This document shows positions 1-64,000 of a stretch of DNA of 64,000 nt, piece by piece. The stretch's first letter is position 1; every line of letters begins with the position of its first letter. The DNA comes from Lachnospiraceae bacterium (GTDB taxonomy: Bacteria > Bacillota > Clostridia > Lachnospirales > Lachnospiraceae). Under the pieces are notes generated by a model that had not been told where the DNA came from, ran no database searches, and was given only the letters and a program-made list of their open reading frames with translations. The position numbers and the translations under genes are program-made. The stretch is taken from the NCBI GenBank assembly GCA_017448245.1, contig JAFSLV010000041.1, positions 160,193-224,192 of the forward strand. Reading direction: 5' to 3'.

Positions 1-77
1 GCCTTCAGTTCCTTTTGCGCATACTCGCGCACCATGTCCATAATGTCTCTTTGTTCCTCGGTCAGCTCAAATGCCAT
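1..77 (-). CDS. acyl-CoA dehydrogenase, N-terminal fragment (cut by window edge)
   Basis: Only about 25 codons are visible, beginning MAFELTEEQRDI, preceded by a good ribosome site (AAAGGAG) in the right place. This opening is typical of acyl-CoA dehydrogenases, where the first helix reads 'L(T/S)EEQ..i...vR.fa..e'. It follows the CoA-transferase gene on the same strand after a gap of about 110 bp, so it is probably the next gene of operon A. The catalytic part lies outside the window, so I cannot say whether it has the usual active-site glutamate, which the two complete ACADs here lack. Confidence 0.7.
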   Translation of the reverse strand, partial: MAFELTEEQRDIMDMVREYAQKELK

Positions 78-188
78 GGCTTGTTCACTCCTTTCACAAA
101 AACCTCAACCTCATTTTCATGTTAGTACAAACCGCCGGATATCTCCAATACAGAAAAGATACCATGTAGTAGGGTCTTCCTATCAGCA

Positions 189-1490
189 TCAGATCAGGAT
201 ATTTCTCTTCTTTGCCTCAAAGGTCAGCTCCTCGCGGAATGCGGGATGCGCGATCGCGATCAGCGCTTTTGTCCGTTCGGACAACGTCTTTCCGCGCAAA
301 TGCGCCGCACCGTATTCCGTAACGATGATGTCGACATCGTTTTTGGAGGTCGTCACAATCGCCCCTTCGGTGAGCGTCGGTTTGATCTTTGAGATCGTGT
401 CGTTCTTTGCGGTCGACGCAAAAGCGATAAAGCTTTTTCCCCCTTTTGAACGCACGGCGCCTCTTACATAATCGACCTGACCGCCGGAGCCGGATACGTG
501 TCTTGTCCCCACCGACTCCGCACAGACCTGTCCGAAAAAGTCGACCTCGAGTGCCGCGTTGACGGAAATAAAATGGTCATGCATCGCGATCACCGCGGGG
601 TCGTTGACCTCATCAACCGGAAGCATCAGCATCGCCGGATTGTCGTCGATATAGTCATAGATGCGCTGCGACCCAAAGGCCAGGGTCGCCACGCTCTTTC
701 CGCGGTAGATCGGTTTTTTCTCATTGGTCACCGCCCCGCATTCGATCAGCTCGACCATCGAATCCGTAAAGAGCTCCGTATGGATGCCGAGATCCTTTTT
801 GTCCTTCAGAGCGAGGCCGAACGCCTCGGGAATCGCGCCGATGCCGAGCTGGATCGTCGCGCCGTCCGGCACTTCCGCGGCAATCGCCTCCCCGATTTTT
901 TGCGAGATCTCATCTATCTTTGCGGGAGGCATGACGGGAAGAGGCGCGTCATTTTCCACAAGCGCCGTGACCTGCGAGATATGGATCTGCGGTCCGGAAA
1001 GCGCGCGGGGCATGTTTTTGTTGACCTCGAGGAGGATGGTCTTTGCCTTGCGGATGAGAGATTGCGAATTGGATGCCGTCGCGCCGCAGGAAAAGTATCC
1101 GTGCTTATCCATCGGGGACACCGTTGCCATAAAGCAGTCGACGTCGATATACTCCGTATACAGCGCGGGCTGGTCATGATAATAATTGCTCATCAGATCT
1201 CCCGTTCCGGCATTGGCCGCGTTCCTCAGAACGCCTCCGGAAAACCAGGATACGGGCGTGAGATTCCCCGCGGCGTCCGCGTCAAAATCCGCAAGCTGTC
1301 CGAGATCGAGCATCGTATGCAGCCTGATCTCCCTGCATCTGTCCTCCTTTGCCGCGTCGATCAGCGCGGCGGACAACGCCGGCGGTATGGCCGCCGCGAT
1401 GTCGGCGCAGACCTGCGCGCCGTCTTTGATCAGACGTACGGCATCCTGCGCGCAACATTTTTTATCGCGATACATCCGGTGATAATCCAT
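189..1490 (-). CDS. acetyl-CoA hydrolase/CoA-transferase family (4-hydroxybutyrate or butyrate:acetate CoA-transferase type)
   Basis: A 433-residue protein with the full-length two-domain fold of the 4-hydroxybutyrate CoA-transferase/butyryl-CoA:acetate CoA-transferase family. Visible family marks are the glutamate-containing stretch GIHTELFTDSM (about residues 235-245), which carries the catalytic Glu that forms the CoA thioester, and the glycine loop SGSGGQVDYVRGA near residue 335. It would move CoA between an organic acid and acetyl-CoA in the cytoplasm, saving ATP. Its start overlaps the end of the upstream MFS gene by 29 bp and has its own AAAGGAG site, so the two are probably translationally coupled. 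It adds a second type of CoA-transferase to an operon that already has two CaiB/BaiF enzymes. The acyl substrate cannot be read from the sequence. Confidence 0.85.
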   Translation of the reverse strand: MDYHRMYRDKKCCAQDAVRLIKDGAQVCADIAAAIPPALSAALIDAAKEDRCREIRLHTMLDLGQLADFDADAAGNLTPVSWFSGGVLRNAANAGTGDLMSNYYHDQPALYTEYIDVDCFMATVSPMDKHGYFSCGATASNSQSLIRKAKTILLEVNKNMPRALSGPQIHISQVTALVENDAPLPVMPPAKIDEISQKIGEAIAAEVPDGATIQLGIGAIPEAFGLALKDKKDLGIHTELFTDSMVELIECGAVTNEKKPIYRGKSVATLAFGSQRIYDYIDDNPAMLMLPVDEVNDPAVIAMHDHFISVNAALEVDFFGQVCAESVGTRHVSGSGGQVDYVRGAVRSKGGKSFIAFASTAKNDTISKIKPTLTEGAIVTTSKNDVDIIVTEYGAAHLRGKTLSERTKALIAIAHPAFREELTFEAKKRNILI

Positions 1491-2745
1491 GATGACTGAT
1501 CTCCTTTTTTCGATTCTCGTTGCCGTCTTTTTGTTTCATGCAATGCAGATATACGACATTGACCAGCACGAGTGCCGCACTCAGCAATATGCCAAACATC
1601 ATATAGACCGGACGGTAGCTGCCGACCGCGTCCGCAATGATCCCCGGAACCGGTGCGCCGATCAGCGAACCGATCGTAAAGAGCATCTGGTTGCGGGAAT
1701 AAAACCCCCTGTAGCCTTCCGCATCTGTCAGATCCCTGCTCCAGTTACCGATTCCGAGCGTTGCCATCGGTGTGCCGAGGCCGTTTAAGGAGGTTGCGAT
1801 CATCAGCGTTGCCAGGGCTCCGCCCAGCATCGCAGTGGAAAAGGATGCCGCGATAAAGATCCCCAAAAAGATCAGATTGACAAAAAACATCCGGAAACGG
1901 TCCGCCGACCATCCGATCACGAGCTTGCCCGCAAAATTGACCGCCCCGTACAGCGACATCGCCGTTGCGATGACCGCACCGGTATAGCCGATCGTCGCAT
2001 AGTGGATCGCATAATTGGCGGTGGAGGGGGCGGCGACGATGCCCACGAGAAAGGCGGACAGCGTTACCATCCACAGACCGTGCTTGCCGGGCAGACGTTG
2101 CAGCTGTTTTACGGAGTTCGTTTCTTTTTTAGCAACGGTGACCTCTTCCCTGTATTTTTCCAGCCCCTTCTCCGCCGGCGTATCCCGCAGGATCAGATAC
2201 AGCATAACGGTGATGAGCACCACAAAGCCCGTCTCGATCAAAAAGGAGATCTTCAGCCCCAGATGGCCGATCATAAAGGTGACCACGGGCGGCATCAGGA
2301 TCGTACAGACGCCGGAGCCGCAGGTCGCAATCCCCGCGGCGGTGGCATAGCGGTCTTCAAACCAGTTATTGAGATAGATCATGACCGGATACATGACGCC
2401 CCAGGAATACGTGATTCCCATGAACGCGGCAGCGACATAGTAGAACCATACGTTGGGTGCGAGCCCGAAGATCACACGGCTCACAGCCAGGCAGCTCATG
2501 GAGAGCAGCGTCCCCGTGCGAAGCGAAATCTTCCTGTACAGGAACGGCGCGAGGAGCATCGCTGCCGTCGAGACAAAAGTCCTTGCCGTCGAGATCATCG
2601 AGATCTGTGTGTTGGACAGATCCATGTGCTCCTTCAGAAAAGGAAAGTATACGGAAATGGCCGTCGTGGAAAACCCGATGCCGCAAAAAAACAGCATCAT
2701 GCAGGCAAAACAGATCAGCCACGCGTAGTGTCTATGTATTTTCAC
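1462..2745 (-). CDS. MFS transporter (monocarboxylate / oxalate-formate antiporter-like)
   Basis: A 427-residue membrane protein with about 12 hydrophobic segments and a charged central loop (about residues 190-215). The N-terminus, with HYAWLICF followed by a GIGFSTTAISVYFP-type first helix, is the form seen in oxalate:formate antiporter and monocarboxylate carrier-like MFS proteins. It lies between the SMP-30 lactonase and the CoA-transferase in operon A and probably imports the organic acid those enzymes use, or exports a product. A paralogue with the same opening (14893-16116) closes operon C. The C-terminus is hydrophilic and overlaps the next gene. Confidence 0.8.
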   Translation of the reverse strand: MKIHRHYAWLICFACMMLFFCGIGFSTTAISVYFPFLKEHMDLSNTQISMISTARTFVSTAAMLLAPFLYRKISLRTGTLLSMSCLAVSRVIFGLAPNVWFYYVAAAFMGITYSWGVMYPVMIYLNNWFEDRYATAAGIATCGSGVCTILMPPVVTFMIGHLGLKISFLIETGFVVLITVMLYLILRDTPAEKGLEKYREEVTVAKKETNSVKQLQRLPGKHGLWMVTLSAFLVGIVAAPSTANYAIHYATIGYTGAVIATAMSLYGAVNFAGKLVIGWSADRFRMFFVNLIFLGIFIAASFSTAMLGGALATLMIATSLNGLGTPMATLGIGNWSRDLTDAEGYRGFYSRNQMLFTIGSLIGAPVPGIIADAVGSYRPVYMMFGILLSAALVLVNVVYLHCMKQKDGNENRKKEISHHGLSPDVSR

Positions 2746-2766
2746 CGGATATCTCTCTTTATGTCC

Positions 2767-3696
2767 TCATGTAAACTGGTACATCGTCTCGTTGCCTTCG
2801 GCAAAGCTTCCTGCCACAAAGACACAGCTGCCCTCATTGTTCTCCTTTGCCGTATCCTTGCAGGTGATATAGACTTCCTTTTTGCCCGGCCGGCACATCG
2901 GATGGGTCGTAAAGAGATTGTGTCCCTTTTCTCTTCCGGGCATGACGATCTGTGCGATCGGGGAGCCGTAATGATTGAAGACCATGATCCTGCCCTGGTC
3001 CGGCAGCGCCACATAGAGATTGTCGTCGTTGTCGATCGAGCAGGAATCGGGACCCGCAAAGCCCGTGAAATGGTACGGGATCGACGCGCGGCCGGTCGCG
3101 ATGTTAAAGCGGTGGAGTCTCTGCGCCTGGAACTCCGTCACCCACAGGATCGTGCCGTCCTTAGAGAGCGCGATGCCGTTTGGCTGGCACATGTCGCCGC
3201 AGAACCTGGTGATCTTGTTCATGTCCGGATTGACATAGTAGACGCCGCCGAGCCTGTCCCTGAAGGATCCGATAAAATCGGTAAAATAAAAACCGCCGTC
3301 TTTGTCAAAAACCAGATCGTCCACGCTGTAGCCGCGCAGTATCCAGCGCATATTGGAGCCGTCGGGATCGATGCAAAAGACACCGCCGAAGGTCTCGTTG
3401 GTCACGCAGGCGGCAAAGAGTCTGCCGTCCTTATGGATCTTGACCGCCGCGGGACGCACGCCCTCTTCATGCCAGAAGACTTTGGTCTCTTTGGTCTTCA
3501 TGTCGACCTTGAAGATCGTGAATCCCATGGTGCTCGTAAAATAGAGATTGCCCTCCCTGTCAAAGATCGCCCCCTCCAGGGTTTTGGAATCCTCATAGGC
3601 CTGCACAAATTTTTCCGCCGTGATCGTCTGGAGATCCGGTTCCACCGCCCAGTAGCCGCTGACCGCATCGCCTTCCCTGTATTGTAACTGTTCCAT
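2767..3696 (-). CDS. SMP-30/gluconolactonase/LRE family protein
   Basis: A 309-residue protein with the repeating beta-propeller blades of the SMP-30/gluconolactonase family: 'EGAIFDREGNLYFT', 'DDLVFDKDGGFYFTDF', 'PNGIALSKDGTILWVTE' and 'PDSCSIDNDDNLYVA' mark successive blades. The Glu, Asn and Asp of these loops are where family members hold the divalent metal. Members hydrolyse lactones. In this operon it could open a lactone intermediate or one made outside the acyl-CoA route. The start is set by a GAAGGAGG site. No signal peptide is visible, so it should be cytoplasmic. Confidence 0.75.
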   Translation of the reverse strand: MEQLQYREGDAVSGYWAVEPDLQTITAEKFVQAYEDSKTLEGAIFDREGNLYFTSTMGFTIFKVDMKTKETKVFWHEEGVRPAAVKIHKDGRLFAACVTNETFGGVFCIDPDGSNMRWILRGYSVDDLVFDKDGGFYFTDFIGSFRDRLGGVYYVNPDMNKITRFCGDMCQPNGIALSKDGTILWVTEFQAQRLHRFNIATGRASIPYHFTGFAGPDSCSIDNDDNLYVALPDQGRIMVFNHYGSPIAQIVMPGREKGHNLFTTHPMCRPGKKEVYITCKDTAKENNEGSCVFVAGSFAEGNETMYQFT

Positions 3697-3717
3697 CCTG
3701 TGCCTCCTTCGGGTGTC

Positions 3718-4887
3718 TTATCTGACCTTGTCCTTCATAAATCTGCTGATGACGATGCGCTGGATCTCGTTGGTGCCTCCGAAGATCGTAAAGAGTCTCA
3801 TGTCGCGCATGATCTTCTCAAGCGGATACTCCTTCATATAGCCGTAGCCGCCGAGGATCTGCAGCGCGTCGACCGCGACCTGCTGGCACAGCTCCGTCGG
3901 GAAGGCCTTGGCTTCGGAGGCGAGTCTCTTTAACGGTACGCCGGCATCGCCCGCCTGCAGCGCATAGTAGGTCATCGCGCGTGCGGCATCGACCTTCATC
4001 TGGAGATCCGCGAGCTGGAAGGCCACCGCCTGGTGCTCGATGATCTTCTTGCCAAAGGTCTCGCGCTCGTTGGCGTATTTGCGGGCGATATCCACCGCGC
4101 GCTGTGCCGCTCCGACCGCAAAGACCGAATTAAAGGGACGCGCGGTATCGAGGGCGCCCATCGCGGTGGAAAAGCCCTTGCCGAGCTCGCCGACGATATG
4201 ATCCTCCGGCACGCGTACATCCTCGAGCACGAGCTCCGTGGTGGGACTTAAATGAAAGCCCATCTTGTTTTCCTGCTTGGAGACCTTGACACCTCTCTCC
4301 TTTTCGACGAGGAAGCAGGTGATGCCCTCGGAGGCTTTTTTGGTCTTGTCGGTCCATGCAAAGATGCCGTAGAAATCTGCAATCGAACCGTTCGTGATAA
4401 AGCACTTGGTGCCGTTGATGACCCATTCGTCACCGTCCTTGACGGCGGTTGTGCGGATCGCCTTGGAGTCGGAGCCGGCGCCGGGCTCGGTCAGACCGAA
4501 CGCCCCGCCGATGCCCTCGTTTAGCATCCGGTCGATCCATTTTTTCTTGTCCTCTTCCGGGATGTGCGAATCGATGATCAGGTTGAATTTGTCACCGAGA
4601 CCGCGCAGGGAAAAGGCAAAGGCACAGTCCACCTTGGAGATCTCTTCGAGGATGAGCCCCCTCGTCACGTTGTCGAGTTCGAGTCCGCCCCAGGCTTCCG
4701 GCATGTTCATCGTATAAAAGCCGGCCTCGACGAATTTCATATGGATGTCCCAGGGATATTCACCGAGACCGCCGTTGGCGTTTTCGAGTTCCTCGAGCCT
4801 CGGCTCGAGTTCGTTGCGCGCGATTTCTCCCGCGAGATTGGCCAGTTCCTTTTGTTCTTCCGTTGCAAGTAAGTATTCGATCGCCAT
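3718..4887 (-). CDS. acyl-CoA dehydrogenase family protein lacking the canonical catalytic Glu
   Basis: A 389-residue flavoprotein of normal ACAD length. The flavin/CoA signature GLTEPGAGSD and the C-terminal 'ILGGYGYMKEYPLEKIMRD' stretch are intact. Against medium-chain ACAD the C-terminal part aligns without gaps, and the catalytic Glu (MCAD Glu376, in IYEGT) is Gly here (IFGGTNEI, about residue 370). The alternative Glu position used by isovaleryl-CoA dehydrogenase reads LDTARP, an Ala. So neither usual base is present. I chose the ATG at 4887 (MAIEYLLATEEQ) because it matches family N-termini and has a GGAAAGGA site; a longer ORF begins at 4929. It sits directly after the two CaiB genes, so its substrate is probably their acyl-CoA product. 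Confidence 0.85.
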   Translation of the reverse strand: MAIEYLLATEEQKELANLAGEIARNELEPRLEELENANGGLGEYPWDIHMKFVEAGFYTMNMPEAWGGLELDNVTRGLILEEISKVDCAFAFSLRGLGDKFNLIIDSHIPEEDKKKWIDRMLNEGIGGAFGLTEPGAGSDSKAIRTTAVKDGDEWVINGTKCFITNGSIADFYGIFAWTDKTKKASEGITCFLVEKERGVKVSKQENKMGFHLSPTTELVLEDVRVPEDHIVGELGKGFSTAMGALDTARPFNSVFAVGAAQRAVDIARKYANERETFGKKIIEHQAVAFQLADLQMKVDAARAMTYYALQAGDAGVPLKRLASEAKAFPTELCQQVAVDALQILGGYGYMKEYPLEKIMRDMRLFTIFGGTNEIQRIVISRFMKDKVR

Positions 4888-4937
4888 TGTTTTTTCCTTT
4901 CCGGTAATTGTCCTGAGTTTTCCGGTCAACGTGTCAT

Positions 4938-6116
4938 CTATTCATGCAGTACTTTCACGATGTCTCTCGACTCATAATCTTTGATCTCGTCATCACTGTA
5001 TCCGAGCATCTGCAGGATCTCGACCGTATGCTCGCCGAGCTTGGGGCCGTACGGCATCTCGGGCGCGTGATAGTCGCCAAAGCGGATCGGAGTCGTCGGA
5101 TGCATGAGTTCCTTGCCTTCCCTGTCCTTGTAGGGAACGACAAATTCGTTATCGATCGCCTGCTGGTCGCTCGCGACATCGATCGAATGGGACGCATTCT
5201 CGATGGAGATCGTGCCGCAGGCCTTGAAGGCTTCGTAGATCTCTTCCCGGGTATGCTTGCTGAAGGCTTCGTCGAGCATCGCGGTGACCTCCGGTGCGCC
5301 GTCCCAGCAGGTATCCTCGTACGTATACTTGTCGATGAGGTCGGGGCGTCCGATAAAGTTACAGATCGTCGGCCACGTGACATCCCAGTGATGCGTCGCG
5401 TTCATCGAAAACCACTTGCCGTCTCCGGCCTTATACGTATTCAGAAGCGAACGCTCCGGCGTCTTGCGCGAGGTCGGCAGCTCCAGTCCGTACTGCGATT
5501 CGATGATCGCGTGATAATTGAGATAGATGCCGGAGGCCATGAGCGATGTCGTCACCTTCTCGCCCTTGCCGGTTTTTTCCCGGTTGTAGAGTGCCGCACA
5601 GATCCCCGTCGCCAGCGCGTGTCCCGCACTGAAATCTCCGGTTGCGTAAGGGATATTGACGATGGAATCGGGCTGTGCGATATCGACGAGCATACCGCTT
5701 TTTGCCCACCAAGCAGTGGCGTCAAAGCCGGCATCGTCCTTTTGCGCACCGACCTCCCCGAAACCGGAGATCGTCGCGTGGATGAGCCGCGGATTGATCT
5801 GTGACAGATCCTCGTAGGTGAGCCCCAGTTTTTTCAGCGCCTTGGCACGGAAATTGGATACAAAGACATCCGCCCACTGTACCAGCTTCTTGAAGACCGC
5901 CATGCCCTCTTCCGATTTGAGGTTGATCGGAATGGATTTCTTGCCGCCGCACTTGAAATCATACGAGTGCGGTGCCGTGATGCGCGTCGACTGTCCCTCC
6001 ATCGGTTCGACCATGATATCCGTCGCGCCGAAATCCACGAGGATTCTCGAGCAGGACGGACCCGCCGCCGCCACGCACATATCCAGTACCTTGACACCCT
6101 CCAGCATCTTATTCAT
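4938..6116 (-). CDS. CaiB/BaiF family (class III) CoA-transferase
   Basis: A 392-residue class III CoA-transferase. The N-terminal 'LEGVKVLDM' strand, the 'RLIHATISGFG' segment and GDFSAG (catalytic Asp at about residue 161, equivalent to Asp169 of formyl-CoA transferase) are all present. It moves CoA between an acyl-CoA donor and a carboxylic acid in the cytoplasm. It follows another CaiB/BaiF gene by 26 bp. The two are clearly different (this one has ATDIMVEPMEG where the other has AEVFFVEPVKG), so they may form a heteromer or act on different acids. An AAAGGAGCG site sets the start. Confidence 0.88.
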   Translation of the reverse strand: MNKMLEGVKVLDMCVAAAGPSCSRILVDFGATDIMVEPMEGQSTRITAPHSYDFKCGGKKSIPINLKSEEGMAVFKKLVQWADVFVSNFRAKALKKLGLTYEDLSQINPRLIHATISGFGEVGAQKDDAGFDATAWWAKSGMLVDIAQPDSIVNIPYATGDFSAGHALATGICAALYNREKTGKGEKVTTSLMASGIYLNYHAIIESQYGLELPTSRKTPERSLLNTYKAGDGKWFSMNATHHWDVTWPTICNFIGRPDLIDKYTYEDTCWDGAPEVTAMLDEAFSKHTREEIYEAFKACGTISIENASHSIDVASDQQAIDNEFVVPYKDREGKELMHPTTPIRFGDYHAPEMPYGPKLGEHTVEILQMLGYSDDEIKDYESRDIVKVLHE

Positions 6117-6142
6117 CGTTACACGCTCCTTTCGCCTGTCGC

Positions 6143-7333
6143 TTATTTTTTATCCACCACCACGGCACCGCTTGCGGCCATCTCTTCGATCTCCGCATCG
6201 CTGTAGCCGTAACGCTTCATGATCTCTGCGGTATCACCGCCGAGTGTCGAAAACGGCTGGTCCTCGTACTCGGCATGCTCCCCGAACTGCACGGGGAAGC
6301 GGGGCACCTGGATCTCCTTGCCCGACATGTGCTCCGTGACCGTCATCAGATAGTTGTTGACTTTTGCCTGCTCGTCGGTCAGGCAAAAATCGCCGTGATA
6401 ATACGGCCCCACCGCGATGTCATACTGGTTGAACTTTGCGATCGCCTCCTCGCAGGTCATGTTGGCAAAGGCCTCGTCAAAGATTGCCGTGAGCTCTTTG
6501 GCGTTTTCTCCGTAGGTATCTTCCATCTTCTGCCACTTGGGATTGCCGATGAGATCCTCCCTGCCGACAACACGCAGGAAATTGTCAAAGTCCTTTTCAA
6601 AGGAGAGTGTCATCGCCTGAAACCATCCGTCCTTGCACTGAAAGCTGTTCTTTAACGCCCTGCCGTTGTCCTTTCTGTCCTTGGGATAGGGGACGCCAAA
6701 CTGGTAGTCGACGATCTGGCAGTGATTGGCATAGAGGCCGTTCGCGTAGAGCGAGGTCGTGACCTTTTCGCCCTTCCCCGTTGTATTTCTCTTGTAGAGC
6801 GCCGCCACACAGCCGAGTCCCAGTGCCATGCCGGCATAGATATCGCCCATGGCGCTCGGCACCTCGATCGGTGTGCCGCCCTTTTCCATGGAATCGTGGG
6901 TGAGACCGGATCTCCCCCAGAAGGCCGTGATGTCAAAACCGGGCTCCGCCGCAGCCGGTCCGTCCTCGCCGTAGCCGGTCAGCGTCGCATGGATGAGCTT
7001 CGGATATTTTTCCTTGCATTCTTCATAGGAGAGCCCCATCGCTTTGATCGCGTTCGGACGGTAATTGCTGATAAAGACATCGCTGTCCGCGATCAGCTTG
7101 TGCATGAGCTCGAGGCCCTTTTTGTCCCTGGGATTGATCGGAATCGATTTGAAATAACCGTGACTGATTTCAAAATAATGCATCTTGCGCAGCGGATGCC
7201 CCTTGACAGGTTCCACGAAAAATACCTCCGCACCGTACTCCGCAAGAACCTTGGCCGCGGCCGTTCCCGCCATCGCCCTGACGAATGCCACCACCTTGAT
7301 GCCCTTTAACGTATCTCTCATTGTGCTCTGCAT
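6143..7333 (-). CDS. CaiB/BaiF family (class III) CoA-transferase, first gene of operon A
   Basis: A 396-residue class III CoA-transferase with GIKVVAFVRAMAG at the N-terminus and the catalytic Asp in AMGDIYAG (about residue 164). I place the start at 7333 (MQSTMRDTLKG), which has an AAAGGGG site about 6 bp upstream; the open frame extends to 7456 but that part would cover the promoter. It is the promoter-proximal gene of operon A. The CaiB/BaiF protein at 17062-18234 is its close paralogue (shared FVEPVKG, FISNYR, and DITAFW). This suggests that operons A and C handle related acids. Confidence 0.88.
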   Translation of the reverse strand: MQSTMRDTLKGIKVVAFVRAMAGTAAAKVLAEYGAEVFFVEPVKGHPLRKMHYFEISHGYFKSIPINPRDKKGLELMHKLIADSDVFISNYRPNAIKAMGLSYEECKEKYPKLIHATLTGYGEDGPAAAEPGFDITAFWGRSGLTHDSMEKGGTPIEVPSAMGDIYAGMALGLGCVAALYKRNTTGKGEKVTTSLYANGLYANHCQIVDYQFGVPYPKDRKDNGRALKNSFQCKDGWFQAMTLSFEKDFDNFLRVVGREDLIGNPKWQKMEDTYGENAKELTAIFDEAFANMTCEEAIAKFNQYDIAVGPYYHGDFCLTDEQAKVNNYLMTVTEHMSGKEIQVPRFPVQFGEHAEYEDQPFSTLGGDTAEIMKRYGYSDAEIEEMAASGAVVVDKK

Positions 7334-7394
7334 GATAACCCCTTTCCGTGGCCAGTCCCTTTCGTACACGGACTTTTTCACCTCTGACATTTTC

Positions 7395-7424
7395 ATCTTA
7401 TCGCCCGCGGGAGCTATCGTCCAA
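7395..7424 (-). promoter_or_regulatory. operon A promoter (TTGGAC-N18-TAAGAT)
   Basis: On the minus strand TTGGAC (7424-7419) is followed by 18 bp and TAAGAT (7400-7395). The predicted transcript would start near 7388, 55 bp before the CaiB start codon. The same two hexamers with the same spacing occur before the plus-strand ACAD gene at 13604-13633, and both are preceded at exactly 20 bp by the ATAGG/CCTAT box. Confidence 0.7.
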
Positions 7425-7444
7425 TATATAAAAGTATGGTAGGC

Positions 7445-7459
7445 ATAGGCAGACACTAT
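7445..7459. promoter_or_regulatory. LysR-type operator box, copy 1 (ATAGG-N5-ACTAT)
   Basis: The 15-mer ATAGGCAGACACTAT fits the LysR T-N11-A rule and has one mismatch from a perfect ATAGG/CCTAT inverted repeat. It is centred about 64 bp upstream of the predicted operon A start and 6 bp from the -35 of the divergent LysR1 gene. This is the usual place for both activation of the target and self-repression. Three more copies lie at 13569, 19769 and 31186. Confidence 0.75.
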
Positions 7460-7465
7460 TGTGTG

Positions 7466-7495
7466 TTGACTTTTGTCCTTTTTGCACGCTACAAT
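7466..7495 (+). promoter_or_regulatory. LysR1 promoter (TTGACT-N18-TACAAT)
   Basis: TTGACT at 7466-7471 and TACAAT at 7490-7495 form a near-consensus promoter. The transcript would begin near 7502, only about 13 bp before the TTG start codon, leaving just room for the GGGGGG ribosome site. Confidence 0.65.
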
Positions 7496-7514
7496 GGAAA
7501 AAAGGGGGGCACGG

Positions 7515-8436
7515 CTTGAATATCAACGACTTTCTCTATATCACGACGATCGCCGAAAAAGGATCCTTTACGAGCGCAGCCAAGGAACTCTATATCGCAC
7601 AGCCTTCCTTGAGCCAGCGCGTGCGTCATATTGAAAACACCTATGAGATCTCACTCTTTACGAGGGACGCCAAGGGCACGCGCCTCACGCCCGAAGGCGA
7701 GTGCTTTGTCCGCTACGCGCACCGGATCTTAAATTGCGAAAAGGAGCTGCGCAAGGAAATCGAGGACATGCACAATGTCGAAAAGAGGTCCCTGCGCGTC
7801 GGCGGTTCCGAGCAGTTTGTCGGCTCCTACCTGTTCGAACAGATGATCATCAAATTTAACGATGTGCATCCGGACGTCAAGCTCGAGATCGCCTCGCACA
7901 ATTCCAGCGTCAACCAGGAGCTCCTTCTGCAGGGCAAGATCGATATCGCGATCATCTATCTCCCGGTGCGTTCACCGGAACTGGCCTGCAAAGAAATCTA
8001 CCACGACCGCTATGTGCTGGTCCCCGCGGTAGGCTCCGACCTCGAGGCCGCCATCACCGGCCGCAAAAAAAAGAAGGCGGACGCTCCCGTGGATGTCCGT
8101 CTTCTGGACCGCTGTCCCTTTGCGACGCCGACGCCCGGCACGCAGCTCTACCGTTTTGCCACGGAGATGCAGGACAAATACGGCATCTCCCTCGATATCC
8201 AGCACTACGGGCGCAACTACTCGATGCTCACGTCTCTGGCCGATGCCGGCATCGCCTCCACGATCGTGCTGGAGAGCTTTTTCTATCCGGACGGCAAGGG
8301 CATCCCTTATTATTATCTCGACGATCCCGACGCCCAGCTGCACATCGGCGTGGTCTGGCGCAAGGACTCCTACATGAACAACTACGCGTCCGAATTTGTC
8401 TCGATTGCCGGGGATATCCGCAAGGACACGGACTAA
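7515..8436 (+). CDS. LysR-family transcriptional regulator (LysR1), likely regulator of operons A-D
   Basis: About 306 residues. The N-terminal winged helix-turn-helix reads INDFLYITTIAEKGSFTSAAK and then AQPSLSQRVRHIE, followed by the linker helix and a periplasmic-binding-like effector domain (about residues 90-300). I choose the TTG at 7515 as start because the GGGGGG ribosome site lies just before it and it gives the normal LysR N-terminus; the open frame runs back to 7459, over the promoter. It is divergent from operon A and has an ATAGG/CCTAT-type box in the shared intergenic region. The same box recurs before three other catabolic units, so I infer it is their activator. The co-inducer is unknown. 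Confidence 0.88.
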
Positions 8437-9284
8437 GCCGCTGCCTTTAACAGTCCCTCGCTTGCTTTCCTCAGCTGGGACGAATCGAGTCCCGGATCCC
8501 TTTCGACCCCCTGCATCCGCGTGATAAAAGACTCGGTGACGGGCTGTGAAAAGCGATCCGCAAACAGACTTAACGACGTATCCACGATATCGACCCCCGC
8601 CTCCACGGCCTTCATCAGAATCTCCTCGCCCGCTCCGTCCGCGTGGCGTACTCTCAGATTGAGCGGTATCCTGGTCCACTTCCTGATGTCTTCGATCAGC
8701 CTTGTCACGGACGTCTTTGTCAGCTCACGGTTTAAGTCCATCACGGACAGGATATCGGCACCCGCTTCGGTCAGATCGCGGACGATCCTTTCCGTGGTAT
8801 CATTTGTCCCGGTTTTTTTTCTGTAGCAGAAGGCTGCCTCGATCGCCGCGCCGTATTTTTTGATCGTGCGCATGACACGCACAAGTCTCTCCCTGTCATT
8901 TTCCGCGTCATAGACCCGGAAGATGTCGATGCCGCTCTCAATGGCCTGTAAGATATACGCATCGAGTGCCTCATCCGTCATATTTTCACCGGCAAGCAGC
9001 GCACGGGTCCTCAGAAACATCTGCAGCCTCGTCTCCGGAAACGCCTGCTTCATCTGCGCAAGCATCTCCCACGGATCGGACCAGGGGTTGTTTTCTTCCT
9101 TCAGGCGCCAGTAATCCATCACCTGGTCGCTCCAGCACTCGAGCGCGTAATAGCCGCTCTCGTCCAGCGCCCGGTAGACCGACGTAATGTCCTCGCCCGT
9201 CAGGGACAGTGCCGCACTGGAGCGGTAGATATCCCTGAGAACCGTATCGCATACAAGAACGGGGGCCGTGTTTTCCATTGCCAT
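8433..9284 (-). CDS. degenerate oxaloacetate decarboxylase alpha / pyruvate carboxylase carboxyltransferase-like protein
   Basis: About 283 residues matching only the TIM-barrel core of the biotin-dependent carboxyltransferase family: VLVCDTVLRD at the N-terminus, YYALECWSD, LQMFLRTRALL and IDIFRVYDAEND. The hallmark catalytic residues are altered. The carboxylated-Lys motif, normally (I/V)KDMAG, reads VMDLNRE (Lys to Met). The metal motif, normally HxHD, reads RVRHAD. The C-terminal part and biotin domain of oxaloacetate decarboxylase alpha are absent. The start at 9284 has an AGAGGAG site and follows the GcdA-like gene by 22 bp, so the two are probably co-translated. It may be a non-catalytic partner or an enzyme with new chemistry; a normal decarboxylase role is doubtful. 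Confidence 0.7.
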   Translation of the reverse strand: MAMENTAPVLVCDTVLRDIYRSSAALSLTGEDITSVYRALDESGYYALECWSDQVMDYWRLKEENNPWSDPWEMLAQMKQAFPETRLQMFLRTRALLAGENMTDEALDAYILQAIESGIDIFRVYDAENDRERLVRVMRTIKKYGAAIEAAFCYRKKTGTNDTTERIVRDLTEAGADILSVMDLNRELTKTSVTRLIEDIRKWTRIPLNLRVRHADGAGEEILMKAVEAGVDIVDTSLSLFADRFSQPVTESFITRMQGVERDPGLDSSQLRKASEGLLKAAA

Positions 9285-9306
9285 CCTGCTTCTCCTCTGT
9301 TGCGCT

Positions 9307-11073
9307 TCAGACGCGCTGCCCTTCATCATATTCGATGATCGAGCGCACCGTCATCATCTGATGGAACGGGCAGATCGACTGAGGATTCTGATAGGCCGCC
9401 TGGGTGAACATCGCCATGTAATCACGGACCTTATTCATGTCGACCACCTCGTCGATCATGCCGAGCTTGGCCGTATAATCGGGACGTGACATCTTGTGGA
9501 AGCGTTCGATCAGATCGTTCATCTTTTTGATCGTTTCGTCATGCGCCTTGCCTTCCTTCTTTTCCTTGACGAGGCGTCTGACATACATCGCGGTCGCGCC
9601 GGTCTCGGAATAGAGGGCATAGGTCTCCGATGCCGCCGTGCCGATGGAAAAGGCATTGGTCTCACCCTGCGGACCTCCGAGCACGTAATGCGCGGCGGCG
9701 GACGCCTTGCGGACCGTGATCTCGAGCTGCGGGATGCGGCTGTCCTGAATCGAATAGATCAGCGCCTGGCCGAGACCCAGAAGCTCCGCCTGCTCCGCGT
9801 AATCGTCGAGATCGATGCCGGAGGTATCCTGCAGCCAGATGATCGGGATACGGTCCCTGGCACACAGTCCTACGAATTCGTTCATCTTGACGAGGCCTTC
9901 CCTGTAGAGCTTGCCGCCGATGCCCATGGCGGGCTGCGGACGATAGGAAGGATAATTCATGATCGGCCCCTGCTGATTGGCGATGACGGCCACCAGCAGC
10001 CCCCTGACGCGTGCGAGTCCGCAGATCATCTCGGGTCCGTAGCCCTTTTTGTATTCCATCAGGGCGCTGTCATCGACGAGTCTCGCGATCACGTCGTACA
10101 TGTCATAGACCTGGCGCGGATTCAGCGGGATCACCGAATACAGCTCCTCCGTGTCAAAGGCCGGCGGGCAGGGAGGCGCGATACGGAAAAACTCCGGATT
10201 GTACGCGGGGAGATATCCCATGTACTTGCGCATCGCCTCGATCACGCCGGGGTCGTCGTCATAGATCTCCCGCATAAAGCCGGTCTTTTCAAAATGGATG
10301 GCACTGGTTCCGGGCGGGGGGGCCGCTTCCCTGACCTGTTGTTCGTGCGCATCGATCAGCTGCTCCGCAAATTCCTCATCGATATAGCCCTTCGGCGACA
10401 TGCCGGATTTGATACCGTCGCCCGCGACCGCCATGTTGGCATGCCTGTTGGCGATGATGACCGTCGGCGAGATCGAATGATAACCGCCGCCCGCGGGATT
10501 GGTGCCGAAGATCCCGACCAGCACGGGAAGCCCGAGCTGCGCCAGCTCCGCATTGCGGTAAAACGGTGCGCCGCCGCCGCGGCGGTTGGGATAGACGAGC
10601 TCCTGCTGGTCAAATTTGACACCCGCACAGTTGAGCAGATAGATCATCGGGATATGCAGGCACTTGGCCGTGTCGGAAGCACGTAACAGATTTTCCGACT
10701 GTCCGGGTACCCAGGCGCCCGCAAGCTTTTTGTTGTCGGAGGCGGCGATGACGGCCCAGTGGCCGTTGACGCGTCCGATGCCTTTGACGATCGAGGTCGT
10801 CCCCGTCGCGTTATCCATCGGATTGAACAGCGAATTGAGGGGAAACCAGTGACCGGGGTCTACCAGCTTTTCGATGCGCTGCATCGCCGTCAGCTGATGA
10901 TCGGCATTGAGGGACTTGTCGTCTCTTCCGTTGGCAAGCGCTTCTTTGATCTGCTTCGCCACATCCTGCTCGATCTCTTTCAGCGCCTTTTCGTTCTCAT
11001 CGTCCTTTTTTGCGATCGGCTTGCCGATCTTTGGCATATGATGGAAATATGCCGGCATGGAATAGCCTGTCAT
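9307..11073 (-). CDS. gcdA: glutaconyl-CoA decarboxylase alpha subunit-like acyl-CoA carboxyltransferase
   Basis: A 588-residue double-crotonase-fold carboxyltransferase. Length and sequence match the GcdA subunit of Acidaminococcus-type glutaconyl-CoA decarboxylase: YSMPAYFHHMPKIGKP at the start, GAWVPGQSENLLRASDTAK, NRRGGGAPFYRNAEL, GTNPAGGGYHSISPTVI and GKLYREGLVKMNEFV. GcdA moves CO2 from the acyl-CoA to biotin on GcdC, and GcdB then pumps sodium. Neither a GcdB-like membrane subunit nor a biotin carrier is in this window, so partners must be encoded elsewhere or the protein works differently. The substrate could be glutaconyl-CoA or a substituted analogue made by the operon. Start set by AGGAGGAG. 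Confidence 0.85.
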   Translation of the reverse strand: MTGYSMPAYFHHMPKIGKPIAKKDDENEKALKEIEQDVAKQIKEALANGRDDKSLNADHQLTAMQRIEKLVDPGHWFPLNSLFNPMDNATGTTSIVKGIGRVNGHWAVIAASDNKKLAGAWVPGQSENLLRASDTAKCLHIPMIYLLNCAGVKFDQQELVYPNRRGGGAPFYRNAELAQLGLPVLVGIFGTNPAGGGYHSISPTVIIANRHANMAVAGDGIKSGMSPKGYIDEEFAEQLIDAHEQQVREAAPPPGTSAIHFEKTGFMREIYDDDPGVIEAMRKYMGYLPAYNPEFFRIAPPCPPAFDTEELYSVIPLNPRQVYDMYDVIARLVDDSALMEYKKGYGPEMICGLARVRGLLVAVIANQQGPIMNYPSYRPQPAMGIGGKLYREGLVKMNEFVGLCARDRIPIIWLQDTSGIDLDDYAEQAELLGLGQALIYSIQDSRIPQLEITVRKASAAAHYVLGGPQGETNAFSIGTAASETYALYSETGATAMYVRRLVKEKKEGKAHDETIKKMNDLIERFHKMSRPDYTAKLGMIDEVVDMNKVRDYMAMFTQAAYQNPQSICPFHQMMTVRSIIEYDEGQRV

Positions 11074-11177
11074 GATCTGCTCCTCCTGTTAAATGGTTTC
11101 GCTTGCGGTTCTGTTTGATTGTGTTCTTTCATGCTTCTTGCAACGGCTCTCTTACACCGAAAACATGGAGAATGGCC

Positions 11178-12566
11178 TTATGCGATCATCGCGCGGATGA
11201 GAATTCCGACATCCGTAAGATTCTCCAGATCGTCCACCTCCCGACGGATCACAAGCGCACGTTCCTTCGGGATCTGCAGGGCGGCCGCCCCGATGCAGTC
11301 CTCCATCTTTTCCATCTTTCCTTTTTCCGTCATCGGCTTTTCCTCACAGCCGAGCGTGTATTCCATATAATGTTCATGGACCGTTCCGTCTTCCATGGTG
11401 ACCTTCATGCGGATCGGACAGACCTTGGCATGGTAGTGTGCTTCGATCTCTTCATCCACGTGCCCCTGTACCAGCGCACAGATCCTCAGGACGTCTTCTC
11501 TTTTGACCGCCTCTTCCGTAAAGTCCTTGAGGCCGACCCTTCCGTCGACCAGCGCACAGGCGACACCGTAGGGGATCGAAAACTGTCCGTCGACGACCTG
11601 CTTCGGATGATTGCGCGTCTCCTTCGGCTCGCAGCCGGAGCTCAACAGATGCGCATTCATCCAGACGTCAACGGCCGTAATCCTTGTATGATCTGGCTGA
11701 TACTTTTCCTTCAGTTCGAGCGCACAGCCGATCGGCGGCTGTGAGGGTCTGCCGCAGGGCCAGGGTTTTAAGGCCATGGTTTCATGCAGATAGACCTTAC
11801 CGAGATCGCGGATCGCGACCTCCCTGTCATATCTGTTGTTCAGATAGATCTTATAGAGACCGTACTTGCCCTCAAAGACATTGTGTGCGCCGATGACGCC
11901 CTCACGGGCAAGCTCACAGGCTTCGACGGCGGCTCTCGACGCAAAGCCCGGCTGCATCCTTTTGGTCCAGGCAGAGTCCGTGATGGCCTGGTAATTGCCT
12001 GCCGTCTGACCGTAGGCGATGCCGAAGGCGTTGAGCATCTCGTCCTGATTGAGACCTAAGACCCTGCCTGCCGCGGCCACGCCTCCGTAGATCCCGAACA
12101 GCGGCGTATAGACCCAGCCGCACTCGACGATCCCGACGGTGGTCGCAAGAGAGAGACGCACATGCACGTCGAGCCCTGCCGTGATCGCGGTGATGAGCGT
12201 CCTGCCGTCGACGGTTCCTTTTAACTCGGCGGCGGCAAGGGCACATCCCGTGATGATACAGCCGGAATGCATCATGGCGGTATCGTGCGTATCGTCATAA
12301 TCATATCCGTGGATCATCGTCGTGTTGATGCCTGCGGCAACAGGCGCGGGGAACGCGTCCCCGAAGACAAAGGTCGAGGCCTGTCCGTTTCCGCCATGGG
12401 ACGCGGCCACCTTGCGGAGCTGTTCGATGCCCATGGCGCTCGAACCGGCAATGCCGGTCGAGAGCGAATCAAAGAGATCCCTCTTGGTTGCTTCGACGGC
12501 GCTCTTTGGCAGGTCCTCGTATCGGATATTTGCCGCATAGGCGGCAAGGTCGTAAGCGATATCCAT
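11178..12566 (-). CDS. MmgE/PrpD family protein (copy 1)
   Basis: A 462-residue member of the MmgE/PrpD fold, which includes 2-methylcitrate dehydratase, cis-aconitate decarboxylase and iminodisuccinate epimerase. Visible family features are the helical N-terminal domain (AAYAANIRYEDLP), 'HGYDYDDTHDTAMMHSGCII' with the conserved His region near residue 95-105, the 'AYGQTAGNYQA' helix and the second domain with 'VWMNAHLLSSGCEPKETR'. The enzyme would act on a polycarboxylic acid or its derivative. It follows the 3-hydroxyisobutyrate-type dehydrogenase by 6 bp and precedes GcdA-like, so these are one operon. It is the most divergent of the three MmgE/PrpD proteins here. Confidence 0.8.
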   Translation of the reverse strand: MDIAYDLAAYAANIRYEDLPKSAVEATKRDLFDSLSTGIAGSSAMGIEQLRKVAASHGGNGQASTFVFGDAFPAPVAAGINTTMIHGYDYDDTHDTAMMHSGCIITGCALAAAELKGTVDGRTLITAITAGLDVHVRLSLATTVGIVECGWVYTPLFGIYGGVAAAGRVLGLNQDEMLNAFGIAYGQTAGNYQAITDSAWTKRMQPGFASRAAVEACELAREGVIGAHNVFEGKYGLYKIYLNNRYDREVAIRDLGKVYLHETMALKPWPCGRPSQPPIGCALELKEKYQPDHTRITAVDVWMNAHLLSSGCEPKETRNHPKQVVDGQFSIPYGVACALVDGRVGLKDFTEEAVKREDVLRICALVQGHVDEEIEAHYHAKVCPIRMKVTMEDGTVHEHYMEYTLGCEEKPMTEKGKMEKMEDCIGAAALQIPKERALVIRREVDDLENLTDVGILIRAMIA

Positions 12567-12572
12567 GCGTTC

Positions 12573-13466
12573 TTACTCCTGAATGGGATAGAGCTCGCGA
12601 AGCAGGCCCGCCAGCGAAGAGGAATCCTTTTCCGCATAGCCTCTTTGCATGCCCATGTTATACCACTGAATCATGTTGTTGCAGTTAAAGCCCGGCAGAT
12701 GCAGCTCGTCGAGGAGCTCCCTTGCGAGCTTTAAGTCCTTTAAGCTCATCGTGATCGGACTGTAGGACTTGTTGCTTTGTCCGTATTCGTTGTGCTTGAT
12801 ATGCTCCTGCTTGATGCGGAAGATCTCGTTCTGCGAGGAGGAGGACTGGATGACCTCATAGAGCGTATCAAAGGGAATGCCCATGTGCTCCGCCATCACG
12901 ACCGCTTCCGCGTCCGCAAAGAGGATGGCCTTGCTGAGCATGTTGTTGATGATCTTGAGTGCGACGCCTCCGCCGCGCACGCCCGCATAATGCACTTCAC
13001 GGGAGATACATTCCAAAAGCGGTGTGAGGCCCGCCTTGTCGCTTTCTTCTTTGGTGGCGCCCAGCATCACGGAGAGATCACCGTCCGCCGCTCTTCCGGC
13101 TCCTCCGGATATCGGCAGATCCACGTAGACGATGCCCTTTTTGGCCGCCTCTTCGCTCTGCGCTTTGCTGAGCTGATATCCGACCGTCGAGGTGTCGACG
13201 ATCCAGAGACCTTCTTTGCCGTGGGCGATGAGGCCGTCCTCTCCGGAGACCACGATCTCGTCCGCCTTTACCGTCGGCATGGAGATAAAGACCACATCAC
13301 AGGTCTTTGCGATCTCTTCGTTCGAGGCGATCGTCGCGCCGAGTGCGCGGATCTCTTCCTTCTTCTCCTCTACCAGGTCGGAAGCGTAGAGACTGCCGTT
13401 TTCCTTTAAGATGTTTTTTGCCATCGGCATGCCCATGGTGCCGAGTCCGATAAATCCTACCTGCAT
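12573..13466 (-). CDS. 3-hydroxyisobutyrate dehydrogenase-family NAD(P)-dependent beta-hydroxyacid dehydrogenase
   Basis: About 297 residues. The N-terminal Rossmann motif is VGFIGLGTMGMPMAKN, the substrate loop reads DLPISGGAGRAADGDLSVMLG, and the catalytic Lys lies in GGVALKIINNML (about residue 170). Family members oxidise or reduce beta-hydroxyacids such as 3-hydroxyisobutyrate, tartronate semialdehyde or 2-hydroxymethylglutarate. The last would fit with a neighbouring MmgE/PrpD dehydratase, but that is inference. The start at 13466 (MQVGFIG) has an AAAGGAGC site; the frame is open further upstream, through the promoter. It is the first gene of operon B, with a LysR box about 105 bp upstream. 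Confidence 0.85.
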   Translation of the reverse strand: MQVGFIGLGTMGMPMAKNILKENGSLYASDLVEEKKEEIRALGATIASNEEIAKTCDVVFISMPTVKADEIVVSGEDGLIAHGKEGLWIVDTSTVGYQLSKAQSEEAAKKGIVYVDLPISGGAGRAADGDLSVMLGATKEESDKAGLTPLLECISREVHYAGVRGGGVALKIINNMLSKAILFADAEAVVMAEHMGIPFDTLYEVIQSSSSQNEIFRIKQEHIKHNEYGQSNKSYSPITMSLKDLKLARELLDELHLPGFNCNNMIQWYNMGMQRGYAEKDSSSLAGLLRELYPIQE

Positions 13467-13568
13467 GCGTATGCTCCTTTCACATGATCCGGTGCCGCCC
13501 TCCTTGGTTCCTGATTCTATGAAACCACATAACAGCCAATAAAAAAAATACTTGTCTTTCATGGCCTA

Positions 13569-13583
13569 ATAGGCTTCTCCTAT
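13569..13583. promoter_or_regulatory. LysR-type operator box, copy 2 (ATAGG-N5-CCTAT)
   Basis: A perfect ATAGG/CCTAT inverted repeat with 5-bp spacer between the divergent operon B and ACAD genes. It is centred 64 bp upstream of the predicted ACAD transcript start near 13640. On the operon B side ATAGG-N5-CCTAT is followed after 15 bp by AAGTA as in copies 3 and 4, but no clean -35/-10 pair follows. Confidence 0.75.
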
Positions 13584-13603
13584 CCCCTGCATATCATCGG
13601 GTA

Positions 13604-13633
13604 TTGGACGAAAGGCGCCTTCTTTTTTAAGAT
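13604..13633 (+). promoter_or_regulatory. promoter of the plus-strand ACAD gene (TTGGAC-N18-TAAGAT)
   Basis: TTGGAC at 13604-13609 and TAAGAT at 13628-13633 are identical in sequence and spacing to the operon A promoter, and the LysR box is 20 bp upstream in both cases. Confidence 0.7.
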
Positions 13634-13690
13634 AGTCTTTGGATAACAAAACAGCGCGTTTTTTTTGACGCAGACATAAGGAGGCGACCT

Positions 13691-14884
13691 ATGGCAATCG
13701 GATTTTTGATGATGACGGACTATCAGCGTGAGATTCAGGCAAAGGCACGCGAGATCATGGAGCGCATGCTCCCCTTTGATGAGCTGCGCCGCAGGGAGGA
13801 CTTAAACGGCGGCGTCGGGGAATTTCCCAAAGACGTGCAGCTCGAATTTATGAAGGCGGATCTCTTTGCGATCAACATGACGCCCAAATACGGCGGCAAG
13901 GGCAAGGGCTTTGTCGACCGCACGGCACTCTATGAGGCGATCTCTTATACGGATCCGGGCTTTGCCTTCGGTTTCCGGGGCCTCGGCGACAAATTTGACG
14001 CCATTGCGGATTCGCATCTGCCGGAGGACGAAAAACACAAATGGGCGGCCAAATTCCTTGAGACCAAAAATCCCGAGGTCGTCGGCGGTTCGTTTTGTCT
14101 GACGGAGCCCCAGGCGGGATCCGATGCCACGAGAATCGAGACCGAAGCCGTCTATGACAAGGGCAACGACGAGTGGATCATCAACGGTGAAAAATGTCTC
14201 ATCAACAATTCCGATATCTGTTCTTATATGACGGTCTTTGCGTGGACCGACAAGACCGTTTCCGCCGGCAAGGGCGTCACGGCCTTCCTCGTGGAAAAGG
14301 ACCGTGCGGGCGTTACGGTGCTGCCTCCCGTCAAAAAGATGGGCTTAAAGCTCGAAAACGTCGGCGGTTTCAAGTTTGAAAACGTCCGCGTCCCTTCGAC
14401 CCATATCATCGGCGAGCTCGGCGGCGGATTTAAGAGCGCTATGGGCAAGTTGGACGTTGACCGCGCGGAAAATGTCTCCTTCTGTCTGGGCGCCGCACAG
14501 TCGGCCGTCGATTTCTGTAAGAAATTTGCCAATGAGCGCCAGGCCTTTGGCAAATACATCGTCCAGCACGAGGGCGTCGGCTTTGCGATCGCGGAGATGG
14601 AGATGAAGCTGCAGACCGCACGCGCTCTCCTCTTCCAGGCAATGGAGGCGGGCGACCGCGGCATGAATCTCGGCACCGCGCTGTCGATCGGCACCAAGTG
14701 GTACGGCATCCAGATGTGCGTCGAGGTGGCGCAGGATTGTATTGATATCCTGGGCGGCAGAGGGACGCTGTGTGACTATCCTCTGGAAAAGGTCTACCGC
14801 GATCTGCGCGCGTTCCCCGCGATGGGCGGCACGCCTTTGATCGCCAAGAGAACGATCGCAAAGACCTTTACGGAAAAACACTGA
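13691..14884 (+). CDS. acyl-CoA dehydrogenase family protein with altered catalytic position
   Basis: A 397-residue ACAD-fold flavoprotein with the FCLTEPQAGSD flavin/CoA motif near residue 140 and FANERQAFGK in the C-terminal domain. The position of the MCAD catalytic Glu is Gly (AMGGTPLI, about residue 379), and no Glu follows it. The isovaleryl-CoA-dehydrogenase-type alternative position reads LDVDR, an Asp, which could act as a weaker or different base. It is the only catabolic gene on the plus strand in this island and has its own LysR-boxed promoter. An AAGGAGG site precedes the ATG. It is convergent with operon C; the stop codons are 9 bp apart. Confidence 0.85.
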   Translation: MAIGFLMMTDYQREIQAKAREIMERMLPFDELRRREDLNGGVGEFPKDVQLEFMKADLFAINMTPKYGGKGKGFVDRTALYEAISYTDPGFAFGFRGLGDKFDAIADSHLPEDEKHKWAAKFLETKNPEVVGGSFCLTEPQAGSDATRIETEAVYDKGNDEWIINGEKCLINNSDICSYMTVFAWTDKTVSAGKGVTAFLVEKDRAGVTVLPPVKKMGLKLENVGGFKFENVRVPSTHIIGELGGGFKSAMGKLDVDRAENVSFCLGAAQSAVDFCKKFANERQAFGKYIVQHEGVGFAIAEMEMKLQTARALLFQAMEAGDRGMNLGTALSIGTKWYGIQMCVEVAQDCIDILGGRGTLCDYPLEKVYRDLRAFPAMGGTPLIAKRTIAKTFTEKH

Positions 14885-14892
14885 TGATTATT

Positions 14893-16116
14893 TCATTTGC
14901 CACGATGCAGGGAAAGGCAGGTCAGGCACATCGAGCAGAACATGATGAAGGCCAGCAGGATATAAGAAGGAATATATGAGCCGAAGGTATCGGCAATCCA
15001 CCCGGGGAGCGGTCCGATGGCGACGCTCCCCGCGGTGTAGAAGACCTGGATATTCTTGGCGATGCGTGTATACTCCGCATCGGTCGCAAGCTCCCCGGCA
15101 AGCGTCGGCTGTAAGACCGTGGAGATCGCATTTCCGAAGCCCCAGATGAATACGGCAAACAGACAGATCACTCCACCGTACGCCGTGCCCGCGAGACACA
15201 CGAGCAGCATCCCCGTAAAGTTGAGCGTATAACAAAAAACCGTGATGCGCAGTGCACCGAAGCGGTCCGCGATATAGCCGTAGACGATCTTTCCGATCGT
15301 CAGCATCAGGCCGAACACCGAGATATAGGATGCCGCGCGCACGACCTCAAAGCCCTGTGATACCAGATGCAGCTCCAGCGCGGGATAGGAGCCGTAGATC
15401 GCAAATCCCATCATGCCGCAGGCGATACAGGCAAGGACGATGGCGCTTCTCCGCGCATTCTGTTCCCTTCCCGTCCCCGCAGCATATGTCTCTTCTTCTT
15501 TTGCCCCTGCGACATGGTCGAGCGGCATCATCCCTGCGCGCTCCGGATCCTCCCTGAGAAGCAGTACGCCCAGTATGCCCGCAAAAGCGATGATCGCGGC
15601 TTCGATAAAAAAATTGACCGGCAGGGAAAAAAGGCCCGTCAGCGCGGCATTGAGCGGCGGCAGGATGACGCTCGCCATCCCCGTACCGGCACTGCACAGA
15701 CCGATCGCAAATCGGCGCCCCGTCTTAAACCACCGGTTTAATAGTGCGGAGGCGGCGATCAGTCCGCCAAAGGAATAACCCGTGCCGCTGATGACGGCGG
15801 CCGCAAGGCAGGTCGCATAATCGGGTGCGAGTCCGTAGATCACAAAGGAGACCACGACCAGCGCATTGGCGATCAGAATGCCCTTTTTGATGTGAAACAG
15901 TTTCAGATAGCGGTCGACAAAGAGCATGCAGACCAGGGACGTAAAGTTACGCACCATCGACAGCGTCGAGCACTGCGCATTGGTGAGTCCGTAAGACTGA
16001 CGCATAAAAGGGAAATGCGACGGAAACGCCGCATTGCTCATCCCCATATTGCAAAACAGTAAAAACATCAGGGATCCGCAGACCACCCATGCATAGTGGA
16101 ATCTCTTTTTTTCCAT
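14893..16116 (-). CDS. MFS transporter, paralogue of the 1462-2745 carrier
   Basis: About 407 residues with 12 predicted membrane helices and a hydrophilic middle loop (around residue 190-215). The opening KKRFHYAWVVCGSLMFLL and the GMSNAAFPSHFPFM region are of the same monocarboxylate/oxalate-formate antiporter type as the carrier in operon A. The ATG at 16116 lies just after the stop of the MaoC gene (TAG at 16118-16120) with a GGGAG site inside the MaoC end, so translation is coupled. It ends operon C and is probably the uptake route for the acid processed by that operon. Confidence 0.8.
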   Translation of the reverse strand: MEKKRFHYAWVVCGSLMFLLFCNMGMSNAAFPSHFPFMRQSYGLTNAQCSTLSMVRNFTSLVCMLFVDRYLKLFHIKKGILIANALVVVSFVIYGLAPDYATCLAAAVISGTGYSFGGLIAASALLNRWFKTGRRFAIGLCSAGTGMASVILPPLNAALTGLFSLPVNFFIEAAIIAFAGILGVLLLREDPERAGMMPLDHVAGAKEEETYAAGTGREQNARRSAIVLACIACGMMGFAIYGSYPALELHLVSQGFEVVRAASYISVFGLMLTIGKIVYGYIADRFGALRITVFCYTLNFTGMLLVCLAGTAYGGVICLFAVFIWGFGNAISTVLQPTLAGELATDAEYTRIAKNIQVFYTAGSVAIGPLPGWIADTFGSYIPSYILLAFIMFCSMCLTCLSLHRGK

Positions 16117-16117
16117 C

Positions 16118-16999
16118 CTACTCCCACTCAAATTCACAGTTGTCGAGGATCGCCTTGCCGGTATTCATGTCGATATACCGGAAGGAGGCCTTTCCTTCCG
16201 CGATCTTCCAGGCTCTCAGCTGTACCGGCGTATCCGGATAGGCCACCGAGCGCATCTGGACATACATCCGTTTCATCCTCTCCGGCTCTCCGGGGATGAT
16301 GGCCTTTACAGCGAGGAAGCAGGCAAAGCCGAAGGAGGATAAGCCCTGCATAAAGGGTTTGCTTTGCCCCCTCTTCGCCGCAAATTCCGGATCCACATGA
16401 GAATAATTGGTATCACCGGTCAAACGATACAGCACATTGGCTGTCGGAGAAAGCCGGTTATCGATCACCCAGTCGGGGTCTCTGTCGGGATATTCCACGT
16501 GCGCCTTGGGGAAGGGTTCCCCGCCGTAGCCTCCGACGTCGCGGATGATATTCCAGGAGGTATTTTTGCACAGCTGCTGTCCGGACTCGTCATAGACCGG
16601 ATTGTCGACCTCCAGGACGATTCCCTTGTCGCCGCGGTCATAGACCTTTTTGACAATGGTGTTGTAGACAAGCGTGCCCTTGATCGGGTCGATGGGCTTA
16701 CACATCTCCATCTGGTAAGCCATGTGCATGCCGCGCGGAACTTCTTTGCCCAGCTTATTGCTCAGATATTCCTGCGCCTGATAGTGCACGGGATACGGCA
16801 GCGGCAGTCTCGGACTGGTCTTGACGGCCGTATAGAAACCGAGGCTTCCGAAGGAGGGTACCGCCTTCATGCCCTTTTCGTAGGTATACAGCAGATCGTC
16901 CGCACCGGCACCTACCGCCAGCGCGTACAGGGCACTGTCTCTCCAGTTGTATTCGATGCTGCTCCATCCGGCGCTCATTCCGATCAGATCTTCATGCAT
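16118..16999 (-). CDS. MaoC-family 2-enoyl-CoA hydratase (hydratase 2 type)
   Basis: A 293-residue double hot-dog protein like eukaryotic-type hydratase 2. The N-terminal half has RDSALYALAVGAGADDLLYTYE, which matches the first repeat of that family. The catalytic Asp and His are in the overhang motif GDTNYSHVDPEFA (about residues 195-207), followed by 'PFMQGLSSFGFAC' (family G-L-x-T/S-G). It should hydrate an enoyl-CoA to an (R)-3-hydroxyacyl-CoA. It lies between the CaiB/BaiF enzyme and the MFS carrier in operon C, so it gives the expected step after CoA activation and desaturation. Confidence 0.85.
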   Translation of the reverse strand: MHEDLIGMSAGWSSIEYNWRDSALYALAVGAGADDLLYTYEKGMKAVPSFGSLGFYTAVKTSPRLPLPYPVHYQAQEYLSNKLGKEVPRGMHMAYQMEMCKPIDPIKGTLVYNTIVKKVYDRGDKGIVLEVDNPVYDESGQQLCKNTSWNIIRDVGGYGGEPFPKAHVEYPDRDPDWVIDNRLSPTANVLYRLTGDTNYSHVDPEFAAKRGQSKPFMQGLSSFGFACFLAVKAIIPGEPERMKRMYVQMRSVAYPDTPVQLRAWKIAEGKASFRYIDMNTGKAILDNCEFEWE

Positions 17000-17061
17000 G
17001 ATATTTCCTCCGCTGGGTCCGTGTTTTTTTACGTGTCTTATACGTCATGCGCCCGGATGTT

Positions 17062-18234
17062 TCAGTCCGCACTGATGACGATGCCGTCGTCGATATAGGA
17101 CTGAATCTCTTCCCCGCTGTATCCGTAACGCTTCATGATCTCCCTGGTCGCTCCGCCAAAGACCGTCACGTCCGTGCGTGCGCAGGGCGCGTCGTCCCCG
17201 AATTTGACGGGGGATGCGGGGATGCGGATCTTTTTTCCGTCCTCACGCGTGATATCCTGATAGTAGCCGTTGGCCTCGGCCTGCTCGTCCGTGACGCTGA
17301 AGAGCCCCGGATAGTAGGCGCTGATCGCCATATCATAGGCCTCGAAATTTCTGACCGCCTCTTCCACCGTGAGTTTGGCAAAAGCCTCGTCAAAGATCGC
17401 CGTCAGCTCGATCGCCTTTTCCCCTTCGGTGTCCGCCATGCAGGTCCACCTCGGATCCCCGATCAGATCCTTTCTGCCGATCGCCTCGAGGAAGTGGTTA
17501 AAGTCCTTGTCAAAATCCAGCGTCATCGCCTGCACCCAGCCGTCCTTGCACTTGAAGGAATTCTTCATGGCGCGGCCGGGATCCTTTCTCGTCTTCGGAT
17601 ACTTCATACCGTACTGCTGGTCGATGATCTGCGCATGGTTGAGATAGAGCCCCTGCGCATACAGGGAGCTGTAGACCTTCATGCCCTTCCCGGTCTTTTC
17701 CCTGGCAAAGAGCGCAGAGACAATTCCGAGCGCAAGGGACTTGCCCGTATCGACATCGCCCATGCCGGCAGGCGCGATCAGCGGATCCGAATCGCGGTCC
17801 ATCACGTCATTGATGATGCCCGCACGCGCCCAGAATGCGGTGATGTCAAATCCCGGCGCGTCCTTCATCGGACCGTTCGGTCCGTATCCTGTCACCGTCG
17901 CGTGTACGAGACGGGGATATTTCTCACACAGCGACTCATAATCGAGCTTCATGTTTTTGAGCGCCTTGAGACGGTAATTGCTGATAAAGACGTCGGCATC
18001 GGCAAGAAGCCTGTGCAGGAATTCCATCCCCTTCGGGTCTCTCAGATTGACCGGCACACTCTTCTGGTTGTTGATATAGAATTCAAAGTATTTGAGATGA
18101 CGCAGGGCCACGCCCTTGACCGGTTCGACAAAGATCACCTCCGCCCCGTATTCGGCCAACAGCTTGGCACAGCTGATGCCTGCGGCCGCTCTCGTAAAAG
18201 ATACCACCTTGATTCCGGTCAATGTCTCGATCAT
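17062..18234 (-). CDS. CaiB/BaiF family (class III) CoA-transferase, operon C
   Basis: A 390-residue protein with GIKVVSFTRAAAG at the start, VIFVEPVKG, and the catalytic Asp in AGMGDVDTG (about residue 160). It is the paralogue of the first CaiB/BaiF gene in operon A (6143-7333), with long stretches shared. It follows MmgE/PrpD copy 2 by 47 bp. Presence of two near-identical activating enzymes under the same predicted regulator suggests two related substrates or two steps on one substrate, such as CoA transfer to a product acid. Confidence 0.88.
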   Translation of the reverse strand: MIETLTGIKVVSFTRAAAGISCAKLLAEYGAEVIFVEPVKGVALRHLKYFEFYINNQKSVPVNLRDPKGMEFLHRLLADADVFISNYRLKALKNMKLDYESLCEKYPRLVHATVTGYGPNGPMKDAPGFDITAFWARAGIINDVMDRDSDPLIAPAGMGDVDTGKSLALGIVSALFAREKTGKGMKVYSSLYAQGLYLNHAQIIDQQYGMKYPKTRKDPGRAMKNSFKCKDGWVQAMTLDFDKDFNHFLEAIGRKDLIGDPRWTCMADTEGEKAIELTAIFDEAFAKLTVEEAVRNFEAYDMAISAYYPGLFSVTDEQAEANGYYQDITREDGKKIRIPASPVKFGDDAPCARTDVTVFGGATREIMKRYGYSGEEIQSYIDDGIVISAD

Positions 18235-18281
18235 GTCTTCTTCCTTTCCTGCTCACGCACGGAGCACCCTGTCACGTTTTT

Positions 18282-19676
18282 TTATCTGATAAACGAATCG
18301 TTCAAAAGCTTTGTCAGCGCGGTTGCGTCCGCCTCGTCCTCCATATGGTCGATCATGGCGAGGATCCTGTCTTCCGCGCCTTCTTTGACATCGTAGAGAC
18401 CAAAGCCGAAGCAGTCAAAGAGCTTTCTGCGCATGTCCTGTGCGTCCATCGGATTTTCCGGATGGCCCTTGGGGAAGGGCTGTGCGGTAAAATCGCCGCG
18501 CGTGGTATGGACCGTCACCTTTGCGGGAGACACGCCCCTGCCAAATTGCTTTTCGATCGACTCCTCCATATAGACATGGACCTTGTCGAGGAGGGAGCGC
18601 ATCACATCATCGTTGAGCCCTTCTTCCGTCATGTCCTTTAAGCCGATCGTACCTTTGGATGCCACCTTGCAGACGGCATAAGGAATCGAGAACTGCGCGT
18701 CGACCACGGTCTGCGGATTATACTTGGTCTCTTTGGGTTCCGCACAGGCGATCACGCCGTGCTCGTTGGTGCCGACATCGATGCCGGTGATTTCCTCCGG
18801 CTTGATGTCATGTTCCCTGATCAGCATCTCCATTGCGGAGGTCGGGGAGAGACACGGTCCGCAGATCGGATTGGACTTGAAGGAAAGATCCCGGATGTAA
18901 TACTTTTTACCGAGGTCTTTGGTCAGCTCCTCCGGATCCGCCTTACCGTGGATATAGACGTTGAAGAAACCGAATCTCCCTTCGAAGACATTGTGTGCGC
19001 CGGTGACGCCTTCCCTTGCCAGATAGGCGCTCATCACGGCGCTCCTCGCCGCGTATGCCGGCTGCATGCGCTTGGTGAGTGACGTGTCACGCGCCGACTG
19101 CTGGTTGCCGGCGGTCTGTGCGTAGGCGATGCCGACCGCGTCGACGATCTGCTCCTCGGTGAGTCCCATGAGAACACCTGCCGCAACGGCACTCGCCAGA
19201 TATCCCACAGTCGAGGAATAGATCCATCCGTTTTCCGTCGACTGCATCTTGATCGCATAGCCGATGCGGATAAAGATATCCTCCGCTACGACGATCGTGC
19301 GCAGGAGTTCCCTGCCGCTCACGCCGCCGATCGCCTCCGCGATCGCAAGAACCGTCGGCACCACGGAGATCTCCGTATGGACGACGGCATCGAGCTGTAC
19401 CTCGTCATAGTCTCTTGCGTGGGTGAGTACGCTGTTGATGAAGGCCGCATGATGCGCGGGAAGTCTGTCTCCGAAGACCCAGACACTCGCCTCCTCTTTT
19501 CCGCCCCAGTCGCGCACGACCTTTAAGGCGCCTTCGACACCGTCCGCGCCGGTGCCGGCAACCGCCACGGCGATTGCGTCCTTTAAGAGCGTCTTTGCGC
19601 CCTCGATCACGTCCGCAGGGATATCCTCATACTTGGTATTTTTGGCAAATCTGACCAGATCGTATATCTTGTCCAT
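18282..19676 (-). CDS. MmgE/PrpD family protein (copy 2), first gene of operon C
   Basis: About 464 residues. It starts MDKIYDLVRFAKNTKYEDIP after a perfect AGGAGG site; the open frame extends a few codons further upstream without a ribosome site. Family features include 'VAVAGTGADGVEGAL', HARDYDE followed by DAVVHTEISVVPT, and 'AYAQTAGNQQSARDTSLTKRMQPA'. It is much closer to copy 3 (32505-33896) than to copy 1. The segment that reads HPGA..PAALA in many family members is HTEISVVPTVLA here, so the substrate pocket is likely different from 2-methylcitrate dehydratase. Confidence 0.82.
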   Translation of the reverse strand: MDKIYDLVRFAKNTKYEDIPADVIEGAKTLLKDAIAVAVAGTGADGVEGALKVVRDWGGKEEASVWVFGDRLPAHHAAFINSVLTHARDYDEVQLDAVVHTEISVVPTVLAIAEAIGGVSGRELLRTIVVAEDIFIRIGYAIKMQSTENGWIYSSTVGYLASAVAAGVLMGLTEEQIVDAVGIAYAQTAGNQQSARDTSLTKRMQPAYAARSAVMSAYLAREGVTGAHNVFEGRFGFFNVYIHGKADPEELTKDLGKKYYIRDLSFKSNPICGPCLSPTSAMEMLIREHDIKPEEITGIDVGTNEHGVIACAEPKETKYNPQTVVDAQFSIPYAVCKVASKGTIGLKDMTEEGLNDDVMRSLLDKVHVYMEESIEKQFGRGVSPAKVTVHTTRGDFTAQPFPKGHPENPMDAQDMRRKLFDCFGFGLYDVKEGAEDRILAMIDHMEDEADATALTKLLNDSFIR

Positions 19677-19719
19677 CACAGCAGCCTCCTGAAACATATG
19701 CTTCCTTTACACCCTCTAT

Positions 19720-19748
19720 CTTATATGAAAATGCCGCTTAAGTAACAA
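19720..19748 (-). promoter_or_regulatory. operon C promoter (TTGTTA-N17-TATAAG)
   Basis: On the minus strand TTGTTA (19748-19743) and TATAAG (19725-19720) are 17 bp apart. The LysR box lies exactly 20 bp upstream of the -35, as at operon A and the plus-strand ACAD gene. Confidence 0.65.
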
Positions 19749-19762
19749 TACTTAAGCGGCAT
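19731..19762. repeat. perfect 14-bp inverted repeat with 4-bp loop across the operon C -35
   Basis: ATGCCGCTTAAGTA and its exact reverse complement flank ACAA. It covers the -35 hexamer and the spacer, so it is more likely a second operator or a promoter-proximal hairpin than a terminator. It has no T run. Confidence 0.7.
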
Positions 19763-19768
19763 AGACGG

Positions 19769-19783
19769 ATAGGCAGCGCCTAT
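19769..19783. promoter_or_regulatory. LysR-type operator box, copy 3 (ATAGG-N5-CCTAT)
   Basis: ATAGGCAGCGCCTAT extends the inverted repeat to ATAGGC/GCCTAT. It is centred about 63 bp upstream of the predicted operon C start near 19713. Confidence 0.75.
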
Positions 19784-19811
19784 ATAAAATGAATCACATA
19801 GAAAACGATCA

Positions 19812-20870
19812 TCAGAACCTCTCCATGAGCATCTGCGTCTCCAGAAAACATCCGAAACGAGGCAGACGCATGGACACAATACCCCGCCTGGACACATCGA
19901 TGATTCCCTTATCCTTTAACCGCTTCCGCGGTACGGACCAGGCGCTGTGTCCCTGTTTTGCGGCATCCAACAACTCGCTGACAGGGAGGTTTTCCTTTTT
20001 GACGATGAATGACAGGAAGTATCTGTCCTTCTCCGACAGCTCACTCCAGATTTTTTGATATACTTTTTCGGAAAGTGTCTCGTCAAACTGCGAAAGCACA
20101 GCATCTGAGAGTTTTTTTGCCTTTGCGTCCCACATATACTTACCGAGCACCTGATAGGCAAAGGCATATCCCTTGGTCATCAGCGCAAGGCGCTCCGCTT
20201 CCCCGGTGTCTATCGACAGGTTCTTTACATAGTTGTCACGGATATAAGCTATATTGAGCGGTGTCATTTCGTATTTGGCAGCGCGCAGGAAAAAAGTGAT
20301 CCCGTCGGAGTTTTCAATTGCCTCGATATCCTCGTACAGACCGGCCACCACCAGAAACACCGGAAGATCGCTCCTGATCCATATCTGGAATTCCTGGATA
20401 AGCTCAACAAGGCCTTTCGTTTTCCTGACTTCATCGATCAGAATCAGAAGATGTTTCTTTTGCTTTTTGATTTCGGTAAGCAGCTTATTCAGTGCCGTAC
20501 GGACGCTGGTAACGGGGGATTTGCGGGATACGGAAACGCCGATACCGAATGCGGTGAGATTGAGATTGGCATCGATGTATCTCGTAAGAGAAGGTACTTC
20601 GCTGTAAAGCAGGGATACGAGATCCGTGAGGAGATCCCCGCCGCAGTTGAGATCCAGCACAATAAAGTCCTTGTCCTTGCGAAAGCGCTTTTCAATGGCT
20701 GTCAGCGTGACTGTCTTACCGGTACCACGCATACCTGTCAGTTTAAAGGCCTGCTCATCCGGCACGTCACCGGTCAATGCTTCCGTGATGCTGTCAAGAA
20801 TCGTATTCCTGCTGATATATTCAGTAGGAATCTTTCCGAAACCGATTGTGTAGGGGTTTCTTGCCGTCAT
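19812..20870 (-). CDS. AAA-family ATPase with C-terminal winged helix (function unknown)
   Basis: A 352-residue P-loop ATPase. Walker A is GMRGTGKT (about residues 45-52) and Walker B is LLILIDEV. The N-terminus 'NPYTIGFGKIPTEYISRNTILDSI' resembles the entry segment of Orc1/STAND-like ATPases. The last 90 residues, with 'GIIDVSRRGIVSMRLPRFGCFLE', look like a winged helix. It is a single-gene unit between operon C and the TRAP operon. Its promoter region is packed with TTATATAG repeats. The family is common in Clostridia and has no settled function. Nothing links it to the catabolic genes. Confidence 0.75.
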   Translation of the reverse strand: MTARNPYTIGFGKIPTEYISRNTILDSITEALTGDVPDEQAFKLTGMRGTGKTVTLTAIEKRFRKDKDFIVLDLNCGGDLLTDLVSLLYSEVPSLTRYIDANLNLTAFGIGVSVSRKSPVTSVRTALNKLLTEIKKQKKHLLILIDEVRKTKGLVELIQEFQIWIRSDLPVFLVVAGLYEDIEAIENSDGITFFLRAAKYEMTPLNIAYIRDNYVKNLSIDTGEAERLALMTKGYAFAYQVLGKYMWDAKAKKLSDAVLSQFDETLSEKVYQKIWSELSEKDRYFLSFIVKKENLPVSELLDAAKQGHSAWSVPRKRLKDKGIIDVSRRGIVSMRLPRFGCFLETQMLMERF

Positions 20871-20880
20871 TTTTTCCTCC

Positions 20881-20957
20881 TATATAATCCTATATAAAAC
20901 CGGAGATGCTATATAAAGTAATATAATTCCTTTCCGGCTATATAATACTATATAATT
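20881..20957. repeat. cluster of TTATATAG repeats upstream of the AAA ATPase
   Basis: Read on the minus strand, TTATATAG occurs five times, plus a near copy (TTATATTA): two pairs at a 10-bp period (TTATATAG-TA-TTATATAG and TTATATAG-GA-TTATATAG) and one single copy, with two CCGG-containing spacers. The last copy abuts the GGAGG ribosome site of the ATPase gene. The helical-turn spacing suggests cooperative protein binding, possibly autoregulation. Confidence 0.6.
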
Positions 20958-21165
20958 GGCAGGGATGCAAGAAACCCCTCGTTTTATTGTCAACTTATGT
21001 TGCCGGTGCCGCAGACTTTATCTTATGCCGTATCACAGCACAGGTGTTGTCACCATGACAATCGATTGGGCGCTGTCTGACATGAAAGAATCTCCGGAGT
21101 CCTTGTGCCAAAAGATTACTCAATGTCTGTCTTAAATATAGCATGAATCATGGATGTCACAGTAT
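20958..21165. other. intergenic stretch with no gene seen
   Basis: About 210 bp between the repeat cluster and the terminator of the TRAP/hydrolase operon. I see no open frame with a ribosome site, no tRNA-like fold and no clear repeat. Confidence 0.6.
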
Positions 21166-21207
21166 AAAAACAGACACCTTCCCGCGAAAGCTCAACGCAA
21201 GAAGGTG
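21166..21207 (-). terminator. probable rho-independent terminator of the TRAP 1/hydrolase operon
   Basis: Minus strand: CACCTTC (21207-21201), a 19-nt loop that can pair further inside, GAAGGTG (21181-21175), then TTTTT at 21170-21166. It lies 37 bp beyond the hydrolase stop. Confidence 0.6.
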
Positions 21208-21243
21208 CCCGGTATGACATGTGACATGATTTCAAAAAACCCG

Positions 21244-22272
21244 TTACACGATATCCAGCTTCTTCTCCTTAAGGAATCCTTCCATCAGGTCCGCGATCGC
21301 GGAGTTGTTGAGGTCCGCAAACGGGAAGTGCGTGTTTCCTTTGATGCCTTGGTCTTTGGGGAGATAAACGACCTGACAGTCACCGCCGTGGCGGTTGATC
21401 GTCTCCGCAAAGATATAGGCCATATCGAGGCGCACACGCCAGGCATCGATGCCGGGATACTCGCACCAGCTCTCCGGGATGTTGTCGCCGTAATAGATGA
21501 CGATCGGCATCTTTGTAAGTGCCTCATAGCGCTCCATCGGGATACCAACGCCCTTTAAAGGCTCATGGCTCGACGGCAGAGGCTCCGGTACCTCTCCCTC
21601 GGGGAAGACAAAATTACTCCCCGGCTCATACGAGATGATGCCCTTGCAGTTTTTGCTCTTCGAGGCCGCCATCCAGCCGACACCGCCGCCCATCGAGTGC
21701 GTGACAAAGATATTGTCCCCGATATCGGTGAGTGCCGCGGCCACGCCGTCGGAGACGACCGTCATGTCAAAGGGGCCGGTATTGGGCGCCTGCCAGCGGC
21801 AGAACTGGTCATAGGTCTCCTCAGACTTGTCAAATTGCAGTGTGTCAAAATAGTCCGGCCAGATTCCCAGTCGGAAGAGACTGTTCACCGCATAGATATC
21901 ATTTGGAGAAGCATTGATGTTCGTCCCCTCCGTTCCCAGGGAAGCCCTTCCCCTGCGTGGCTGGTCGAGCACGCAGACACCGTAGCCCTTTCTCAAAAAA
22001 ATCGTCTGAAATCCTTCCCTTCCGTCCGGCGTCGTCTCCCATGTCTTTCCGGACTGTCCGTGTCCGTGCAGGAAGACAATCGGATACTTTTTGGCCTTTT
22101 CCGGAATCTGGTAAAACACATAGGCATGGTCGCCGTGCAACGTCTGTCCGATCGGATTGTCCTTGGAGTGAAGCTCGTACTCTCCCTCCGTTTTGATGAC
22201 AGAGCCTCCGGAAAAGAAGCTGCCCTGTGCCGCGATCGTCACGGGTTGTGCGAGATTGGTTATCTTCATCAT
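21244..22272 (-). CDS. alpha/beta-fold hydrolase (esterase-like), last gene of TRAP operon 1
   Basis: About 341 residues. The oxyanion/strand motif VFLHGHGQSGKTWE (about residues 63-77) and the nucleophile elbow VTHSMGGG (Ser about residue 193) are clear, and the catalytic His is probably in GNTHFPF near the C-terminus. There is no signal peptide. The ATG overlaps the TGA of the TRAP small subunit, so it is translationally coupled to transport. It may hydrolyse the imported compound, for example an ester or a lactone. Similar proteins are often annotated only as 'alpha/beta hydrolase'. Confidence 0.8.
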   Translation of the reverse strand: MMKITNLAQPVTIAAQGSFFSGGSVIKTEGEYELHSKDNPIGQTLHGDHAYVFYQIPEKAKKYPIVFLHGHGQSGKTWETTPDGREGFQTIFLRKGYGVCVLDQPRRGRASLGTEGTNINASPNDIYAVNSLFRLGIWPDYFDTLQFDKSEETYDQFCRWQAPNTGPFDMTVVSDGVAAALTDIGDNIFVTHSMGGGVGWMAASKSKNCKGIISYEPGSNFVFPEGEVPEPLPSSHEPLKGVGIPMERYEALTKMPIVIYYGDNIPESWCEYPGIDAWRVRLDMAYIFAETINRHGGDCQVVYLPKDQGIKGNTHFPFADLNNSAIADLMEGFLKEKKLDIV

Positions 22273-22862
22273 TTGTCACCGCCTTCTTCGTCATGCTCCG
22301 TGATCTCTGCGGAAAACGCCTGCGTGGCAGCGGCTTCCGAAGCTCCTTCCACGGGTTTGTTGTGCTTCCAGTCCATGAACATGCAGATCTTTTCCACGAC
22401 GCAGTCGATCAGCATAATCGTAAAGCTCACCGGCGAGATAAAGAATACCCACCAGGTAGGAATGAGTCTTCCGCCGCCCATGACCGCGCGTTTGTCGGCC
22501 AGAGCCAGTCCCGCCGCCTGATAGGAATAGAACGCGAGCAGGAAGAAGACGATCACCTCGATGATCATGATCCATACCTGCACACCCTTTTTCCATGCGT
22601 CCGACCCCTTGGTCGTAAAGGTGTCAAATTTGGGCAATACGCCGCAGCGGTAGGTAAAGGCAAACGCCGCCAGGATGATCGTCGGCATGTAGACATACTG
22701 TGTCGTCTCGTACGTCCCGAGCACGACGATCTTAAAGACCGTACGCAACAGAACATCGATGACGATGTGGCACATCATAATAAAGACGACGAGGCACGAA
22801 AGATACGCAAGCCACGTGCAGATCTTGTCGAGAATGTGGTTGATTTTCTTCATGGTTTCCAT
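22269..22862 (-). CDS. TRAP transporter small permease (DctQ family), operon 1
   Basis: A 197-residue protein with four hydrophobic segments, starting METMKKINHILDKICTWLAYLS. The 'VIDVLLRTVFK' after the second helix region is the usual DctQ feature. It is one half of the membrane part of a tripartite, sodium-driven organic-acid importer. The cytoplasmic C-terminal tail is long and acidic. Start set by GGAGG at 8 bp. Order in this operon is receptor, large permease, small permease, hydrolase. Confidence 0.88.
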   Translation of the reverse strand: METMKKINHILDKICTWLAYLSCLVVFIMMCHIVIDVLLRTVFKIVVLGTYETTQYVYMPTIILAAFAFTYRCGVLPKFDTFTTKGSDAWKKGVQVWIMIIEVIVFFLLAFYSYQAAGLALADKRAVMGGGRLIPTWWVFFISPVSFTIMLIDCVVEKICMFMDWKHNKPVEGASEAAATQAFSAEITEHDEEGGDK

Positions 22863-22880
22863 CTCCGTATCCTCCTTTCC

Positions 22881-24200
22881 TCACATCGTCCCCGGCAGCC
22901 ACAATACGATCTGCGGGAATGCCAGCATCAGAATGACGATCAGTATCGTTGCCGCCGTCGCATAGATAAACGCATAGTGGAAGATCTTGCCGAGCCCTAT
23001 CCCCGAGGCACCGCTCGTCGCATAGACACTCATGCCGACCGGCGGTGTCAGGCTGCCGAGTGTGCACAGCGTGCAGATGAAGATACCAAACCAGATCAGA
23101 TCGATGCCCGCCGCATCAAGGATCGGCAGTAAGATCGGCACGGTCATCAGCACCACCGCGCTGCCGTCGAGGAACATATACAACAGATAGTAGATGATGC
23201 CCAGGACGATGATCAGCAGTGTCGGACGCTCGATCAGAAAGCTTAAGGACTGCATCAGCATGCGGGCCATGAGACTTCTTGTGACAAAGCGGCTGAAAAA
23301 GGACGCTGCAAGGATGATCGTTGCAGACATACCGGTGACCTTGACCGTATCCACCAGCGAATCCCTTAATACCTTGAAATTAAAGGTCCTTGTGACAAAG
23401 GTCGTGATGAGACCCAGGAACGCGCCGATCGCACCGGACTCGGTCGGTGTAAAGGTACCCGTGTAGATCCCGACAAAGATGATTGCCATGATCGCGATAC
23501 CGATACAGACAACAAAGATCATGCGTCCCCTTGTAATCTCAAGCTCGACCCCCTTGACGTTTTGCCCCTCGGCCAGTTCCTTTTCTTTTTTGGTGGTCAG
23601 GAAGTAGACCGTCATCACGGCAAAGATACCCATAATGATGATGCCGGGGATCAGGGTCGCCATAAAGAGCTTACCGACCGACACCTGCGCAATGGAACCG
23701 TAGATGATGAGCATGAGGCTCGGCGGAATGACTGCGGAGAGCGAACCCGCACAGGCCGCCACCGCACCGGAAAGATGCTCCGAATAGCCTCTGCTGCGCA
23801 GCTCCGGAACCGCAATCTGTCCCAGGGAGGCCGCGGTTGCCGTGGCGGAGCCAGACACGGCTCCCAGGAATCCGCCCAGCAATATCGTCATAATGCCAAG
23901 CGAGCCCTTCTTTCCCTGCGAGGCCCTGAACACGACGGCATAACAGTCACGGATGATGCCGGAGCGCATGATAAACTGCGCCATCAGTGTAAACATCGGG
24001 ACCGTGGATAGTGTATAGGATGCGGCATTGACATACGGATCGTTGATCAGATGGCCGCTTAAGACCGACATGGAATTGCCGCCCAGGATGTACAGCCCGA
24101 GCATCGATGCGCCGAACAGCACGGTACTGATATAATGCCCCGTGAGCAGCAGCACCATAAAGACGATGACTGCAAGAATAATAACCGACAAATTGGCCAT
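22881..24200 (-). CDS. TRAP transporter large permease (DctM family), operon 1
   Basis: A 439-residue membrane protein with 11-13 hydrophobic helices. It shows DctM signatures GGFLGAVSGSATATAASLG, SAVIPPSLMLIIYGSIAQVSVGKLF and FTPTESGAIGAFLGL. It forms the transport channel with the small permease and receives substrate from the receptor encoded just upstream. A strong hairpin lies between the receptor gene and this one. Confidence 0.92.
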   Translation of the reverse strand: MANLSVIILAVIVFMVLLLTGHYISTVLFGASMLGLYILGGNSMSVLSGHLINDPYVNAASYTLSTVPMFTLMAQFIMRSGIIRDCYAVVFRASQGKKGSLGIMTILLGGFLGAVSGSATATAASLGQIAVPELRSRGYSEHLSGAVAACAGSLSAVIPPSLMLIIYGSIAQVSVGKLFMATLIPGIIIMGIFAVMTVYFLTTKKEKELAEGQNVKGVELEITRGRMIFVVCIGIAIMAIIFVGIYTGTFTPTESGAIGAFLGLITTFVTRTFNFKVLRDSLVDTVKVTGMSATIILAASFFSRFVTRSLMARMLMQSLSFLIERPTLLIIVLGIIYYLLYMFLDGSAVVLMTVPILLPILDAAGIDLIWFGIFICTLCTLGSLTPPVGMSVYATSGASGIGLGKIFHYAFIYATAATILIVILMLAFPQIVLWLPGTM

Positions 24201-24251
24201 AGCACGTTACTCCTTATCTACGTGGGTGCGCCTTATGCTTCGTGTAAGCCC

Positions 24252-24277
24252 GGGAGCCGTCACACCGGACGGCTCCC
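24252..24277 (-). promoter_or_regulatory. intercistronic hairpin between TRAP receptor and permease genes, operon 1
   Basis: GGGAGCCGTC and GACGGCTCCC form a perfect 10-bp stem with a 6-nt loop, in the 94-bp gap after the receptor stop. There is no T run, so it is better read as an mRNA stabiliser or partial terminator that raises receptor over permease. The second TRAP operon has a similar hairpin in the same place. Confidence 0.65.
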
Positions 24278-24294
24278 GCACATCATATCCCGTT

Positions 24295-25527
24295 TCAGGT
24301 ATTGGGTTCGTAATCTTCCAGAGAGGTCTTGATCTCTTCCGGCACATCGCCGCCGGCTTCGAGGAGGCAGTCTCTCCAGAGAATCGCACAGGCTTTTCCG
24401 GGCTCTCCCATGGCTTCCATCGTGTCGATCCAGCGGTACCATGTCTGTGTCGTCGCATTGGCGATCAGCTCCTGCACATCCTCCGGCAGCTCATCGATGC
24501 GCGTCACCAGACCGCCGGCGTCTAAGAGCTCCTGCTCATCGCGCTCTCTGTAAAACGTCTGCCCCTCAAAGGACGGTACATAATTGTCTTCGTATGCCTT
24601 TTCAAATGCCGCCTGCATCTCGGGCGTCCAGCTGTTCCAGGTATCGGTGGAAACGGCGATGTAAGAGAGGTTGGTGCCGACACCGGTATCGATGACCTGT
24701 CCGAGCATCTCGGTATAGCCTAAGTTTACCCAGTCGGTCGGCATGATGATGCCTTCGAGCGCGCCTCTCGAAAGCGCGTCATAGCACTCGGAGCCGGGCA
24801 GCGAGACAGGCGTTGCGCCAAGGAGCTTGACATACTCTTCCGCCGCGCTGGATGCCGTGCGGAGACGAAGGCCGGCATTGAAATCCGCAACCGACGTGAT
24901 CTCATTGCCCTTGGTCAGGCAGATGTAATAGCCGGGGGTCGGATTGCAGGGCCACGCTTCGACGCCGTTGTCCTGGAACTCGAGCTTGTAGAATGTGCCG
25001 CCGTTGCCGTCCAGGTCCACATCGGAATTCATCAGCGCATATACCGCGTTGCCGGCGATGACTTCATTGATCTTCGTGGTCGGAAGTCCGGTGACCGCGG
25101 ACAGCGGGAAACGCGCCGTGTCATAGAACGGGGACAGCGATGTCACGACATCCGCCTGGTTCTGCCGGAGCGCATCGAGCTCCGCCGTCAGGGCGATCAG
25201 CTCGCCGTCGGTAAACATCGTATAGTCCACGTTGCCGCCGGTCATTTCCTTGAGCTCGGCAAACATCGGCTCGCAGAGATAGACGTTAAAGCAGTGGCCG
25301 ATGCCCCAGCCGCTCGATACCGTCAGGTTCATGGCGGGGATGTTGGCGGTGTCAACCGCTTCGACCTCTGTGCCCTGTGTCGCAGCGCTGCCGGCCTGTT
25401 CCTGCGTGCCTGCCGCAGGCTGCGATGACGCCGCACCACCGCCCGCACCCGAGGAGCATCCTGCGAGGACGCCCGTAATCAGCGCTGTCATCAGTAAGAC
25501 CGAAAAGTACTTTTTCATGTGTCGCAT
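24295..25527 (-). CDS. TRAP transporter solute-receptor lipoprotein (DctP family), operon 1
   Basis: A 410-residue secreted receptor. The N-terminus is a lipoprotein signal with lipobox VLAGC (Cys about residue 23), then a Ser/Gly/Ala/Gln linker. The mature part has DctP features: NVYLCEPMFAELKEMTGG, 'MFTDGELIALTAELDALRQNQADVV', then 'LRLRTASSAAEEYVKLLGATPVSLPGSECYDALSRGALEGI', where the Arg of LRLRT is the likely carboxylate-binding residue. It would deliver an organic acid to the membrane subunits. The gene is divergent from LysR2 and its promoter shares a motif with the 36519 operon. Confidence 0.9.
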   Translation of the reverse strand: MRHMKKYFSVLLMTALITGVLAGCSSGAGGGAASSQPAAGTQEQAGSAATQGTEVEAVDTANIPAMNLTVSSGWGIGHCFNVYLCEPMFAELKEMTGGNVDYTMFTDGELIALTAELDALRQNQADVVTSLSPFYDTARFPLSAVTGLPTTKINEVIAGNAVYALMNSDVDLDGNGGTFYKLEFQDNGVEAWPCNPTPGYYICLTKGNEITSVADFNAGLRLRTASSAAEEYVKLLGATPVSLPGSECYDALSRGALEGIIMPTDWVNLGYTEMLGQVIDTGVGTNLSYIAVSTDTWNSWTPEMQAAFEKAYEDNYVPSFEGQTFYRERDEQELLDAGGLVTRIDELPEDVQELIANATTQTWYRWIDTMEAMGEPGKACAILWRDCLLEAGGDVPEEIKTSLEDYEPNT

Positions 25528-25614
25528 GTTCTCCCTCCTTTGATTGTTTGGGTTGGTGTAAATGCTGTAATCTGTTCTTTGTTATGTTTTTGTGCATCTT
25601 TCACATCGTTTGCA

Positions 25615-25677
25615 ATTCTAACGTAACACAGTTACAGCAACCTGTATATTTCGTAAAACAATTGCTTCCTTCGGTTT
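25615..25677 (-). promoter_or_regulatory. TRAP operon 1 promoter region with motif shared with the 36519 operon
   Basis: A -10 of TAGAAT (minus strand, 25620-25615) has no good -35. Upstream come CGTAACACA (25622-25630), TGTATATTTC (25643-25652) and TTCGGTTT (25670-25677), read on the plus strand. The same three blocks in the same order, at spacings equal to within one base, occur at 36575-36631. This suggests one activator, perhaps LysR2. Confidence 0.5.
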
Positions 25678-25880
25678 CATCGAAATACGGGGAATTGTGC
25701 ACAATGAGCTCGGACAATCTGCTGTACCGTTCGGTTTTACGAAAGGAGCATTCGGATTTGCCAAAGAAAAACTGTCGGATTTCGTGCAGAATCAAGGCAA
25801 TCTGTGTTAAAATAGAATCAGTCTTTCTGTACCTGGCACATGCTTATGACGTACGTTGTTATCTGACAGAGGGGGTGCGT

Positions 25881-26849
25881 ATGGATTACGCGCAGATCGA
25901 ACGTTTTTTGACCATCGTCAAGCACATGAATCTCGGAAAGGCCGCCGGAGAGCTCTATATCTCGCAGTCTGCACTTTCGCAGTCCATCTCCAATCTGGAA
26001 AAGGAACTCGGCTTTTCCCTCTTTCACCGCATCTCCAACAAGCTCGTGCTGACCAGGGAGGCGGAGACGCTTCTTCCCGATTTTGAAGAGATCCATAAGG
26101 CCTATCTCTCCTTTGAAGAGCGCAAGGAATCGCTGTTACAGAAGGAAACACTCGACTATGTGACGATCGGATTTGCCGGCAATGCCGTGGTATTTGCGAC
26201 ACTCTCGCTTTCGGAATTCTTTAATAACTATCCGAAAGAAATCGTCAATACCACCTATACCAGCAGGGATCTGTTGCCCACGATGCTCCGTGAGGGACAG
26301 ATCGATTTTGCGATTACGTATCCTCCGCTCTCCTTCCATGACATCTCCAGCACGCCGCTCAGGAAGGAAGCCACCGCGGTAGCCGTTCCCGTCTCACATC
26401 CTCTTGCCAAAAAAGAAAAGCTCAAGACAAAGGAGCTGGAAAAATATCCCTTCCTCGGGCTGAAAAAGGGACATCACTTCAGAAACAACTGTGAAAACAT
26501 CTGTGCCCAGTGCGGGATCCGGATACGCTATGCCAAAACCGGCACCAGGCAGGAGCTCTCCGCTCTGATCGAGGAAAACCGCAAAGACGGCGAGATGCTC
26601 TTTTTCTGCGCGGAGCACAGCTTCCATGAGATGACCGGCGAAGACGGCTATGTCTTAAAGTATGTGGATGATGCGCGTTTTGATGTCATCACCGCGCTCT
26701 CCTGGATCAGTACCGGCAAAGCACAGTATCAGCACAAGGACTTTATGGATTACATCACCAATAATTACAGCCGCACACGCAACGAGTATGAGCGGCTGTA
26801 TTCCCATATCTTTAATGATGTCTATGCTCCGGTAAAAAAGGAGGCGTGA
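25881..26849 (+). CDS. LysR-family transcriptional regulator (LysR2)
   Basis: About 322 residues. The start at 25881 (MDYAQIERFLTIVKHMN) follows an AGAGGGGG site; the long open frame upstream to 25548 is not coding. The helix-turn-helix region reads GKAAGELYISQSALSQSISNLE, and the rest is a LysR effector domain. It is divergent from TRAP operon 1 and convergent with the SDR gene of operon D. It most likely controls the TRAP operon in response to the transported compound. Confidence 0.88.
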   Translation: MDYAQIERFLTIVKHMNLGKAAGELYISQSALSQSISNLEKELGFSLFHRISNKLVLTREAETLLPDFEEIHKAYLSFEERKESLLQKETLDYVTIGFAGNAVVFATLSLSEFFNNYPKEIVNTTYTSRDLLPTMLREGQIDFAITYPPLSFHDISSTPLRKEATAVAVPVSHPLAKKEKLKTKELEKYPFLGLKKGHHFRNNCENICAQCGIRIRYAKTGTRQELSALIEENRKDGEMLFFCAEHSFHEMTGEDGYVLKYVDDARFDVITALSWISTGKAQYQHKDFMDYITNNYSRTRNEYERLYSHIFNDVYAPVKKEA

Positions 26850-26871
26850 TCTTCGGCTTCCCGGTACTTCT

Positions 26872-27699
26872 TCAACCGTCCGACAATGCGCTCAGCGCCT
26901 TCTGCGCTTTGATCTCTTCCACGCGCTCTTCCAGCGTGGCGGTAATGATCCGGTTGGCATCACTCCCCATATAATAACGCAGAGGCAGTTTTTCCTGCGC
27001 AAGAACGGCTATGATCGCGTCGCCCGCTTTTTCGGGATTGCCCGGCATGCCGGAGGTATCCACCCTGATATGCTTGGCGCGTGTCCATGCGGTATCCTTA
27101 TAATCCTCGATCTTCAATGCGGCGCCCTGCATACTGTGATCCCCGTAGAATTCCGTACGGAAGGCCCCGGGTTCCACAATCAGCACATCGATCCCGAGCG
27201 GTTTGACCTCCTGGATCAGCCCCTCGCTCAAGAGCTCGAGCGCCGCCTTTGAGGCCGCATAATAGCCGGAACCGACCGCGGACTTGGAAGCGGCAATCGA
27301 CGTGATGTTGATAATCGTACCGCTTCTTTTTGCGCGCATATGCGGCAATACTTCCTTGATCATGCCGACCGCACCGAAAAAATTGGTTTCAAAGAGTTCC
27401 CTGACCTGTGCATCATCGCCTTCCTCCACGGAAGACCGGTAGCCGTGTCCCGCGTTGTTGACCAGCACGTCAATCTGCCCGAACGCCTCCATGACGGTAC
27501 TGACGGCCTTTTTCCGTGCGTCCGCGTCCGTTACGTCCAGTGAAACCACCCTGCAGGTATCCGGATAATCAGCAGCAACGTTTGCCACGCTGTCCGTATT
27601 TCTTGCCGTCACCACCGCCCGGTCTCCGTGTGCGAGAACCGTAGCGGCAATGCCTCTGCCGATGCCCGTGGAGCATCCCGTGATCAGCCATGTTTTCAT
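26872..27699 (-). CDS. short-chain dehydrogenase/reductase (SDR), operon D
   Basis: About 275 residues, classical SDR. Cofactor motif is TGCSTGIG (about residues 7-14), NNAG lies near residue 84, and the active-site pair is in YYAASKAALE (YxxxK). The start at 27699 (MKTWLITG) has an AAAGGGAT site; an upstream TTG in the same frame is less likely. It is the last gene of operon D, 14 bp after the alcohol dehydrogenase. It should interconvert a hydroxy and a keto group with NAD(P); the substrate is unknown. Confidence 0.85.
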   Translation of the reverse strand: MKTWLITGCSTGIGRGIAATVLAHGDRAVVTARNTDSVANVAADYPDTCRVVSLDVTDADARKKAVSTVMEAFGQIDVLVNNAGHGYRSSVEEGDDAQVRELFETNFFGAVGMIKEVLPHMRAKRSGTIINITSIAASKSAVGSGYYAASKAALELLSEGLIQEVKPLGIDVLIVEPGAFRTEFYGDHSMQGAALKIEDYKDTAWTRAKHIRVDTSGMPGNPEKAGDAIIAVLAQEKLPLRYYMGSDANRIITATLEERVEEIKAQKALSALSDG

Positions 27700-27713
27700 C
27701 GTTTGTATCCCTT

Positions 27714-28805
27714 TCAATCGTTATACACCACCGCCTTGATCAGGCTGCGGTCCAGGTTGGCGTACAGTTCCATCGCTTCCGGAATCCTGTCGATCCCGTG
27801 GAAGGAGTGTGTGATCATCTGCGAGGGATGAATCCTGTCGTACTGGATCATCTTGAGCATCCGGTACATAAAGACACGACCGCCCGCAGCGGACTCCGTG
27901 AGCAGGCGTTTACCGCCGGTACCGCCGGAGATATAACTCATGTTCATCTGAAAGTACGGCTCATTGTTGAATTTGCAGATGTTCATCACCGTACCGCCCC
28001 GCTTGATCAGGCGCATGGCGATATTGATCTGCTCCGTGCTGCCGCCGCAGACAATGGCGGCATCCAGATCCCGCCCGCGGTTTTCCTCAATGATCTTGTC
28101 CGGATAATCCTTGTCATGATAGTCATGACAGTGCGTCGCGCCGAATTTTTTTGCACAGTCAAAACAGACCTGTCGGCTGCCGACCGCAAAAATCCTTCCG
28201 GCACCGCGCAGGGCGCAGGCCGCCACCGCCATCTGCCCGACGGGACCGATGCCGAGAACAGCCACACTGTCGCCGAAACGGATATTCATCTCCTCAACGG
28301 CACCGAAGGAAGTCTCCATCATGTCGGTACACATGACGGCATCCTCCCAGGATACATCGTCCGGAATATGCGCAAGGTTCATGTCGGCGTCACTCATGTT
28401 GAAGTGTTCGACAAAGCAGCCGCCACGCAAAGGACCCGGATCATGCCAGAACATGTTGTCCGTGTTGCCGCGGTAATACCCGTCCTGCGCTTCCAGCGAC
28501 CTCCAGTTGGGCATCTTCGTACAGACAACGACACGCTCACCCGGCTTGAAATCCTCAACCTCCTCGCCGACGGCCTCCACTATGCCGCACATTTCGTGTC
28601 CCGTCGGCTTTCCCAGAAGATGCGGACGGTTTGCCCAGCCCATCCTGAGACCTTCCACGTCGGAGGTACAGATGGACCAGATCACGGGTTTTATGATCGC
28701 ACCTTTTGATAAAGGCTTTTCCGGTAAGGGAAAAGCCTCTCCTACCTCAAGTTGATCAACGCCCGTAATGGAAACAAAACGGTTCGGCCTGATTTTCGTT
28801 GCCAT
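27714..28805 (-). CDS. zinc-dependent medium-chain alcohol dehydrogenase (secondary-alcohol dehydrogenase-like)
   Basis: A 363-residue MDR enzyme similar to clostridial NADP-dependent secondary alcohol dehydrogenase. Zinc ligands can be seen in SICTSDVEG (Cys), PTGHEMCG (His and Glu) and 'MCTDMM' (Asp). The nucleotide fold is VAVLGIGPVGQMAVAA (about residue 190). It has the catalytic but not the structural zinc site. Its ATG overlaps the stop of the ferredoxin-AKR gene (TAATG), so the two are coupled. ADH 2 at 42215-43279 is its paralogue in the AT-rich block. Confidence 0.88.
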   Translation of the reverse strand: MATKIRPNRFVSITGVDQLEVGEAFPLPEKPLSKGAIIKPVIWSICTSDVEGLRMGWANRPHLLGKPTGHEMCGIVEAVGEEVEDFKPGERVVVCTKMPNWRSLEAQDGYYRGNTDNMFWHDPGPLRGGCFVEHFNMSDADMNLAHIPDDVSWEDAVMCTDMMETSFGAVEEMNIRFGDSVAVLGIGPVGQMAVAACALRGAGRIFAVGSRQVCFDCAKKFGATHCHDYHDKDYPDKIIEENRGRDLDAAIVCGGSTEQINIAMRLIKRGGTVMNICKFNNEPYFQMNMSYISGGTGGKRLLTESAAGGRVFMYRMLKMIQYDRIHPSQMITHSFHGIDRIPEAMELYANLDRSLIKAVVYND

Positions 28806-29989
28806 TATTTGGACTTCCCTCCCGAGTGCGATGCCGTCGCGCTCCATCCGTCAAAGTGTTTGGTGACATCCCCGCGCATCAGCTCCGAAATCGGGAGATT
28901 CTGCGGGCAGACCGCTTCGCACATCTTGCATCCGACACAGTCCCCGGCTCTGGCTCCGTATGTCGCAGCCAGGTTATTATACAGACCTCCGAATCCGCCG
29001 ACATGTCCTTCCTCAAAGCGCGCAAAGTCATTTTCCAGGGCAAAATAGTCCGGGATCGGGATATGCTTGGGACATCTCGTCAGGCAGTAATTGCAGTGCG
29101 TGCAGGCAATCTTGGTATCCTTGCGGATGATGTCCGCGACCTTGTACACGATTTCGAGCTCCTCGTCGTTCAGGGGCTTGAACTCCCGCATGGTCCTGAC
29201 ATTGTCCTCGACCTGCGCCATCGTACTCATGCCGCTCATCACGCGGTCGACCACATCGACGGATGCCGCATAGCGGATCGCCCAGGAGGCGATCGACGCG
29301 TCCGGATTATAGTCCTTCATGAGTTTTTCCGCTTCCGCGGGAACGTTGGACAAAAGGCCTCCCTTGACCGGCTCCATGACGAGCACGTATTTGCCGTGCT
29401 CTCTCGCAATCTCGCAGAGTCTCTTCGACTGGATCGTCGGGTTGTCCCAGTCGAGATAATTGACCTGCAGATAGACAAACTCGATCTCCGGATGCTCCGT
29501 GAGCATCTTTTCGAGAAACTCCGGAGAATCATGCGTGGAGCATCCGAAACGGTCGATCACGCCCTCTTTGACCTTGTCCATCATATATTCAAACGCGCCG
29601 ATTTCCTTGGCGGTCTGGTAGGTCTTTTCGTTGATCGAGTGTAACAGGAACGTATCAAAATGATCGACGCCGCAGTTGTCGAGCTGTTTATGAAAGAGCT
29701 CATCCACCTGCTCGATCGTCGGATTCTTCAGGAATTTGAGAGGGAGCTTCGACGAGATCTGCAGTTTTTCCCTCGGATAGCGCTTGACCACAAAGTCCCG
29801 GACAAAGGATTCACTCTTGAAATTGTGATAGATCCAGGACGTGTCAAAATAGTTGAACCCCGCATCGATATAGGTGTCCACCATCTGTTTGACCAGATCC
29901 GCATTGACATTGCCCGGATCGCTCGGATCGTTTAAGGGCAGGCGCATAAATCCAAAGCCCAGTTTTTTTCCGTCGTTTTCACCCTTCAT
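28805..29989 (-). CDS. aldo/keto reductase with C-terminal 2x[4Fe-4S] ferredoxin domain (copy 1)
   Basis: A 394-residue fusion. Residues 1 to about 280 are an AKR TIM barrel (GFGFMRLPL; YFDTSWIYH with the catalytic Tyr; 'CSTHDSPEF'). The C-terminal part has two iron-sulphur motifs, CTHCNYCLTRCP and CVGCKMCEAVCP. Such proteins are common in strict anaerobes and probably pass electrons between ferredoxin and a carbonyl substrate or a partner dehydrogenase. Operon D places it after an ordinary AKR and before the zinc ADH. The close paralogue 31248-32450 lies on the other side of that AKR. Confidence 0.88.
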   Translation of the reverse strand: MKGENDGKKLGFGFMRLPLNDPSDPGNVNADLVKQMVDTYIDAGFNYFDTSWIYHNFKSESFVRDFVVKRYPREKLQISSKLPLKFLKNPTIEQVDELFHKQLDNCGVDHFDTFLLHSINEKTYQTAKEIGAFEYMMDKVKEGVIDRFGCSTHDSPEFLEKMLTEHPEIEFVYLQVNYLDWDNPTIQSKRLCEIAREHGKYVLVMEPVKGGLLSNVPAEAEKLMKDYNPDASIASWAIRYAASVDVVDRVMSGMSTMAQVEDNVRTMREFKPLNDEELEIVYKVADIIRKDTKIACTHCNYCLTRCPKHIPIPDYFALENDFARFEEGHVGGFGGLYNNLAATYGARAGDCVGCKMCEAVCPQNLPISELMRGDVTKHFDGWSATASHSGGKSK

Positions 29990-30054
29990 GTGTCATCTCC
30001 TTGAGGATGCAGCCACGCACCGTGTACGGAGCGTGGCCGCAACCATACAATCGT

Positions 30055-31077
30055 TTATTTAACCGGCGCGTCGCCGACCACGTTGGTCTTTCCGCCCATC
30101 TTGTTGGTATCGATAAATTTGTGTGGTACATACGGCTCGTCGATGTAGGCAACATCCTCGGGCGTGAGCTTGATCTCGATGGACTTGAGATAGTCGTCGA
30201 GCTGCTCCGTGGATTCCGCACCCACCAGCGGGATCGAGCCCTTGGCCTGATGCCAGGCGATCGCGATGGTGCTCATCTTGACGCCGTACTTTTTGGACAG
30301 CTCTTCGATGCGGTCGACGATCGGCTTGTCGACGTCTTCCGTCGATCCGTATTTCTTGGTCAGCACGCTGTCGATCTGTGCACGCTTCGTGGCCTTCTCG
30401 CCCCACGGATGCGCGACCTTGCCGCCCGCCATCGAGGAATATGGGCTGATCGCGATTCCCGCATCCTGGCAGTAAGGGATCATCTCGTTTTCTTCCTCGC
30501 GGAAGATCGGATTGTAGTGCGATTCCATGACGATCGGCACCGCCCAGTGATTCTGCTTGCAGAGATTGACGAGCTTCTGGAACTGCCAGCAGCGCATCGT
30601 GGAACAGCCGATATAGCGCGCTTTACCGGCTCTCACGATATCGTTCATCGTCTCCGCCGTCTCCTCGATCGGCGTGTTGACGTCCCATCTGTGGAGCATA
30701 TAGATATCGACATAGTCAAGACCCAGTCTCTTCAGGGAACCGTCGATCTGTCCCATGATGTGCTTGCGGGAGGAGCCGCCGCCGTTGGGGCCGTCCCACA
30801 TCGGCTGGTTGACCTTGGACTGGATGACATACTCGTCGCGGTTGCCAAACTCCCTGAGGACCTTGCCGACGATCTCTTCCGAGGTACCGACACCGTACTC
30901 GTTGGCCGTGTCAAAATAATTGATGCCGTGCTCGATCGCATACTTTAAGATCGGCTTGGCATCTTCATACGGCAGCGACCATTTGTGATGCCAGACATTG
31001 GGGTCCGCAAAGCCCATGCAGCCCATGGCAAATTTGGATACTTCCATACCGCTCTTTCCCAGTTTTACGTATTCCAT
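30055..31077 (-). CDS. aldo/keto reductase, first gene of operon D
   Basis: About 340 residues, a full AKR barrel: MEYVKLGKSGMEVSKFAMGCMGF, then INYFDTANEYG with the catalytic Asp/Tyr, LDYVDIYMLHRWD, and 'IGCSTMRCWQ'. The ATG at 31077 follows a GAGGAGG site; the open frame extends to 31428, but that part covers the promoter and the end of the next operon. The LysR box and a large inverted repeat lie 75-125 bp upstream. It should reduce a ketone or aldehyde with NAD(P)H. Confidence 0.87.
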   Translation of the reverse strand: MEYVKLGKSGMEVSKFAMGCMGFADPNVWHHKWSLPYEDAKPILKYAIEHGINYFDTANEYGVGTSEEIVGKVLREFGNRDEYVIQSKVNQPMWDGPNGGGSSRKHIMGQIDGSLKRLGLDYVDIYMLHRWDVNTPIEETAETMNDIVRAGKARYIGCSTMRCWQFQKLVNLCKQNHWAVPIVMESHYNPIFREEENEMIPYCQDAGIAISPYSSMAGGKVAHPWGEKATKRAQIDSVLTKKYGSTEDVDKPIVDRIEELSKKYGVKMSTIAIAWHQAKGSIPLVGAESTEQLDDYLKSIEIKLTPEDVAYIDEPYVPHKFIDTNKMGGKTNVVGDAPVK

Positions 31078-31134
31078 AAAATGATTCCTCCTCAATGATG
31101 CATGCGACCTGTCCGGTCTCCTGATTTTGTAAGT

Positions 31135-31165
31135 ATCATACAATAAAAAGTGCCTATGGGAATAA
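31135..31165 (-). promoter_or_regulatory. operon D promoter (TTATTC-N19-TATGAT)
   Basis: TATGAT (31140-31135, minus) with a weak TTATTC (31165-31160) exactly 20 bp downstream of the LysR box. Predicted start near 31128. The poor -35 and long spacer fit an activator-dependent promoter. Confidence 0.55.
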
Positions 31166-31192
31166 TACTTTCGTGGTATATTCCCATAGGCA
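31151..31192. repeat. perfect 14-bp inverted repeat overlapping the operon D LysR box
   Basis: TGCCTATGGGAATA and its exact reverse complement are separated by 14 bp. The right arm runs into the ATAGG half of the LysR box, and the left arm contains a second CCTAT. The repeat therefore links box and -35 and may be the full recognition plus activation site for a LysR tetramer. Confidence 0.7.
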
Positions 31193-31200
31193 GACCCTAT
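31186..31200. promoter_or_regulatory. LysR-type operator box, copy 4 (ATAGG-N5-CCTAT)
   Basis: ATAGGCAGACCCTAT is a perfect ATAGG/CCTAT repeat. It is identical to copy 1 at 14 of 15 positions and centred about 65 bp upstream of the predicted operon D start. Confidence 0.75.
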
Positions 31201-31247
31201 TCTGACCATATCTCCCGTAAAAGTAACGACCCGTAGCGTCGTTTTGG

Positions 31248-32450
31248 CTATGCGTTCACCTTGTCCCTGACCTCTTTTCCCTGACCGTGCGATTTTTCGA
31301 TGCTCCAGCCGTCGAAATGCTCGGAGACGAGCTTGAGATAATCGGGGATCGGGAGATTCTGCGGACAGACCGCGACACACTGGTTGCAGGCGATGCAGTC
31401 GCCGGCCTTGGCGCCGTGGTACTGGCACAGATTCTGGTAGCGGCCGCCGTAGCCGCCGACATGACCCTTTTCAAAACGCGCAAAGTCGTTTTCGAGTGTA
31501 AAGAAATCTGAGATCGGGATATGCTTGGGGCATCTCGTGATGCAGTAATTGCAATGCGTGCAGGCGATCTCCGTGTCCTCCCGGATGATGTCCGCAACCT
31601 TCCGGATAATCTCCTTTTCTTCGTCATTGAGCGGCTGGAACTCGCGCATGGTCCTGATGTTGTCTGCGACCTGTTCCATCGTGCTCATCCCGCTCATGAC
31701 GCGATCGACGGCGGGTGCGCTTGCCGCAAACCGGATCGCCCAGGAAGCAATCGAGGCATCCGGGTTATACTCCTTCATCAGTTTTTCCGCCTTGGGCGGA
31801 ACCTTGGAGAGCAGACCGCCCTTGACCGGTTCCATCACGAGGATGTATTTGCCGTGCTTGTGCGCGATGTCGCACATGCCCTTGGAATTGATCGTCGGAT
31901 TGTCCCAGTCGAGATAATTGACCTGCAGATAGACAAATTCGATCTCCGGATGCTCCGTCAGCATCATGTCGAGAAACTCCGGATCGTCATGGGTGGAAGC
32001 ACCGAAGCGGCCGATGATGCCTTCCTTCACTTTTTCATTCATGTATTCAAAGGTGCCGATCTTTTTGGCCACCTCATAGGACGCACGGTTGATGCCGTGC
32101 ATCAGATAGGTATCCCAGAACTCCACGCCGCAGCTTTCGAGCTGGTGCTTGAAGACCTCGTCAACCTTTTCCCAGGTCGCGCCCTTGATAAATTTGATCG
32201 GCATCTTGGAGGAGATCTGCAGCCGGTCCCTGCTGTAGCGGTCGACCACACATTCCTTCACGAACGATTCGCTCTTGAAATTGTGATAGATCCAGGATGT
32301 GTCAAAATAGTTGAAGCCCGCGTCGATATAGGCATCGACCATCTCATTGACTTTTTTCACATCGACACTGCCCGGATCGTTAGGATCCGTCAGGGGCAGA
32401 CGCATAAATCCAAAGCCCAGCTTTTTTCCGTCGTCTCTCTCGTTTGCCAT
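31248..32450 (-). CDS. aldo/keto reductase with C-terminal 2x[4Fe-4S] ferredoxin domain (copy 2)
   Basis: A 400-residue paralogue of 28805-29989 with the same layout: AKR barrel (GFGFMRLPLTDP; YFDTSWIYH), then CTHCNYCITRCP and CIACNQCVAVCP. It ends the operon that starts at 36519 and follows MmgE/PrpD copy 3. Having one copy in each of two adjacent operons suggests a local duplication followed by assignment to different redox routes. Start set by GGAGGGAAGG. Confidence 0.88.
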   Translation of the reverse strand: MANERDDGKKLGFGFMRLPLTDPNDPGSVDVKKVNEMVDAYIDAGFNYFDTSWIYHNFKSESFVKECVVDRYSRDRLQISSKMPIKFIKGATWEKVDEVFKHQLESCGVEFWDTYLMHGINRASYEVAKKIGTFEYMNEKVKEGIIGRFGASTHDDPEFLDMMLTEHPEIEFVYLQVNYLDWDNPTINSKGMCDIAHKHGKYILVMEPVKGGLLSKVPPKAEKLMKEYNPDASIASWAIRFAASAPAVDRVMSGMSTMEQVADNIRTMREFQPLNDEEKEIIRKVADIIREDTEIACTHCNYCITRCPKHIPISDFFTLENDFARFEKGHVGGYGGRYQNLCQYHGAKAGDCIACNQCVAVCPQNLPIPDYLKLVSEHFDGWSIEKSHGQGKEVRDKVNA

Positions 32451-32504
32451 CGTCCTTCCCTCCGTATAATCTGTTTTCGCGCACCGTAATGATGCTGCCG
32501 CGCA

Positions 32505-33896
32505 TTAACCAAATGACCGGTTCACATCCGTGATCAGCTGTGAGACATCGCTCACCGTTTCCATTGTATCAATCAGCGCAAGCACCGCTTCCGCAGCCCC
32601 CTCCTTCGGCTTTTTGAGGCCGAAAGAAAACGCATCCAGAAATTTCTCCCGCATATCCTCCGCTGTAAAGGGATTGGACGGATGTCCCTTCTGGTAGACG
32701 GAACCGGTAAAATCTCCCTTCGTCGTATGGAGCGTTACCTTTGCGCGTGCCACGCCGCGCGGAAACTCCGCCTCCACCTGTTCATCCACATACGCTTCCA
32801 CTTTGTCGATAAAGGCAAGCGTCTCCTTATCACGAATCCCCTCTTCCGTCAGGTCGCTCAGATGCAGATGCCGCTTGACGATCATGGTGGACACGGAATA
32901 GGGGATCGAAAACTGTCCGTCCACCACCTTCTGCGGTGCGTACTTGACCTCCTTCGGTTCGACGCAGGTACGGTAGCCGTGACGGTTGGTACCGACCTCA
33001 GCGCTGATCACATCCTCCGGCTGCAGGTCATGCGTTTTCATAAGATAATCCGTAGTTCCCGACGGTGTCATGCACTGTCCGCAGACCGGATAGGGCTTGA
33101 AGGCAAGCGTACCGATCCGGAACTTTTTCCCGAGTCCTTCCGTCAGTTTCGACCTGTCGCAGCGGTCATTGAGATAGAGTTTGAAAAAATTGTAATTACC
33201 GTCGATCAGATGTCGCGCACCGCTGATGCCCTCGCGTGCCATATAGGCCGCAAAGACACCGTTCTTGACACTGAGTGCGGGCTGCATCCTCTTGGTGAGC
33301 GTCGTATCCCTCGCCGCCTGCTGGTTGCCGCCGAGCTGCGCATAGGCGATGCCGAGCGCATGCACGATCTCTTCTTCACTCAGTCCCAACAGGAGCGAAG
33401 CGGCAAGTGCTGCACCGAAGCCCGCAAGCAGCGCCGAATAGATCCAGCCGGATTCGGAGCCGGGCACTTTGATCGCGTCGCCGAAGCGGATCAGTACATC
33501 CGCCGTCACCGCGATCACGCGGATTGCTTCCCTGCCGGAGATGCCTCCCCTCTCCTCCGAAACCGCAAGCACCGTCGGGATCACGGAGATGCCGGTATGC
33601 ACCACGGCATCCGGATGATACTCGTCATAGTCCCTTGCATGGGACAGCAGCGAATTGAGAAAGGCCGTGTGCATGACGGGAAGCTTCTCTCCGAAAAAAA
33701 GCACCGTGCTCTCTTCCCGTCCGCCCCAGTGATCAATCAGCCTTCTTGCCTGTGCGACACCCTCAGCACCGGTACCAGCGACAGACACGCCGATGATGTC
33801 CTTTAAGAGCATTTTTGCCGCATCGACCGCTTCCTTAGGCAGATCCTCATACTTTGTATTTTTTGCAAAACGTACCAGTTCGACGATCGTATCCAT
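32505..33896 (-). CDS. MmgE/PrpD family protein (copy 3)
   Basis: About 463 residues. MDTIVELVRFAKNTKYEDLP at the start matches copy 2 almost residue for residue, as do DAVVHTGISVIPTVLA and 'QAARDTTLTKRMQPA'. I start it at 33896 with an AGAGG site; a GTG nine bases upstream is possible. Copies 2 and 3 clearly belong to one subgroup, distinct from copy 1. This one is placed with Fe-ADH and reductases rather than with a CoA-transferase, so it may act on a free acid. Confidence 0.82.
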   Translation of the reverse strand: MDTIVELVRFAKNTKYEDLPKEAVDAAKMLLKDIIGVSVAGTGAEGVAQARRLIDHWGGREESTVLFFGEKLPVMHTAFLNSLLSHARDYDEYHPDAVVHTGISVIPTVLAVSEERGGISGREAIRVIAVTADVLIRFGDAIKVPGSESGWIYSALLAGFGAALAASLLLGLSEEEIVHALGIAYAQLGGNQQAARDTTLTKRMQPALSVKNGVFAAYMAREGISGARHLIDGNYNFFKLYLNDRCDRSKLTEGLGKKFRIGTLAFKPYPVCGQCMTPSGTTDYLMKTHDLQPEDVISAEVGTNRHGYRTCVEPKEVKYAPQKVVDGQFSIPYSVSTMIVKRHLHLSDLTEEGIRDKETLAFIDKVEAYVDEQVEAEFPRGVARAKVTLHTTKGDFTGSVYQKGHPSNPFTAEDMREKFLDAFSFGLKKPKEGAAEAVLALIDTMETVSDVSQLITDVNRSFG

Positions 33897-33911
33897 CCGT
33901 ATCACCTCTGT

Positions 33912-35069
33912 TCAGCAGTCATATGCCTCATGAATGATCTGTCTGAGCAGTTCAAAATCCGGAGGATTGGGTACGATCTTCCACTTGGTGTCCTTGGAAA
34001 TCTCGTCTGCCGCCATGTCGCAAAAGCTCTCCGGCAGTCCCAGCTCCTTCATGTTTTTCATCTGACAGTGCTTCTGTATCTCGTCCACGCGCTCGACGAT
34101 CTTTTGTCCGACCGCCTGCAGATCCGCGCCTTCGGGACAGGGAATATCAAAGCAGGGTGCGATTCTTTTGACCGACGCATGATCGGCCTTTGCGATATAG
34201 CGCGTAACGACGGAGTTGCCGGGACCGATCGCAACACCGTGTCCGTACGGATAGTTGTTGGAGATCTGGTTGGCGAGCGCATGTCCGAAGGTCGTCTTGC
34301 GCAGTGTGATCGCGTAGCCGCCGAGCATCGCGGAATAACTCATGCCGGCCCGCGCGTCGAGATTGTCCGGCTCGTCATAGGCTTTCATCATCCACATATT
34401 GTATTGACGGATGCCCTCTTTACAGATCATGTCACCCATCCAGTTGGGCATGGCATCCGCGTTGCATAACGACTCCATGCTGTGCGCAAGCGCGTCCGCG
34501 CCGGTCGCAGCCGTCACCGGTTTCGGCATGCCGACCGTCAGCACCGGATCGATCAGCGCCAGTGTGGCGGGATGCACGACAAAGGTCTTTAATCCCGTGT
34601 CGTTGTTGTGAATCGCAAGTCCGTAAGATACCTCACTGCCGGTGCCTGCCGTTGTCGGAATCAACACGATCGGGCTGAATACCTTCGTTCCGACATTGAG
34701 CGCCGTATAGCCGCCGAGATAATCCATGACCTTACCGCCGTTGGCGATCGTCTTTCCAACCATCTTGGCGGTGTCCATGGTCGCTCCGCCGCCGATGCCG
34801 ACGATGCCGTCCGCTCCGAACGCCTTGCAGGAATCGACCGCGCGCTGACACATCTCATTGTCGGGCTCTCCCGGCTCCGCAGCGTACATCATGACCTCAA
34901 GTCCCGCCTCCTCCATGATCGGTGTCACCTTGTCCGCCATATCCTTCAGTGCGGCATCATAGATGTACCAGATCTTTGTCGCACCGTATCCTTTCAGACG
35001 GGTGCCGATTTCCTTGTATGCTTCCACACCAAACAAACAATCGTGTAAGTCGTGAATCAGCCAGCTCAT
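33912..35069 (-). CDS. iron-containing (group III) alcohol dehydrogenase
   Basis: About 385 residues. Nucleotide-binding GGGATMDTAK (about residues 97-106) and PTTAGTGSE are standard. The metal site residues are in GADALAHSMESL, TFGHALAN and YPYGHGVAIG. It should interconvert an alcohol and an aldehyde with NAD(P). The ATG at 35069 (MSWLIHDLHDCLFG) has a GAGGAGG site; upstream in-frame sequence is not coding. It lies between the ABM-fold protein and MmgE/PrpD copy 3. Confidence 0.88.
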   Translation of the reverse strand: MSWLIHDLHDCLFGVEAYKEIGTRLKGYGATKIWYIYDAALKDMADKVTPIMEEAGLEVMMYAAEPGEPDNEMCQRAVDSCKAFGADGIVGIGGGATMDTAKMVGKTIANGGKVMDYLGGYTALNVGTKVFSPIVLIPTTAGTGSEVSYGLAIHNNDTGLKTFVVHPATLALIDPVLTVGMPKPVTAATGADALAHSMESLCNADAMPNWMGDMICKEGIRQYNMWMMKAYDEPDNLDARAGMSYSAMLGGYAITLRKTTFGHALANQISNNYPYGHGVAIGPGNSVVTRYIAKADHASVKRIAPCFDIPCPEGADLQAVGQKIVERVDEIQKHCQMKNMKELGLPESFCDMAADEISKDTKWKIVPNPPDFELLRQIIHEAYDC

Positions 35070-35170
35070 CTTCGTCCTCCTCATTTCATTGAACAACGCG
35101 GGCGATCCGGCACGTGACTCACCACCATGCCGGTCGCCCGCCGTATGCATCCGTTCTTTTTTGGCAGAGA

Positions 35171-35461
35171 TCAGATCTGTGTTGCGTCAAACTTTCTCAC
35201 AAGCTTGGTTTCTGCCAGAAAGATGTCCTTACGGGCTTCCTGAAAGTCCTTGGCATCCTGCGTCGCAACGAAGGCGCTTAAGTCTTCCGCGCTCTCCCAG
35301 AGCTCATACTGGAAAAATTCATCCGCATTGTAGGTCGGCATCGCCAGATGCTCGACGCAGCCCTTGGCCTTGACGGCGGCCGCACTGTACTTTTTGACGA
35401 TCTCGAGATACTGCGCGCCGGTGCCTTCCTTCACTTTTGCTTTTACGGTTGCGATTAACAT
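35171..35461 (-). CDS. small ABM-fold (antibiotic-biosynthesis-monooxygenase-like) protein, copy 1
   Basis: A 96-residue dimeric alpha/beta-barrel type protein: MLIATVKAKVKEGTG, then FQYELWESAEDLSAF and a second helix. It has no cofactor site. Members of this fold act as cofactor-free oxygenases, isomerases or heme-binding proteins; in an anaerobe an isomerase or accessory role is more likely. The start at 35461 is chosen because it gives correct spacing to AAAGGAGG. Two relatives are at 36637 and 43302, each beside dehydrogenase genes. Confidence 0.75.
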   Translation of the reverse strand: MLIATVKAKVKEGTGAQYLEIVKKYSAAAVKAKGCVEHLAMPTYNADEFFQYELWESAEDLSAFVATQDAKDFQEARKDIFLAETKLVRKFDATQI

Positions 35462-35523
35462 AAACATCTCCTCCTTTGTATCGTTGTCCGTCCTGTCGGG
35501 GCATCCGATGCCCTTCGGGTTCC

Positions 35524-36519
35524 TTATGCGTTGGCTATATCGCTCAGTCTCGACATCTCCTTCAGATCCTCGTCGGAGATCGTGACATCGAGCACCTTCA
35601 TCGTATCCTTGATACTCTGCATCTTTCTGGCGCCGACGAGCAGATTCATCACGGGGCTCTGCTGTCTGAGCCATGCGAGTACCAGCACCGGGATCGTGCA
35701 GCCGTATTTTTCCGCGATCGGCGTGAGGGCTCTCGTCAGATCATTGAGCTTGGCGACGCCGTCCGGCTGGAACCATTTGTATTTGGAGCGGTTGTCGCCC
35801 GCCATCTCGGTGACGCCTTCGATGATCTTGCCGGCAAGCGCGCCCTTTTCGAGACCGGAATAATCCTGGAACGTGATCTGCTCCTGCTCGCAGAGCTTTA
35901 AGAAATCACCGAGGTTGTTGCGGAACAGGAGGCTTGCGTGCTCCTGCACGAGATCGACCTGACCGTATTTGAGCGCTTCCTTGACGAGATCGATCGCATG
36001 ATCCGTCAGACACGTATTGGAGAGACCGATCGCCTTGATCTTGCCGCTGTCCTTTAAGGACTGCAGTGCTTCCATGACCTCCTTCACCTCTTCCATGGCC
36101 GGAGGCTGGTGGACGATCATCATGTCGATATAGTCGGTTTCGAGTCTCTTTAAGCTGTCCTCGACGTCCTGGATGATGGAATCCTTTTTGAAATTGGCAT
36201 AGACGCTCTTTCCGTCCCTGTCATATTTGTGGATGCCTTCGGCGGTGCGCCACTGCATGGCACACTTGGTGGACAGATACCAGCCTGCGCGGTCTTCCTT
36301 GATCGCCTGTCCGACGATACGCTCGGAGCGGCCCGTGCCGTAGACGGGAGCGGTATCGATGCCGCAGATCCCTTCCTTGTGCGCCTCTTTGATAAAATCG
36401 ATCAGCTCCTGGTCATTGTCGGTCGTATCCTGCCAGGACGTGCCTCCGCCCATGCCAAAACTGCCCAGTACCAGTACGGGCGCTTCCACACCGCTTTTTC
36501 CGATCTTCATCTTTTTCAT
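35524..36519 (-). CDS. aldo/keto reductase, first gene of the Fe-ADH/MmgE operon
   Basis: About 331 residues. MKKMKIGKSGVEAPVLVLGSFGMGG begins the barrel. IDTAPVYGTGRSE holds the catalytic Asp and Tyr, and 'TDYIDMMIVHQP' and 'AIGLSNTC' follow. It is the AKR subgroup of perakine-reductase/general stress type. I use 36519 because the ribosome site AAAGGA is 9-10 bp upstream of it. It leads a five-gene operon (AKR, ABM, Fe-ADH, MmgE/PrpD, ferredoxin-AKR). Confidence 0.85.
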   Translation of the reverse strand: MKKMKIGKSGVEAPVLVLGSFGMGGGTSWQDTTDNDQELIDFIKEAHKEGICGIDTAPVYGTGRSERIVGQAIKEDRAGWYLSTKCAMQWRTAEGIHKYDRDGKSVYANFKKDSIIQDVEDSLKRLETDYIDMMIVHQPPAMEEVKEVMEALQSLKDSGKIKAIGLSNTCLTDHAIDLVKEALKYGQVDLVQEHASLLFRNNLGDFLKLCEQEQITFQDYSGLEKGALAGKIIEGVTEMAGDNRSKYKWFQPDGVAKLNDLTRALTPIAEKYGCTIPVLVLAWLRQQSPVMNLLVGARKMQSIKDTMKVLDVTISDEDLKEMSRLSDIANA

Positions 36520-36567
36520 GATGTTCATCCTTTCCGTGCCTTTTTCGGCACATGTCAGCCATCTGTA

Positions 36568-36631
36568 GTTTTACCGTAACACACACCGGGCGGGTGTGTA
36601 TATTTCATAATCTCAATGGGTTCTTCGGTTT
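36568..36631 (-). promoter_or_regulatory. promoter region of the 36519 operon, motif shared with TRAP operon 1
   Basis: The -10 is TAAAAC (minus, 36573-36568). On the plus strand CGTAACACA (36575-36583), TGTATATTTC (36597-36606) and TTCGGTTT (36624-36631) repeat the arrangement at 25622-25677. Between the first two blocks lies a clear inverted repeat, ACACACC-N5-GGTGTGT (36581-36599). Confidence 0.5.
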
Positions 36632-36636
36632 TTTGG

Positions 36637-36930
36637 TTATGCTGCATCCGTTTTCAGCACTTCGTAGAACTGCATCTTTCTGGTCTCCTCCAGAAAATAC
36701 GGTTCCCTGCAGGCGGTAAAGGTCCTGGCCGCTTCCGTTGCCCGGAAGGCCTCATAATCGCTCATGGAATCCCATACCTCGACCGAATAGAGCTGATTGT
36801 CCTCATAGGTCGGCATGATAAAATGCTCATGGTTGCCGTTGGCAAGCCTCGCGGCCGCACTGTAGGGTTTTGCGATCGCAAGTACCGCATCCCGGTCCGT
36901 GACCGAGTACTTGATTGTCACTATAATCAT
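36637..36930 (-). CDS. small ABM-fold protein, copy 2
   Basis: About 97 residues: MIIVTIKYSVTDRDA, then YSVEVWDSMSDYEAFRATEAA and a conserved C-terminal helix. An ATG two codons upstream (36936) is too close to the AGGT site. It stands alone between the AKR operon promoter and LysR3, on the minus strand. It is closer to copy 3 than to copy 1 (NVKYLVTDGNRDK versus TIKYSVTDRDAV). Confidence 0.7.
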   Translation of the reverse strand: MIIVTIKYSVTDRDAVLAIAKPYSAAARLANGNHEHFIMPTYEDNQLYSVEVWDSMSDYEAFRATEAARTFTACREPYFLEETRKMQFYEVLKTDAA

Positions 36931-36954
36931 CGCCATTTACCTGTATACCTTAAT

Positions 36955-36983
36955 TTGCATGCCATCTGTAAGTATGCTATGAT
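36955..36983 (+). promoter_or_regulatory. LysR3 promoter (TTGCAT-N17-TATGAT)
   Basis: TTGCAT at 36955-36960 and TATGAT at 36978-36983, 17 bp apart, 21 bp before the LysR3 start codon. Confidence 0.55.
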
Positions 36984-37004
36984 GAGGTGCGAGGTCAAAC
37001 CGGT

Positions 37005-37928
37005 ATGGACACTCACAAACTCAAGGTACTGCTTGCGGCAGTCGACAGCGGCTCTCTCAATAAAGCAGCGGAGCGTCTGGGCTATACACAGCCCGCCATT
37101 GTCCATGCCATCAATTCCCTGGAAAAAGAACTCGGCGTCAAGATCATCGAACGGTCCCACAAGGGTGTCGCTCTCACAACCGAAGGGGCACAGCTCTATC
37201 CCGATATCCTCAAAATGGTGGCGCTCGATGATGATATCGCCGTGCGGGCCGCGGCGATCAACAAAGCCGCGAGGCAATATCTCCTGATCGAGGCGCTGCC
37301 CTCCGTGGCAAGACACATCCTCTCAAAGCCGATCAGTATCTTCCAGAAAAATTATCCGGAGGCCACAATCGATCTTCAGCTCGTCAACGGTCCGGTCCGG
37401 CCCTTTTCTTCCTCTAATGACGTCGATCTGGTCCTTACCGATATCCGCTTCTGCGAAAACGTCCCGCACCGGGTCATTATGTCGGATCCCATGATGGCAG
37501 TCGTCCCGTCTGCGTGGGATATCGCCGCCGCGCAAAACGTCTCCGTCGAAGACCTGTGCAATTACAAGATCCTCTTTCCCCCGGATACCGCGATGAGCTC
37601 CGCTCTGCTCTTTTTAAAGGAACGTGCGCCCGACCAGATGACCATCTCCACGATCGGATCGGATATCCTGATCTCTCTCGTGGAACAGGAGGTCGGTGTC
37701 ACCGTCATCTCCCATCTGTCCACGGAGCATCTGCCTGCGAGCGTCAGGTGCGTCCCGATCCGGCCCGAGCTCTCGAGATCTCTGTGCATCTGTGCCAGAG
37801 ACTTTGACAGTCTGACACAGATCCAGCGTAATTTCCTTTCGATCCTCTATGAGTATCTGATCACCTTTGCCGCCGGTCTTTCGGAAAGGGCGACCGAACA
37901 GCCGCCCCTCCCGTCCGTTTCTTCCTGA
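37005..37928 (+). CDS. LysR-family transcriptional regulator (LysR3)
   Basis: About 307 residues. MDTHKLKVLLAAVDSGSLNKAAERLGYTQPA is the helix-turn-helix region. The start at 37005 has a GAGGT site and gives the usual N-terminus. It ends directly beside the stop of the TAXI receptor gene on the other strand. It is the closest regulator to the TAXI transport operon, whose promoter has a LysR-type box, so it is the best candidate for control of that operon. Confidence 0.86.
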   Translation: MDTHKLKVLLAAVDSGSLNKAAERLGYTQPAIVHAINSLEKELGVKIIERSHKGVALTTEGAQLYPDILKMVALDDDIAVRAAAINKAARQYLLIEALPSVARHILSKPISIFQKNYPEATIDLQLVNGPVRPFSSSNDVDLVLTDIRFCENVPHRVIMSDPMMAVVPSAWDIAAAQNVSVEDLCNYKILFPPDTAMSSALLFLKERAPDQMTISTIGSDILISLVEQEVGVTVISHLSTEHLPASVRCVPIRPELSRSLCICARDFDSLTQIQRNFLSILYEYLITFAAGLSERATEQPPLPSVSS

Positions 37929-39002
37929 TCAGTCGAGTACGCCGATCTCCTGATAATATCTGAGTGCGCCTGGATGGATGGCGATGCCGTCCGCCGTATA
38001 CGCCTCATAGTAGAGCTGCATATTCTCCGGCGCGATAAAGCTCATCGGCTGGAAGATCTTGACCATCTCATCCATATTTTCAAACATGGCCTTCGTGAAC
38101 TGATAGACCTGCTCCTCGTCGAGGTCGGCCCTGCACATCAGCGGCGGATAGAAGCACACCGTGTCGATATCCTCGTCATAGCCGTCATAGATGCCGCCCT
38201 TGATGACATCGGGCACGATATAGGGATCCACTTCGTTGATCGCAGCCTGACGTTCCGCGGACCAGGAAAGGATCTGTGCGCCGTCGGGTCTGGACGTGAT
38301 GACGTTGGTCACATTGGCCGCCGGATCCGGGGAGTCGATCTTCATGATGTCGATATCACCGTCGATGAATTTGTCCACAAATTCCGAGGTGCCGATCTGC
38401 TCCGCGTTGACATCGTCACGGGTATAACCGCCGGAATTTAAGACGACCTCCCACAGGGTCTGTAGGCCGGCACCGGGCTCGCCGATACCAAAGGAGAGCT
38501 TCTGCTGCGGGATCAGATCAAAGAGATCCTGCACGGTCTCGATACCGAGGCTCGGCTGTGCCATCAGATGATAGGTATTGGGATAGAGCGGGACGATGAC
38601 CGCGACATCTTCTTTATTGACATTGCCCGCATTGATCTCATCGAGCAGGTTGGAGGGCGCACACATCGCCATCTGCAGCTCGCCTGCCTGCAGTCTTCTT
38701 AAGTTTTCCACGGAGCCGTTGGTCGCTTCGCCGACCACCGTCACGCCGTACTCTTCGAGCACGGGCGTGAGTACCTGACCCATCGCGGTCGCTACATAGT
38801 AGAACGCGCCGCTCGAGGACGAGCCGATGTTAAAGGTCACGGCACCTGCCGCACCGCCGCCTTCCGCGCCTCCGGAAGCCTGCTGGCTGCTTCCGCCCGC
38901 GGGAGCCGCTCCGCCGGCACCGCCTGCACCGCCGCCGCAGCCGACGATCATGGCCGCCGTCAGGATGGCTGTCATCACTGTTGCAAGAATCCTCTTTTTC
39001 AT
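37929..39002 (-). CDS. TAXI-family TRAP transporter solute-receptor lipoprotein
   Basis: A 357-residue lipoprotein. The signal peptide has lipobox MIVGC (Cys about residue 22), followed by a low-complexity Gly/Ala/Ser/Gln linker. The mature domain has TAXI features: FNIGSSSSGAFYYVATAMGQVL, 'EATNGSVENLRRLQAGELQMAM', 'FGIGEPGAGLQTLWEVVLNSGG'. It pairs with the fused permease encoded just upstream. TAXI receptors bind varied organic acids, and glutamate in some cases; the ligand here is unknown. Confidence 0.9.
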   Translation of the reverse strand: MKKRILATVMTAILTAAMIVGCGGGAGGAGGAAPAGGSSQQASGGAEGGGAAGAVTFNIGSSSSGAFYYVATAMGQVLTPVLEEYGVTVVGEATNGSVENLRRLQAGELQMAMCAPSNLLDEINAGNVNKEDVAVIVPLYPNTYHLMAQPSLGIETVQDLFDLIPQQKLSFGIGEPGAGLQTLWEVVLNSGGYTRDDVNAEQIGTSEFVDKFIDGDIDIMKIDSPDPAANVTNVITSRPDGAQILSWSAERQAAINEVDPYIVPDVIKGGIYDGYDEDIDTVCFYPPLMCRADLDEEQVYQFTKAMFENMDEMVKIFQPMSFIAPENMQLYYEAYTADGIAIHPGALRYYQEIGVLD

Positions 39003-39027
39003 AACCTGCTCCTTTCGCTTCCGTCAG

Positions 39028-39047
39028 CCCCCACTTCCGTTTGGGGG
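39028..39047 (-). promoter_or_regulatory. short hairpin just upstream of the TAXI receptor ribosome site
   Basis: CCCCCA and TGGGGG with an 8-nt loop, in the 149-bp gap between permease and receptor genes. It may tune receptor expression, as the hairpins in the other two transport operons may. Confidence 0.45.
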
Positions 39048-39151
39048 ATCCGGTTCCGCCATTTGGGGACTGCACCTCCCTGTGCACCCTTTTTCCTTTT
39101 TATTGCATCACTTCTGTATAGACACGACGACCATCGTCGTACTCTATCGTG

Positions 39152-41233
39152 TTACGAGGTCACGACCTCCGGTTTCTTTCCCTTTTTTCCGTGCCGGATC
39201 ACGATCCATACCTGCATCAGAATGATGCCGACCGCACCGACATAATTGGTACCGGGAATCGGGATAAGCACGAGCACGGATAACGCAATCAGCAATGCCC
39301 GGGTGACCATATCCTTGTGGAAGTCGATGTTCGGCCAGCAGGCGCCGACAAATCCGCAGGCCGCCGCATAGACCGAGAAGGCCACCGTGATCCATGCAAG
39401 GACTCCTTCCGCGTTGAGACCGTCCAGCATCAGGAAGCTCTGCTCATAGATCATATAGAACGGGAAGAAGAAAATACTGAAGGCCAGTGCACAGGCCGTC
39501 AGACCCGTCTTCATAAAGTTGGACTTGGCGATGCCGGATGCGACCAGTGCTGCCGTCGCAACGGGCGGTGTGATGCAGGACATGCAGCCAAAATAGAAGA
39601 CAAACATGTGCGCCGCAATCAGCGGTACGCCGAGGTCAACGATCGCGGGACATACAAGCAATGCCAGGAACGAATAGCATACGACCACCGGCAACCCCAT
39701 GCCGAGGATCACGCAGCAGATCGCGGTCACCAGCAGCATCAGCAACAGATTGCCGCCGCTCATCGACACCAGGATACTCGAGAGCTTGACTCCGAGGCCG
39801 GAGACCTGAACCACACCCTGGATCATACTGGCCAGTGCGCAGACACAGAACATTACGCCGCAGTCCTTGACGCCTTCACACAGCGCGTTGACCAGCTTTT
39901 TGGGCGTCATGCGGTTGATCGGTGAGATGACACTGACCGCGATACAGGCGAGGATTCCATAGAAGCCCGCGCGCTGCGGCGTCATGCCCCTGCCCATCAG
40001 GATCGCCAGCACAAAGATCGGTGCCACCAGATACCAGCCCTGCTTGAGGGTCGGCAGCGCCTTCGGACGCTTTTCCTTGGGCAGGCCGATCAGTCCGTCT
40101 CTCACCGCCGTCACGTCGACGCTGATGAGGAGACCCGCATAGTAAAAGATCGCGATCGGCAGTGCCACCATCATGATGCTGAGATAACTGATGCCTGTCA
40201 GCTCCATCATGACAAAGACCGATGTTCCCATGACCGGCGGCATGATCTGTCCTCCCGTCGATGCGACCGCTTCGACACCTCCGGCAAATTCCGGACGATA
40301 GCCCGTCTTTTTCATCAGCGGGATCGTGATAGAGCCGGTACCCGCGACGTTGGCTGTGGAGTTACCGGAGAGCATGCCCATGAGACCGGAGCTGACGACC
40401 GCGACCTTGGCGGGGCCCCCGCGGACACCGCCGACACAGGCCATGGCGATATCCATGATGAAATTACCGATCTGGCTGTATTTGATGATCGCCGCAAAGA
40501 TGACGAAGATGATGACGACATTGGCGCTCGTGCGGGTAATCGAACCGTAGATACCGCTCATCTGCAGATAGAATAACTGGATGAAACGGTTGAGCGACGC
40601 GCCCGCGTGATGGAAGGGATACGGGAGATACGGTCCCGCAAACATGTATCCGACAAAGCAGAGGGCGATGATCGTGAACGCCCAGCCCATGAGTCTGCGT
40701 GCCGCCTCGATGATCATGAGGAAGGTCAGCACACCCATCACGACCTCAAACATGGAGGCCGGCAATCCAACGCGGTCGTTGAGCGTCTCGTACTGCATAC
40801 AGACGTAGACCATGTTAAACAAACTGAAGCCTGCGATGCACCAGTCGATGACGAGATTGATTTTGCTGTTTCTGGTCTTTTCCGACATCGGATAGATCAT
40901 GTAGATGATGGCGATACCCAGACCGATATGGATCGCCACATGCTGGATACCCGGAAATCCGCCGAAGCGTGCCGCATAGATGTGATAGATGGCACAGATC
41001 AGCATCACAATCGTGACGATGGTCTGCATGGGCTTCGGAAGATCCCTGGAATCAAATCTCGCCGATTCCACGTCCCGCACTTCCTTGACGGGACCCGCCT
41101 CCTCCTCTGCGGACTCTTCCGCTTTCACGGATTCCGCGACGCTGTCGGAAGCTTCTTCCACGACGTCCTTTACTTCTTCCGTGACAGTGGCGCTTCCCCC
41201 CGGAGCCTCTTCACTCAGTTTCTTTCTGAACAT
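39152..41233 (-). CDS. TRAP transporter fused permease (4TM + 12TM, TAXI-associated)
   Basis: A 693-residue membrane protein, the usual length for fused small plus large TRAP subunits. The N-terminal 65 residues are acidic and soluble. A DctQ-like part follows (about residues 70-190) and then the DctM-like part with GLMGMLSGNSTANVAGTGSITIPLM, 'GVEAVASTGGQIMPPVMGTSVFVM' and 'CITPPVATAALVASGIAKSNFM'. It is the first gene of a two-gene operon with the TAXI receptor. Confidence 0.92.
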   Translation of the reverse strand: MFRKKLSEEAPGGSATVTEEVKDVVEEASDSVAESVKAEESAEEEAGPVKEVRDVESARFDSRDLPKPMQTIVTIVMLICAIYHIYAARFGGFPGIQHVAIHIGLGIAIIYMIYPMSEKTRNSKINLVIDWCIAGFSLFNMVYVCMQYETLNDRVGLPASMFEVVMGVLTFLMIIEAARRLMGWAFTIIALCFVGYMFAGPYLPYPFHHAGASLNRFIQLFYLQMSGIYGSITRTSANVVIIFVIFAAIIKYSQIGNFIMDIAMACVGGVRGGPAKVAVVSSGLMGMLSGNSTANVAGTGSITIPLMKKTGYRPEFAGGVEAVASTGGQIMPPVMGTSVFVMMELTGISYLSIMMVALPIAIFYYAGLLISVDVTAVRDGLIGLPKEKRPKALPTLKQGWYLVAPIFVLAILMGRGMTPQRAGFYGILACIAVSVISPINRMTPKKLVNALCEGVKDCGVMFCVCALASMIQGVVQVSGLGVKLSSILVSMSGGNLLLMLLVTAICCVILGMGLPVVVCYSFLALLVCPAIVDLGVPLIAAHMFVFYFGCMSCITPPVATAALVASGIAKSNFMKTGLTACALAFSIFFFPFYMIYEQSFLMLDGLNAEGVLAWITVAFSVYAAACGFVGACWPNIDFHKDMVTRALLIALSVLVLIPIPGTNYVGAVGIILMQVWIVIRHGKKGKKPEVVTS

Positions 41234-41335
41234 CTGGACCTCCTCTCCTGAAATCGTACTTTTTTTGCAAAACGCACAAAGAAGATGCGTGATCCGCCGG
41301 CTTCATTGTGCAAATCATTTACAAATCCTGGTCTC

Positions 41336-41411
41336 ATTATAGGAAAGGGGGGTACGGACTGGGAAGACAATCATTTTTTGAGGGGTTATAAACGATGTTT
41401 ATAACCCCCTC
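41336..41411 (-). promoter_or_regulatory. TAXI operon promoter with LysR-type palindromic operator
   Basis: The -10 is TATAAT (minus, 41341-41336) without a good -35. A 32-bp palindrome at 41380-41411 holds the 15-mer ATAAACGATGTTTAT (41388-41402), which fits T-N11-A and is centred about 66 bp upstream of the predicted start near 41329, the expected LysR recognition position. It is different from the ATAGG/CCTAT box, so another regulator (LysR3 is nearest) is likely. As there is no T run in the minus direction, a terminator role is less likely. Confidence 0.55.
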
Positions 41412-41460
41412 TTTCAGACAAATAAACGACTTTGTTCAACCTTCCTCGGACGCCAAAAGA

Positions 41461-42201
41461 TCATCCGATGACCTTCCGGTCGTAGAGTGAAGGATCGTGC
41501 GTCGGAATCATCTCGGCACCGGTCGCAAGCAGCTTGTCCATGCTGCGATACCAGGCAGCGGCCGCATCTACGGAGCCGTTCGGAATCATCTCCGTGAGAT
41601 TACGCATATTCATCGCCATGTCGTTGACGAGCGCGACTTTTCCTTCTTTGGTATCGATCACGGGACTGATACTGCCCTCAGTATGTCCCGGAGTATGCAT
41701 CAAAAAGATGCCGGGACGGATATAGATCTCATCCTGCACCGGTCGCAACTGTCCGATCTGATTGATCCATCGGGGAACCGGTTCCTGGTCGATCCATCCG
41801 TAGGATTTGATACTTGTCTTATGCGGATGGATGGCCGTGATGATTTCGTCCGCTCTTACCACGATCTCCGCATTCGGAAACAGATGATTGTTCCATGCAT
41901 GATCCCAGTGCAGGTGCGTGAGAATCACCAGTTTTACCGCATCCGGTTTGACTCCGACCTTTTTGATCTCTTCTTCAAAAGAAATATCCTCGTCCGTCTG
42001 CTCAAAGGGATATCCCTTTTCGATGATCTCGGAACGGGAAGGACCACCGGTATCGACGATGATATATTCTCCGTCCTCCGATTCCAGCACAAAGGCCCCC
42101 ATGCTCATGCGCATCTTTTCGCTGCCTTTGCCGCGGTAGAATATGGCGGATTCACTGATCTCAAGAGATCCCAAAAAGATCGGATGGATTTTGTATGTCA
42201 T
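41461..42201 (-). CDS. metallo-beta-lactamase-fold hydrolase (N-acyl-homoserine-lactonase-like)
   Basis: About 246 residues. The metal motif LTHLHWDHAWNN (HxHxDH, about residues 95-106) is followed by 'MHTPGHTEGSIS' and DPSLY near the end. The arrangement matches the AttM/AiiA lactonase branch. In this operon, after an alcohol dehydrogenase, a lactone or thioester from the pathway is as likely a substrate as a signal molecule. The ATG at 42201 lies 13 bp beyond the ADH stop and has a GGAGG site. It is the last gene of TRAP operon 2. Confidence 0.8.
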   Translation of the reverse strand: MTYKIHPIFLGSLEISESAIFYRGKGSEKMRMSMGAFVLESEDGEYIIVDTGGPSRSEIIEKGYPFEQTDEDISFEEEIKKVGVKPDAVKLVILTHLHWDHAWNNHLFPNAEIVVRADEIITAIHPHKTSIKSYGWIDQEPVPRWINQIGQLRPVQDEIYIRPGIFLMHTPGHTEGSISPVIDTKEGKVALVNDMAMNMRNLTEMIPNGSVDAAAAWYRSMDKLLATGAEMIPTHDPSLYDRKVIG

Positions 42202-42214
42202 GGGGTGCCTCCGA

Positions 42215-43279
42215 TCATTCATTGAAATAGACAACCGGCTTAATCAATGATCTGTCCAGATTCATGAACAGATCAATTGCCTCTGTCAGTTTTTCGCGTC
42301 CATGGAATACGTGCGTAATGATCTTTTCCGGTTCTACGCGACCATTGACGATCAGATTCATGAGATGTTCCATTGCATATCTGCCACCGTCCGCCATCAC
42401 GGACTTTAATGTTTTTTCATGTGAGAAGCAGGATACCGGTAAAGAGGAACCACGTTCATGGGCAAAGCTGACCAGATTGACACACGAACCGCCAAACCTC
42501 GTCATCAGCAAACCGTCACCTATCGTCTCAAATGTTCCGCCGGCTACAATCACACGATCCACCTGCCCGCCATTCAATTCGATTACCTTTTCAATATAGT
42601 CTTTATCATGATAATCCACGCAATCTGTTGCGCCATATTCCTTTGCAACATTAAAGCAAATCTCTCTGGATCCGATAGCAAAAACCCTTCCCGCGCCGTG
42701 AAGAACTGCGGCGCGAACAGCCATAAGTCCTACAGGACCTATGCCGAGAACTGCAACACTGTCACCAAATTGCATATTGAGATCTCTCACACCGGCGAAT
42801 GCGGTGCACATCATGTCTGTCACCATCAATGCCTGCTCCAGCGTAACATTGTCCGGAATATGTGCCAATGACATATCCGCGTCGGGAATACAGAACTCTT
42901 CCACAAAGATACCCATGCGCCTCGGATCATTCATGGTAAAGTAAGAATTATCACGGGCTTTTGCAATTCCTTTTTGCGCTTCCACTGTACGGAAATTTGG
43001 CTGACATGCTGAAATAGCCACGCGATCTCCCACCTGAAAATCCTTAACTTCGGAGCCAATCTCGATTACCGTCCCCACAGCCTCATGCCCAAACGGCCTC
43101 TTAAATTCACGCATATAAGGAAGCCTGATAAAGTCAGTTTGCACCTGATGCACATCTGTTGTGCATGGAGAAACTGCATCAATCCTGATTTTTGCGCCAA
43201 AAGGAGATTCTATTACAGGCGGATCTAACTCTCGCCATTCCAATTTGTTCGGTTTTCCTGCGTATACCAAACCCTTCAT
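42215..43279 (-). CDS. zinc-dependent alcohol dehydrogenase (secondary-alcohol dehydrogenase-like), copy 2
   Basis: A 354-residue MDR enzyme related to clostridial secondary alcohol dehydrogenase. SPCTTDVHQVQ (Cys), GHEAVG (His, Glu) and VTDMMCT (Asp) are the zinc ligands, and the nucleotide fold is VAVLGIGPVGLMAVRAA. It is a diverged paralogue of 27714-28805; the two share ADMSLAHIP/ADMNLAHIP and 'DYHDKDY'. Base composition here is notably more AT-rich than in the first copy. Confidence 0.88.
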   Translation of the reverse strand: MKGLVYAGKPNKLEWRELDPPVIESPFGAKIRIDAVSPCTTDVHQVQTDFIRLPYMREFKRPFGHEAVGTVIEIGSEVKDFQVGDRVAISACQPNFRTVEAQKGIAKARDNSYFTMNDPRRMGIFVEEFCIPDADMSLAHIPDNVTLEQALMVTDMMCTAFAGVRDLNMQFGDSVAVLGIGPVGLMAVRAAVLHGAGRVFAIGSREICFNVAKEYGATDCVDYHDKDYIEKVIELNGGQVDRVIVAGGTFETIGDGLLMTRFGGSCVNLVSFAHERGSSLPVSCFSHEKTLKSVMADGGRYAMEHLMNLIVNGRVEPEKIITHVFHGREKLTEAIDLFMNLDRSLIKPVVYFNE

Positions 43280-43301
43280 AATATCTACCTTTCTGCCGCT
43301 C

Positions 43302-43610
43302 TTAAATACTCACGGCATGAGACTCATAGATTTCGGTTACCTTAGATCCTTCTACCAGATACGGTGCTCTTTTTTTAATAAACCCCTGGCAACAACTAGT
43401 TTCTATATAGTCTTTCAAATGATCCAGCGATTCCCATTTTTCTATTGAAAAGATCTCGTTGTCTCCGTCCGGAGATGCATACGCACAGTATTCAATATTC
43501 CCCGGCATGGTGCGAGCTACTTTTCTGGTATCCCATGCTATACCCAGAACCTTATCTCTGTTCCCATCTGTAACAAGATATTTAACATTTACGATAACCA
43601 CTCTTTCCAT
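43302..43610 (-). CDS. small ABM-fold protein, copy 3
   Basis: About 100 residues with IVNVKYLVTDGNRDK and IFSIEKWESLDHLKDYIE, the same pattern as the copies at 35171 and 36637. The ATG at 43610 directly abuts its AAGGAGG site, so a GTG at 43601 with 9-bp spacing may be the real start; that also matches copy 2. It lies between the TRAP small permease and the alcohol dehydrogenase. Confidence 0.7.
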   Translation of the reverse strand: MERVVIVNVKYLVTDGNRDKVLGIAWDTRKVARTMPGNIEYCAYASPDGDNEIFSIEKWESLDHLKDYIETSCCQGFIKKRAPYLVEGSKVTEIYESHAVSI

Positions 43611-43621
43611 CCTCCTTGGAC

Positions 43622-44149
43622 CTAAAGACTCGCTTCATCCTTATTAGATACTTCATTGTCAGTAACCTGATTTCCCTTATACAGATTCACCAGGATAACC
43701 GCAAGGAATGTTATACCAAACCCTATGGGGATAATCAGGTACATGGGGTATATCCGCACCACTGTACCATCCATATCCACACCAAGCTTATCCATAAACC
43801 CGATTCTTGTATAATTGAATCCACCAAAAAACATCAGTCCAAACATTATCAGTTCAAACAGCATTACAATTATGGTATTCACATTACGGATTTTTCCGGA
43901 AGCTCGTTTTAGCGGGCCTTCAACCTTGGGTAATATACCGGCAAGATAACACATGGGCAATGCTGTAAAAAACGAACACGGCATCAGGATATTTTGTGTT
44001 ATTGCGTAAGCACCCTTGATCGGACTCGCAAATAGCTGTCTGCCAAGTACATCAAATGTAACAAGAAACATCATTGCCACCACGCACAAACCTGCAAATA
44101 TCGCCCCGGCTTTTGCTATTAAACGGACAATACGATCTAATTTTTGCAT
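43622..44149 (-). CDS. TRAP transporter small permease (DctQ family), operon 2
   Basis: A 175-residue protein with four hydrophobic segments; FLVTFDVLGRQLFASPIKGAYA is the DctQ-type loop. It follows the large permease by 15 bp. The operon order is receptor, large permease, small permease, ABM protein, alcohol dehydrogenase, metallohydrolase. Confidence 0.87.
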   Translation of the reverse strand: MQKLDRIVRLIAKAGAIFAGLCVVAMMFLVTFDVLGRQLFASPIKGAYAITQNILMPCSFFTALPMCYLAGILPKVEGPLKRASGKIRNVNTIIVMLFELIMFGLMFFGGFNYTRIGFMDKLGVDMDGTVVRIYPMYLIIPIGFGITFLAVILVNLYKGNQVTDNEVSNKDEASL

Positions 44150-44164
44150 CTGCCGAACCTCCTA

Positions 44165-45499
44165 TTATTGTAACAACGATGGTAACCAACTGGTCATACC
44201 GGGAATCAATATCATTGCTCCTCCGACAACAACCGCAACTGCTAATGCATAAATCGTCGCTATTTTGAATATCCCGCCACTGGGAACTTTCGTTATACTT
44301 GAGACAGTGTAAACACCTAACCCAACAGGCGGTGTGAGCTGACCTATCGTTGCAGACATTGCAACCAAAATGCCAAACCAAATCGGATCATATCCTGCCG
44401 CCTGAACTACGGGCATCATGATCGGAACTGTCATAAGAATCGGTGCAGTTCCATCCATGAGCATAAACATCACAAAATAAAACACAATCAAAATGGCAAG
44501 CAGGATAGCCGGGTGTGCAATTAAAGGCGTCAAAAGCGATACAATGTATCGCGGAATCATCGATAACGTTATAAATCTGGAAAAATATGCGGCACTCAAA
44601 ACCATGAACATAATCATAGCTTCACTTTGCACGGTATCAACAATTGCCTGAATGAAGAATTTTAAACTGAAGTTACCGGAGACAATTGCAGCAATAAAAG
44701 CCACAAAAGCGCCTACTGCGCCTGCCTCTGTAGGAGTGAAAAAGCCGGAATAAATGCCCCCGAATATAACGATAATAATAAGAAGTCCTGAAATGACAAC
44801 AAGCATATGTTGGCCTTTGGACTCTTTATCTTCTTCTTCTGTGACAAACTCGAATTCATGCTCGTCCAGTTCCTGAACCCTGTTTCCTCTTTTTTCAACA
44901 AAGTAGTATATAACAGTCAGAACGGCGTATACGACAAGCATGGAAATACCCGGAATCAATGTTGCAATAAACAATGTTGCAACAGAAACCTGTGCGGTAA
45001 CTCCATACAACACGATTAATGTACTGGGAGGTATAACTGCAGATAAGGATCCGCTTGTTGCACATAGTGTACAAGCCAGTTCTTTCGAAAACCCTCTCTT
45101 ACGTAACTCGGGATATGCGCATTGTGAGAGGCCGGCTGCGGTTGCAGTTCCGGAGCCGGATACTGCACCTAAGAATCCTCCAAGAATCGTAGTCATGACA
45201 CCTAAAACCCAGCCTCTTCCCCCCGAAAGCCTATATGTCATGTTATATAATTCTTTAATGATTCCTGCCTTCATTATGAACTGTGCCATAATGATATAGA
45301 GCGGTAATGTTGTTAATGTGTAGCTTGCAACCGTCGCATACGGCGTATTCGTTAAAAAACCTGCAATCAAAGAAGGCCCTGTCACAAGAAACACGCCGAT
45401 AATGCCACTGATAAACAGGCATGTACTGATTCTGTGTTCAAGCAGCAGCATGACAACGAATATCAGTAATACAATAAAAATCGCAGCCACATTACTCAT
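44165..45499 (-). CDS. TRAP transporter large permease (DctM family), operon 2
   Basis: A 444-residue membrane protein with DctM signatures GGFLGAVSGSGTATAAGLSQ, SAVIPPSTLIVLYGVTAQVS, FFTPTEAGAVGAFVAF and GQLTPPVGLGVYT. It is a homologue of 22881-24200, but the DNA is much more AT-rich. It forms the sodium-coupled channel for the substrate bound by the 45572 receptor. Confidence 0.92.
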   Translation of the reverse strand: MSNVAAIFIVLLIFVVMLLLEHRISTCLFISGIIGVFLVTGPSLIAGFLTNTPYATVASYTLTTLPLYIIMAQFIMKAGIIKELYNMTYRLSGGRGWVLGVMTTILGGFLGAVSGSGTATAAGLSQCAYPELRKRGFSKELACTLCATSGSLSAVIPPSTLIVLYGVTAQVSVATLFIATLIPGISMLVVYAVLTVIYYFVEKRGNRVQELDEHEFEFVTEEEDKESKGQHMLVVISGLLIIIVIFGGIYSGFFTPTEAGAVGAFVAFIAAIVSGNFSLKFFIQAIVDTVQSEAMIMFMVLSAAYFSRFITLSMIPRYIVSLLTPLIAHPAILLAILIVFYFVMFMLMDGTAPILMTVPIMMPVVQAAGYDPIWFGILVAMSATIGQLTPPVGLGVYTVSSITKVPSGGIFKIATIYALAVAVVVGGAMILIPGMTSWLPSLLQ

Positions 45500-45530
45500 G
45501 CTGTCTCACTCCTTTCCAATCAGTCGTAAC

Positions 45531-45559
45531 GCTGCGGACGCCTTATCGGCGCCCGCAGC
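45531..45559 (-). promoter_or_regulatory. intercistronic hairpin between TRAP receptor and permease genes, operon 2
   Basis: GCTGCGG-A-CGCC pairs with GGCG-C-CCGCAGC around a TTATC loop (one A/C mismatch). It sits 12 bp beyond the receptor stop, like the hairpin in TRAP operon 1, with no T run. Confidence 0.65.
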
Positions 45560-45571
45560 AACTATCAGCGA

Positions 45572-46780
45572 TTATTTGTTGGGTACATAATCATCCAGTT
45601 CCATCAAAGTCTGATCAAGCGTCGCACCGGCTTTAATAAGTTCATCTCTATACATAAGCGCGATTGCTTTTCCTTCATAGCCCTGCTGTTCAACAGAGTC
45701 AATCCAGTCTTTCCATGTCTGAGCAACTGCTTCATTGATGAATTGCTGTACTTCCGGATCCAACTCGGAAATATCTTCGATGACGCAGTCATCGCCAAGT
45801 GCGGCAAAATTAGTCTCACTGTAATCCACCATGTCTTGCCATCCTTCAAAGAACAGTCTGTCAGATTCTTCGATAAAGTAATTCTGCAACTCTTCCGGCA
45901 AAGAATTCCATGTGTCGGTGGTCATCGTAAAATATGTATAATAACTCAGCGGGAACGACTTTAAAACATATTTAATCAAATCTTCCAGACCATTATCACA
46001 CCAGGTGGCACAGAGTGTAATTCCTTGAATCGTTCCGCGGCTCATTGCATCATATTGTTCACTTGACACAAGAGTAATAGGCGTAAGATTAAGGTTTTCG
46101 AGCAGCAAAGTTACAGGTCTCGACGGCGAACGCATTGTTACTGTCGGATTGAAGTCTTCCAGTTTATTAAAGGAATGACCTGTAGTAAGCAGATAGTATT
46201 CACCAACAGAAAAGCTGATAAACCCGACCAGATCCTTATCTGTAAACATTAATTCATAATACGTTTTTCCCGTATCGCCTACCGTTTCAGTGCTATGAAA
46301 CAGATTATATGCTGCTGTATTCATTGTAATCTGATCAACTCCGATTGCAGGCAACGCAATAATCTCCGTCAGAGGAAATCTCGATGCATCATATGTTGGG
46401 GTAAAAGATGCGGCCATATCCACAATTCCCTGAGAAAGCGCCTCATACTCGCTGCCATACGCTACCAACTCCCCCGTATGGAAATAATCAAATGTAACCT
46501 GCCCACCGGTATCAGCAGTAATCGCTTCCATCAGAGGCGTATAAAACCCCGTATCGTATGGATGCTGTGTCGAAAGACCACTTCCAACACGGAAGTTAAA
46601 AGAATAGTCGGCAGGAGCATTTGCCTCTCCGTTTTCACCTGCTGACGATTCCGAAGACTGCGCACTACTTTCAGAACTGGCTGCTACGCTACTGCCAGCA
46701 TTTCCACCCGCATTACCACCACATGCCATTAGTGATAGCACCATGGCAGACGTCAGGATTACCGAAATGACTTTTTTCAT
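45572..46780 (-). CDS. TRAP transporter solute-receptor lipoprotein (DctP family), operon 2
   Basis: A 402-residue lipoprotein with lipobox LSLMAC (Cys about residue 20), a Ser/Gly/Glu linker to about residue 55, then a DctP domain (RVGSGLSTQHPYDTGFYTPL; 'VTMRSPSRPVTLLLENLNLTPI' with the probable substrate Arg; 'SEQYDAMSRGTIQGI'). The receptor is a distant relative of the operon 1 receptor. It is divergent from LysR4. Confidence 0.9.
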   Translation of the reverse strand: MKKVISVILTSAMVLSLMACGGNAGGNAGSSVAASSESSAQSSESSAGENGEANAPADYSFNFRVGSGLSTQHPYDTGFYTPLMEAITADTGGQVTFDYFHTGELVAYGSEYEALSQGIVDMAASFTPTYDASRFPLTEIIALPAIGVDQITMNTAAYNLFHSTETVGDTGKTYYELMFTDKDLVGFISFSVGEYYLLTTGHSFNKLEDFNPTVTMRSPSRPVTLLLENLNLTPITLVSSEQYDAMSRGTIQGITLCATWCDNGLEDLIKYVLKSFPLSYYTYFTMTTDTWNSLPEELQNYFIEESDRLFFEGWQDMVDYSETNFAALGDDCVIEDISELDPEVQQFINEAVAQTWKDWIDSVEQQGYEGKAIALMYRDELIKAGATLDQTLMELDDYVPNK

Positions 46781-46849
46781 AACGTGACTCTCCTTTCAAT
46801 TGATGATCTTGTTGTGCACTTTGCACGTTTTACACTTTGATTATAAGAA

Positions 46850-46855
46850 TCGTCT
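46850..46855 (-). promoter_or_regulatory. -10 element of TRAP operon 2
   Basis: TATAAT on the minus strand, 70 bp before the receptor start codon. A TTGGAC lies 19 bp upstream of it, so the -35 is weak or spaced too far. No ATAGG/CCTAT box is present here. Confidence 0.45.
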
Positions 46856-46878
46856 GTTAAATATGTCCAATGCTTTCA

Positions 46879-46908
46879 TTGACGTTTATCATACCCTTTT
46901 GTTATACT
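46879..46908 (+). promoter_or_regulatory. LysR4 promoter (TTGACG-N18-TATACT), possibly giving a leaderless mRNA
   Basis: TTGACG at 46879-46884 and TATACT at 46903-46908. The transcript would start at about the A of the LysR4 ATG (46915), and there is no ribosome site before that ATG. Confidence 0.5.
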
Positions 46909-46914
46909 TACGGC

Positions 46915-47799
46915 ATGGATATCGTTCAGATGGAATACATTGTTAAAGTAGCAGACGAAAGAAACATCACGCGTGCTGCCGAACGGTTGCACATATCTCA
47001 GCCTGCATTATCCAGAGCCATTGCCAGAATCGAAAGCAATCTTGGTGTTGCTGTTTTCAGGCGTGAAGGTAAACAATTGGTCCTTACCGAGATGGGTTCA
47101 CATGTGTATACCTGGGCCAAAGAAACACTTACATCCTACATTCAGCTAAACGAAACAATTCATCCTCACGGCGATGGTGAACGGCAAATACTTCGCATCA
47201 CATGCTCCGGTAATGTATTTGCACGTAATATAATTATCCCGTTTTTAAAGGATAACCCGGACATCAATATCGTTGATTTTGAATTTCGACTGAACGCTTA
47301 TCCGGATATTATCAATACTGTAGACTGCGCATTGTCTGTGAAAGACTTTCACGGCGACGATATTCAAAGCTTTGTTATGTATAAATCCCCTCTGTACGTA
47401 ACACTTCCATCGCATCATCCGTTAGCCCATCGAGAAAAAGTCAGTTTGAAAGATTTGAAAGAAGAGCGTTTTATTATTTCCCGTACAGATACCGTTTTTT
47501 ATGAACAGGTGGAAGATATGTTTCGAAGAATCGGCGGTTATTTCCATGTCGGAACAATTGTAGAGAAGGAGCATATGCTTCATATGCTTCGTGAAGGAAT
47601 CGGAGCTTCCATTACGATGATTGAAGGAGCAGATTTTGTTACCGGATCTCCAGATGCAGTTGCAAGACCGCTTGCAGAAGACTTCTGTTTTATGAATGTT
47701 TACTTTGCTTATAAAATCCAACCGGAATACTCTTCTGCTTTCAAAAAATTCCGTTCTTATGCGCAGAAGTATAAACACAAGGCTTTGGAACGTTCCTGA
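46915..47799 (+). CDS. LysR-family transcriptional regulator (LysR4)
   Basis: About 294 residues. MDIVQMEYIVKVADERNITRAAERLHISQPALSRAIARIE (read in pieces: MDIVQMEYIVKV, then NITRAAERLHISQPALS) is a textbook LysR N-terminus. The open frame extends to 46870 but without a start that fits. There is no Shine-Dalgarno sequence before the ATG. It is divergent from TRAP operon 2 and AT-rich like it, so regulator and operon probably came as one unit. Confidence 0.88.
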   Translation: MDIVQMEYIVKVADERNITRAAERLHISQPALSRAIARIESNLGVAVFRREGKQLVLTEMGSHVYTWAKETLTSYIQLNETIHPHGDGERQILRITCSGNVFARNIIIPFLKDNPDINIVDFEFRLNAYPDIINTVDCALSVKDFHGDDIQSFVMYKSPLYVTLPSHHPLAHREKVSLKDLKEERFIISRTDTVFYEQVEDMFRRIGGYFHVGTIVEKEHMLHMLREGIGASITMIEGADFVTGSPDAVARPLAEDFCFMNVYFAYKIQPEYSSAFKKFRSYAQKYKHKALERS

Positions 47800-47812
47800 T
47801 TATTTTCCGGTT

Positions 47813-48832
47813 CTAACTGCGTGTACTCTTATTGTTTCTGTTTACTTCCGCCCCGTGACCGCCAAACACCATAAAATCCGAACGCTCCAACAGTTCGTCT
47901 ATCTTTTGCATCTCATCGGCCGTCAGTGACATGTCACCCGCAGCGAAATTCTCTTTGATTCTTTCCGCTTTCCTGCTTCCGGGGATCGGAACAATATACG
48001 GTCTTTGGCCCAGCACCCAGGAAAGTGCGATCTGACCGGACGTGGCATTTTTTTCCTTTGACAGCATTTGCAGATAGTCCAGCAATTCCTTTGCCTTTGC
48101 ATGGCCCTCTTCCGTATACTGGGGCATGGCCGCTCGATAATCCTGTGCCCCTTCAAATTGTGTGGTTGCATCATACATGCCTGTCAGTATCCCGTTCGCC
48201 AGCGGGGAAAATGCCACATATCCGACGTTTAGCTCTTCACATACCGGAAATATGTGCTCATGCCATCTCGCCATCATGGAATAGCGATTCTGGATGACCG
48301 CCACGGGGCAGACGGCATCCGCACGTCGCAGGTACTCTTCCGTAGTTTCGGAGATACCCCAGGCCCTTATCTTTCCTTCCCTGATGAGACGTCCAAAAGT
48401 CTCCGCCACGATCTCCGGCTCTACGCCTGGATCGATCCTGTGTTGATAATAGATATCGACATAATCTGTCTGCAGTTTTTTCAGACTCTGATCGATACTT
48501 GCAAGGATGGCAGAAGGGCTGCTGTCTAACCTCAGCGATCTGTCAGCATTGTGAGAGACTCCCATCTTGGTGGCAATGATCACCTTGTCCCTGATTCCCT
48601 TGAGCGCCTCACCTACCAGCTCCTCATTACAGGAGATCGAGCCATCCGGATATATTCCTGTATAGCATTCCGCCGTATCAAAGAAATCATACCCGATATC
48701 CGCCGCTTCCCGGATCCTGCGTACTGCCGTATCCTTGTCCGTGGGATCGCCGCTCGCGTGCGAAAAGCCCATGCAGCCGAGGCCTATGGGTTGTACGGTC
48801 AGATTGCTTTTTCCCAGAGTTCTTTTTTGCAT
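47813..48832 (-). CDS. aldo/keto reductase
   Basis: A 339-residue AKR of the AKR13/YajO-like type: MQKRTLGKSNLTVQPIGLGCMGFSH, YDFFDTAECYTG with the catalytic Asp and Tyr, 'TDYVDIYYQHRIDP', and WGISETTEEYL. It is convergent with LysR4 and followed on the upstream side by a nitroreductase gene on the same strand (gap about 34 bp), so the two may form an operon. It marks the return to GC-rich DNA after the AT-rich block. Confidence 0.86.
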   Translation of the reverse strand: MQKRTLGKSNLTVQPIGLGCMGFSHASGDPTDKDTAVRRIREAADIGYDFFDTAECYTGIYPDGSISCNEELVGEALKGIRDKVIIATKMGVSHNADRSLRLDSSPSAILASIDQSLKKLQTDYVDIYYQHRIDPGVEPEIVAETFGRLIREGKIRAWGISETTEEYLRRADAVCPVAVIQNRYSMMARWHEHIFPVCEELNVGYVAFSPLANGILTGMYDATTQFEGAQDYRAAMPQYTEEGHAKAKELLDYLQMLSKEKNATSGQIALSWVLGQRPYIVPIPGSRKAERIKENFAAGDMSLTADEMQKIDELLERSDFMVFGGHGAEVNRNNKSTRS

Positions 48833-48866
48833 GCAGATTGGTTATTTTTTGTTAATCATTTATTAA

Positions 48867-49451
48867 TCACTCAATCCTGAACCTGTTTTCTTTACGTTTT
48901 GGCATCTGAGGGGTCTGTGCCGGATACCCGAGAGTAAATACGGCAACGAGCTCCCCCTTATCCGGCGCAAATGAATTGCGGATCTCGTCTCCCAGCCCTT
49001 CATTGACCGGTGCCGTCATCCAGCAGGAGCCGATACCCTTTTCCCATGCCGTCAGCAACATGTTCTGGATCGCCGCAGCAACGGACTGATGAATGTTGGA
49101 CTGGTTTTTGACATATTGATCCTGCGGCTTTTCCTGAAATGCGAGAACACATACCGGGGCATTGCCCAGTCCCGCTATGAATTGCAGACTTTCCCGGATG
49201 ACCTCCGGATGTGCGGCAAAACGTTTCTCCAGAGAAGGCCTTGTACGATCGGCTGCAACCTGCATGATATGCTTCAGTTCTTCAAGTTTATTTGGCGATC
49301 TGATCGCCACAAAGTACCACGGCTGGTAATTCACCGCCGACGGTGCGTACAGCCCGGCTTCCATGATCTCACTCAGTACCTCGTCCGGAACCGGATCGGT
49401 TGTATATTTCCTTATGCTTCTGCGTCCGCGTATTGTCTCCTGAATCGTCAT
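48867..49451 (-). CDS. nitroreductase-family flavoprotein
   Basis: A 194-residue FMN enzyme. It begins MTIQETIRGRRSIRKYTTDPVP, with the Arg-rich FMN-binding helix, then APSAVNYQPWYFVAI and 'GIGSCWM' near the C-terminus. I use the ATG at 49451 with a GGGAGG site; an upstream in-frame region does not fit. It reduces nitro groups, quinones or enones with NAD(P)H. It probably shares a transcript with the downstream AKR. Confidence 0.85.
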   Translation of the reverse strand: MTIQETIRGRRSIRKYTTDPVPDEVLSEIMEAGLYAPSAVNYQPWYFVAIRSPNKLEELKHIMQVAADRTRPSLEKRFAAHPEVIRESLQFIAGLGNAPVCVLAFQEKPQDQYVKNQSNIHQSVAAAIQNMLLTAWEKGIGSCWMTAPVNEGLGDEIRNSFAPDKGELVAVFTLGYPAQTPQMPKRKENRFRIE

Positions 49452-49545
49452 ATCGCGATGTTCCTCCCGTGTTTTTTTGTTTATTATATGCATTATGGTT
49501 GTTGCCTGCAATACTTCATCACATTGTGATTCTCATTCTCACGGG

Positions 49546-49570
49546 AAAAACCGCCCTCCCTCACAGGCGG
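49546..49570 (-). terminator. rho-independent terminator beyond the CocE/S15 hydrolase gene
   Basis: Minus strand CCGCC (49570-49566), a 10-nt loop, GGCGG (49555-49551), then TTTTT (49550-49546). The other flank has a T6 run on the plus strand, so it could act both ways. It lies 56 bp after the hydrolase stop. Confidence 0.6.
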
Positions 49571-49625
49571 ACGGTTTTTTCCTGTCAGTTGTTATCGGTA
49601 ATGCAGCATGATTTCCGTTCATTCT

Positions 49626-51410
49626 TCAGGACGGAATCACCGGCAGACTTATGGATGAGCACCTCGAAGCATTAAAATATACCGTTATATGCGGTGCCGG
49701 TGTCATTTCGAGGGTTTCGAAATTCTGTGCATCGGCATTGGTCAGTGTCAGACGCAGTCTGTGACCCGGGAGGATGGTACGAGACATGACCAGCATGTCA
49801 AAATCCAGACGTACCGCCTCTCCCGGCACCAGATCCTGCTGGTCTCCCTTCATCTGCCTGTGCCAGGGCGAACCGCAACGGTTATACGGCGGATCCACAA
49901 GTTTACGGAAGGAAGCACGCATACGTCCCTCTGTGATATTGGTGCTTACACCATCCGGCGACACATCCTCCAGATATGCAAAGAAATTGACATCTTTTGC
50001 GTCTGCACTCATCCACAGATAGACAATCGGCGCACCGACGATATTGACGGCCTCCTTCATCTCGTCTGTCGTAAATGTCAGTCCTCTTTCATCGAGCCCT
50101 GTATAATCCGGATTGCCCGGCGTGTCATACCAGTTACGATCCTGGAATCCGCGTTTAGTCGTTGTATAGTCTACTTCGTAGGTATACTCCGCAGCAGGTT
50201 CGACAGGTTTTATCTTTTTCAGCATACCGTCGTAACGCGACTTGATCGTCCCTGACGCATCCGGTTGCAGATAATACATCTCACGCCGTGTATCCGGTAC
50301 CGGATAAGATTCGTATCTGCGCCATTCCTCTGCCGCGTCGTTGTAGATCATCACCTGCGGCTCATCCATAATGCCGTTTTCGATTCCTTTCAACCAGTAG
50401 TCATACCATCGCAGATGCTCGGTGATAAAATCCCAGGGAGCTCCCACCATATCCTTACACCCGGTGTGGATCCATGGGCCGCATACCAGTTTTTTCGGTG
50501 TGTCCACCGAGGAAAAGAAATCAAAACTGTCGGTTGTTCCAAAGTCTCTGAGTGCCGCTATCACATAGCAGGCAATCTTTGCGCTACTTAAGATCCAGAA
50601 ATAGTGCGGCGGATAGATCTCCAGAAACTCCTTTCGATGGGAATACGGATTATAATCATCCAGATATCTCGTCTTCCACTCAACGGAACGCTTCGGATTG
50701 CTCTCGTGCTCCCTGACTGCATCCATCAAAAGCTTTCTGTCCTCGTCTCCGTCAACCGGAGCAGCCAGATCCTCCAGTGACATCGTACTCACCGTGTCCC
50801 CGACCTTCAATGTCCATCCAATATTCCATACACCGTTATTGCTCAGATACGGCGTATCAAAACTGGATACACAAGGCACGATACATTTGAGCGAAGGCGG
50901 TGCCATCATGGCGCAGCTCCACTGTGTTTTCCCGAGGAACGACAGTCCAAACATCCCTGTCACACCGCAGCAAAAATCCTGCTTTGCGAGCCATTCGTTG
51001 ACATCATACAGATCATGATAGTCCGCCAATCCCACCTGATTCGGATGGTTCCCAAAGGACGCACCGCTTCCCCTGCAATCCAGTGCGGCAATCACATAAC
51101 CGTGTCGCAGCACGCGGTCGATCCCCGGTGTAAACCACATCTCGCTGATCTCTGCGAGCGAAGGAATACTGCCGTCCGCTTTGAGTTTGTTTCTGCGGTA
51201 CTGTGTGGCACACCAGATGACTGGCAATGGTTCCTCATGCAATTTTCCGTCTTTCGTCGGCCTGTAGATATCGATTGCCAGTCGTACACCGTCCTCCATC
51301 GTCAGATATTGCGATGTCCGCTCATAGCCGTCATAGATTTCTTCCGAGCCGGTATAGTAATCTTTTACATTGGTCCGGTCAATCCCGGACGCCATATAGA
51401 TATCAGGCAT
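49626..51410 (-). CDS. CocE/NonD-family (X-Pro dipeptidyl-peptidase S15-like) hydrolase
   Basis: A 594-residue alpha/beta hydrolase with the family's C-terminal jelly-roll domain. YLTMEDGVRLAIDIYRP opens the catalytic domain. The nucleophile Ser is in MFGLSFLGKTQW (about residue 175), an unusual F for the usual Y in GxSYxG. The His is probably in CGPWIHTG, and the C-terminal domain starts near 'NIVGAPIVYLWMSADAKDVNFFAYLEDV'. It acts on esters or amides. No signal peptide, so cytoplasmic. It follows the SLC13-like permease by 21 bp, so transport and hydrolysis are linked. Confidence 0.85.
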   Translation of the reverse strand: MPDIYMASGIDRTNVKDYYTGSEEIYDGYERTSQYLTMEDGVRLAIDIYRPTKDGKLHEEPLPVIWCATQYRRNKLKADGSIPSLAEISEMWFTPGIDRVLRHGYVIAALDCRGSGASFGNHPNQVGLADYHDLYDVNEWLAKQDFCCGVTGMFGLSFLGKTQWSCAMMAPPSLKCIVPCVSSFDTPYLSNNGVWNIGWTLKVGDTVSTMSLEDLAAPVDGDEDRKLLMDAVREHESNPKRSVEWKTRYLDDYNPYSHRKEFLEIYPPHYFWILSSAKIACYVIAALRDFGTTDSFDFFSSVDTPKKLVCGPWIHTGCKDMVGAPWDFITEHLRWYDYWLKGIENGIMDEPQVMIYNDAAEEWRRYESYPVPDTRREMYYLQPDASGTIKSRYDGMLKKIKPVEPAAEYTYEVDYTTTKRGFQDRNWYDTPGNPDYTGLDERGLTFTTDEMKEAVNIVGAPIVYLWMSADAKDVNFFAYLEDVSPDGVSTNITEGRMRASFRKLVDPPYNRCGSPWHRQMKGDQQDLVPGEAVRLDFDMLVMSRTILPGHRLRLTLTNADAQNFETLEMTPAPHITVYFNASRCSSISLPVIPS

Positions 51411-51431
51411 CTTCCTTTCCTCCTTTTACTC

Positions 51432-52697
51432 TCATCCGGCGATGATAAAGACATTGAGTGCCGCCAGAAGCACCAGGAACAACTGCAGGCAGATACCCCA
51501 GATTGTAAATTTAACAAACAGTTTGTTGGCATCATATCCGTGCTGATAAGCAAGATAGTACGCACCGCCCGTGGAAAGCGGACACATCGATGCCCATGTA
51601 TTGCCGATCGAAGATGCGATGATGGCCTTGACGGGATTGAGTCCTGCTGTCAGACAGATCTGCGTGACCAATGGAATCATCGTCGGCAGCACAACGCCGA
51701 TACCGTCAGAGACCATATTGAGGAGTGCTGCCATGGCGCTGGCTGCAGGTGCAACCGTCCTGGCCGTCACGACCGTCGACAGTGCATTTGCGACGAGCTC
51801 CGTCCCGCCGGCAGCCTTGAGCGTTGCGACAAACATGCCCATGCCGCCTACCAGGAACATCGTATTCCAGGGAATCGTCGGATATACGTCCTCGATATCG
51901 ATGCTGGTGATAAAGATCAGTATGCAGGAGATGGTAGTGGCCACCACGATCATGTTAAAGCCCATGAAAATCAGGATAATGTATACCAGAAAGGCAAAAA
52001 GCGTGATCTTATTGTCGCGATCCATCGGCCCGATCTCCTTGCCCAGATCGATCTCCGCATTTTTGGGCCACTTGTATACGCCGCGCACGATATAGATCAA
52101 AATGAAGGACAACACCATCCATACGATTGCCGTCAGATCCAGCGACATACCCAGTTCCACTCCCGCATCCCTTGCAATGCCGCCCGTTAGTATACCCGCC
52201 GGCGAAAAGTGCGAGTACTGTGCAATCAGATTGCCCGGATAATGTAACAACGCAAGCGTCATATAATCCACACCGGTCGCCTTGCAGATCGTCGCCAGCA
52301 TCGGAACGATGATAAAGAATGCCGCCGTACCACCGAAATATCCGATCACCGCATTGATCAGAAAGATGGCGATCGGAAGAATCCTGAGATCTCCCCGCAA
52401 CAGTTTCAAGAGTTTGAAAACCAGTTTTTCCAGCGTCCCGTTGACGGTCGCGATACCGAACAGGAAGCCGACACTGACAAATTGCAGGATGGTGTTGGTC
52501 GGAAATCCGGCGATGATCTGGCGGCAGGCACCGGCCGCACTCGAAATGGATACGCCGTCCTCATTAAAGACAAAGAAACCCAGGATAAAGGCAAACGCCA
52601 CACCTAAAAATCCCGGATTCTTTCCGAATTTTCCTGCGATGATGATGATCAGGATCAGTAATGCAAAACTCACATATGCCGTTGTCATATTTTTCAC
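51432..52697 (-). CDS. SLC13/ion-transporter-superfamily permease (MatC-like dicarboxylate carrier type)
   Basis: A 421-residue membrane protein with about 12 hydrophobic segments. 'NPGFLGVAFAFILGFFV' at the start and 'NTWASMCPLSTGGAYYLAY' near the end are of the type seen in MatC-like/SLC13 carriers, which import carboxylates. It is the first gene of a two-gene operon with the CocE-like hydrolase. It is divergent from the TetR gene, which probably controls it. Confidence 0.75.
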   Translation of the reverse strand: MKNMTTAYVSFALLILIIIIAGKFGKNPGFLGVAFAFILGFFVFNEDGVSISSAAGACRQIIAGFPTNTILQFVSVGFLFGIATVNGTLEKLVFKLLKLLRGDLRILPIAIFLINAVIGYFGGTAAFFIIVPMLATICKATGVDYMTLALLHYPGNLIAQYSHFSPAGILTGGIARDAGVELGMSLDLTAIVWMVLSFILIYIVRGVYKWPKNAEIDLGKEIGPMDRDNKITLFAFLVYIILIFMGFNMIVVATTISCILIFITSIDIEDVYPTIPWNTMFLVGGMGMFVATLKAAGGTELVANALSTVVTARTVAPAASAMAALLNMVSDGIGVVLPTMIPLVTQICLTAGLNPVKAIIASSIGNTWASMCPLSTGGAYYLAYQHGYDANKLFVKFTIWGICLQLFLVLLAALNVFIIAG

Positions 52698-52931
52698 CCC
52701 CTTTATGAAACAATAGAAGCCCGTGTGAGTTACCCTGAGAAAAAGGTATCACAGAAATCTTCACAGCAAAAGCAACGATATCGGTGATTTATTTGTGGAT
52801 TTTATCCAATGGATGATCTGTCCGTCTTGCGTACAAATCCGCTGATTTGTCCGTTTTTTTGACGATCTGGCATTTTTATTCTTTTTTTGGTAAAATAAGG
52901 TGTCCGGCAACAGAATTGCGGGGGGCTTTCC

Positions 52932-53540
52932 ATGGCGGGGCACGCAAAAGAAGAACTATCCAAAGCTCTGTTAAAACTTTCCAACGAGATGCCGCTTGAA
53001 AAAATCGGCGTAAACGATGTGCTCAAAGAAAGCAGCATCAGCCGCCACACTTTTTATGCTTCCTTTCGTGACATCTATGATCTGATTACCTATACCTTTA
53101 TCAACCGGATTATCGATACATCATGGGACATGTTGCGCACTTCCTATGATGACTATTACCACGGCATGCTGACTTCTCTCAAGAAAATGGAACGACATAA
53201 AAAGTTTTGTCTGGAAGCATATATACTGCACGGGCAGAATGCCCCTATTGACTATATTGTACAGCACAGTATAGAAGCGGAATCTCAGGATCTTGTTAAT
53301 CTGACCGGGAAACAACCGGAGGAACTGCCGCTACACATTCTGCGGCTCTATGCACACGGCTGTGTCAATACCAAGATGCACTGGCTCAAAGATCCGCAGG
53401 GCACCACGGCCGAATCCGTCGCCCGGCAGATCACGGATGCGCGATTTGCCCTGTTTGCAGGCATCATCAACGATGATGCGATCATACATCACTCAAAATC
53501 CGTCGGTAGCGATCTGTTTGTGGCGGTTCCTTTTTCATAA
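52932..53540 (+). CDS. TetR/AcrR-family transcriptional regulator
   Basis: A 202-residue regulator. The N-terminal DNA-binding region reads LSKALLKLSNEMPLEKIGVNDVLKESSISRHTFY, with the typical TetR helix-turn-helix and 'FYASFRDIYDLI' exit. The C-terminal part is helical, like DhaS-type TetR proteins. The start at 52932 follows a GGGGGG site. It is divergent from the permease/hydrolase operon across 234 bp, so it probably represses that operon. It is convergent with the metallohydrolase gene. Confidence 0.82.
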   Translation: MAGHAKEELSKALLKLSNEMPLEKIGVNDVLKESSISRHTFYASFRDIYDLITYTFINRIIDTSWDMLRTSYDDYYHGMLTSLKKMERHKKFCLEAYILHGQNAPIDYIVQHSIEAESQDLVNLTGKQPEELPLHILRLYAHGCVNTKMHWLKDPQGTTAESVARQITDARFALFAGIINDDAIIHHSKSVGSDLFVAVPFS

Positions 53541-53550
53541 ACAGCCGGCT

Positions 53551-54528
53551 TCATACACAATACCTCACCACCCCGTTCTCCTCCACGCTGCGTATACTGC
53601 CCCGTTTTTTGAGATAATCCAGATGTGACAGACACTCTCCCGTCGCAAACCACCTCTGCTGCAGGGGAAACTCCTCCCAGCTTGACGCCCGTATCTTCCA
53701 CTTCATGCGCGAAGCGATCTCATAGGCACTCAGGTATGGAGTCTCACGGATGATACGAAGCGTATCTGCAAGGCGTCTTTCATGATGCGCAAGAATCTCT
53801 TCGATCCGCGACTTATATTCCCCGCTCTCCCGGTGTCCGGGCAACGCCAGGCGCACCGGATAATCCTTCACCTTTTTCAGACTCTCGATGTAGGCACCGA
53901 GCGCATCGTCCATCCACGGCCAGCTCGTAATATTGGGTGTGATATCAAAGAGCACGTGATCCCCGGTAAACATGATCCCTTCTTTTTCCATCCACAGCAT
54001 CGTATTGCCGGGCGTATGACCGGGCACCGAGATCACGCGCAGCTCGTAGGTGCCGACTCTCAGAAGCGTCCCCTCTTCCACCGCACACAGACGCTCGTCC
54101 GCGTGATCCATGGTCATCGTGATTGCCTGATTGGTCGAATAGGTCTTTTTGAGGATCTCCTCCGGATATCCCTGCCGGACGTAGAGCGGCAGTCTTTCGC
54201 CGTCCATCTCGCCGCTTAAAAAACGCTTGTAGTAGCCGAGGTCCGTTGCACTCAAATAGATCGGCCTGTCATCCCCGCAGACGAGATCCGCCTGTCCGAT
54301 GTGGTCTCCGTGCATATGTGTGACATACACGCGACGCCTGTCCCTGAAGGACCCGAGCATCGCAAGACCGTCCAGCAGATCCTTCCTGCATTCCGGCCTG
54401 CGAAATCCCGTATCGATCAGGAGGTCACTTTCGTCACCGCGTAAAAAATAGCTGTTCAGGTTTTTCAGCGGATTCTGCGGCAGTGTCAGCCGGATACGGT
54501 ATATGTTTTTGTGTACTTGCGTCACCAT
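53551..54528 (-). CDS. metallo-beta-lactamase-fold hydrolase
   Basis: About 325 residues. The MBL domain has VTHMHGDHIGQADL (HxHxDH, about residues 85-97), then 'VISVPGHTPGNTMLWMEKEGIMFTGDHVLF' (His and Asp ligands) and 'LALPGHRESG'. The C-terminal 80 residues form a winged-helix-like tail (ADTLRIIRETPYLSAYEIASRMKW). The start at 54528 (MVTQVHKNIYRIR) fits family N-termini; the upstream in-frame part to 54687 covers the promoter. The layout matches the lactamase/LACTB2-like hydrolases. Confidence 0.82.
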   Translation of the reverse strand: MVTQVHKNIYRIRLTLPQNPLKNLNSYFLRGDESDLLIDTGFRRPECRKDLLDGLAMLGSFRDRRRVYVTHMHGDHIGQADLVCGDDRPIYLSATDLGYYKRFLSGEMDGERLPLYVRQGYPEEILKKTYSTNQAITMTMDHADERLCAVEEGTLLRVGTYELRVISVPGHTPGNTMLWMEKEGIMFTGDHVLFDITPNITSWPWMDDALGAYIESLKKVKDYPVRLALPGHRESGEYKSRIEEILAHHERRLADTLRIIRETPYLSAYEIASRMKWKIRASSWEEFPLQQRWFATGECLSHLDYLKKRGSIRSVEENGVVRYCV

Positions 54529-54552
54529 GGTTTTTTGCTCCGATCCATGTAT

Positions 54553-54581
54553 ATCATACCATACCGGTATGCATTTTGTAA
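54553..54581 (-). promoter_or_regulatory. metallohydrolase promoter with a palindromic operator between -35 and -10
   Basis: TTACAA (minus, 54581-54576), 17 bp, TATGAT (54558-54553). The spacer contains the perfect 12-bp palindrome CATACCGGTATG (54560-54571), which a repressor would use. The rest of the gap up to 54775 shows no gene. Confidence 0.6.
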
Positions 54582-54775
54582 TACTGTGCAGTTTGATGAA
54601 ACTGTGTAATATTGTGATGATCCGCAAAAAACCCCGAAACTGCTGAACAGTTATCTGGATGCCCCGCAACTGCGAGATATCGATCACTACTGCTTATTTT
54701 GACGAAAACTATTTGCTGTCAACATGAACGTAAAATGTACTTCTTCCGGATTCTTCCCGAATGATAAGTCCTTCT

Positions 54776-55211
54776 TCAGTGTTTCAAAGTAACATTGGTA
54801 TTATCAGGAAATATTATTCCATCTAGAGAAACACTCCCATCGATGATAATATCAATTACATCGCCGGACACAATGCCATATGAATCGAGTCGAAGCTCAT
54901 TGGAAAAATGCAAATCTTGCTTTTGAGCGTTGTCTACCCAGACTTCCATATAATCGGAGGCCAAAGCATCCCGTTTGAGTGTAATGGTACGCGTCGCCGC
55001 GTGCGCCGTCATAGGTTTTAATGCACCACCCGCGACCTGCAGCCACGACAACCCTCCGAGAATACCGCATACAAAAAGCAGCGCTGCCAAAATGATGGCA
55101 AGTGCCGCCTCCTTTACGCGTGATGATCGGGCGCTTTTGCACGTGCCGCAATGCGCCGCAAAGCCAGTGTTTACAAGGGTTTCACCCCCCCCCTAACCGA
55201 TTCTTATGCAT
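54776..55211 (-). CDS. short secreted protein with poly-G tract in its 5' end, out of frame as read (copy A)
   Basis: Translation from the ATG at 55211 gives MHKNRLGGG and stops at TGA (55184-55182) because of a 9-G tract. With 8 G the frame runs on to 54776, giving about 144 residues: a basic n-region, the hydrophobic segment ALAIILAALLFVCGILGGLS, PMTAHAA (signal-peptidase-like site), then 'TITLKRDALASDYMEVWVDNAQ' and a short beta-rich tail. The same MHKN-poly-G-TLVNT start occurs in copy B at 61784. No good ribosome site is seen before this ATG, and a REP-like element lies about 30 bp upstream, so the copy may be inactive. The mature part is not a family I know. Confidence 0.6.
55185..55193 (-). 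repeat. poly-G(9) contingency tract, copy A
   Basis: Nine G on the coding strand starting at codon 7 of the copy A gene. Loss of one G, or gain of two, restores the frame. Confidence 0.7.
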
Positions 55212-55243
55212 GTTCAGAGGACGGTTCTGTGTGCATGTCACCT

Positions 55244-55341
55244 CATCCGCCGGCTTCGCCGGCATCTTTCTCCGTTCCACTCCGGTCGGCGCAAAGCCAA
55301 CGTCCCCCGGACGTTGTGCGCCCTCAAGGGGAAGGCGGATG
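55244..55341. repeat. REP/MITE-like element with CATCCGCC/GGCGGATG ends
   Basis: A 98-bp element with 8-bp terminal inverted repeats and internal hairpins, such as GCCGGC-TTC-GCCGGC (55249-55263) and CCCTCAAGGG. Its central 61 bp recurs at 56379-56439. I know sequences of this kind (CATCCG...CCCTCAAGGGG) as dispersed repeats of gut Clostridia. Confidence 0.55.
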
Positions 55342-55380
55342 CGCGACTGTCCCCTGTGTGTTTGTGCGTTATGTGTAATG

Positions 55381-56286
55381 TCAGTTCGCGGGGCGCAAGG
55401 TGCCGAGCATCCCCGAGATGTAAAAGAACCCGGCGTAGCCTTCTTCATTGAGAAAGGCGACGGTATCCGTCCCCGCGGGAATCGTAAAGGTCAGGCGGTC
55501 ACCCTTGTAGCCTTCACTGAGGAAGCTGACGACAAGCGTGACGTCGGGACGCGCGGCGAGCGCCTCCATCACCGACCGGTGGAAGGAGTACCAGCGGGAT
55601 GTCGTGATCTCCACCGTCGCGCCCTGTGCAGCATTTTGGATCTTTTCCGCCGTCACCTTCTGGAAGGGTCCGTAGGCGGACAGCGGCACGCGGTACAGTA
55701 CCTGCCCGCAGCCCTCGCAGACGCAGATCTCCTCGCCGTCGTTGTGCACGTCGGGCTCCGTCACCGTCTGCCAGGTGTAAGAAGCGTGGCCGGTCGCGCA
55801 ATGCGTATTCACCGGCGGCGCAAGTCTTCCACAAACACTACAGCTGCCTCCGATCCAGATATGGGCTTCCTTATTATGCTCGTATCCGCACGTTTCACAC
55901 TTCTTGAAATGATGAAGCTGGTCAGATCGCAAATCCTGGAAATAAACATGATATTCTACATATTCTTTCCGTGAACATGAAGTGCATTCTTTCCAGTGCC
56001 AGATATCATCAGTATACTTCCAGTCGCTATAGTTTGAATGGTTACATTTATAGTTGCAGTCAGCACAACGGTCGACGTTAAAAGTATGAGTCCGATAATC
56101 GAGCTTTTCCGTACACCCCGACACTGTACAATTATGCCAGTGCCCGTTATCGTCAGCCTGCCAATCGGCTTCCGCGACGTGAGGATGCCCGCTTGTAGCG
56201 GCTGCCGTCATCGCCATACCGCCCAATGTCAACGCACACAATAAAAGCAGCGCTGCCGCCACACCGGCAAGTATCCTTTTTTTCAT
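55381..56286 (-). CDS. secreted His/Cys-module protein with C-terminal 'RWYSFHR/IPAGTD' domain
   Basis: A 301-residue protein with a signal peptide (MKKRILAGVAAALLLLCALTLGG...TAAA). Residues 35-160 are repeated short modules with paired His and Cys (HWHNCTVSGC, CADCNYKCNH, HWKECTSC, CETCGYEH, CSVCGR), likely small metal-binding folds. From about residue 170 comes a domain with CVCEGCGQVLYR, VEITTSRWYSFHRSV, LVVSFLSEGYKG and FTIPAGTDTVAFLNEEGYAG, which is shared with the proteins at 59972 and (weakly) 62461. The promoter has the TTACGG direct repeat. It lies downstream of the response-regulator gene, and the product is likely exported to the surface. Confidence 0.75.
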   Translation of the reverse strand: MKKRILAGVAAALLLLCALTLGGMAMTAAATSGHPHVAEADWQADDNGHWHNCTVSGCTEKLDYRTHTFNVDRCADCNYKCNHSNYSDWKYTDDIWHWKECTSCSRKEYVEYHVYFQDLRSDQLHHFKKCETCGYEHNKEAHIWIGGSCSVCGRLAPPVNTHCATGHASYTWQTVTEPDVHNDGEEICVCEGCGQVLYRVPLSAYGPFQKVTAEKIQNAAQGATVEITTSRWYSFHRSVMEALAARPDVTLVVSFLSEGYKGDRLTFTIPAGTDTVAFLNEEGYAGFFYISGMLGTLRPAN

Positions 56287-56328
56287 TCTTTCCGTCTCCT
56301 GTTTTTGTAATGTACGTTACCGTATTTT

Positions 56329-56360
56329 GTTATATCACACCCACCGTAACAAAACCGTAA
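56329..56360 (-). promoter_or_regulatory. SARP-like direct repeat TTACGG-N5-TTACGG at -35, site A
   Basis: Minus strand: TTACGG (56360-56355), 5 bp, TTACGG (56349-56344), 9 bp, TATAAC (56334-56329). There is no -35 hexamer other than the repeat. The start codon of the secreted gene is at 56286. The same arrangement is found at 61896-61927. Confidence 0.65.
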
Positions 56361-56378
56361 CAAAAATACAGGGGCGTC

Positions 56379-56439
56379 TTCGCCGGCACCTTTCTCCGTT
56401 CCACTCCGGTCGGCGCAAAGCCAACGTCCCCCGGACGTT
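56379..56439. repeat. 61-bp partial copy of the REP-like element
   Basis: Matches 55255-55315 with one mismatch (A to C), without the terminal CATCCGCC/GGCGGATG ends. It lies between the response-regulator stop and site A. Confidence 0.65.
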
Positions 56440-56455
56440 ATAAATCTTCGCATCA

Positions 56456-57244
56456 TTATACGTCTCTTCTGCCGTGGAAGAACTCCGCCCACTCATACCT
56501 GGGCAGAAAATCACGCGGCGTCATCCCTTCCGGATGCCCGCCTCTGTCAAGATGACGGTAATAGTCGCAGTCGATCATTTCCGGTTTGACCGCATATTCG
56601 TTGCGCGTGTGCACAAGGACATCCGCCATGCCGATCTGATCGAGCGTCTTTCTGATTTCCGCAAAATAGATGCGGATATAGCCCCTGTGTCTTTCCGCTT
56701 CGACGGAGTCGGGCCACAGGGCCGCGCAGATCTCGCCGGCGGTGACGCTCAGGCCGCGTTTGACGATAAGATACGCCAACATTTCCTTGGCGGCATTTCT
56801 GCCAAACTGCAGCTTTTCCCCGCGCCAAAACACTTCAAAATTGCCAAAGCACTGTACGCTCAGACGGTCCGCCCCCTCCGTTTTTAACGGCATGCGCAGA
56901 TTGGCAAGCGCTTCCTCGAGCCGCACCGTCCTGACGGGCTTTAGGAGGTATCCGCTGATGTAGAGTTCCCACGCATTCAGGGCGTATTCGGGGTAGGCCG
57001 TCACGACGATGATATTCGTGTCCGGATACCCTGCCCTGACCTTTTTGGCCACGTCGATGCCGTTTAGGCCCGGCATCTCCACGTCCAGAAAAAGCACGTC
57101 AAAGGCCTCGTCTTCCATGACAGCGAGCACCTCTTCGCCGTTTTTCACCACGGTGATCCGGGCTTCTTCGCCCATCACCTTTTTGACGGACCGCGCAAGG
57201 GAAGTGGCGGCGTTTTTTTCATCATCCGCAATCAAAATATTCAT
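56456..57244 (-). CDS. response regulator with SARP/trans_reg_C-like output domain
   Basis: A 262-residue regulator. The receiver domain has MNILIADDEKN (acidic pocket), VLFLDVEMPG (phosphoacceptor Asp about residue 54) and YLLKPV (conserved Lys). The output domain from about residue 125 (SVQCFGNFEVFWRGEKLQF, then KEMLAYLIVKRGLSVTAGEICAALWPD) is the winged-helix of OmpR/SARP type, ending in the BTAD-like tail GMTPRDFLPRYEWAEFFHGR. Its ATG overlaps the stop of the kinase gene. Predicted target is the TTACGG repeat before the secreted genes. A broken copy lies at 61960-62104. Confidence 0.85.
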   Translation of the reverse strand: MNILIADDEKNAATSLARSVKKVMGEEARITVVKNGEEVLAVMEDEAFDVLFLDVEMPGLNGIDVAKKVRAGYPDTNIIVVTAYPEYALNAWELYISGYLLKPVRTVRLEEALANLRMPLKTEGADRLSVQCFGNFEVFWRGEKLQFGRNAAKEMLAYLIVKRGLSVTAGEICAALWPDSVEAERHRGYIRIYFAEIRKTLDQIGMADVLVHTRNEYAVKPEMIDCDYYRHLDRGGHPEGMTPRDFLPRYEWAEFFHGRRDV

Positions 57245-58566
57245 GGTATCTCCCGTCCTTTTTTCGGTATCCTGATCGTGACCGTCGTGCCCCTGCCGGG
57301 CATGCTCTCAACCTGCAGGGTCCCTTTGGATATCCGCTCCACCCTCGCACGCGCATTGGCAATGCCGATGTGGATATGGTCTTCGGAAACAAAGGTCTCT
57401 TTGTCGGCGGATGCGATAGCGCCATCCCGTGCGGCATCCCCCATAAGACTGTCGGTATCAAAACCGGCACCGTCATCTTCGATGACGATCTCGAAGGCGT
57501 CGTTCGTCTCCCGCGTGCGCAGGGTGAGCGTGCCGGCTCCCGTCTTTTTGCGGATGCCGTGTCGGACCGCATTTTCGACAAGCGGCTGCACCGTCAAAGG
57601 AGGCAGTCTGAAATCCTCAGCCTGTATGTCATACACCACCTGCAATTCCTCCCGAAAGCGCAGCTTTTCGAGCGACAGATAAAAATGCGTGTGCTCCAGT
57701 TCTTTTTGAAAAGGCACCGGCTCGGACTTTTCATAAGACTCAAAGTTGGCGCGCAGATAGTCGGAAAAATCGCAGATGGCCTGCTTGGCCTCCTCCACGT
57801 TTTCATCGCACAGACCGTGGATCGTGTTCATCGTGTTGTAGATGAAATGCGGCCGGATCTGGGATGCAAGCAGATGGCGCCTCAGGCGGTCTTCCCGCTC
57901 CTCAATCACGACGTAGCGCAAAAACATCCAGTAGATCATCATCATCGTAATGATCAAGACAACCGTCACCGGCACCATGACCAGGGAGCGGATCCAGGAA
58001 ACCATCATCACCTGTGCGAGCGCCGCAAGCGTCAGCGTGCACACGATCGCAAAAACGCTTTTGATATGCCGCGCCTCCGAGATCCGGATGTACTCCTGCA
58101 CATACCCCGCAAATAACACCTTCATCACCGGAAAAAGAACCACCGTCACCAGGGCGTAGGCGAGCACCAACGGCGGCGTAAATACGCCCCTGTCCTGTTG
58201 AAAAAGATTGACGATCATGATCTGTGCACAGCCGCCGAAAAAGACGATGAACAGGACCATCATATTGCGGAAGGGGGGAACGTCGACCACAAGCGGCGCC
58301 GCCACAATCAGCAGCGCGATTTCCAGAAGAAGCAGAATACTGCCGACCTCATGGCTGCCCCATGCGCCGAGCATGCCGGGAATCGTCAGTTTTAAAAAGA
58401 CACGCAGCACGGTCACCAAAAGAAGCGCGATGCCGAAAACGATGATCGTTTTCTTTCTGTCGCGCCGAAACAGTTCCTCCGGTATGCAGAGGAAATACAA
58501 AATCATTGCAGGCCCCAGCTGCAGCAGATGCCCCAGGGCTTCCATTGTAAAAGTCGTCACGTTCAT
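57241..58566 (-). CDS. sensor histidine kinase (LytS/YehU-like, His_kinase family), 6-7 TM
   Basis: A 441-residue membrane kinase. Residues 1 to about 220 form six or seven hydrophobic segments without a clear extracellular domain. The phospho-acceptor His is in SQIRPHFIYNTMNTIHG (about residue 240), followed by VENAVRHGI (N box), DDGAGFD and GIANARARVE (ATP lid). It precedes the response regulator in an overlapping pair. The signal is unknown; a membrane-embedded sensor suggests a lipophilic or envelope signal. Confidence 0.88.
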   Translation of the reverse strand: MNVTTFTMEALGHLLQLGPAMILYFLCIPEELFRRDRKKTIIVFGIALLLVTVLRVFLKLTIPGMLGAWGSHEVGSILLLLEIALLIVAAPLVVDVPPFRNMMVLFIVFFGGCAQIMIVNLFQQDRGVFTPPLVLAYALVTVVLFPVMKVLFAGYVQEYIRISEARHIKSVFAIVCTLTLAALAQVMMVSWIRSLVMVPVTVVLIITMMMIYWMFLRYVVIEEREDRLRRHLLASQIRPHFIYNTMNTIHGLCDENVEEAKQAICDFSDYLRANFESYEKSEPVPFQKELEHTHFYLSLEKLRFREELQVVYDIQAEDFRLPPLTVQPLVENAVRHGIRKKTGAGTLTLRTRETNDAFEIVIEDDGAGFDTDSLMGDAARDGAIASADKETFVSEDHIHIGIANARARVERISKGTLQVESMPGRGTTVTIRIPKKGREIP

Positions 58567-58572
58567 GCTTTG

Positions 58573-58617
58573 TGGTGCAAAAGGGACGGTTCCTTTTGTA
58601 CCATCCCTTTTGCACCA
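58573..58617. repeat. 14-bp inverted repeat between the kinase and the Rpn-like gene
   Basis: TGGTGCAAAAGGGA and its exact reverse complement flank 17 bp. It lacks a T run, so it may be a small mobile-element remnant. A related sequence (GCAAAAGGAACCGTTCCTTT) forms the terminator at 59915. Confidence 0.55.
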
Positions 58618-58623
58618 TCAACT

Positions 58624-59661
58624 TCATTGCGTTTCAAGTTGTCTGCGCAGCTGCTCGATCTCCTGTTGCATTGCATCGATTTTATGATGCATTGACTCGA
58701 TCTCCTGATCTTTGACCTCGATCTCCGCAGTAAACCGGTTCTCCGCCTCCTCAAGGCGGGTTTCCGCCGCCTCAGCCTTGGCTTCAGCTGCCTCAGCCTT
58801 GGCCTCCGCTTCCTCAAATCGGGTTTCCGCCGCCTCAGCCTTGGCTTCAGCTGCCTCAGCCTTGGCCTCCGCTTCCTCAAATCGCGCTTCCGCCGCCTCA
58901 GCCTTGGCTTCGGCACGCGCCTGTCGGTTGAGTGCGGTTGTATAGACTTCCTCAAACTTTCTTCGCGCGCGGAGAATGGACCGCGCTGATTCGTCTGCAT
59001 TTACCTGATACATCGCTTCCGCCACCTCCGCAACCGTTTCGCTTTCCTCCGCCAGTTTCCGGAGATCCTCCCACGTTTCCGCCCGAAAGACCTCCGCCCA
59101 GTAATCGAGTCTGTTTTCTTTATCTTCCTTTGTTGCGAGCGCTGTTCGATTTAATGATAGCACATTCATACCGAAGATTGTAGTGTAAATATTGCCGTTT
59201 TCCACGTTCGTCAACAAATACCGAGCATAAAACTCCGGATGATCCGGAAAAAGATCATGATTCAGTATCCCGATATGCGTGGTCGGCTTCAGCCGGTCGT
59301 AATCTCTGTCCTCCCCGCGGATATTGTCGTAGGCACGGCAAAGATACAGCAACGAACGTTTGATCCAGTCAGGATCTTTTTCAATCTGCAGCTCGATGTT
59401 CAATATTTCGTTGTTATTCAATTCCACCAGTGTATCCACGATGATCTCTTTCTGGAGATAATCACCGTAGCTGATCGGATTCAGAATCGTTACTTCTCGT
59501 ACATCTTCTTCTTTCAGGCCCTTCAGCGCACAGATCAGTCCTTTCAATCCGCGTCTTGTCCGCGACATCACCATGTGGAACATCATGTCATTTTTGAGCG
59601 TATCTTCCATAGGGCCGCTCGCGCCTGCAAGCTGCCTGGAGAATTTGACTTTTTCTTTCAT
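58624..59661 (-). CDS. Rpn/PD-(D/E)XK nuclease-family 'transposase' with coiled-coil repeat tail
   Basis: A 345-residue protein. Residues 20-240 match the PD-(D/E)XK nuclease family transposase/Rpn group: NDMMFHMVMSR, NNEILNIELQIEKD with the E-x-Q catalytic motif, and 'SLLYLCRAYDNI'. From about residue 250 an Ala/Glu-rich coiled coil follows, with a 21-residue repeat (EAEAKAEAAEAKAEAAETRF type) present two to three times, and ends in a heptad coiled coil. Such proteins are linked to RecA-independent recombination in other bacteria. It is in a rearranged region, which fits. The DNA repeat can change copy number. Confidence 0.8.
   Translation of the reverse strand: MKEKVKFSRQLAGASGPMEDTLKNDMMFHMVMSRTRRGLKGLICALKGLKEEDVREVTILNPISYGDYLQKEIIVDTLVELNNNEILNIELQIEKDPDWIKRSLLYLCRAYDNIRGEDRDYDRLKPTTHIGILNHDLFPDHPEFYARYLLTNVENGNIYTTIFGMNVLSLNRTALATKEDKENRLDYWAEVFRAETWEDLRKLAEESETVAEVAEAMYQVNADESARSILRARRKFEEVYTTALNRQARAEAKAEAAEARFEEAEAKAEAAEAKAEAAETRFEEAEAKAEAAEAKAEAAETRLEEAENRFTAEIEVKDQEIESMHHKIDAMQQEIEQLRRQLETQ
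58738..58917 (-). repeat. 63-bp tandem repeat in the Rpn-like gene
   Basis: Two nearly identical 63-bp units plus diverged partial units encode the 21-residue coiled-coil repeat. The period is clear from GGCCTCCGCTTCCTCAAATC at 58801 and again at 58864. Confidence 0.75.
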
Positions 59662-59766
59662 AGGCTTTTCCTTTGATCCCCCTTTAACAAAAATGCAAAA
59701 ACAGTGTCTTCCCGGGATGGCATACGCAGCGGATGCCGCGCATGGCCGGACGAGGCCGGCAGAAAG

Positions 59767-59795
59767 AATATACCATACGTTTCATTATATGTCAA
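59767..59795 (-). promoter_or_regulatory. promoter of the Rpn-like gene (TTGACA-N17-TATATT)
   Basis: Consensus TTGACA (minus, 59795-59790), 17 bp, TATATT (59772-59767), 106 bp before the start codon. The surrounding 59662-59914 holds no gene. Confidence 0.65.
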
Positions 59796-59914
59796 TATTT
59801 AGTTTATATTTAATTTATGTTTTGTTAACCTGTCGCGGCGGCCTGCATTTGCGACGCCGTTTTGCGGCATGCGCATATGTGTCTGCGCACCTTGCGACGG
59901 AAAAGTAAAAAAAA

Positions 59915-59945
59915 CGGCGCAAAAGGAACCGTTCCTTTCGCGCCG
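59915..59945 (-). terminator. rho-independent terminator of the phase-variable secreted gene (copy B)
   Basis: Minus strand CGGCGCGAAAGGAAC, one-base loop, GTTCCTTTTGCGCCG, then eight T (59914-59907). It lies 27 bp past the stop of the 59972 gene. Confidence 0.75.
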
Positions 59946-59971
59946 CTTTATCCTTTGCGTTATGGTGCGTG

Positions 59972-61784
59972 TCAGTTCGCAGGGCGCAAGGTGCCGAGCA
60001 TGCCGGAGATGTAGAAGAAACCGGCGTAGCCTTCTTCATTGAGAAGGGCGATCGTGTCCGTCCCCGCGGGGATCGTCAGGATCAGGCGGTCGCCCTTGTA
60101 TCCCTCACTGAGGAAGCTGATGACAAGCGTCACGTCGGGACGCGCGGCGAGCGCTTCCATGACCGACCGGTGGAAAGAATACCAGCGGGAGGTCGTAATC
60201 TCCACGGTTGTACCCGGTGCGGCATTCCGGATCTTCTCCGCCGTCACCTTCTGGAAGGGGCCGTAGGCGGACAGCGTCACCCGGTACAGCACCTGCCCGC
60301 AGCCTTCGCAGACGCAGATCTCCTCGCCGTCGTTGTGCACATCGGGCTCCGTCACCGTCTGCCAGGTGTAGGAGGCGTGTCCGTTCGGACAGGAGGATGC
60401 AGGGGCAGGTGCTGGCGCAGGGGGCTGCGGCGGATAGATGATTTTCCCTCCGATGGACGGCTTCGATCCACTGATTTTGCCGTTCCCGGTGACGTTAATT
60501 GTCCCGTTGTTGTTAAAAGTATTGTTATTCGTCAGTGTTCCGGCATTGATGACCGTTCCGTCGTTCGTCACGGTACCGATGTCGCTGTTGTTCATGTTTC
60601 CGTTATTCGTAACAGTTCCGTTACTCTCATTTGTCATTTTGCCATCGTTGATGATGGTACCGTTGCTGCTGTTTGTCATGTCACCACTGTTCGTCATTGT
60701 TCCGTAATTCGTAATATTTTTATTGTTTTCAATAGTGCCGTTGTTGGTGACGTTAGAAGCGGGCCCGTTCATCATAGATCCGCTGTTTGTCATAGTTCCG
60801 CCGTTTGTAAAAGTGCTGCTATTACCACTACTACTCATGGTACCATTGTTCGTGAATGTACCGTCGGTGTCGTTTATCATTTTTCCGCTGTTCGTGACAG
60901 TACCGTTGTTTGTCATGGTGCCGCTGTTAGTAACGGTATAACCATTATAATTCGTCAAGGTACCATCGTTTGTAATATCCCCGCCATTATTATTCATCAT
61001 GGTGCCGTTGTTGGTGATCTTACCGTCATTATTGTTTGTTATGGTGCCGTTGTTCGTGATCGTTCCGGAGTTGTTGATGGTACTATCGTTGTTAAAGGTT
61101 CCGTTGCTTGTCAGCGTGCCGCTATTATTGATGGTGGCGTTGCTGAAGTTGTTAAAATTCCCGTTGATGTTGATCGTCCCTTGGTTGTTGATAGTTGTAA
61201 TATTTTGTCCATGCTGTACATTAAGAGTAACTTTATTATTGAGTGTGAGTGATGAATCGGCCAGAACGAACATGTAATCGGCGACGCTTAGTGTATAGTT
61301 TCCATCAATTGTTACCGGCACCTGGGAAACAGAAAATTGGGAAACAACTACATTACTCCCCAACTTAAGAATGATCGAATCAACTCCTGGATTAATAGTA
61401 TGACTGTGTGATATATCGCTATTGCTTTCTACATATTGAAAATAGATATTAGATAAATAAAGCTCACCCTGAGGATCATTCCGGAAATCATTTATTGTTA
61501 TAGGCGTTCTATTATCCGAAAAATCTATAGTTACATTATTTTGATTTATGGTAATCGTTGCCGACACGGCCGCATGCGCCGTCATCGGTTTCAGCATGCC
61601 GCCCACCAGGGGCATCCCGGACAGCCCCCCGAAAACACCGCATACAAAAAGCAGCGCTGCCGTTACACCGGCAAGTGCCGCCCTGATTGCGCGTAATGAT
61701 CTCGTGCTCTTGCGGGTTGTGCAATGCGCCGCAAGTACTGTATTTACAAGGGTTTTACCCCCCCCCCACCGGATTTTTATGCAT
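59972..61784 (-). CDS. large secreted repeat protein with poly-G tract in its 5' end, out of frame as read (copy B)
   Basis: From the ATG at 61784 (GGAGG site 7 bp upstream) the frame reads MHKNPVGGG and stops at TAA because of a 10-G tract. With 9 G it would continue for about 603 residues. Domains: signal peptide (basic region, ALAGVTAALLFVCGVFGGLS, PMTAHAA); residues about 75-210 beta-rich; about 210-440 an Asn/Thr/Gly repeat of the form T-N-N-G-T-[IM], probably a beta-solenoid; a proline/alanine linker; then the C-terminal domain with RWYSFHRSV and IPAGTDTIALLNEEG, nearly identical to that of 55381. The promoter carries the TTACGG repeat. It looks like a surface protein switched on and off; the in-frame downstream part alone starts at 61615. 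Confidence 0.7.
61758..61767 (-). repeat. poly-G(10) contingency tract, copy B
   Basis: Ten G on the coding strand at codons 6-9 of the copy B gene. Loss of one, or gain of two, puts the gene in frame. Confidence 0.75.
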
Positions 61785-61895
61785 GTGATTTCCTCCCTCT
61801 TTTAACATCATTTTCCTTTTTTCCTTTCCGCAAAAACACAGTGCTGTTTTGCCATCAACAATGGTCGTATGGGCGATGTCTGTTACTGTTTTTTT

Positions 61896-61927
61896 ATTGT
61901 AACACACCAACCGTAACAAAACCGTAA
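61896..61927 (-). promoter_or_regulatory. SARP-like direct repeat TTACGG-N5-TTACGG at -35, site B
   Basis: Minus strand TTACGG (61927-61922), 5 bp, TTACGG (61916-61911), 9 bp, TACAAT (61901-61896). Sequence and spacing match site A at 56329-56360. The predicted leader to the copy B ATG is about 105 nt. Confidence 0.65.
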
Positions 61928-61959
61928 CAAGGGGAGACGCCGCCGCCACGCGGCGCAGT

Positions 61960-62104
61960 TATCTTCTGTCGTGGAAAAACTCCGCCCACTCATACCTGGG
62001 CAGAAAATCGTGCGGTGTCATCCCTTCCGGATGATCGCCTCTGTCAAGATGTCGGTGGGCGTCTTCGCCCAGCACCTTTTTGACGGACCGCGCAAGGGAA
62101 GTGG
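61960..62104 (-). pseudogene. internally deleted remnant of the response-regulator gene
   Basis: 61964-62056 matches the last 30 codons or so of the 56456-57244 regulator (56470-56556), then 62057-62104 matches codons near its N-terminus (57160-57200). About 600 bp between them are missing. It shows that the regulator/secreted-protein locus was duplicated and then decayed. Confidence 0.7.
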
Positions 62105-62116
62105 AATGACATTTTG

Positions 62117-62461
62117 TCATTCTGTCACGGAGACAACTCTGTGTCCGGCTTTATGCATACATCTTCCGAAGTCACTGCCGCAATCACGGTAATGTCTGCA
62201 ATCCATACAAAATCCGTCATCCGTATGTTCTGAAACACTCGCATACAGCGCACATCCTTCATTCAGCCCGCATGCGACGCGTGTGCCGCCGCTGTCATAC
62301 ACCGCCTCCTTCACAAGATCAGGAAAGAGCGGAATGATGTCCCTTTCATTGCGACTGCCGTTTGCATAGCCATAGTAAACATGGAAGATGTGCGGTGCAA
62401 TACATATCGCTTTATAGAGTTTACCGGGCACCGGCTTCTCCTCCGGCATCGTACCGCGCAT
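62117..62461 (-). CDS. small Cys-rich protein, unknown
   Basis: 114 residues from MRGTMPEEKPVPGKLY. The ATG overlaps the TGA of the upstream secreted-protein gene by one base, so it is translationally coupled. The C-terminal third has a cluster CGLNEGC, FCMDCRHYRDC, FGRCMHKAGH, which looks like a zinc-binding knot. No signal peptide. I do not recognise the family. The tight coupling suggests it works with the 62461-63822 product. Confidence 0.6.
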   Translation of the reverse strand: MRGTMPEEKPVPGKLYKAICIAPHIFHVYYGYANGSRNERDIIPLFPDLVKEAVYDSGGTRVACGLNEGCALYASVSEHTDDGFCMDCRHYRDCGSDFGRCMHKAGHRVVSVTE

Positions 62462-63822
62462 CAGAAGTGCCCCAGTGTAAGGGTGCCAAATGAGCTTCCC
62501 CATGTACCATTCGTTTCTTCATCCTCAGCGAACCCTCCGGAACCATCCGCTTCTGTCTCACCATCGGAAGCAACAACCTCTCCCGGGCAGCCCGCGATCT
62601 GTTCCAGATAAAGTATGCCTTCTGCCTTTCCGGCCTCCGCAAGCACTGAGATATCGGTTCCTGCAGGTATTTCCGTCTGGCGCACCGCACCGCCGTTCAG
62701 ACCGGGAAGCGAATACCGTATGACCAGATTTGTCTTCGTCAAGCCGTTTGCGTCTGCCGCTGCCATGAAAAATCCTCCGGAAAGTGTGGGCGTGCTTCCC
62801 AGATGAATTGCAAGCACCTCGTCGGGCGCCGCATTCTTTACATTTGCAATAATGGCATTTTGGGCTTCCCCGTAATTTGCATGGTTATCGACAAAAACAC
62901 TGTGCGCTATCCTGCTTCCGGGAATTGCTCCGCCGTCCGTGTTTTGTCCTGTTCCGGTACGTCCACCGAAATCGTACTGACCGTTATTCATGCCACTTCC
63001 GCTGCCATCCATGCCGTTTCCGCTGCCATCCATCACCGTCACAGTGCCGCCTGCTACCTTCGCCACATAGAGAATACCCTCAACACGGGATACGCTTGCT
63101 ATTGTCATTCTCGACACCATGTCTCCGTTCTCCATGTCCCCGGGAAGTCCGTGCAAATCCGCACCCTTTGGGATAACCACCCGATACCGTACGCCGTCGA
63201 TCGTAACAAGAAATACAAACTCTGCTTTGCTTCTGCCGTCAGCGCCCCTCATGGCATTAATCATTTCCGCGTCAAAAGCGGTATTCTTTCCAAGCTCAAT
63301 GGTGCGTGCGGCCTGAGCACCGCTTTCAGAAACCGATGACCCATTCTGGATGGCATTTATTACATTGTTCCTGAATACGGTCACCGCCTGTGCTTCCTGT
63401 TGTGCACGGAACTCTGCCTGCGATGTCTGCTGTGCGGAGGCCGACTCGTCCGTTGTCTGTCGTCCGCCGGGTGCTGTACCTGTCGCTGAAACGGTCCGTT
63501 GCTGCCGGAAATCACAATAATCGCACTTGCGCTCTTCCAGACCGTCCTGCGTTGTGGTAGCCTCCCGGACAGTCTTCCATGACGCGTTGTCATAAAAATG
63601 CTCACCTTCATCGAGGTGTTTATCACAACCTGGTCCACCACACTGATCCCAGTGCACGGCGTCATTAAACAGGACAGTTCCGTTGCTGAAACAAATGTGC
63701 GCGCCTGTCTCATTACCATCATCCGCCCGCACGACGATTCCCTTCGTGCTCACGATACTGCAGGTCAGCACGGGTATCACAGCAAGTAACATCCATCTTT
63801 TTTTCATTTCCGTGAAACGCAT
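62461..63822 (-). CDS. secreted protein with His/Cys module and two 'IPAGTD'-type domains
   Basis: About 453 residues. Signal peptide: MKKRWMLLAVIPVLTCSIVS near the N-terminus. Then one His/Cys module (HWDQCGGPGCDKH, CDYCDFRQQ), a Gln/Ala-rich stretch, and two copies of a domain, FVFLVTIDGVRYRVVIPKGADL...GILYVAKVAG and NLVIRYSLPGLNGG...EIPAGTDISVL...GILYLEQIAG. These resemble the C-terminal domain of the 55381 and 59972 proteins. The start at 63822 has an AGGAGGGA site. The IS5-type element begins about 35 bp upstream, so its original promoter has been cut off. Confidence 0.7.
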   Translation of the reverse strand: MRFTEMKKRWMLLAVIPVLTCSIVSTKGIVVRADDGNETGAHICFSNGTVLFNDAVHWDQCGGPGCDKHLDEGEHFYDNASWKTVREATTTQDGLEERKCDYCDFRQQRTVSATGTAPGGRQTTDESASAQQTSQAEFRAQQEAQAVTVFRNNVINAIQNGSSVSESGAQAARTIELGKNTAFDAEMINAMRGADGRSKAEFVFLVTIDGVRYRVVIPKGADLHGLPGDMENGDMVSRMTIASVSRVEGILYVAKVAGGTVTVMDGSGNGMDGSGSGMNNGQYDFGGRTGTGQNTDGGAIPGSRIAHSVFVDNHANYGEAQNAIIANVKNAAPDEVLAIHLGSTPTLSGGFFMAAADANGLTKTNLVIRYSLPGLNGGAVRQTEIPAGTDISVLAEAGKAEGILYLEQIAGCPGEVVASDGETEADGSGGFAEDEETNGTWGSSFGTLTLGHF

Positions 63823-63856
63823 CGTCCATCCCTCCTTCTGTCGCGTCAAAAAATAC

Positions 63857-64000
63857 TAAGGAAACGCTGATTTAATCCCTTTTTCTCGTTCACAAAGAGC
63901 AACACACCCTGTATAATGGAATCATACCAAATACCATATAAGGCGGTGACTGTATGCAGCAAACCTTTAGTGACATAGAATATTCCAACCGGCGCAGGAA
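63857..64000 (+). mobile_element. left end of an IS5-type insertion sequence (continues past window)
   Basis: Starts near AAGGAAACGCTGATTTAATC, which resembles the terminal repeat of IS5-type elements in Clostridia. TATAAT at 63912-63917 is a likely transposase promoter. The exact left boundary and the target duplication cannot be fixed without the right end. Confidence 0.55.
63954..64000 (+). CDS. IS5-family transposase, N-terminal fragment (cut by window edge)
   Basis: Sixteen codons, MQQTFSDIEYSNRRR, preceded by AGGCGG. This opening (TFSDIEY) is typical of IS5-family transposases in Lachnospiraceae and relatives. The DDE catalytic part is outside the window. Confidence 0.65.
   Translation, partial: MQQTFSDIEYSNRRR

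Follow-up and report, generated by a model that had tools for sequence, protein, structure and literature searches.

Out-of-frame guanine tracts at the start of two related secreted-protein genes suggest slippage-based phase variation in a Lachnospiraceae bacterium

Analysis of a 64-kb stretch of Lachnospiraceae DNA (the window) revealed two related genes on the minus strand, A and B, in which the reading frame is broken at a guanine homopolymer close to the start codon. Gene B, and perhaps also gene A, is probably a contingency locus subject to phase variation through this tract. Phase variation had been proposed in an earlier note on the same DNA and is the best-supported explanation of the locus, although most of its support comes from evidence outside that note, namely the length differences between related genes of other species and the tracts found elsewhere in the family. 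The features concerned are the following.

54776..55183, minus strand: downstream frame of gene A, open for 135 residues that make up the remaining signal peptide and a short mature part
55185..55193, minus strand: G9 tract of gene A, by direct reading of the sequence
55185..55211, minus strand: 5' piece of gene A, with ATG at 55209-55211, MHKNRLGGG, then TGA at 55182-55184
55381..56286, minus strand: gene C, encoding a secreted protein that starts in frame in the ordinary way, has no tract and shares the C-terminal domain of gene B
56343..56363, minus strand: operator-like direct repeat TTGTTACGG/TTGTTACGG upstream of gene C, identical to that upstream of gene B (genome repeat search)
56456..57244, minus strand: response regulator with a receiver domain (domain match)
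57241..58566, minus strand: sensor histidine kinase (domain match)
58624..59661, minus strand: Rpn-family nuclease/putative transposase, PDDEXK_2 (domain match)
59972..61756, minus strand: downstream frame of gene B, comprising the remaining signal peptide, repeats and C-terminal domain, open for 594 residues
59975..60370, minus strand: C-terminal domain of gene B, widespread among Lachnospiraceae secreted proteins, model pLDDT 96.2
61758..61767, minus strand: G10 tract of gene B (C10 on the plus strand), one of five tracts of at least nine G genome-wide
61758..61784, minus strand: 5' piece of gene B, with ATG at 61782-61784, MHKNPVGGG, then TAA at 61755-61757
61792..61796, minus strand: ribosome-binding site GGAGG of gene B (from the sequence)
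61910..61930, minus strand: operator-like direct repeat TTGTTACGG/TTGTTACGG upstream of gene B (genome repeat search)

Both genes begin with MHKN and are read for nine codons from the ATG to a stop lying immediately behind the tract, while the signal peptide and mature part are found in another frame, confirming the layout described in the earlier note; as assembled, A and B are both in the off state. The tract occupies codons 6-9 in each case, and its nine or ten bases lie within the 5' coding region, above the minimum of about eight for a contingency locus of this kind. The signal-peptide-like stretch closes with AHAA in both downstream frames, and the mature part of gene B consists of Asn/Gly/Thr-rich repeats, with a match to the filamentous-haemagglutinin repeat that falls below the cut-off of that profile, followed by the C-terminal domain. 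A scan for ATG, GTG and TTG codons placed the earliest start behind the tract at a TTG (55090) inside the hydrophobic core in gene A and at an ATG (61615) past it in gene B, and neither gene has another common start before the core. Comparison of A and B over 63 codons gave a dN/dS of 0.37 in the downstream frame (dN 0.237, dS 0.635) against 0.52 and 1.68 in the remaining two frames (stop codons skipped); the downstream frame is conserved as a protein. In both genes, tract length sets whether the start matches the frame of the body, selection keeps the downstream frame, and no other start of these three types is usable.

Further evidence comes from related genes in another genus. In five of its species, a gene whose product shares the C-terminal domain of gene B has a G tract in the region of the signal peptide. 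The tract lengths are 8, 9, 9, 9 and 10; the G8 gene is in frame, while the three G9 genes and the G10 gene are out of frame. The frames downstream of these tracts contain 295-321 open codons and are under purifying selection, as dN/dS was 0.15-0.29 in the seven of ten pairs for which it could be computed, with synonymous differences saturated (pS 0.70-0.76). These five loci belong to a set of 21 homologues that could be read, the other 16 being without a tract. In a 19-member tree, one change is enough to explain the tract (support 72/47); within the tract clade, the sister loci L214 and L217 differ in length (G10 and G9, respectively) and L216 has no tract. GGG makes up 35% of glycine codons in a count over these loci, and the probability that ten of ten codons are pure GGG through codon drift is about 2e-5 with codons treated as independent, a value that is only approximate owing to their shared descent. 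Another homologue, L147, has a G10 tract in a linker, where it splits the frame. The length differences among the five species change the frame of genes of the same C-terminal-domain family, at a tract site different from that of A and B. Since the relatives' tracts lie elsewhere in the signal peptide, the mechanism is backed by analogy inside the domain family and not by orthology.

The frequency of G tracts was considered in the window, the genome and the family. Eight-G windows occur five times in the 64-kb window compared with a mean of 2.48 after shuffling, and 14 of 100 shuffles reach five, so that this count by itself is not significant; six-G windows are depleted (18 vs 35.58 in shuffles). 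The whole genome (2.54 Mb) contains six nine-G windows, corresponding to the five tracts of at least nine G, two of which are located at identical codons of the paralogues A and B. Among the five, the pattern of GGAG followed by an ATG start fits that of gene B only, and the one other match to this pattern in the genome is a G7 site. A ribosome-binding site followed by ATG and G9 was found in 13 of 397 family genomes (this one included), and the reversed pattern in three of 397. Such tracts thus occur in other Lachnospiraceae, and the earlier description of the layout as unusual for this group is only partly right. Out-of-frame tracts elsewhere in the family were found in two Acyl_transf_3 genes, in an EndoS-like secreted glycosidase and, by our reading, in a glycosyltransferase-like gene (L211). 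The leader shared by A and B was not found with its tract by DNA in any of 78 further genomes of the genus (up to ten candidates scored per genome), nor by protein in any of 396 other family genomes (up to three scored per genome), and it has no relative in the r220 collection.

The leaders of A and B share 66% protein identity and align without gaps around the tract, the tenth G of gene B facing an A beside the common G9. This ungapped alignment indicates an identical tract phase in the two copies and a single inherited event, which weakens the original argument that an identical off state in two paralogues speaks against chance: the state is common by descent. The phase is unchanged although the copies have diverged by 24%, which would be a coincidence if both tracts changed fast, and to that extent counts against a switch. 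Gene A may be a dead copy, given that no ribosome-binding site is recognisable directly upstream of its ATG and that the DNA upstream is non-homologous to that of gene B in the alignment of the two.

The retention through this divergence of both the phase and the adjoining stop (TGA in A, TAA in B) would also fit a frame change made as the gene is expressed, through programmed ribosomal frameshifting or slippage of RNA polymerase along the G run, with the off state in the genome being normal and constant. The G-rich Shine-Dalgarno-like run followed by an immediate stop is presumably comparable to prfB. This explanation appears improbable, as the frame relation varies among the five related genes, one being in frame and four out with two different lengths, and as the zero frame of these four closes 24-35 codons after the ATG and not right behind the tract. 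With a varying frame relation and distant stops, the family as a whole appears to share no frameshift site; the putative site is conserved in A and B and absent from the related tract genes.

The common ungapped off phase could also have been inherited by two pseudogenes from one frameshift preceding the duplication, and gene A, with no recognisable ribosome-binding site and without most of the body of gene B, would fit such a history. Against this, the frame of gene B runs on for 594 residues with no stop and the dN/dS of the leader is 0.37 in the downstream frame, and we consider this origin improbable as well. Homopolymers of 9-10 bases are error-prone, and the assembly consists of 48 contigs, so that the genes might in reality be in frame. 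This is very unlikely, since a same-phase mistake would be needed in both paralogues and since four of the five related genes, in separate genomes, are likewise out of frame; the tract and its persistence in relatives would still stand. Translation of the downstream frame from its own start codon is the least plausible possibility and can hardly be maintained, for although start codons are present behind the tracts of both genes, their positions within or beyond the hydrophobic core mean that the product would lose part or all of the export signal.

Phase variation by tract length has several precedents, of which the sortase-dependent pilus switch of Bifidobacterium breve is the closest known system. 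In strain UCC2003, a pilus gene layout with a G tract and a 24-base first open frame has been shown to switch; for bbr_0113 and bbr_1889, maximum-depth sequencing revealed a range of tract lengths, and microscopy showed pili once the frames were joined (PMC9187656). The common features are a Gram-positive gut commensal, two loci per genome, a short first frame leading into a G tract, and the remainder of an exported surface protein in another frame of the reference genome with no usable second start. The B. breve product is an LPXTG pilin encoded in a sortase cluster, whereas gene B, known here from sequence alone, ends with LRPAN; LPXTG was not found in its downstream frame, nor was a sortase family among the scanned neighbouring proteins of the window, which stops at the contig end. 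Contingency loci of Campylobacter and Neisseria are likewise reported to have G/C homopolymers in surface-related genes, with length changes acting as on/off switches (PMC6321876, PMC8355987, PMC4965091, PMC5084427). They belong to another phylum and other product families and number tens per genome, with 29 poly-G/poly-C loci given for Campylobacter jejuni NCTC11168 in PMC4965091, compared with a single clear locus and a doubtful second copy here. Within Clostridia, on/off heterogeneity is reported for invertible-DNA switches of Clostridioides difficile (PMC8890394, PMC11868660), but these switches work by site-specific inversion and not by homopolymer slippage; no inverted-repeat pair bracketing the start of A or B was found in 54600-62200.

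If gene B is phase-variable, DNA polymerase slippage on the G tract would make its length differ from cell to cell. One in three length classes would put the start codon in frame with the signal peptide and the mature part; any other length would yield only a short dead peptide. The surrounding genes suggest an additional level of control. Gene C matches the C-terminal domain of gene B at 89% over 146 residues, and the repeat TTGTTACGG/TTGTTACGG has only two copies genome-wide, up to three mismatches being allowed. The neighbouring two-component system probably sets transcription of B and C via this repeat; with regulated transcription and a random frame, gene B would be under two controls. 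The Rpn-family gene is possibly an insertion into the cassette. The predicted product of gene B is a surface or extracellular adhesin-like antigen, composed of repeats and a family-wide C-terminal domain, which would face host immunity or phage.

On a wider scale, the case is evenly balanced for the view that slippage on G/C homopolymers serves the Lachnospiraceae, which rank among the dominant families of the gut, as a general switch of secreted and surface functions, the tract having been recruited at three places within one domain family (codons 6-9, the signal-peptide core and a linker) and laid here over a dedicated two-component system. Candidate functions for such a switch include repeat proteins with this C-terminal domain, glycosidases, acyltransferases, glycosyltransferases and lipoproteins.

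Phase variation by simple repeats is already well documented for mucosal pathogens and for Bifidobacterium; among the literature matches listed, the titles and abstract openings mention no case of homopolymer phase variation in Lachnospiraceae, and the one paper that brought these subjects together describes it in Campylobacter. If the proposed switch is real, cells within one gut strain would differ in the secreted proteins they make, switched genes would be miscalled as broken in assembled genomes, and switching would be mistaken for gene loss when strains are compared.

The minus-strand cassette that carries the two paralogous secreted-protein genes runs in the order gene B, Rpn-family nuclease, sensor kinase, response regulator, gene C and gene A. 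Base 64000 of the window is the contig end (G000:C37, 224192 bases), so genes that lie further upstream of the cassette are lost.

61792-61796, minus strand: ribosome-binding site GGAGG of gene B
61758-61767, minus strand: G10 tract of gene B
59975-60370: C-terminal domain of gene B
55384-55779: C-terminal domain of gene C
55185-55193, minus strand: G9 tract of gene A

Genes A and B both open with the codons ATG-CAT-AA(A/G)-AAT and reach a stop after nine codons, tract included. Past the tract another frame is open, for 594 residues in B and 135 in A, and in both it encodes a signal-peptide-like stretch ending in AHAA, which bears out the claim of the earlier note that the two genes are broken in frame at a poly-G tract near the start. 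The earliest ATG, GTG or TTG of this downstream frame lies within the hydrophobic core in A and past it in B, and no other common start precedes the core. Judged by its sequence, gene B looks composite, with a leader (MHKN start, tract and signal-peptide part) like that of A and a C-terminal domain like that of C, a secreted-protein gene with an ordinary start and no tract.

The downstream frame is conserved between the two leaders, with dN of 0.237, dS of 0.635 and dN/dS of 0.37 over 63 codons, a small sample; the same count for the two other frames, stop codons skipped, gave dN/dS of 0.52 (57 codons) and 1.68 (62 codons). The 594 open residues of B point in the same direction, that of a frame kept alive. 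Simple gene decay does not account for B but could for A alone; no recognisable ribosome-binding site was found in the upstream DNA of A, which is not homologous to that of B. Phase variation, an on/off switch operated by slippage, is considered likely for gene B and is proposed with less confidence for gene A.

G-tract counts by themselves are not above chance expectation, and shorter G runs are depleted. The whole genome holds five tracts of at least nine G, which, from a reading of frames, lie in gene A, in gene B, just ahead of the start codon of an ABC-transporter ATPase-like gene and at two apparently intergenic sites. At the ABC-transporter locus (L045, G000:C7:32030-32038), G9 stands a few bases 5' of the ATG, and a change in its length could modify ribosome binding. 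Two of the five tracts occupy the same codons of two paralogues, a coincidence that the alignment attributes to common descent, not chance: around the tract A and B align without gaps, sharing G9, and the tenth G of B faces an A beside it. Since the tracts are shared by descent, the argument that two copies in the same off state make a chance frameshift less likely carries the weight of one event.

Outside its own loci, the A/B leader was not found in the genus or family genomes, where scoring was limited to a few candidates per genome, nor in GTDB r220, which may lack the own genome. The C-terminal domain shared by B and C is common in secreted proteins of Lachnospiraceae: GTDB r220 has 78 loci, 72 of which come from records with Lachnospiraceae, Butyrivibrio or Parablautia in the title. 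It falls below every Pfam and NCBIfam cut-off; its predicted structure is confident (pLDDT 96.2), with no clear structural relative in the PDB. The repeat region of gene B has a sub-threshold match to filamentous haemagglutinin (E 0.0099, 17 bits, cut-off 21.5).

Across the 78 loci (795,877 bases) there are nine G or C runs of at least eight, four of them inside the domain-protein gene (L122, L125, L136 and L147, the last an out-of-frame G tract in the linker), with the frame truncated at a contig edge at five of the 78 loci and misplaced at one (L081). Homologues occur in 31 of 37 genomes of the L122 genus, where 23 loci were inspected and 21 were readable. Five of the 21 carry a tract of at least eight in the signal-peptide core, and the remaining 16 have no run of six or more within the scanned stretch. 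Tract length in these relatives changes the frame: G8 in L212 is in frame (328 codons), and G9 in L213, L217 and L218 and G10 in L214 are out of frame, with a zero frame of 24-35 codons and 295-321 open codons downstream (L214 is the same gene as L122, L212 as L125 and L217 as L136). Among the five, synonymous sites have reached saturation (pS 0.70-0.76). A dN/dS of 0.15-0.29 was obtained for seven of ten pairs; in the other three, synonymous differences were too numerous for the calculation. In a tree of 19, one change explains the tract label (support 72/47; 73% of bootstrap trees). L216 falls in the same part as a sixth member and lacks a tract, and the sisters L214 and L217 (97/96) are unequal, G10 against G9. 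An origin of these tracts by codon drift is unlikely, as GGG accounts for 35% of the glycine codons (295 in all) of the L122-genus loci.

Length steps that change frame, which the earlier note had sought in homologues with the MHKN leader, occur within this domain family, but at a different site in the gene, and the leader itself was not found elsewhere in the genomes searched. Because the position differs, the L122-genus tracts lend support by analogy, not orthology. The phase-variation interpretation is supported on changed grounds, mainly the frame-changing lengths in relatives and not the two off copies.

Scanning 397 family genomes for GGAGG, then ATG, 6-36 bases and G9, gave 14 sites in 13 of them; the reversed pattern occurred in three genomes and a poly-C pattern, not a clean null, at five sites in four. 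Among the 14 sites, the tract is in frame in genes for a secreted protein (L056) and a methyltransferase (L060), and out of frame in two Acyl_transf_3 genes (L059, L065) and one for an EndoS-like glycosidase (L063). Among 32 further loci, 14 combine a long downstream frame with a start upstream, loosely defined, and six are out of frame, among them L202 and L211, which look like genes for a sugar-binding lipoprotein and a glycosyltransferase. L192, also split by an out-of-frame tract, looks like a secreted-protein gene. In-frame tracts are also present in seemingly ordinary enzymes (e.g. L182 and L193), so a tract by itself is no proof.

The sequence TTGTTACGGTTTTGTTACGGT forms an exact 21-base direct repeat upstream of both gene B and gene C; allowing up to three mismatches, the genome has no further copy. 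Because the repeat is common to both and a response regulator is encoded between them, a putative shared operator is the natural inference; alternatively, the repeat could have been copied merely by duplication of the region. A truncated second response-regulator copy lies 5' of B (61962-62104, matching 56465-56559 and 57160-57207, pieces 92-96% identical), and the cassette therefore probably originated by tandem duplication and partial deletion. The Rpn-family nuclease gene contains a 21-base tandem repeat (58720-58929) and lies between 38-base inverted repeats (58574-58611 and 59907-59944, 76% complementary), which might be like those of a mobile insertion. A 65-base repeat on either side of gene C (55251-55315 and 56375-56439, 97% identical) resembles a small dispersed element.

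Excerpts of published work describe a pilus switch in Bifidobacterium breve with the same anatomy as A and B, its first open frame being as short as 24 bases (PMC9187656), and propose homopolymers within genes as a general regulator, poly-G being generally under-represented (PMC2831843). The available part of a 2025 phase-variation review discusses C. difficile inversions and does not contain "Lachnospir" (PMC11868660), and in excerpts of a study of homopolymer phase variation in Campylobacter jejuni, Lachnospiraceae appear only as a taxon count (PMC6437147). This type of switch is already known, and Lachnospiraceae is a family for which no report of homopolymer phase variation was found among the literature matches listed. 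In this species, DNA polymerase slippage on the tract would most likely produce a mixture of lengths, of which one class in three would yield the exported protein, and expression of this possibly adhesin-like product may be under two-layer control.
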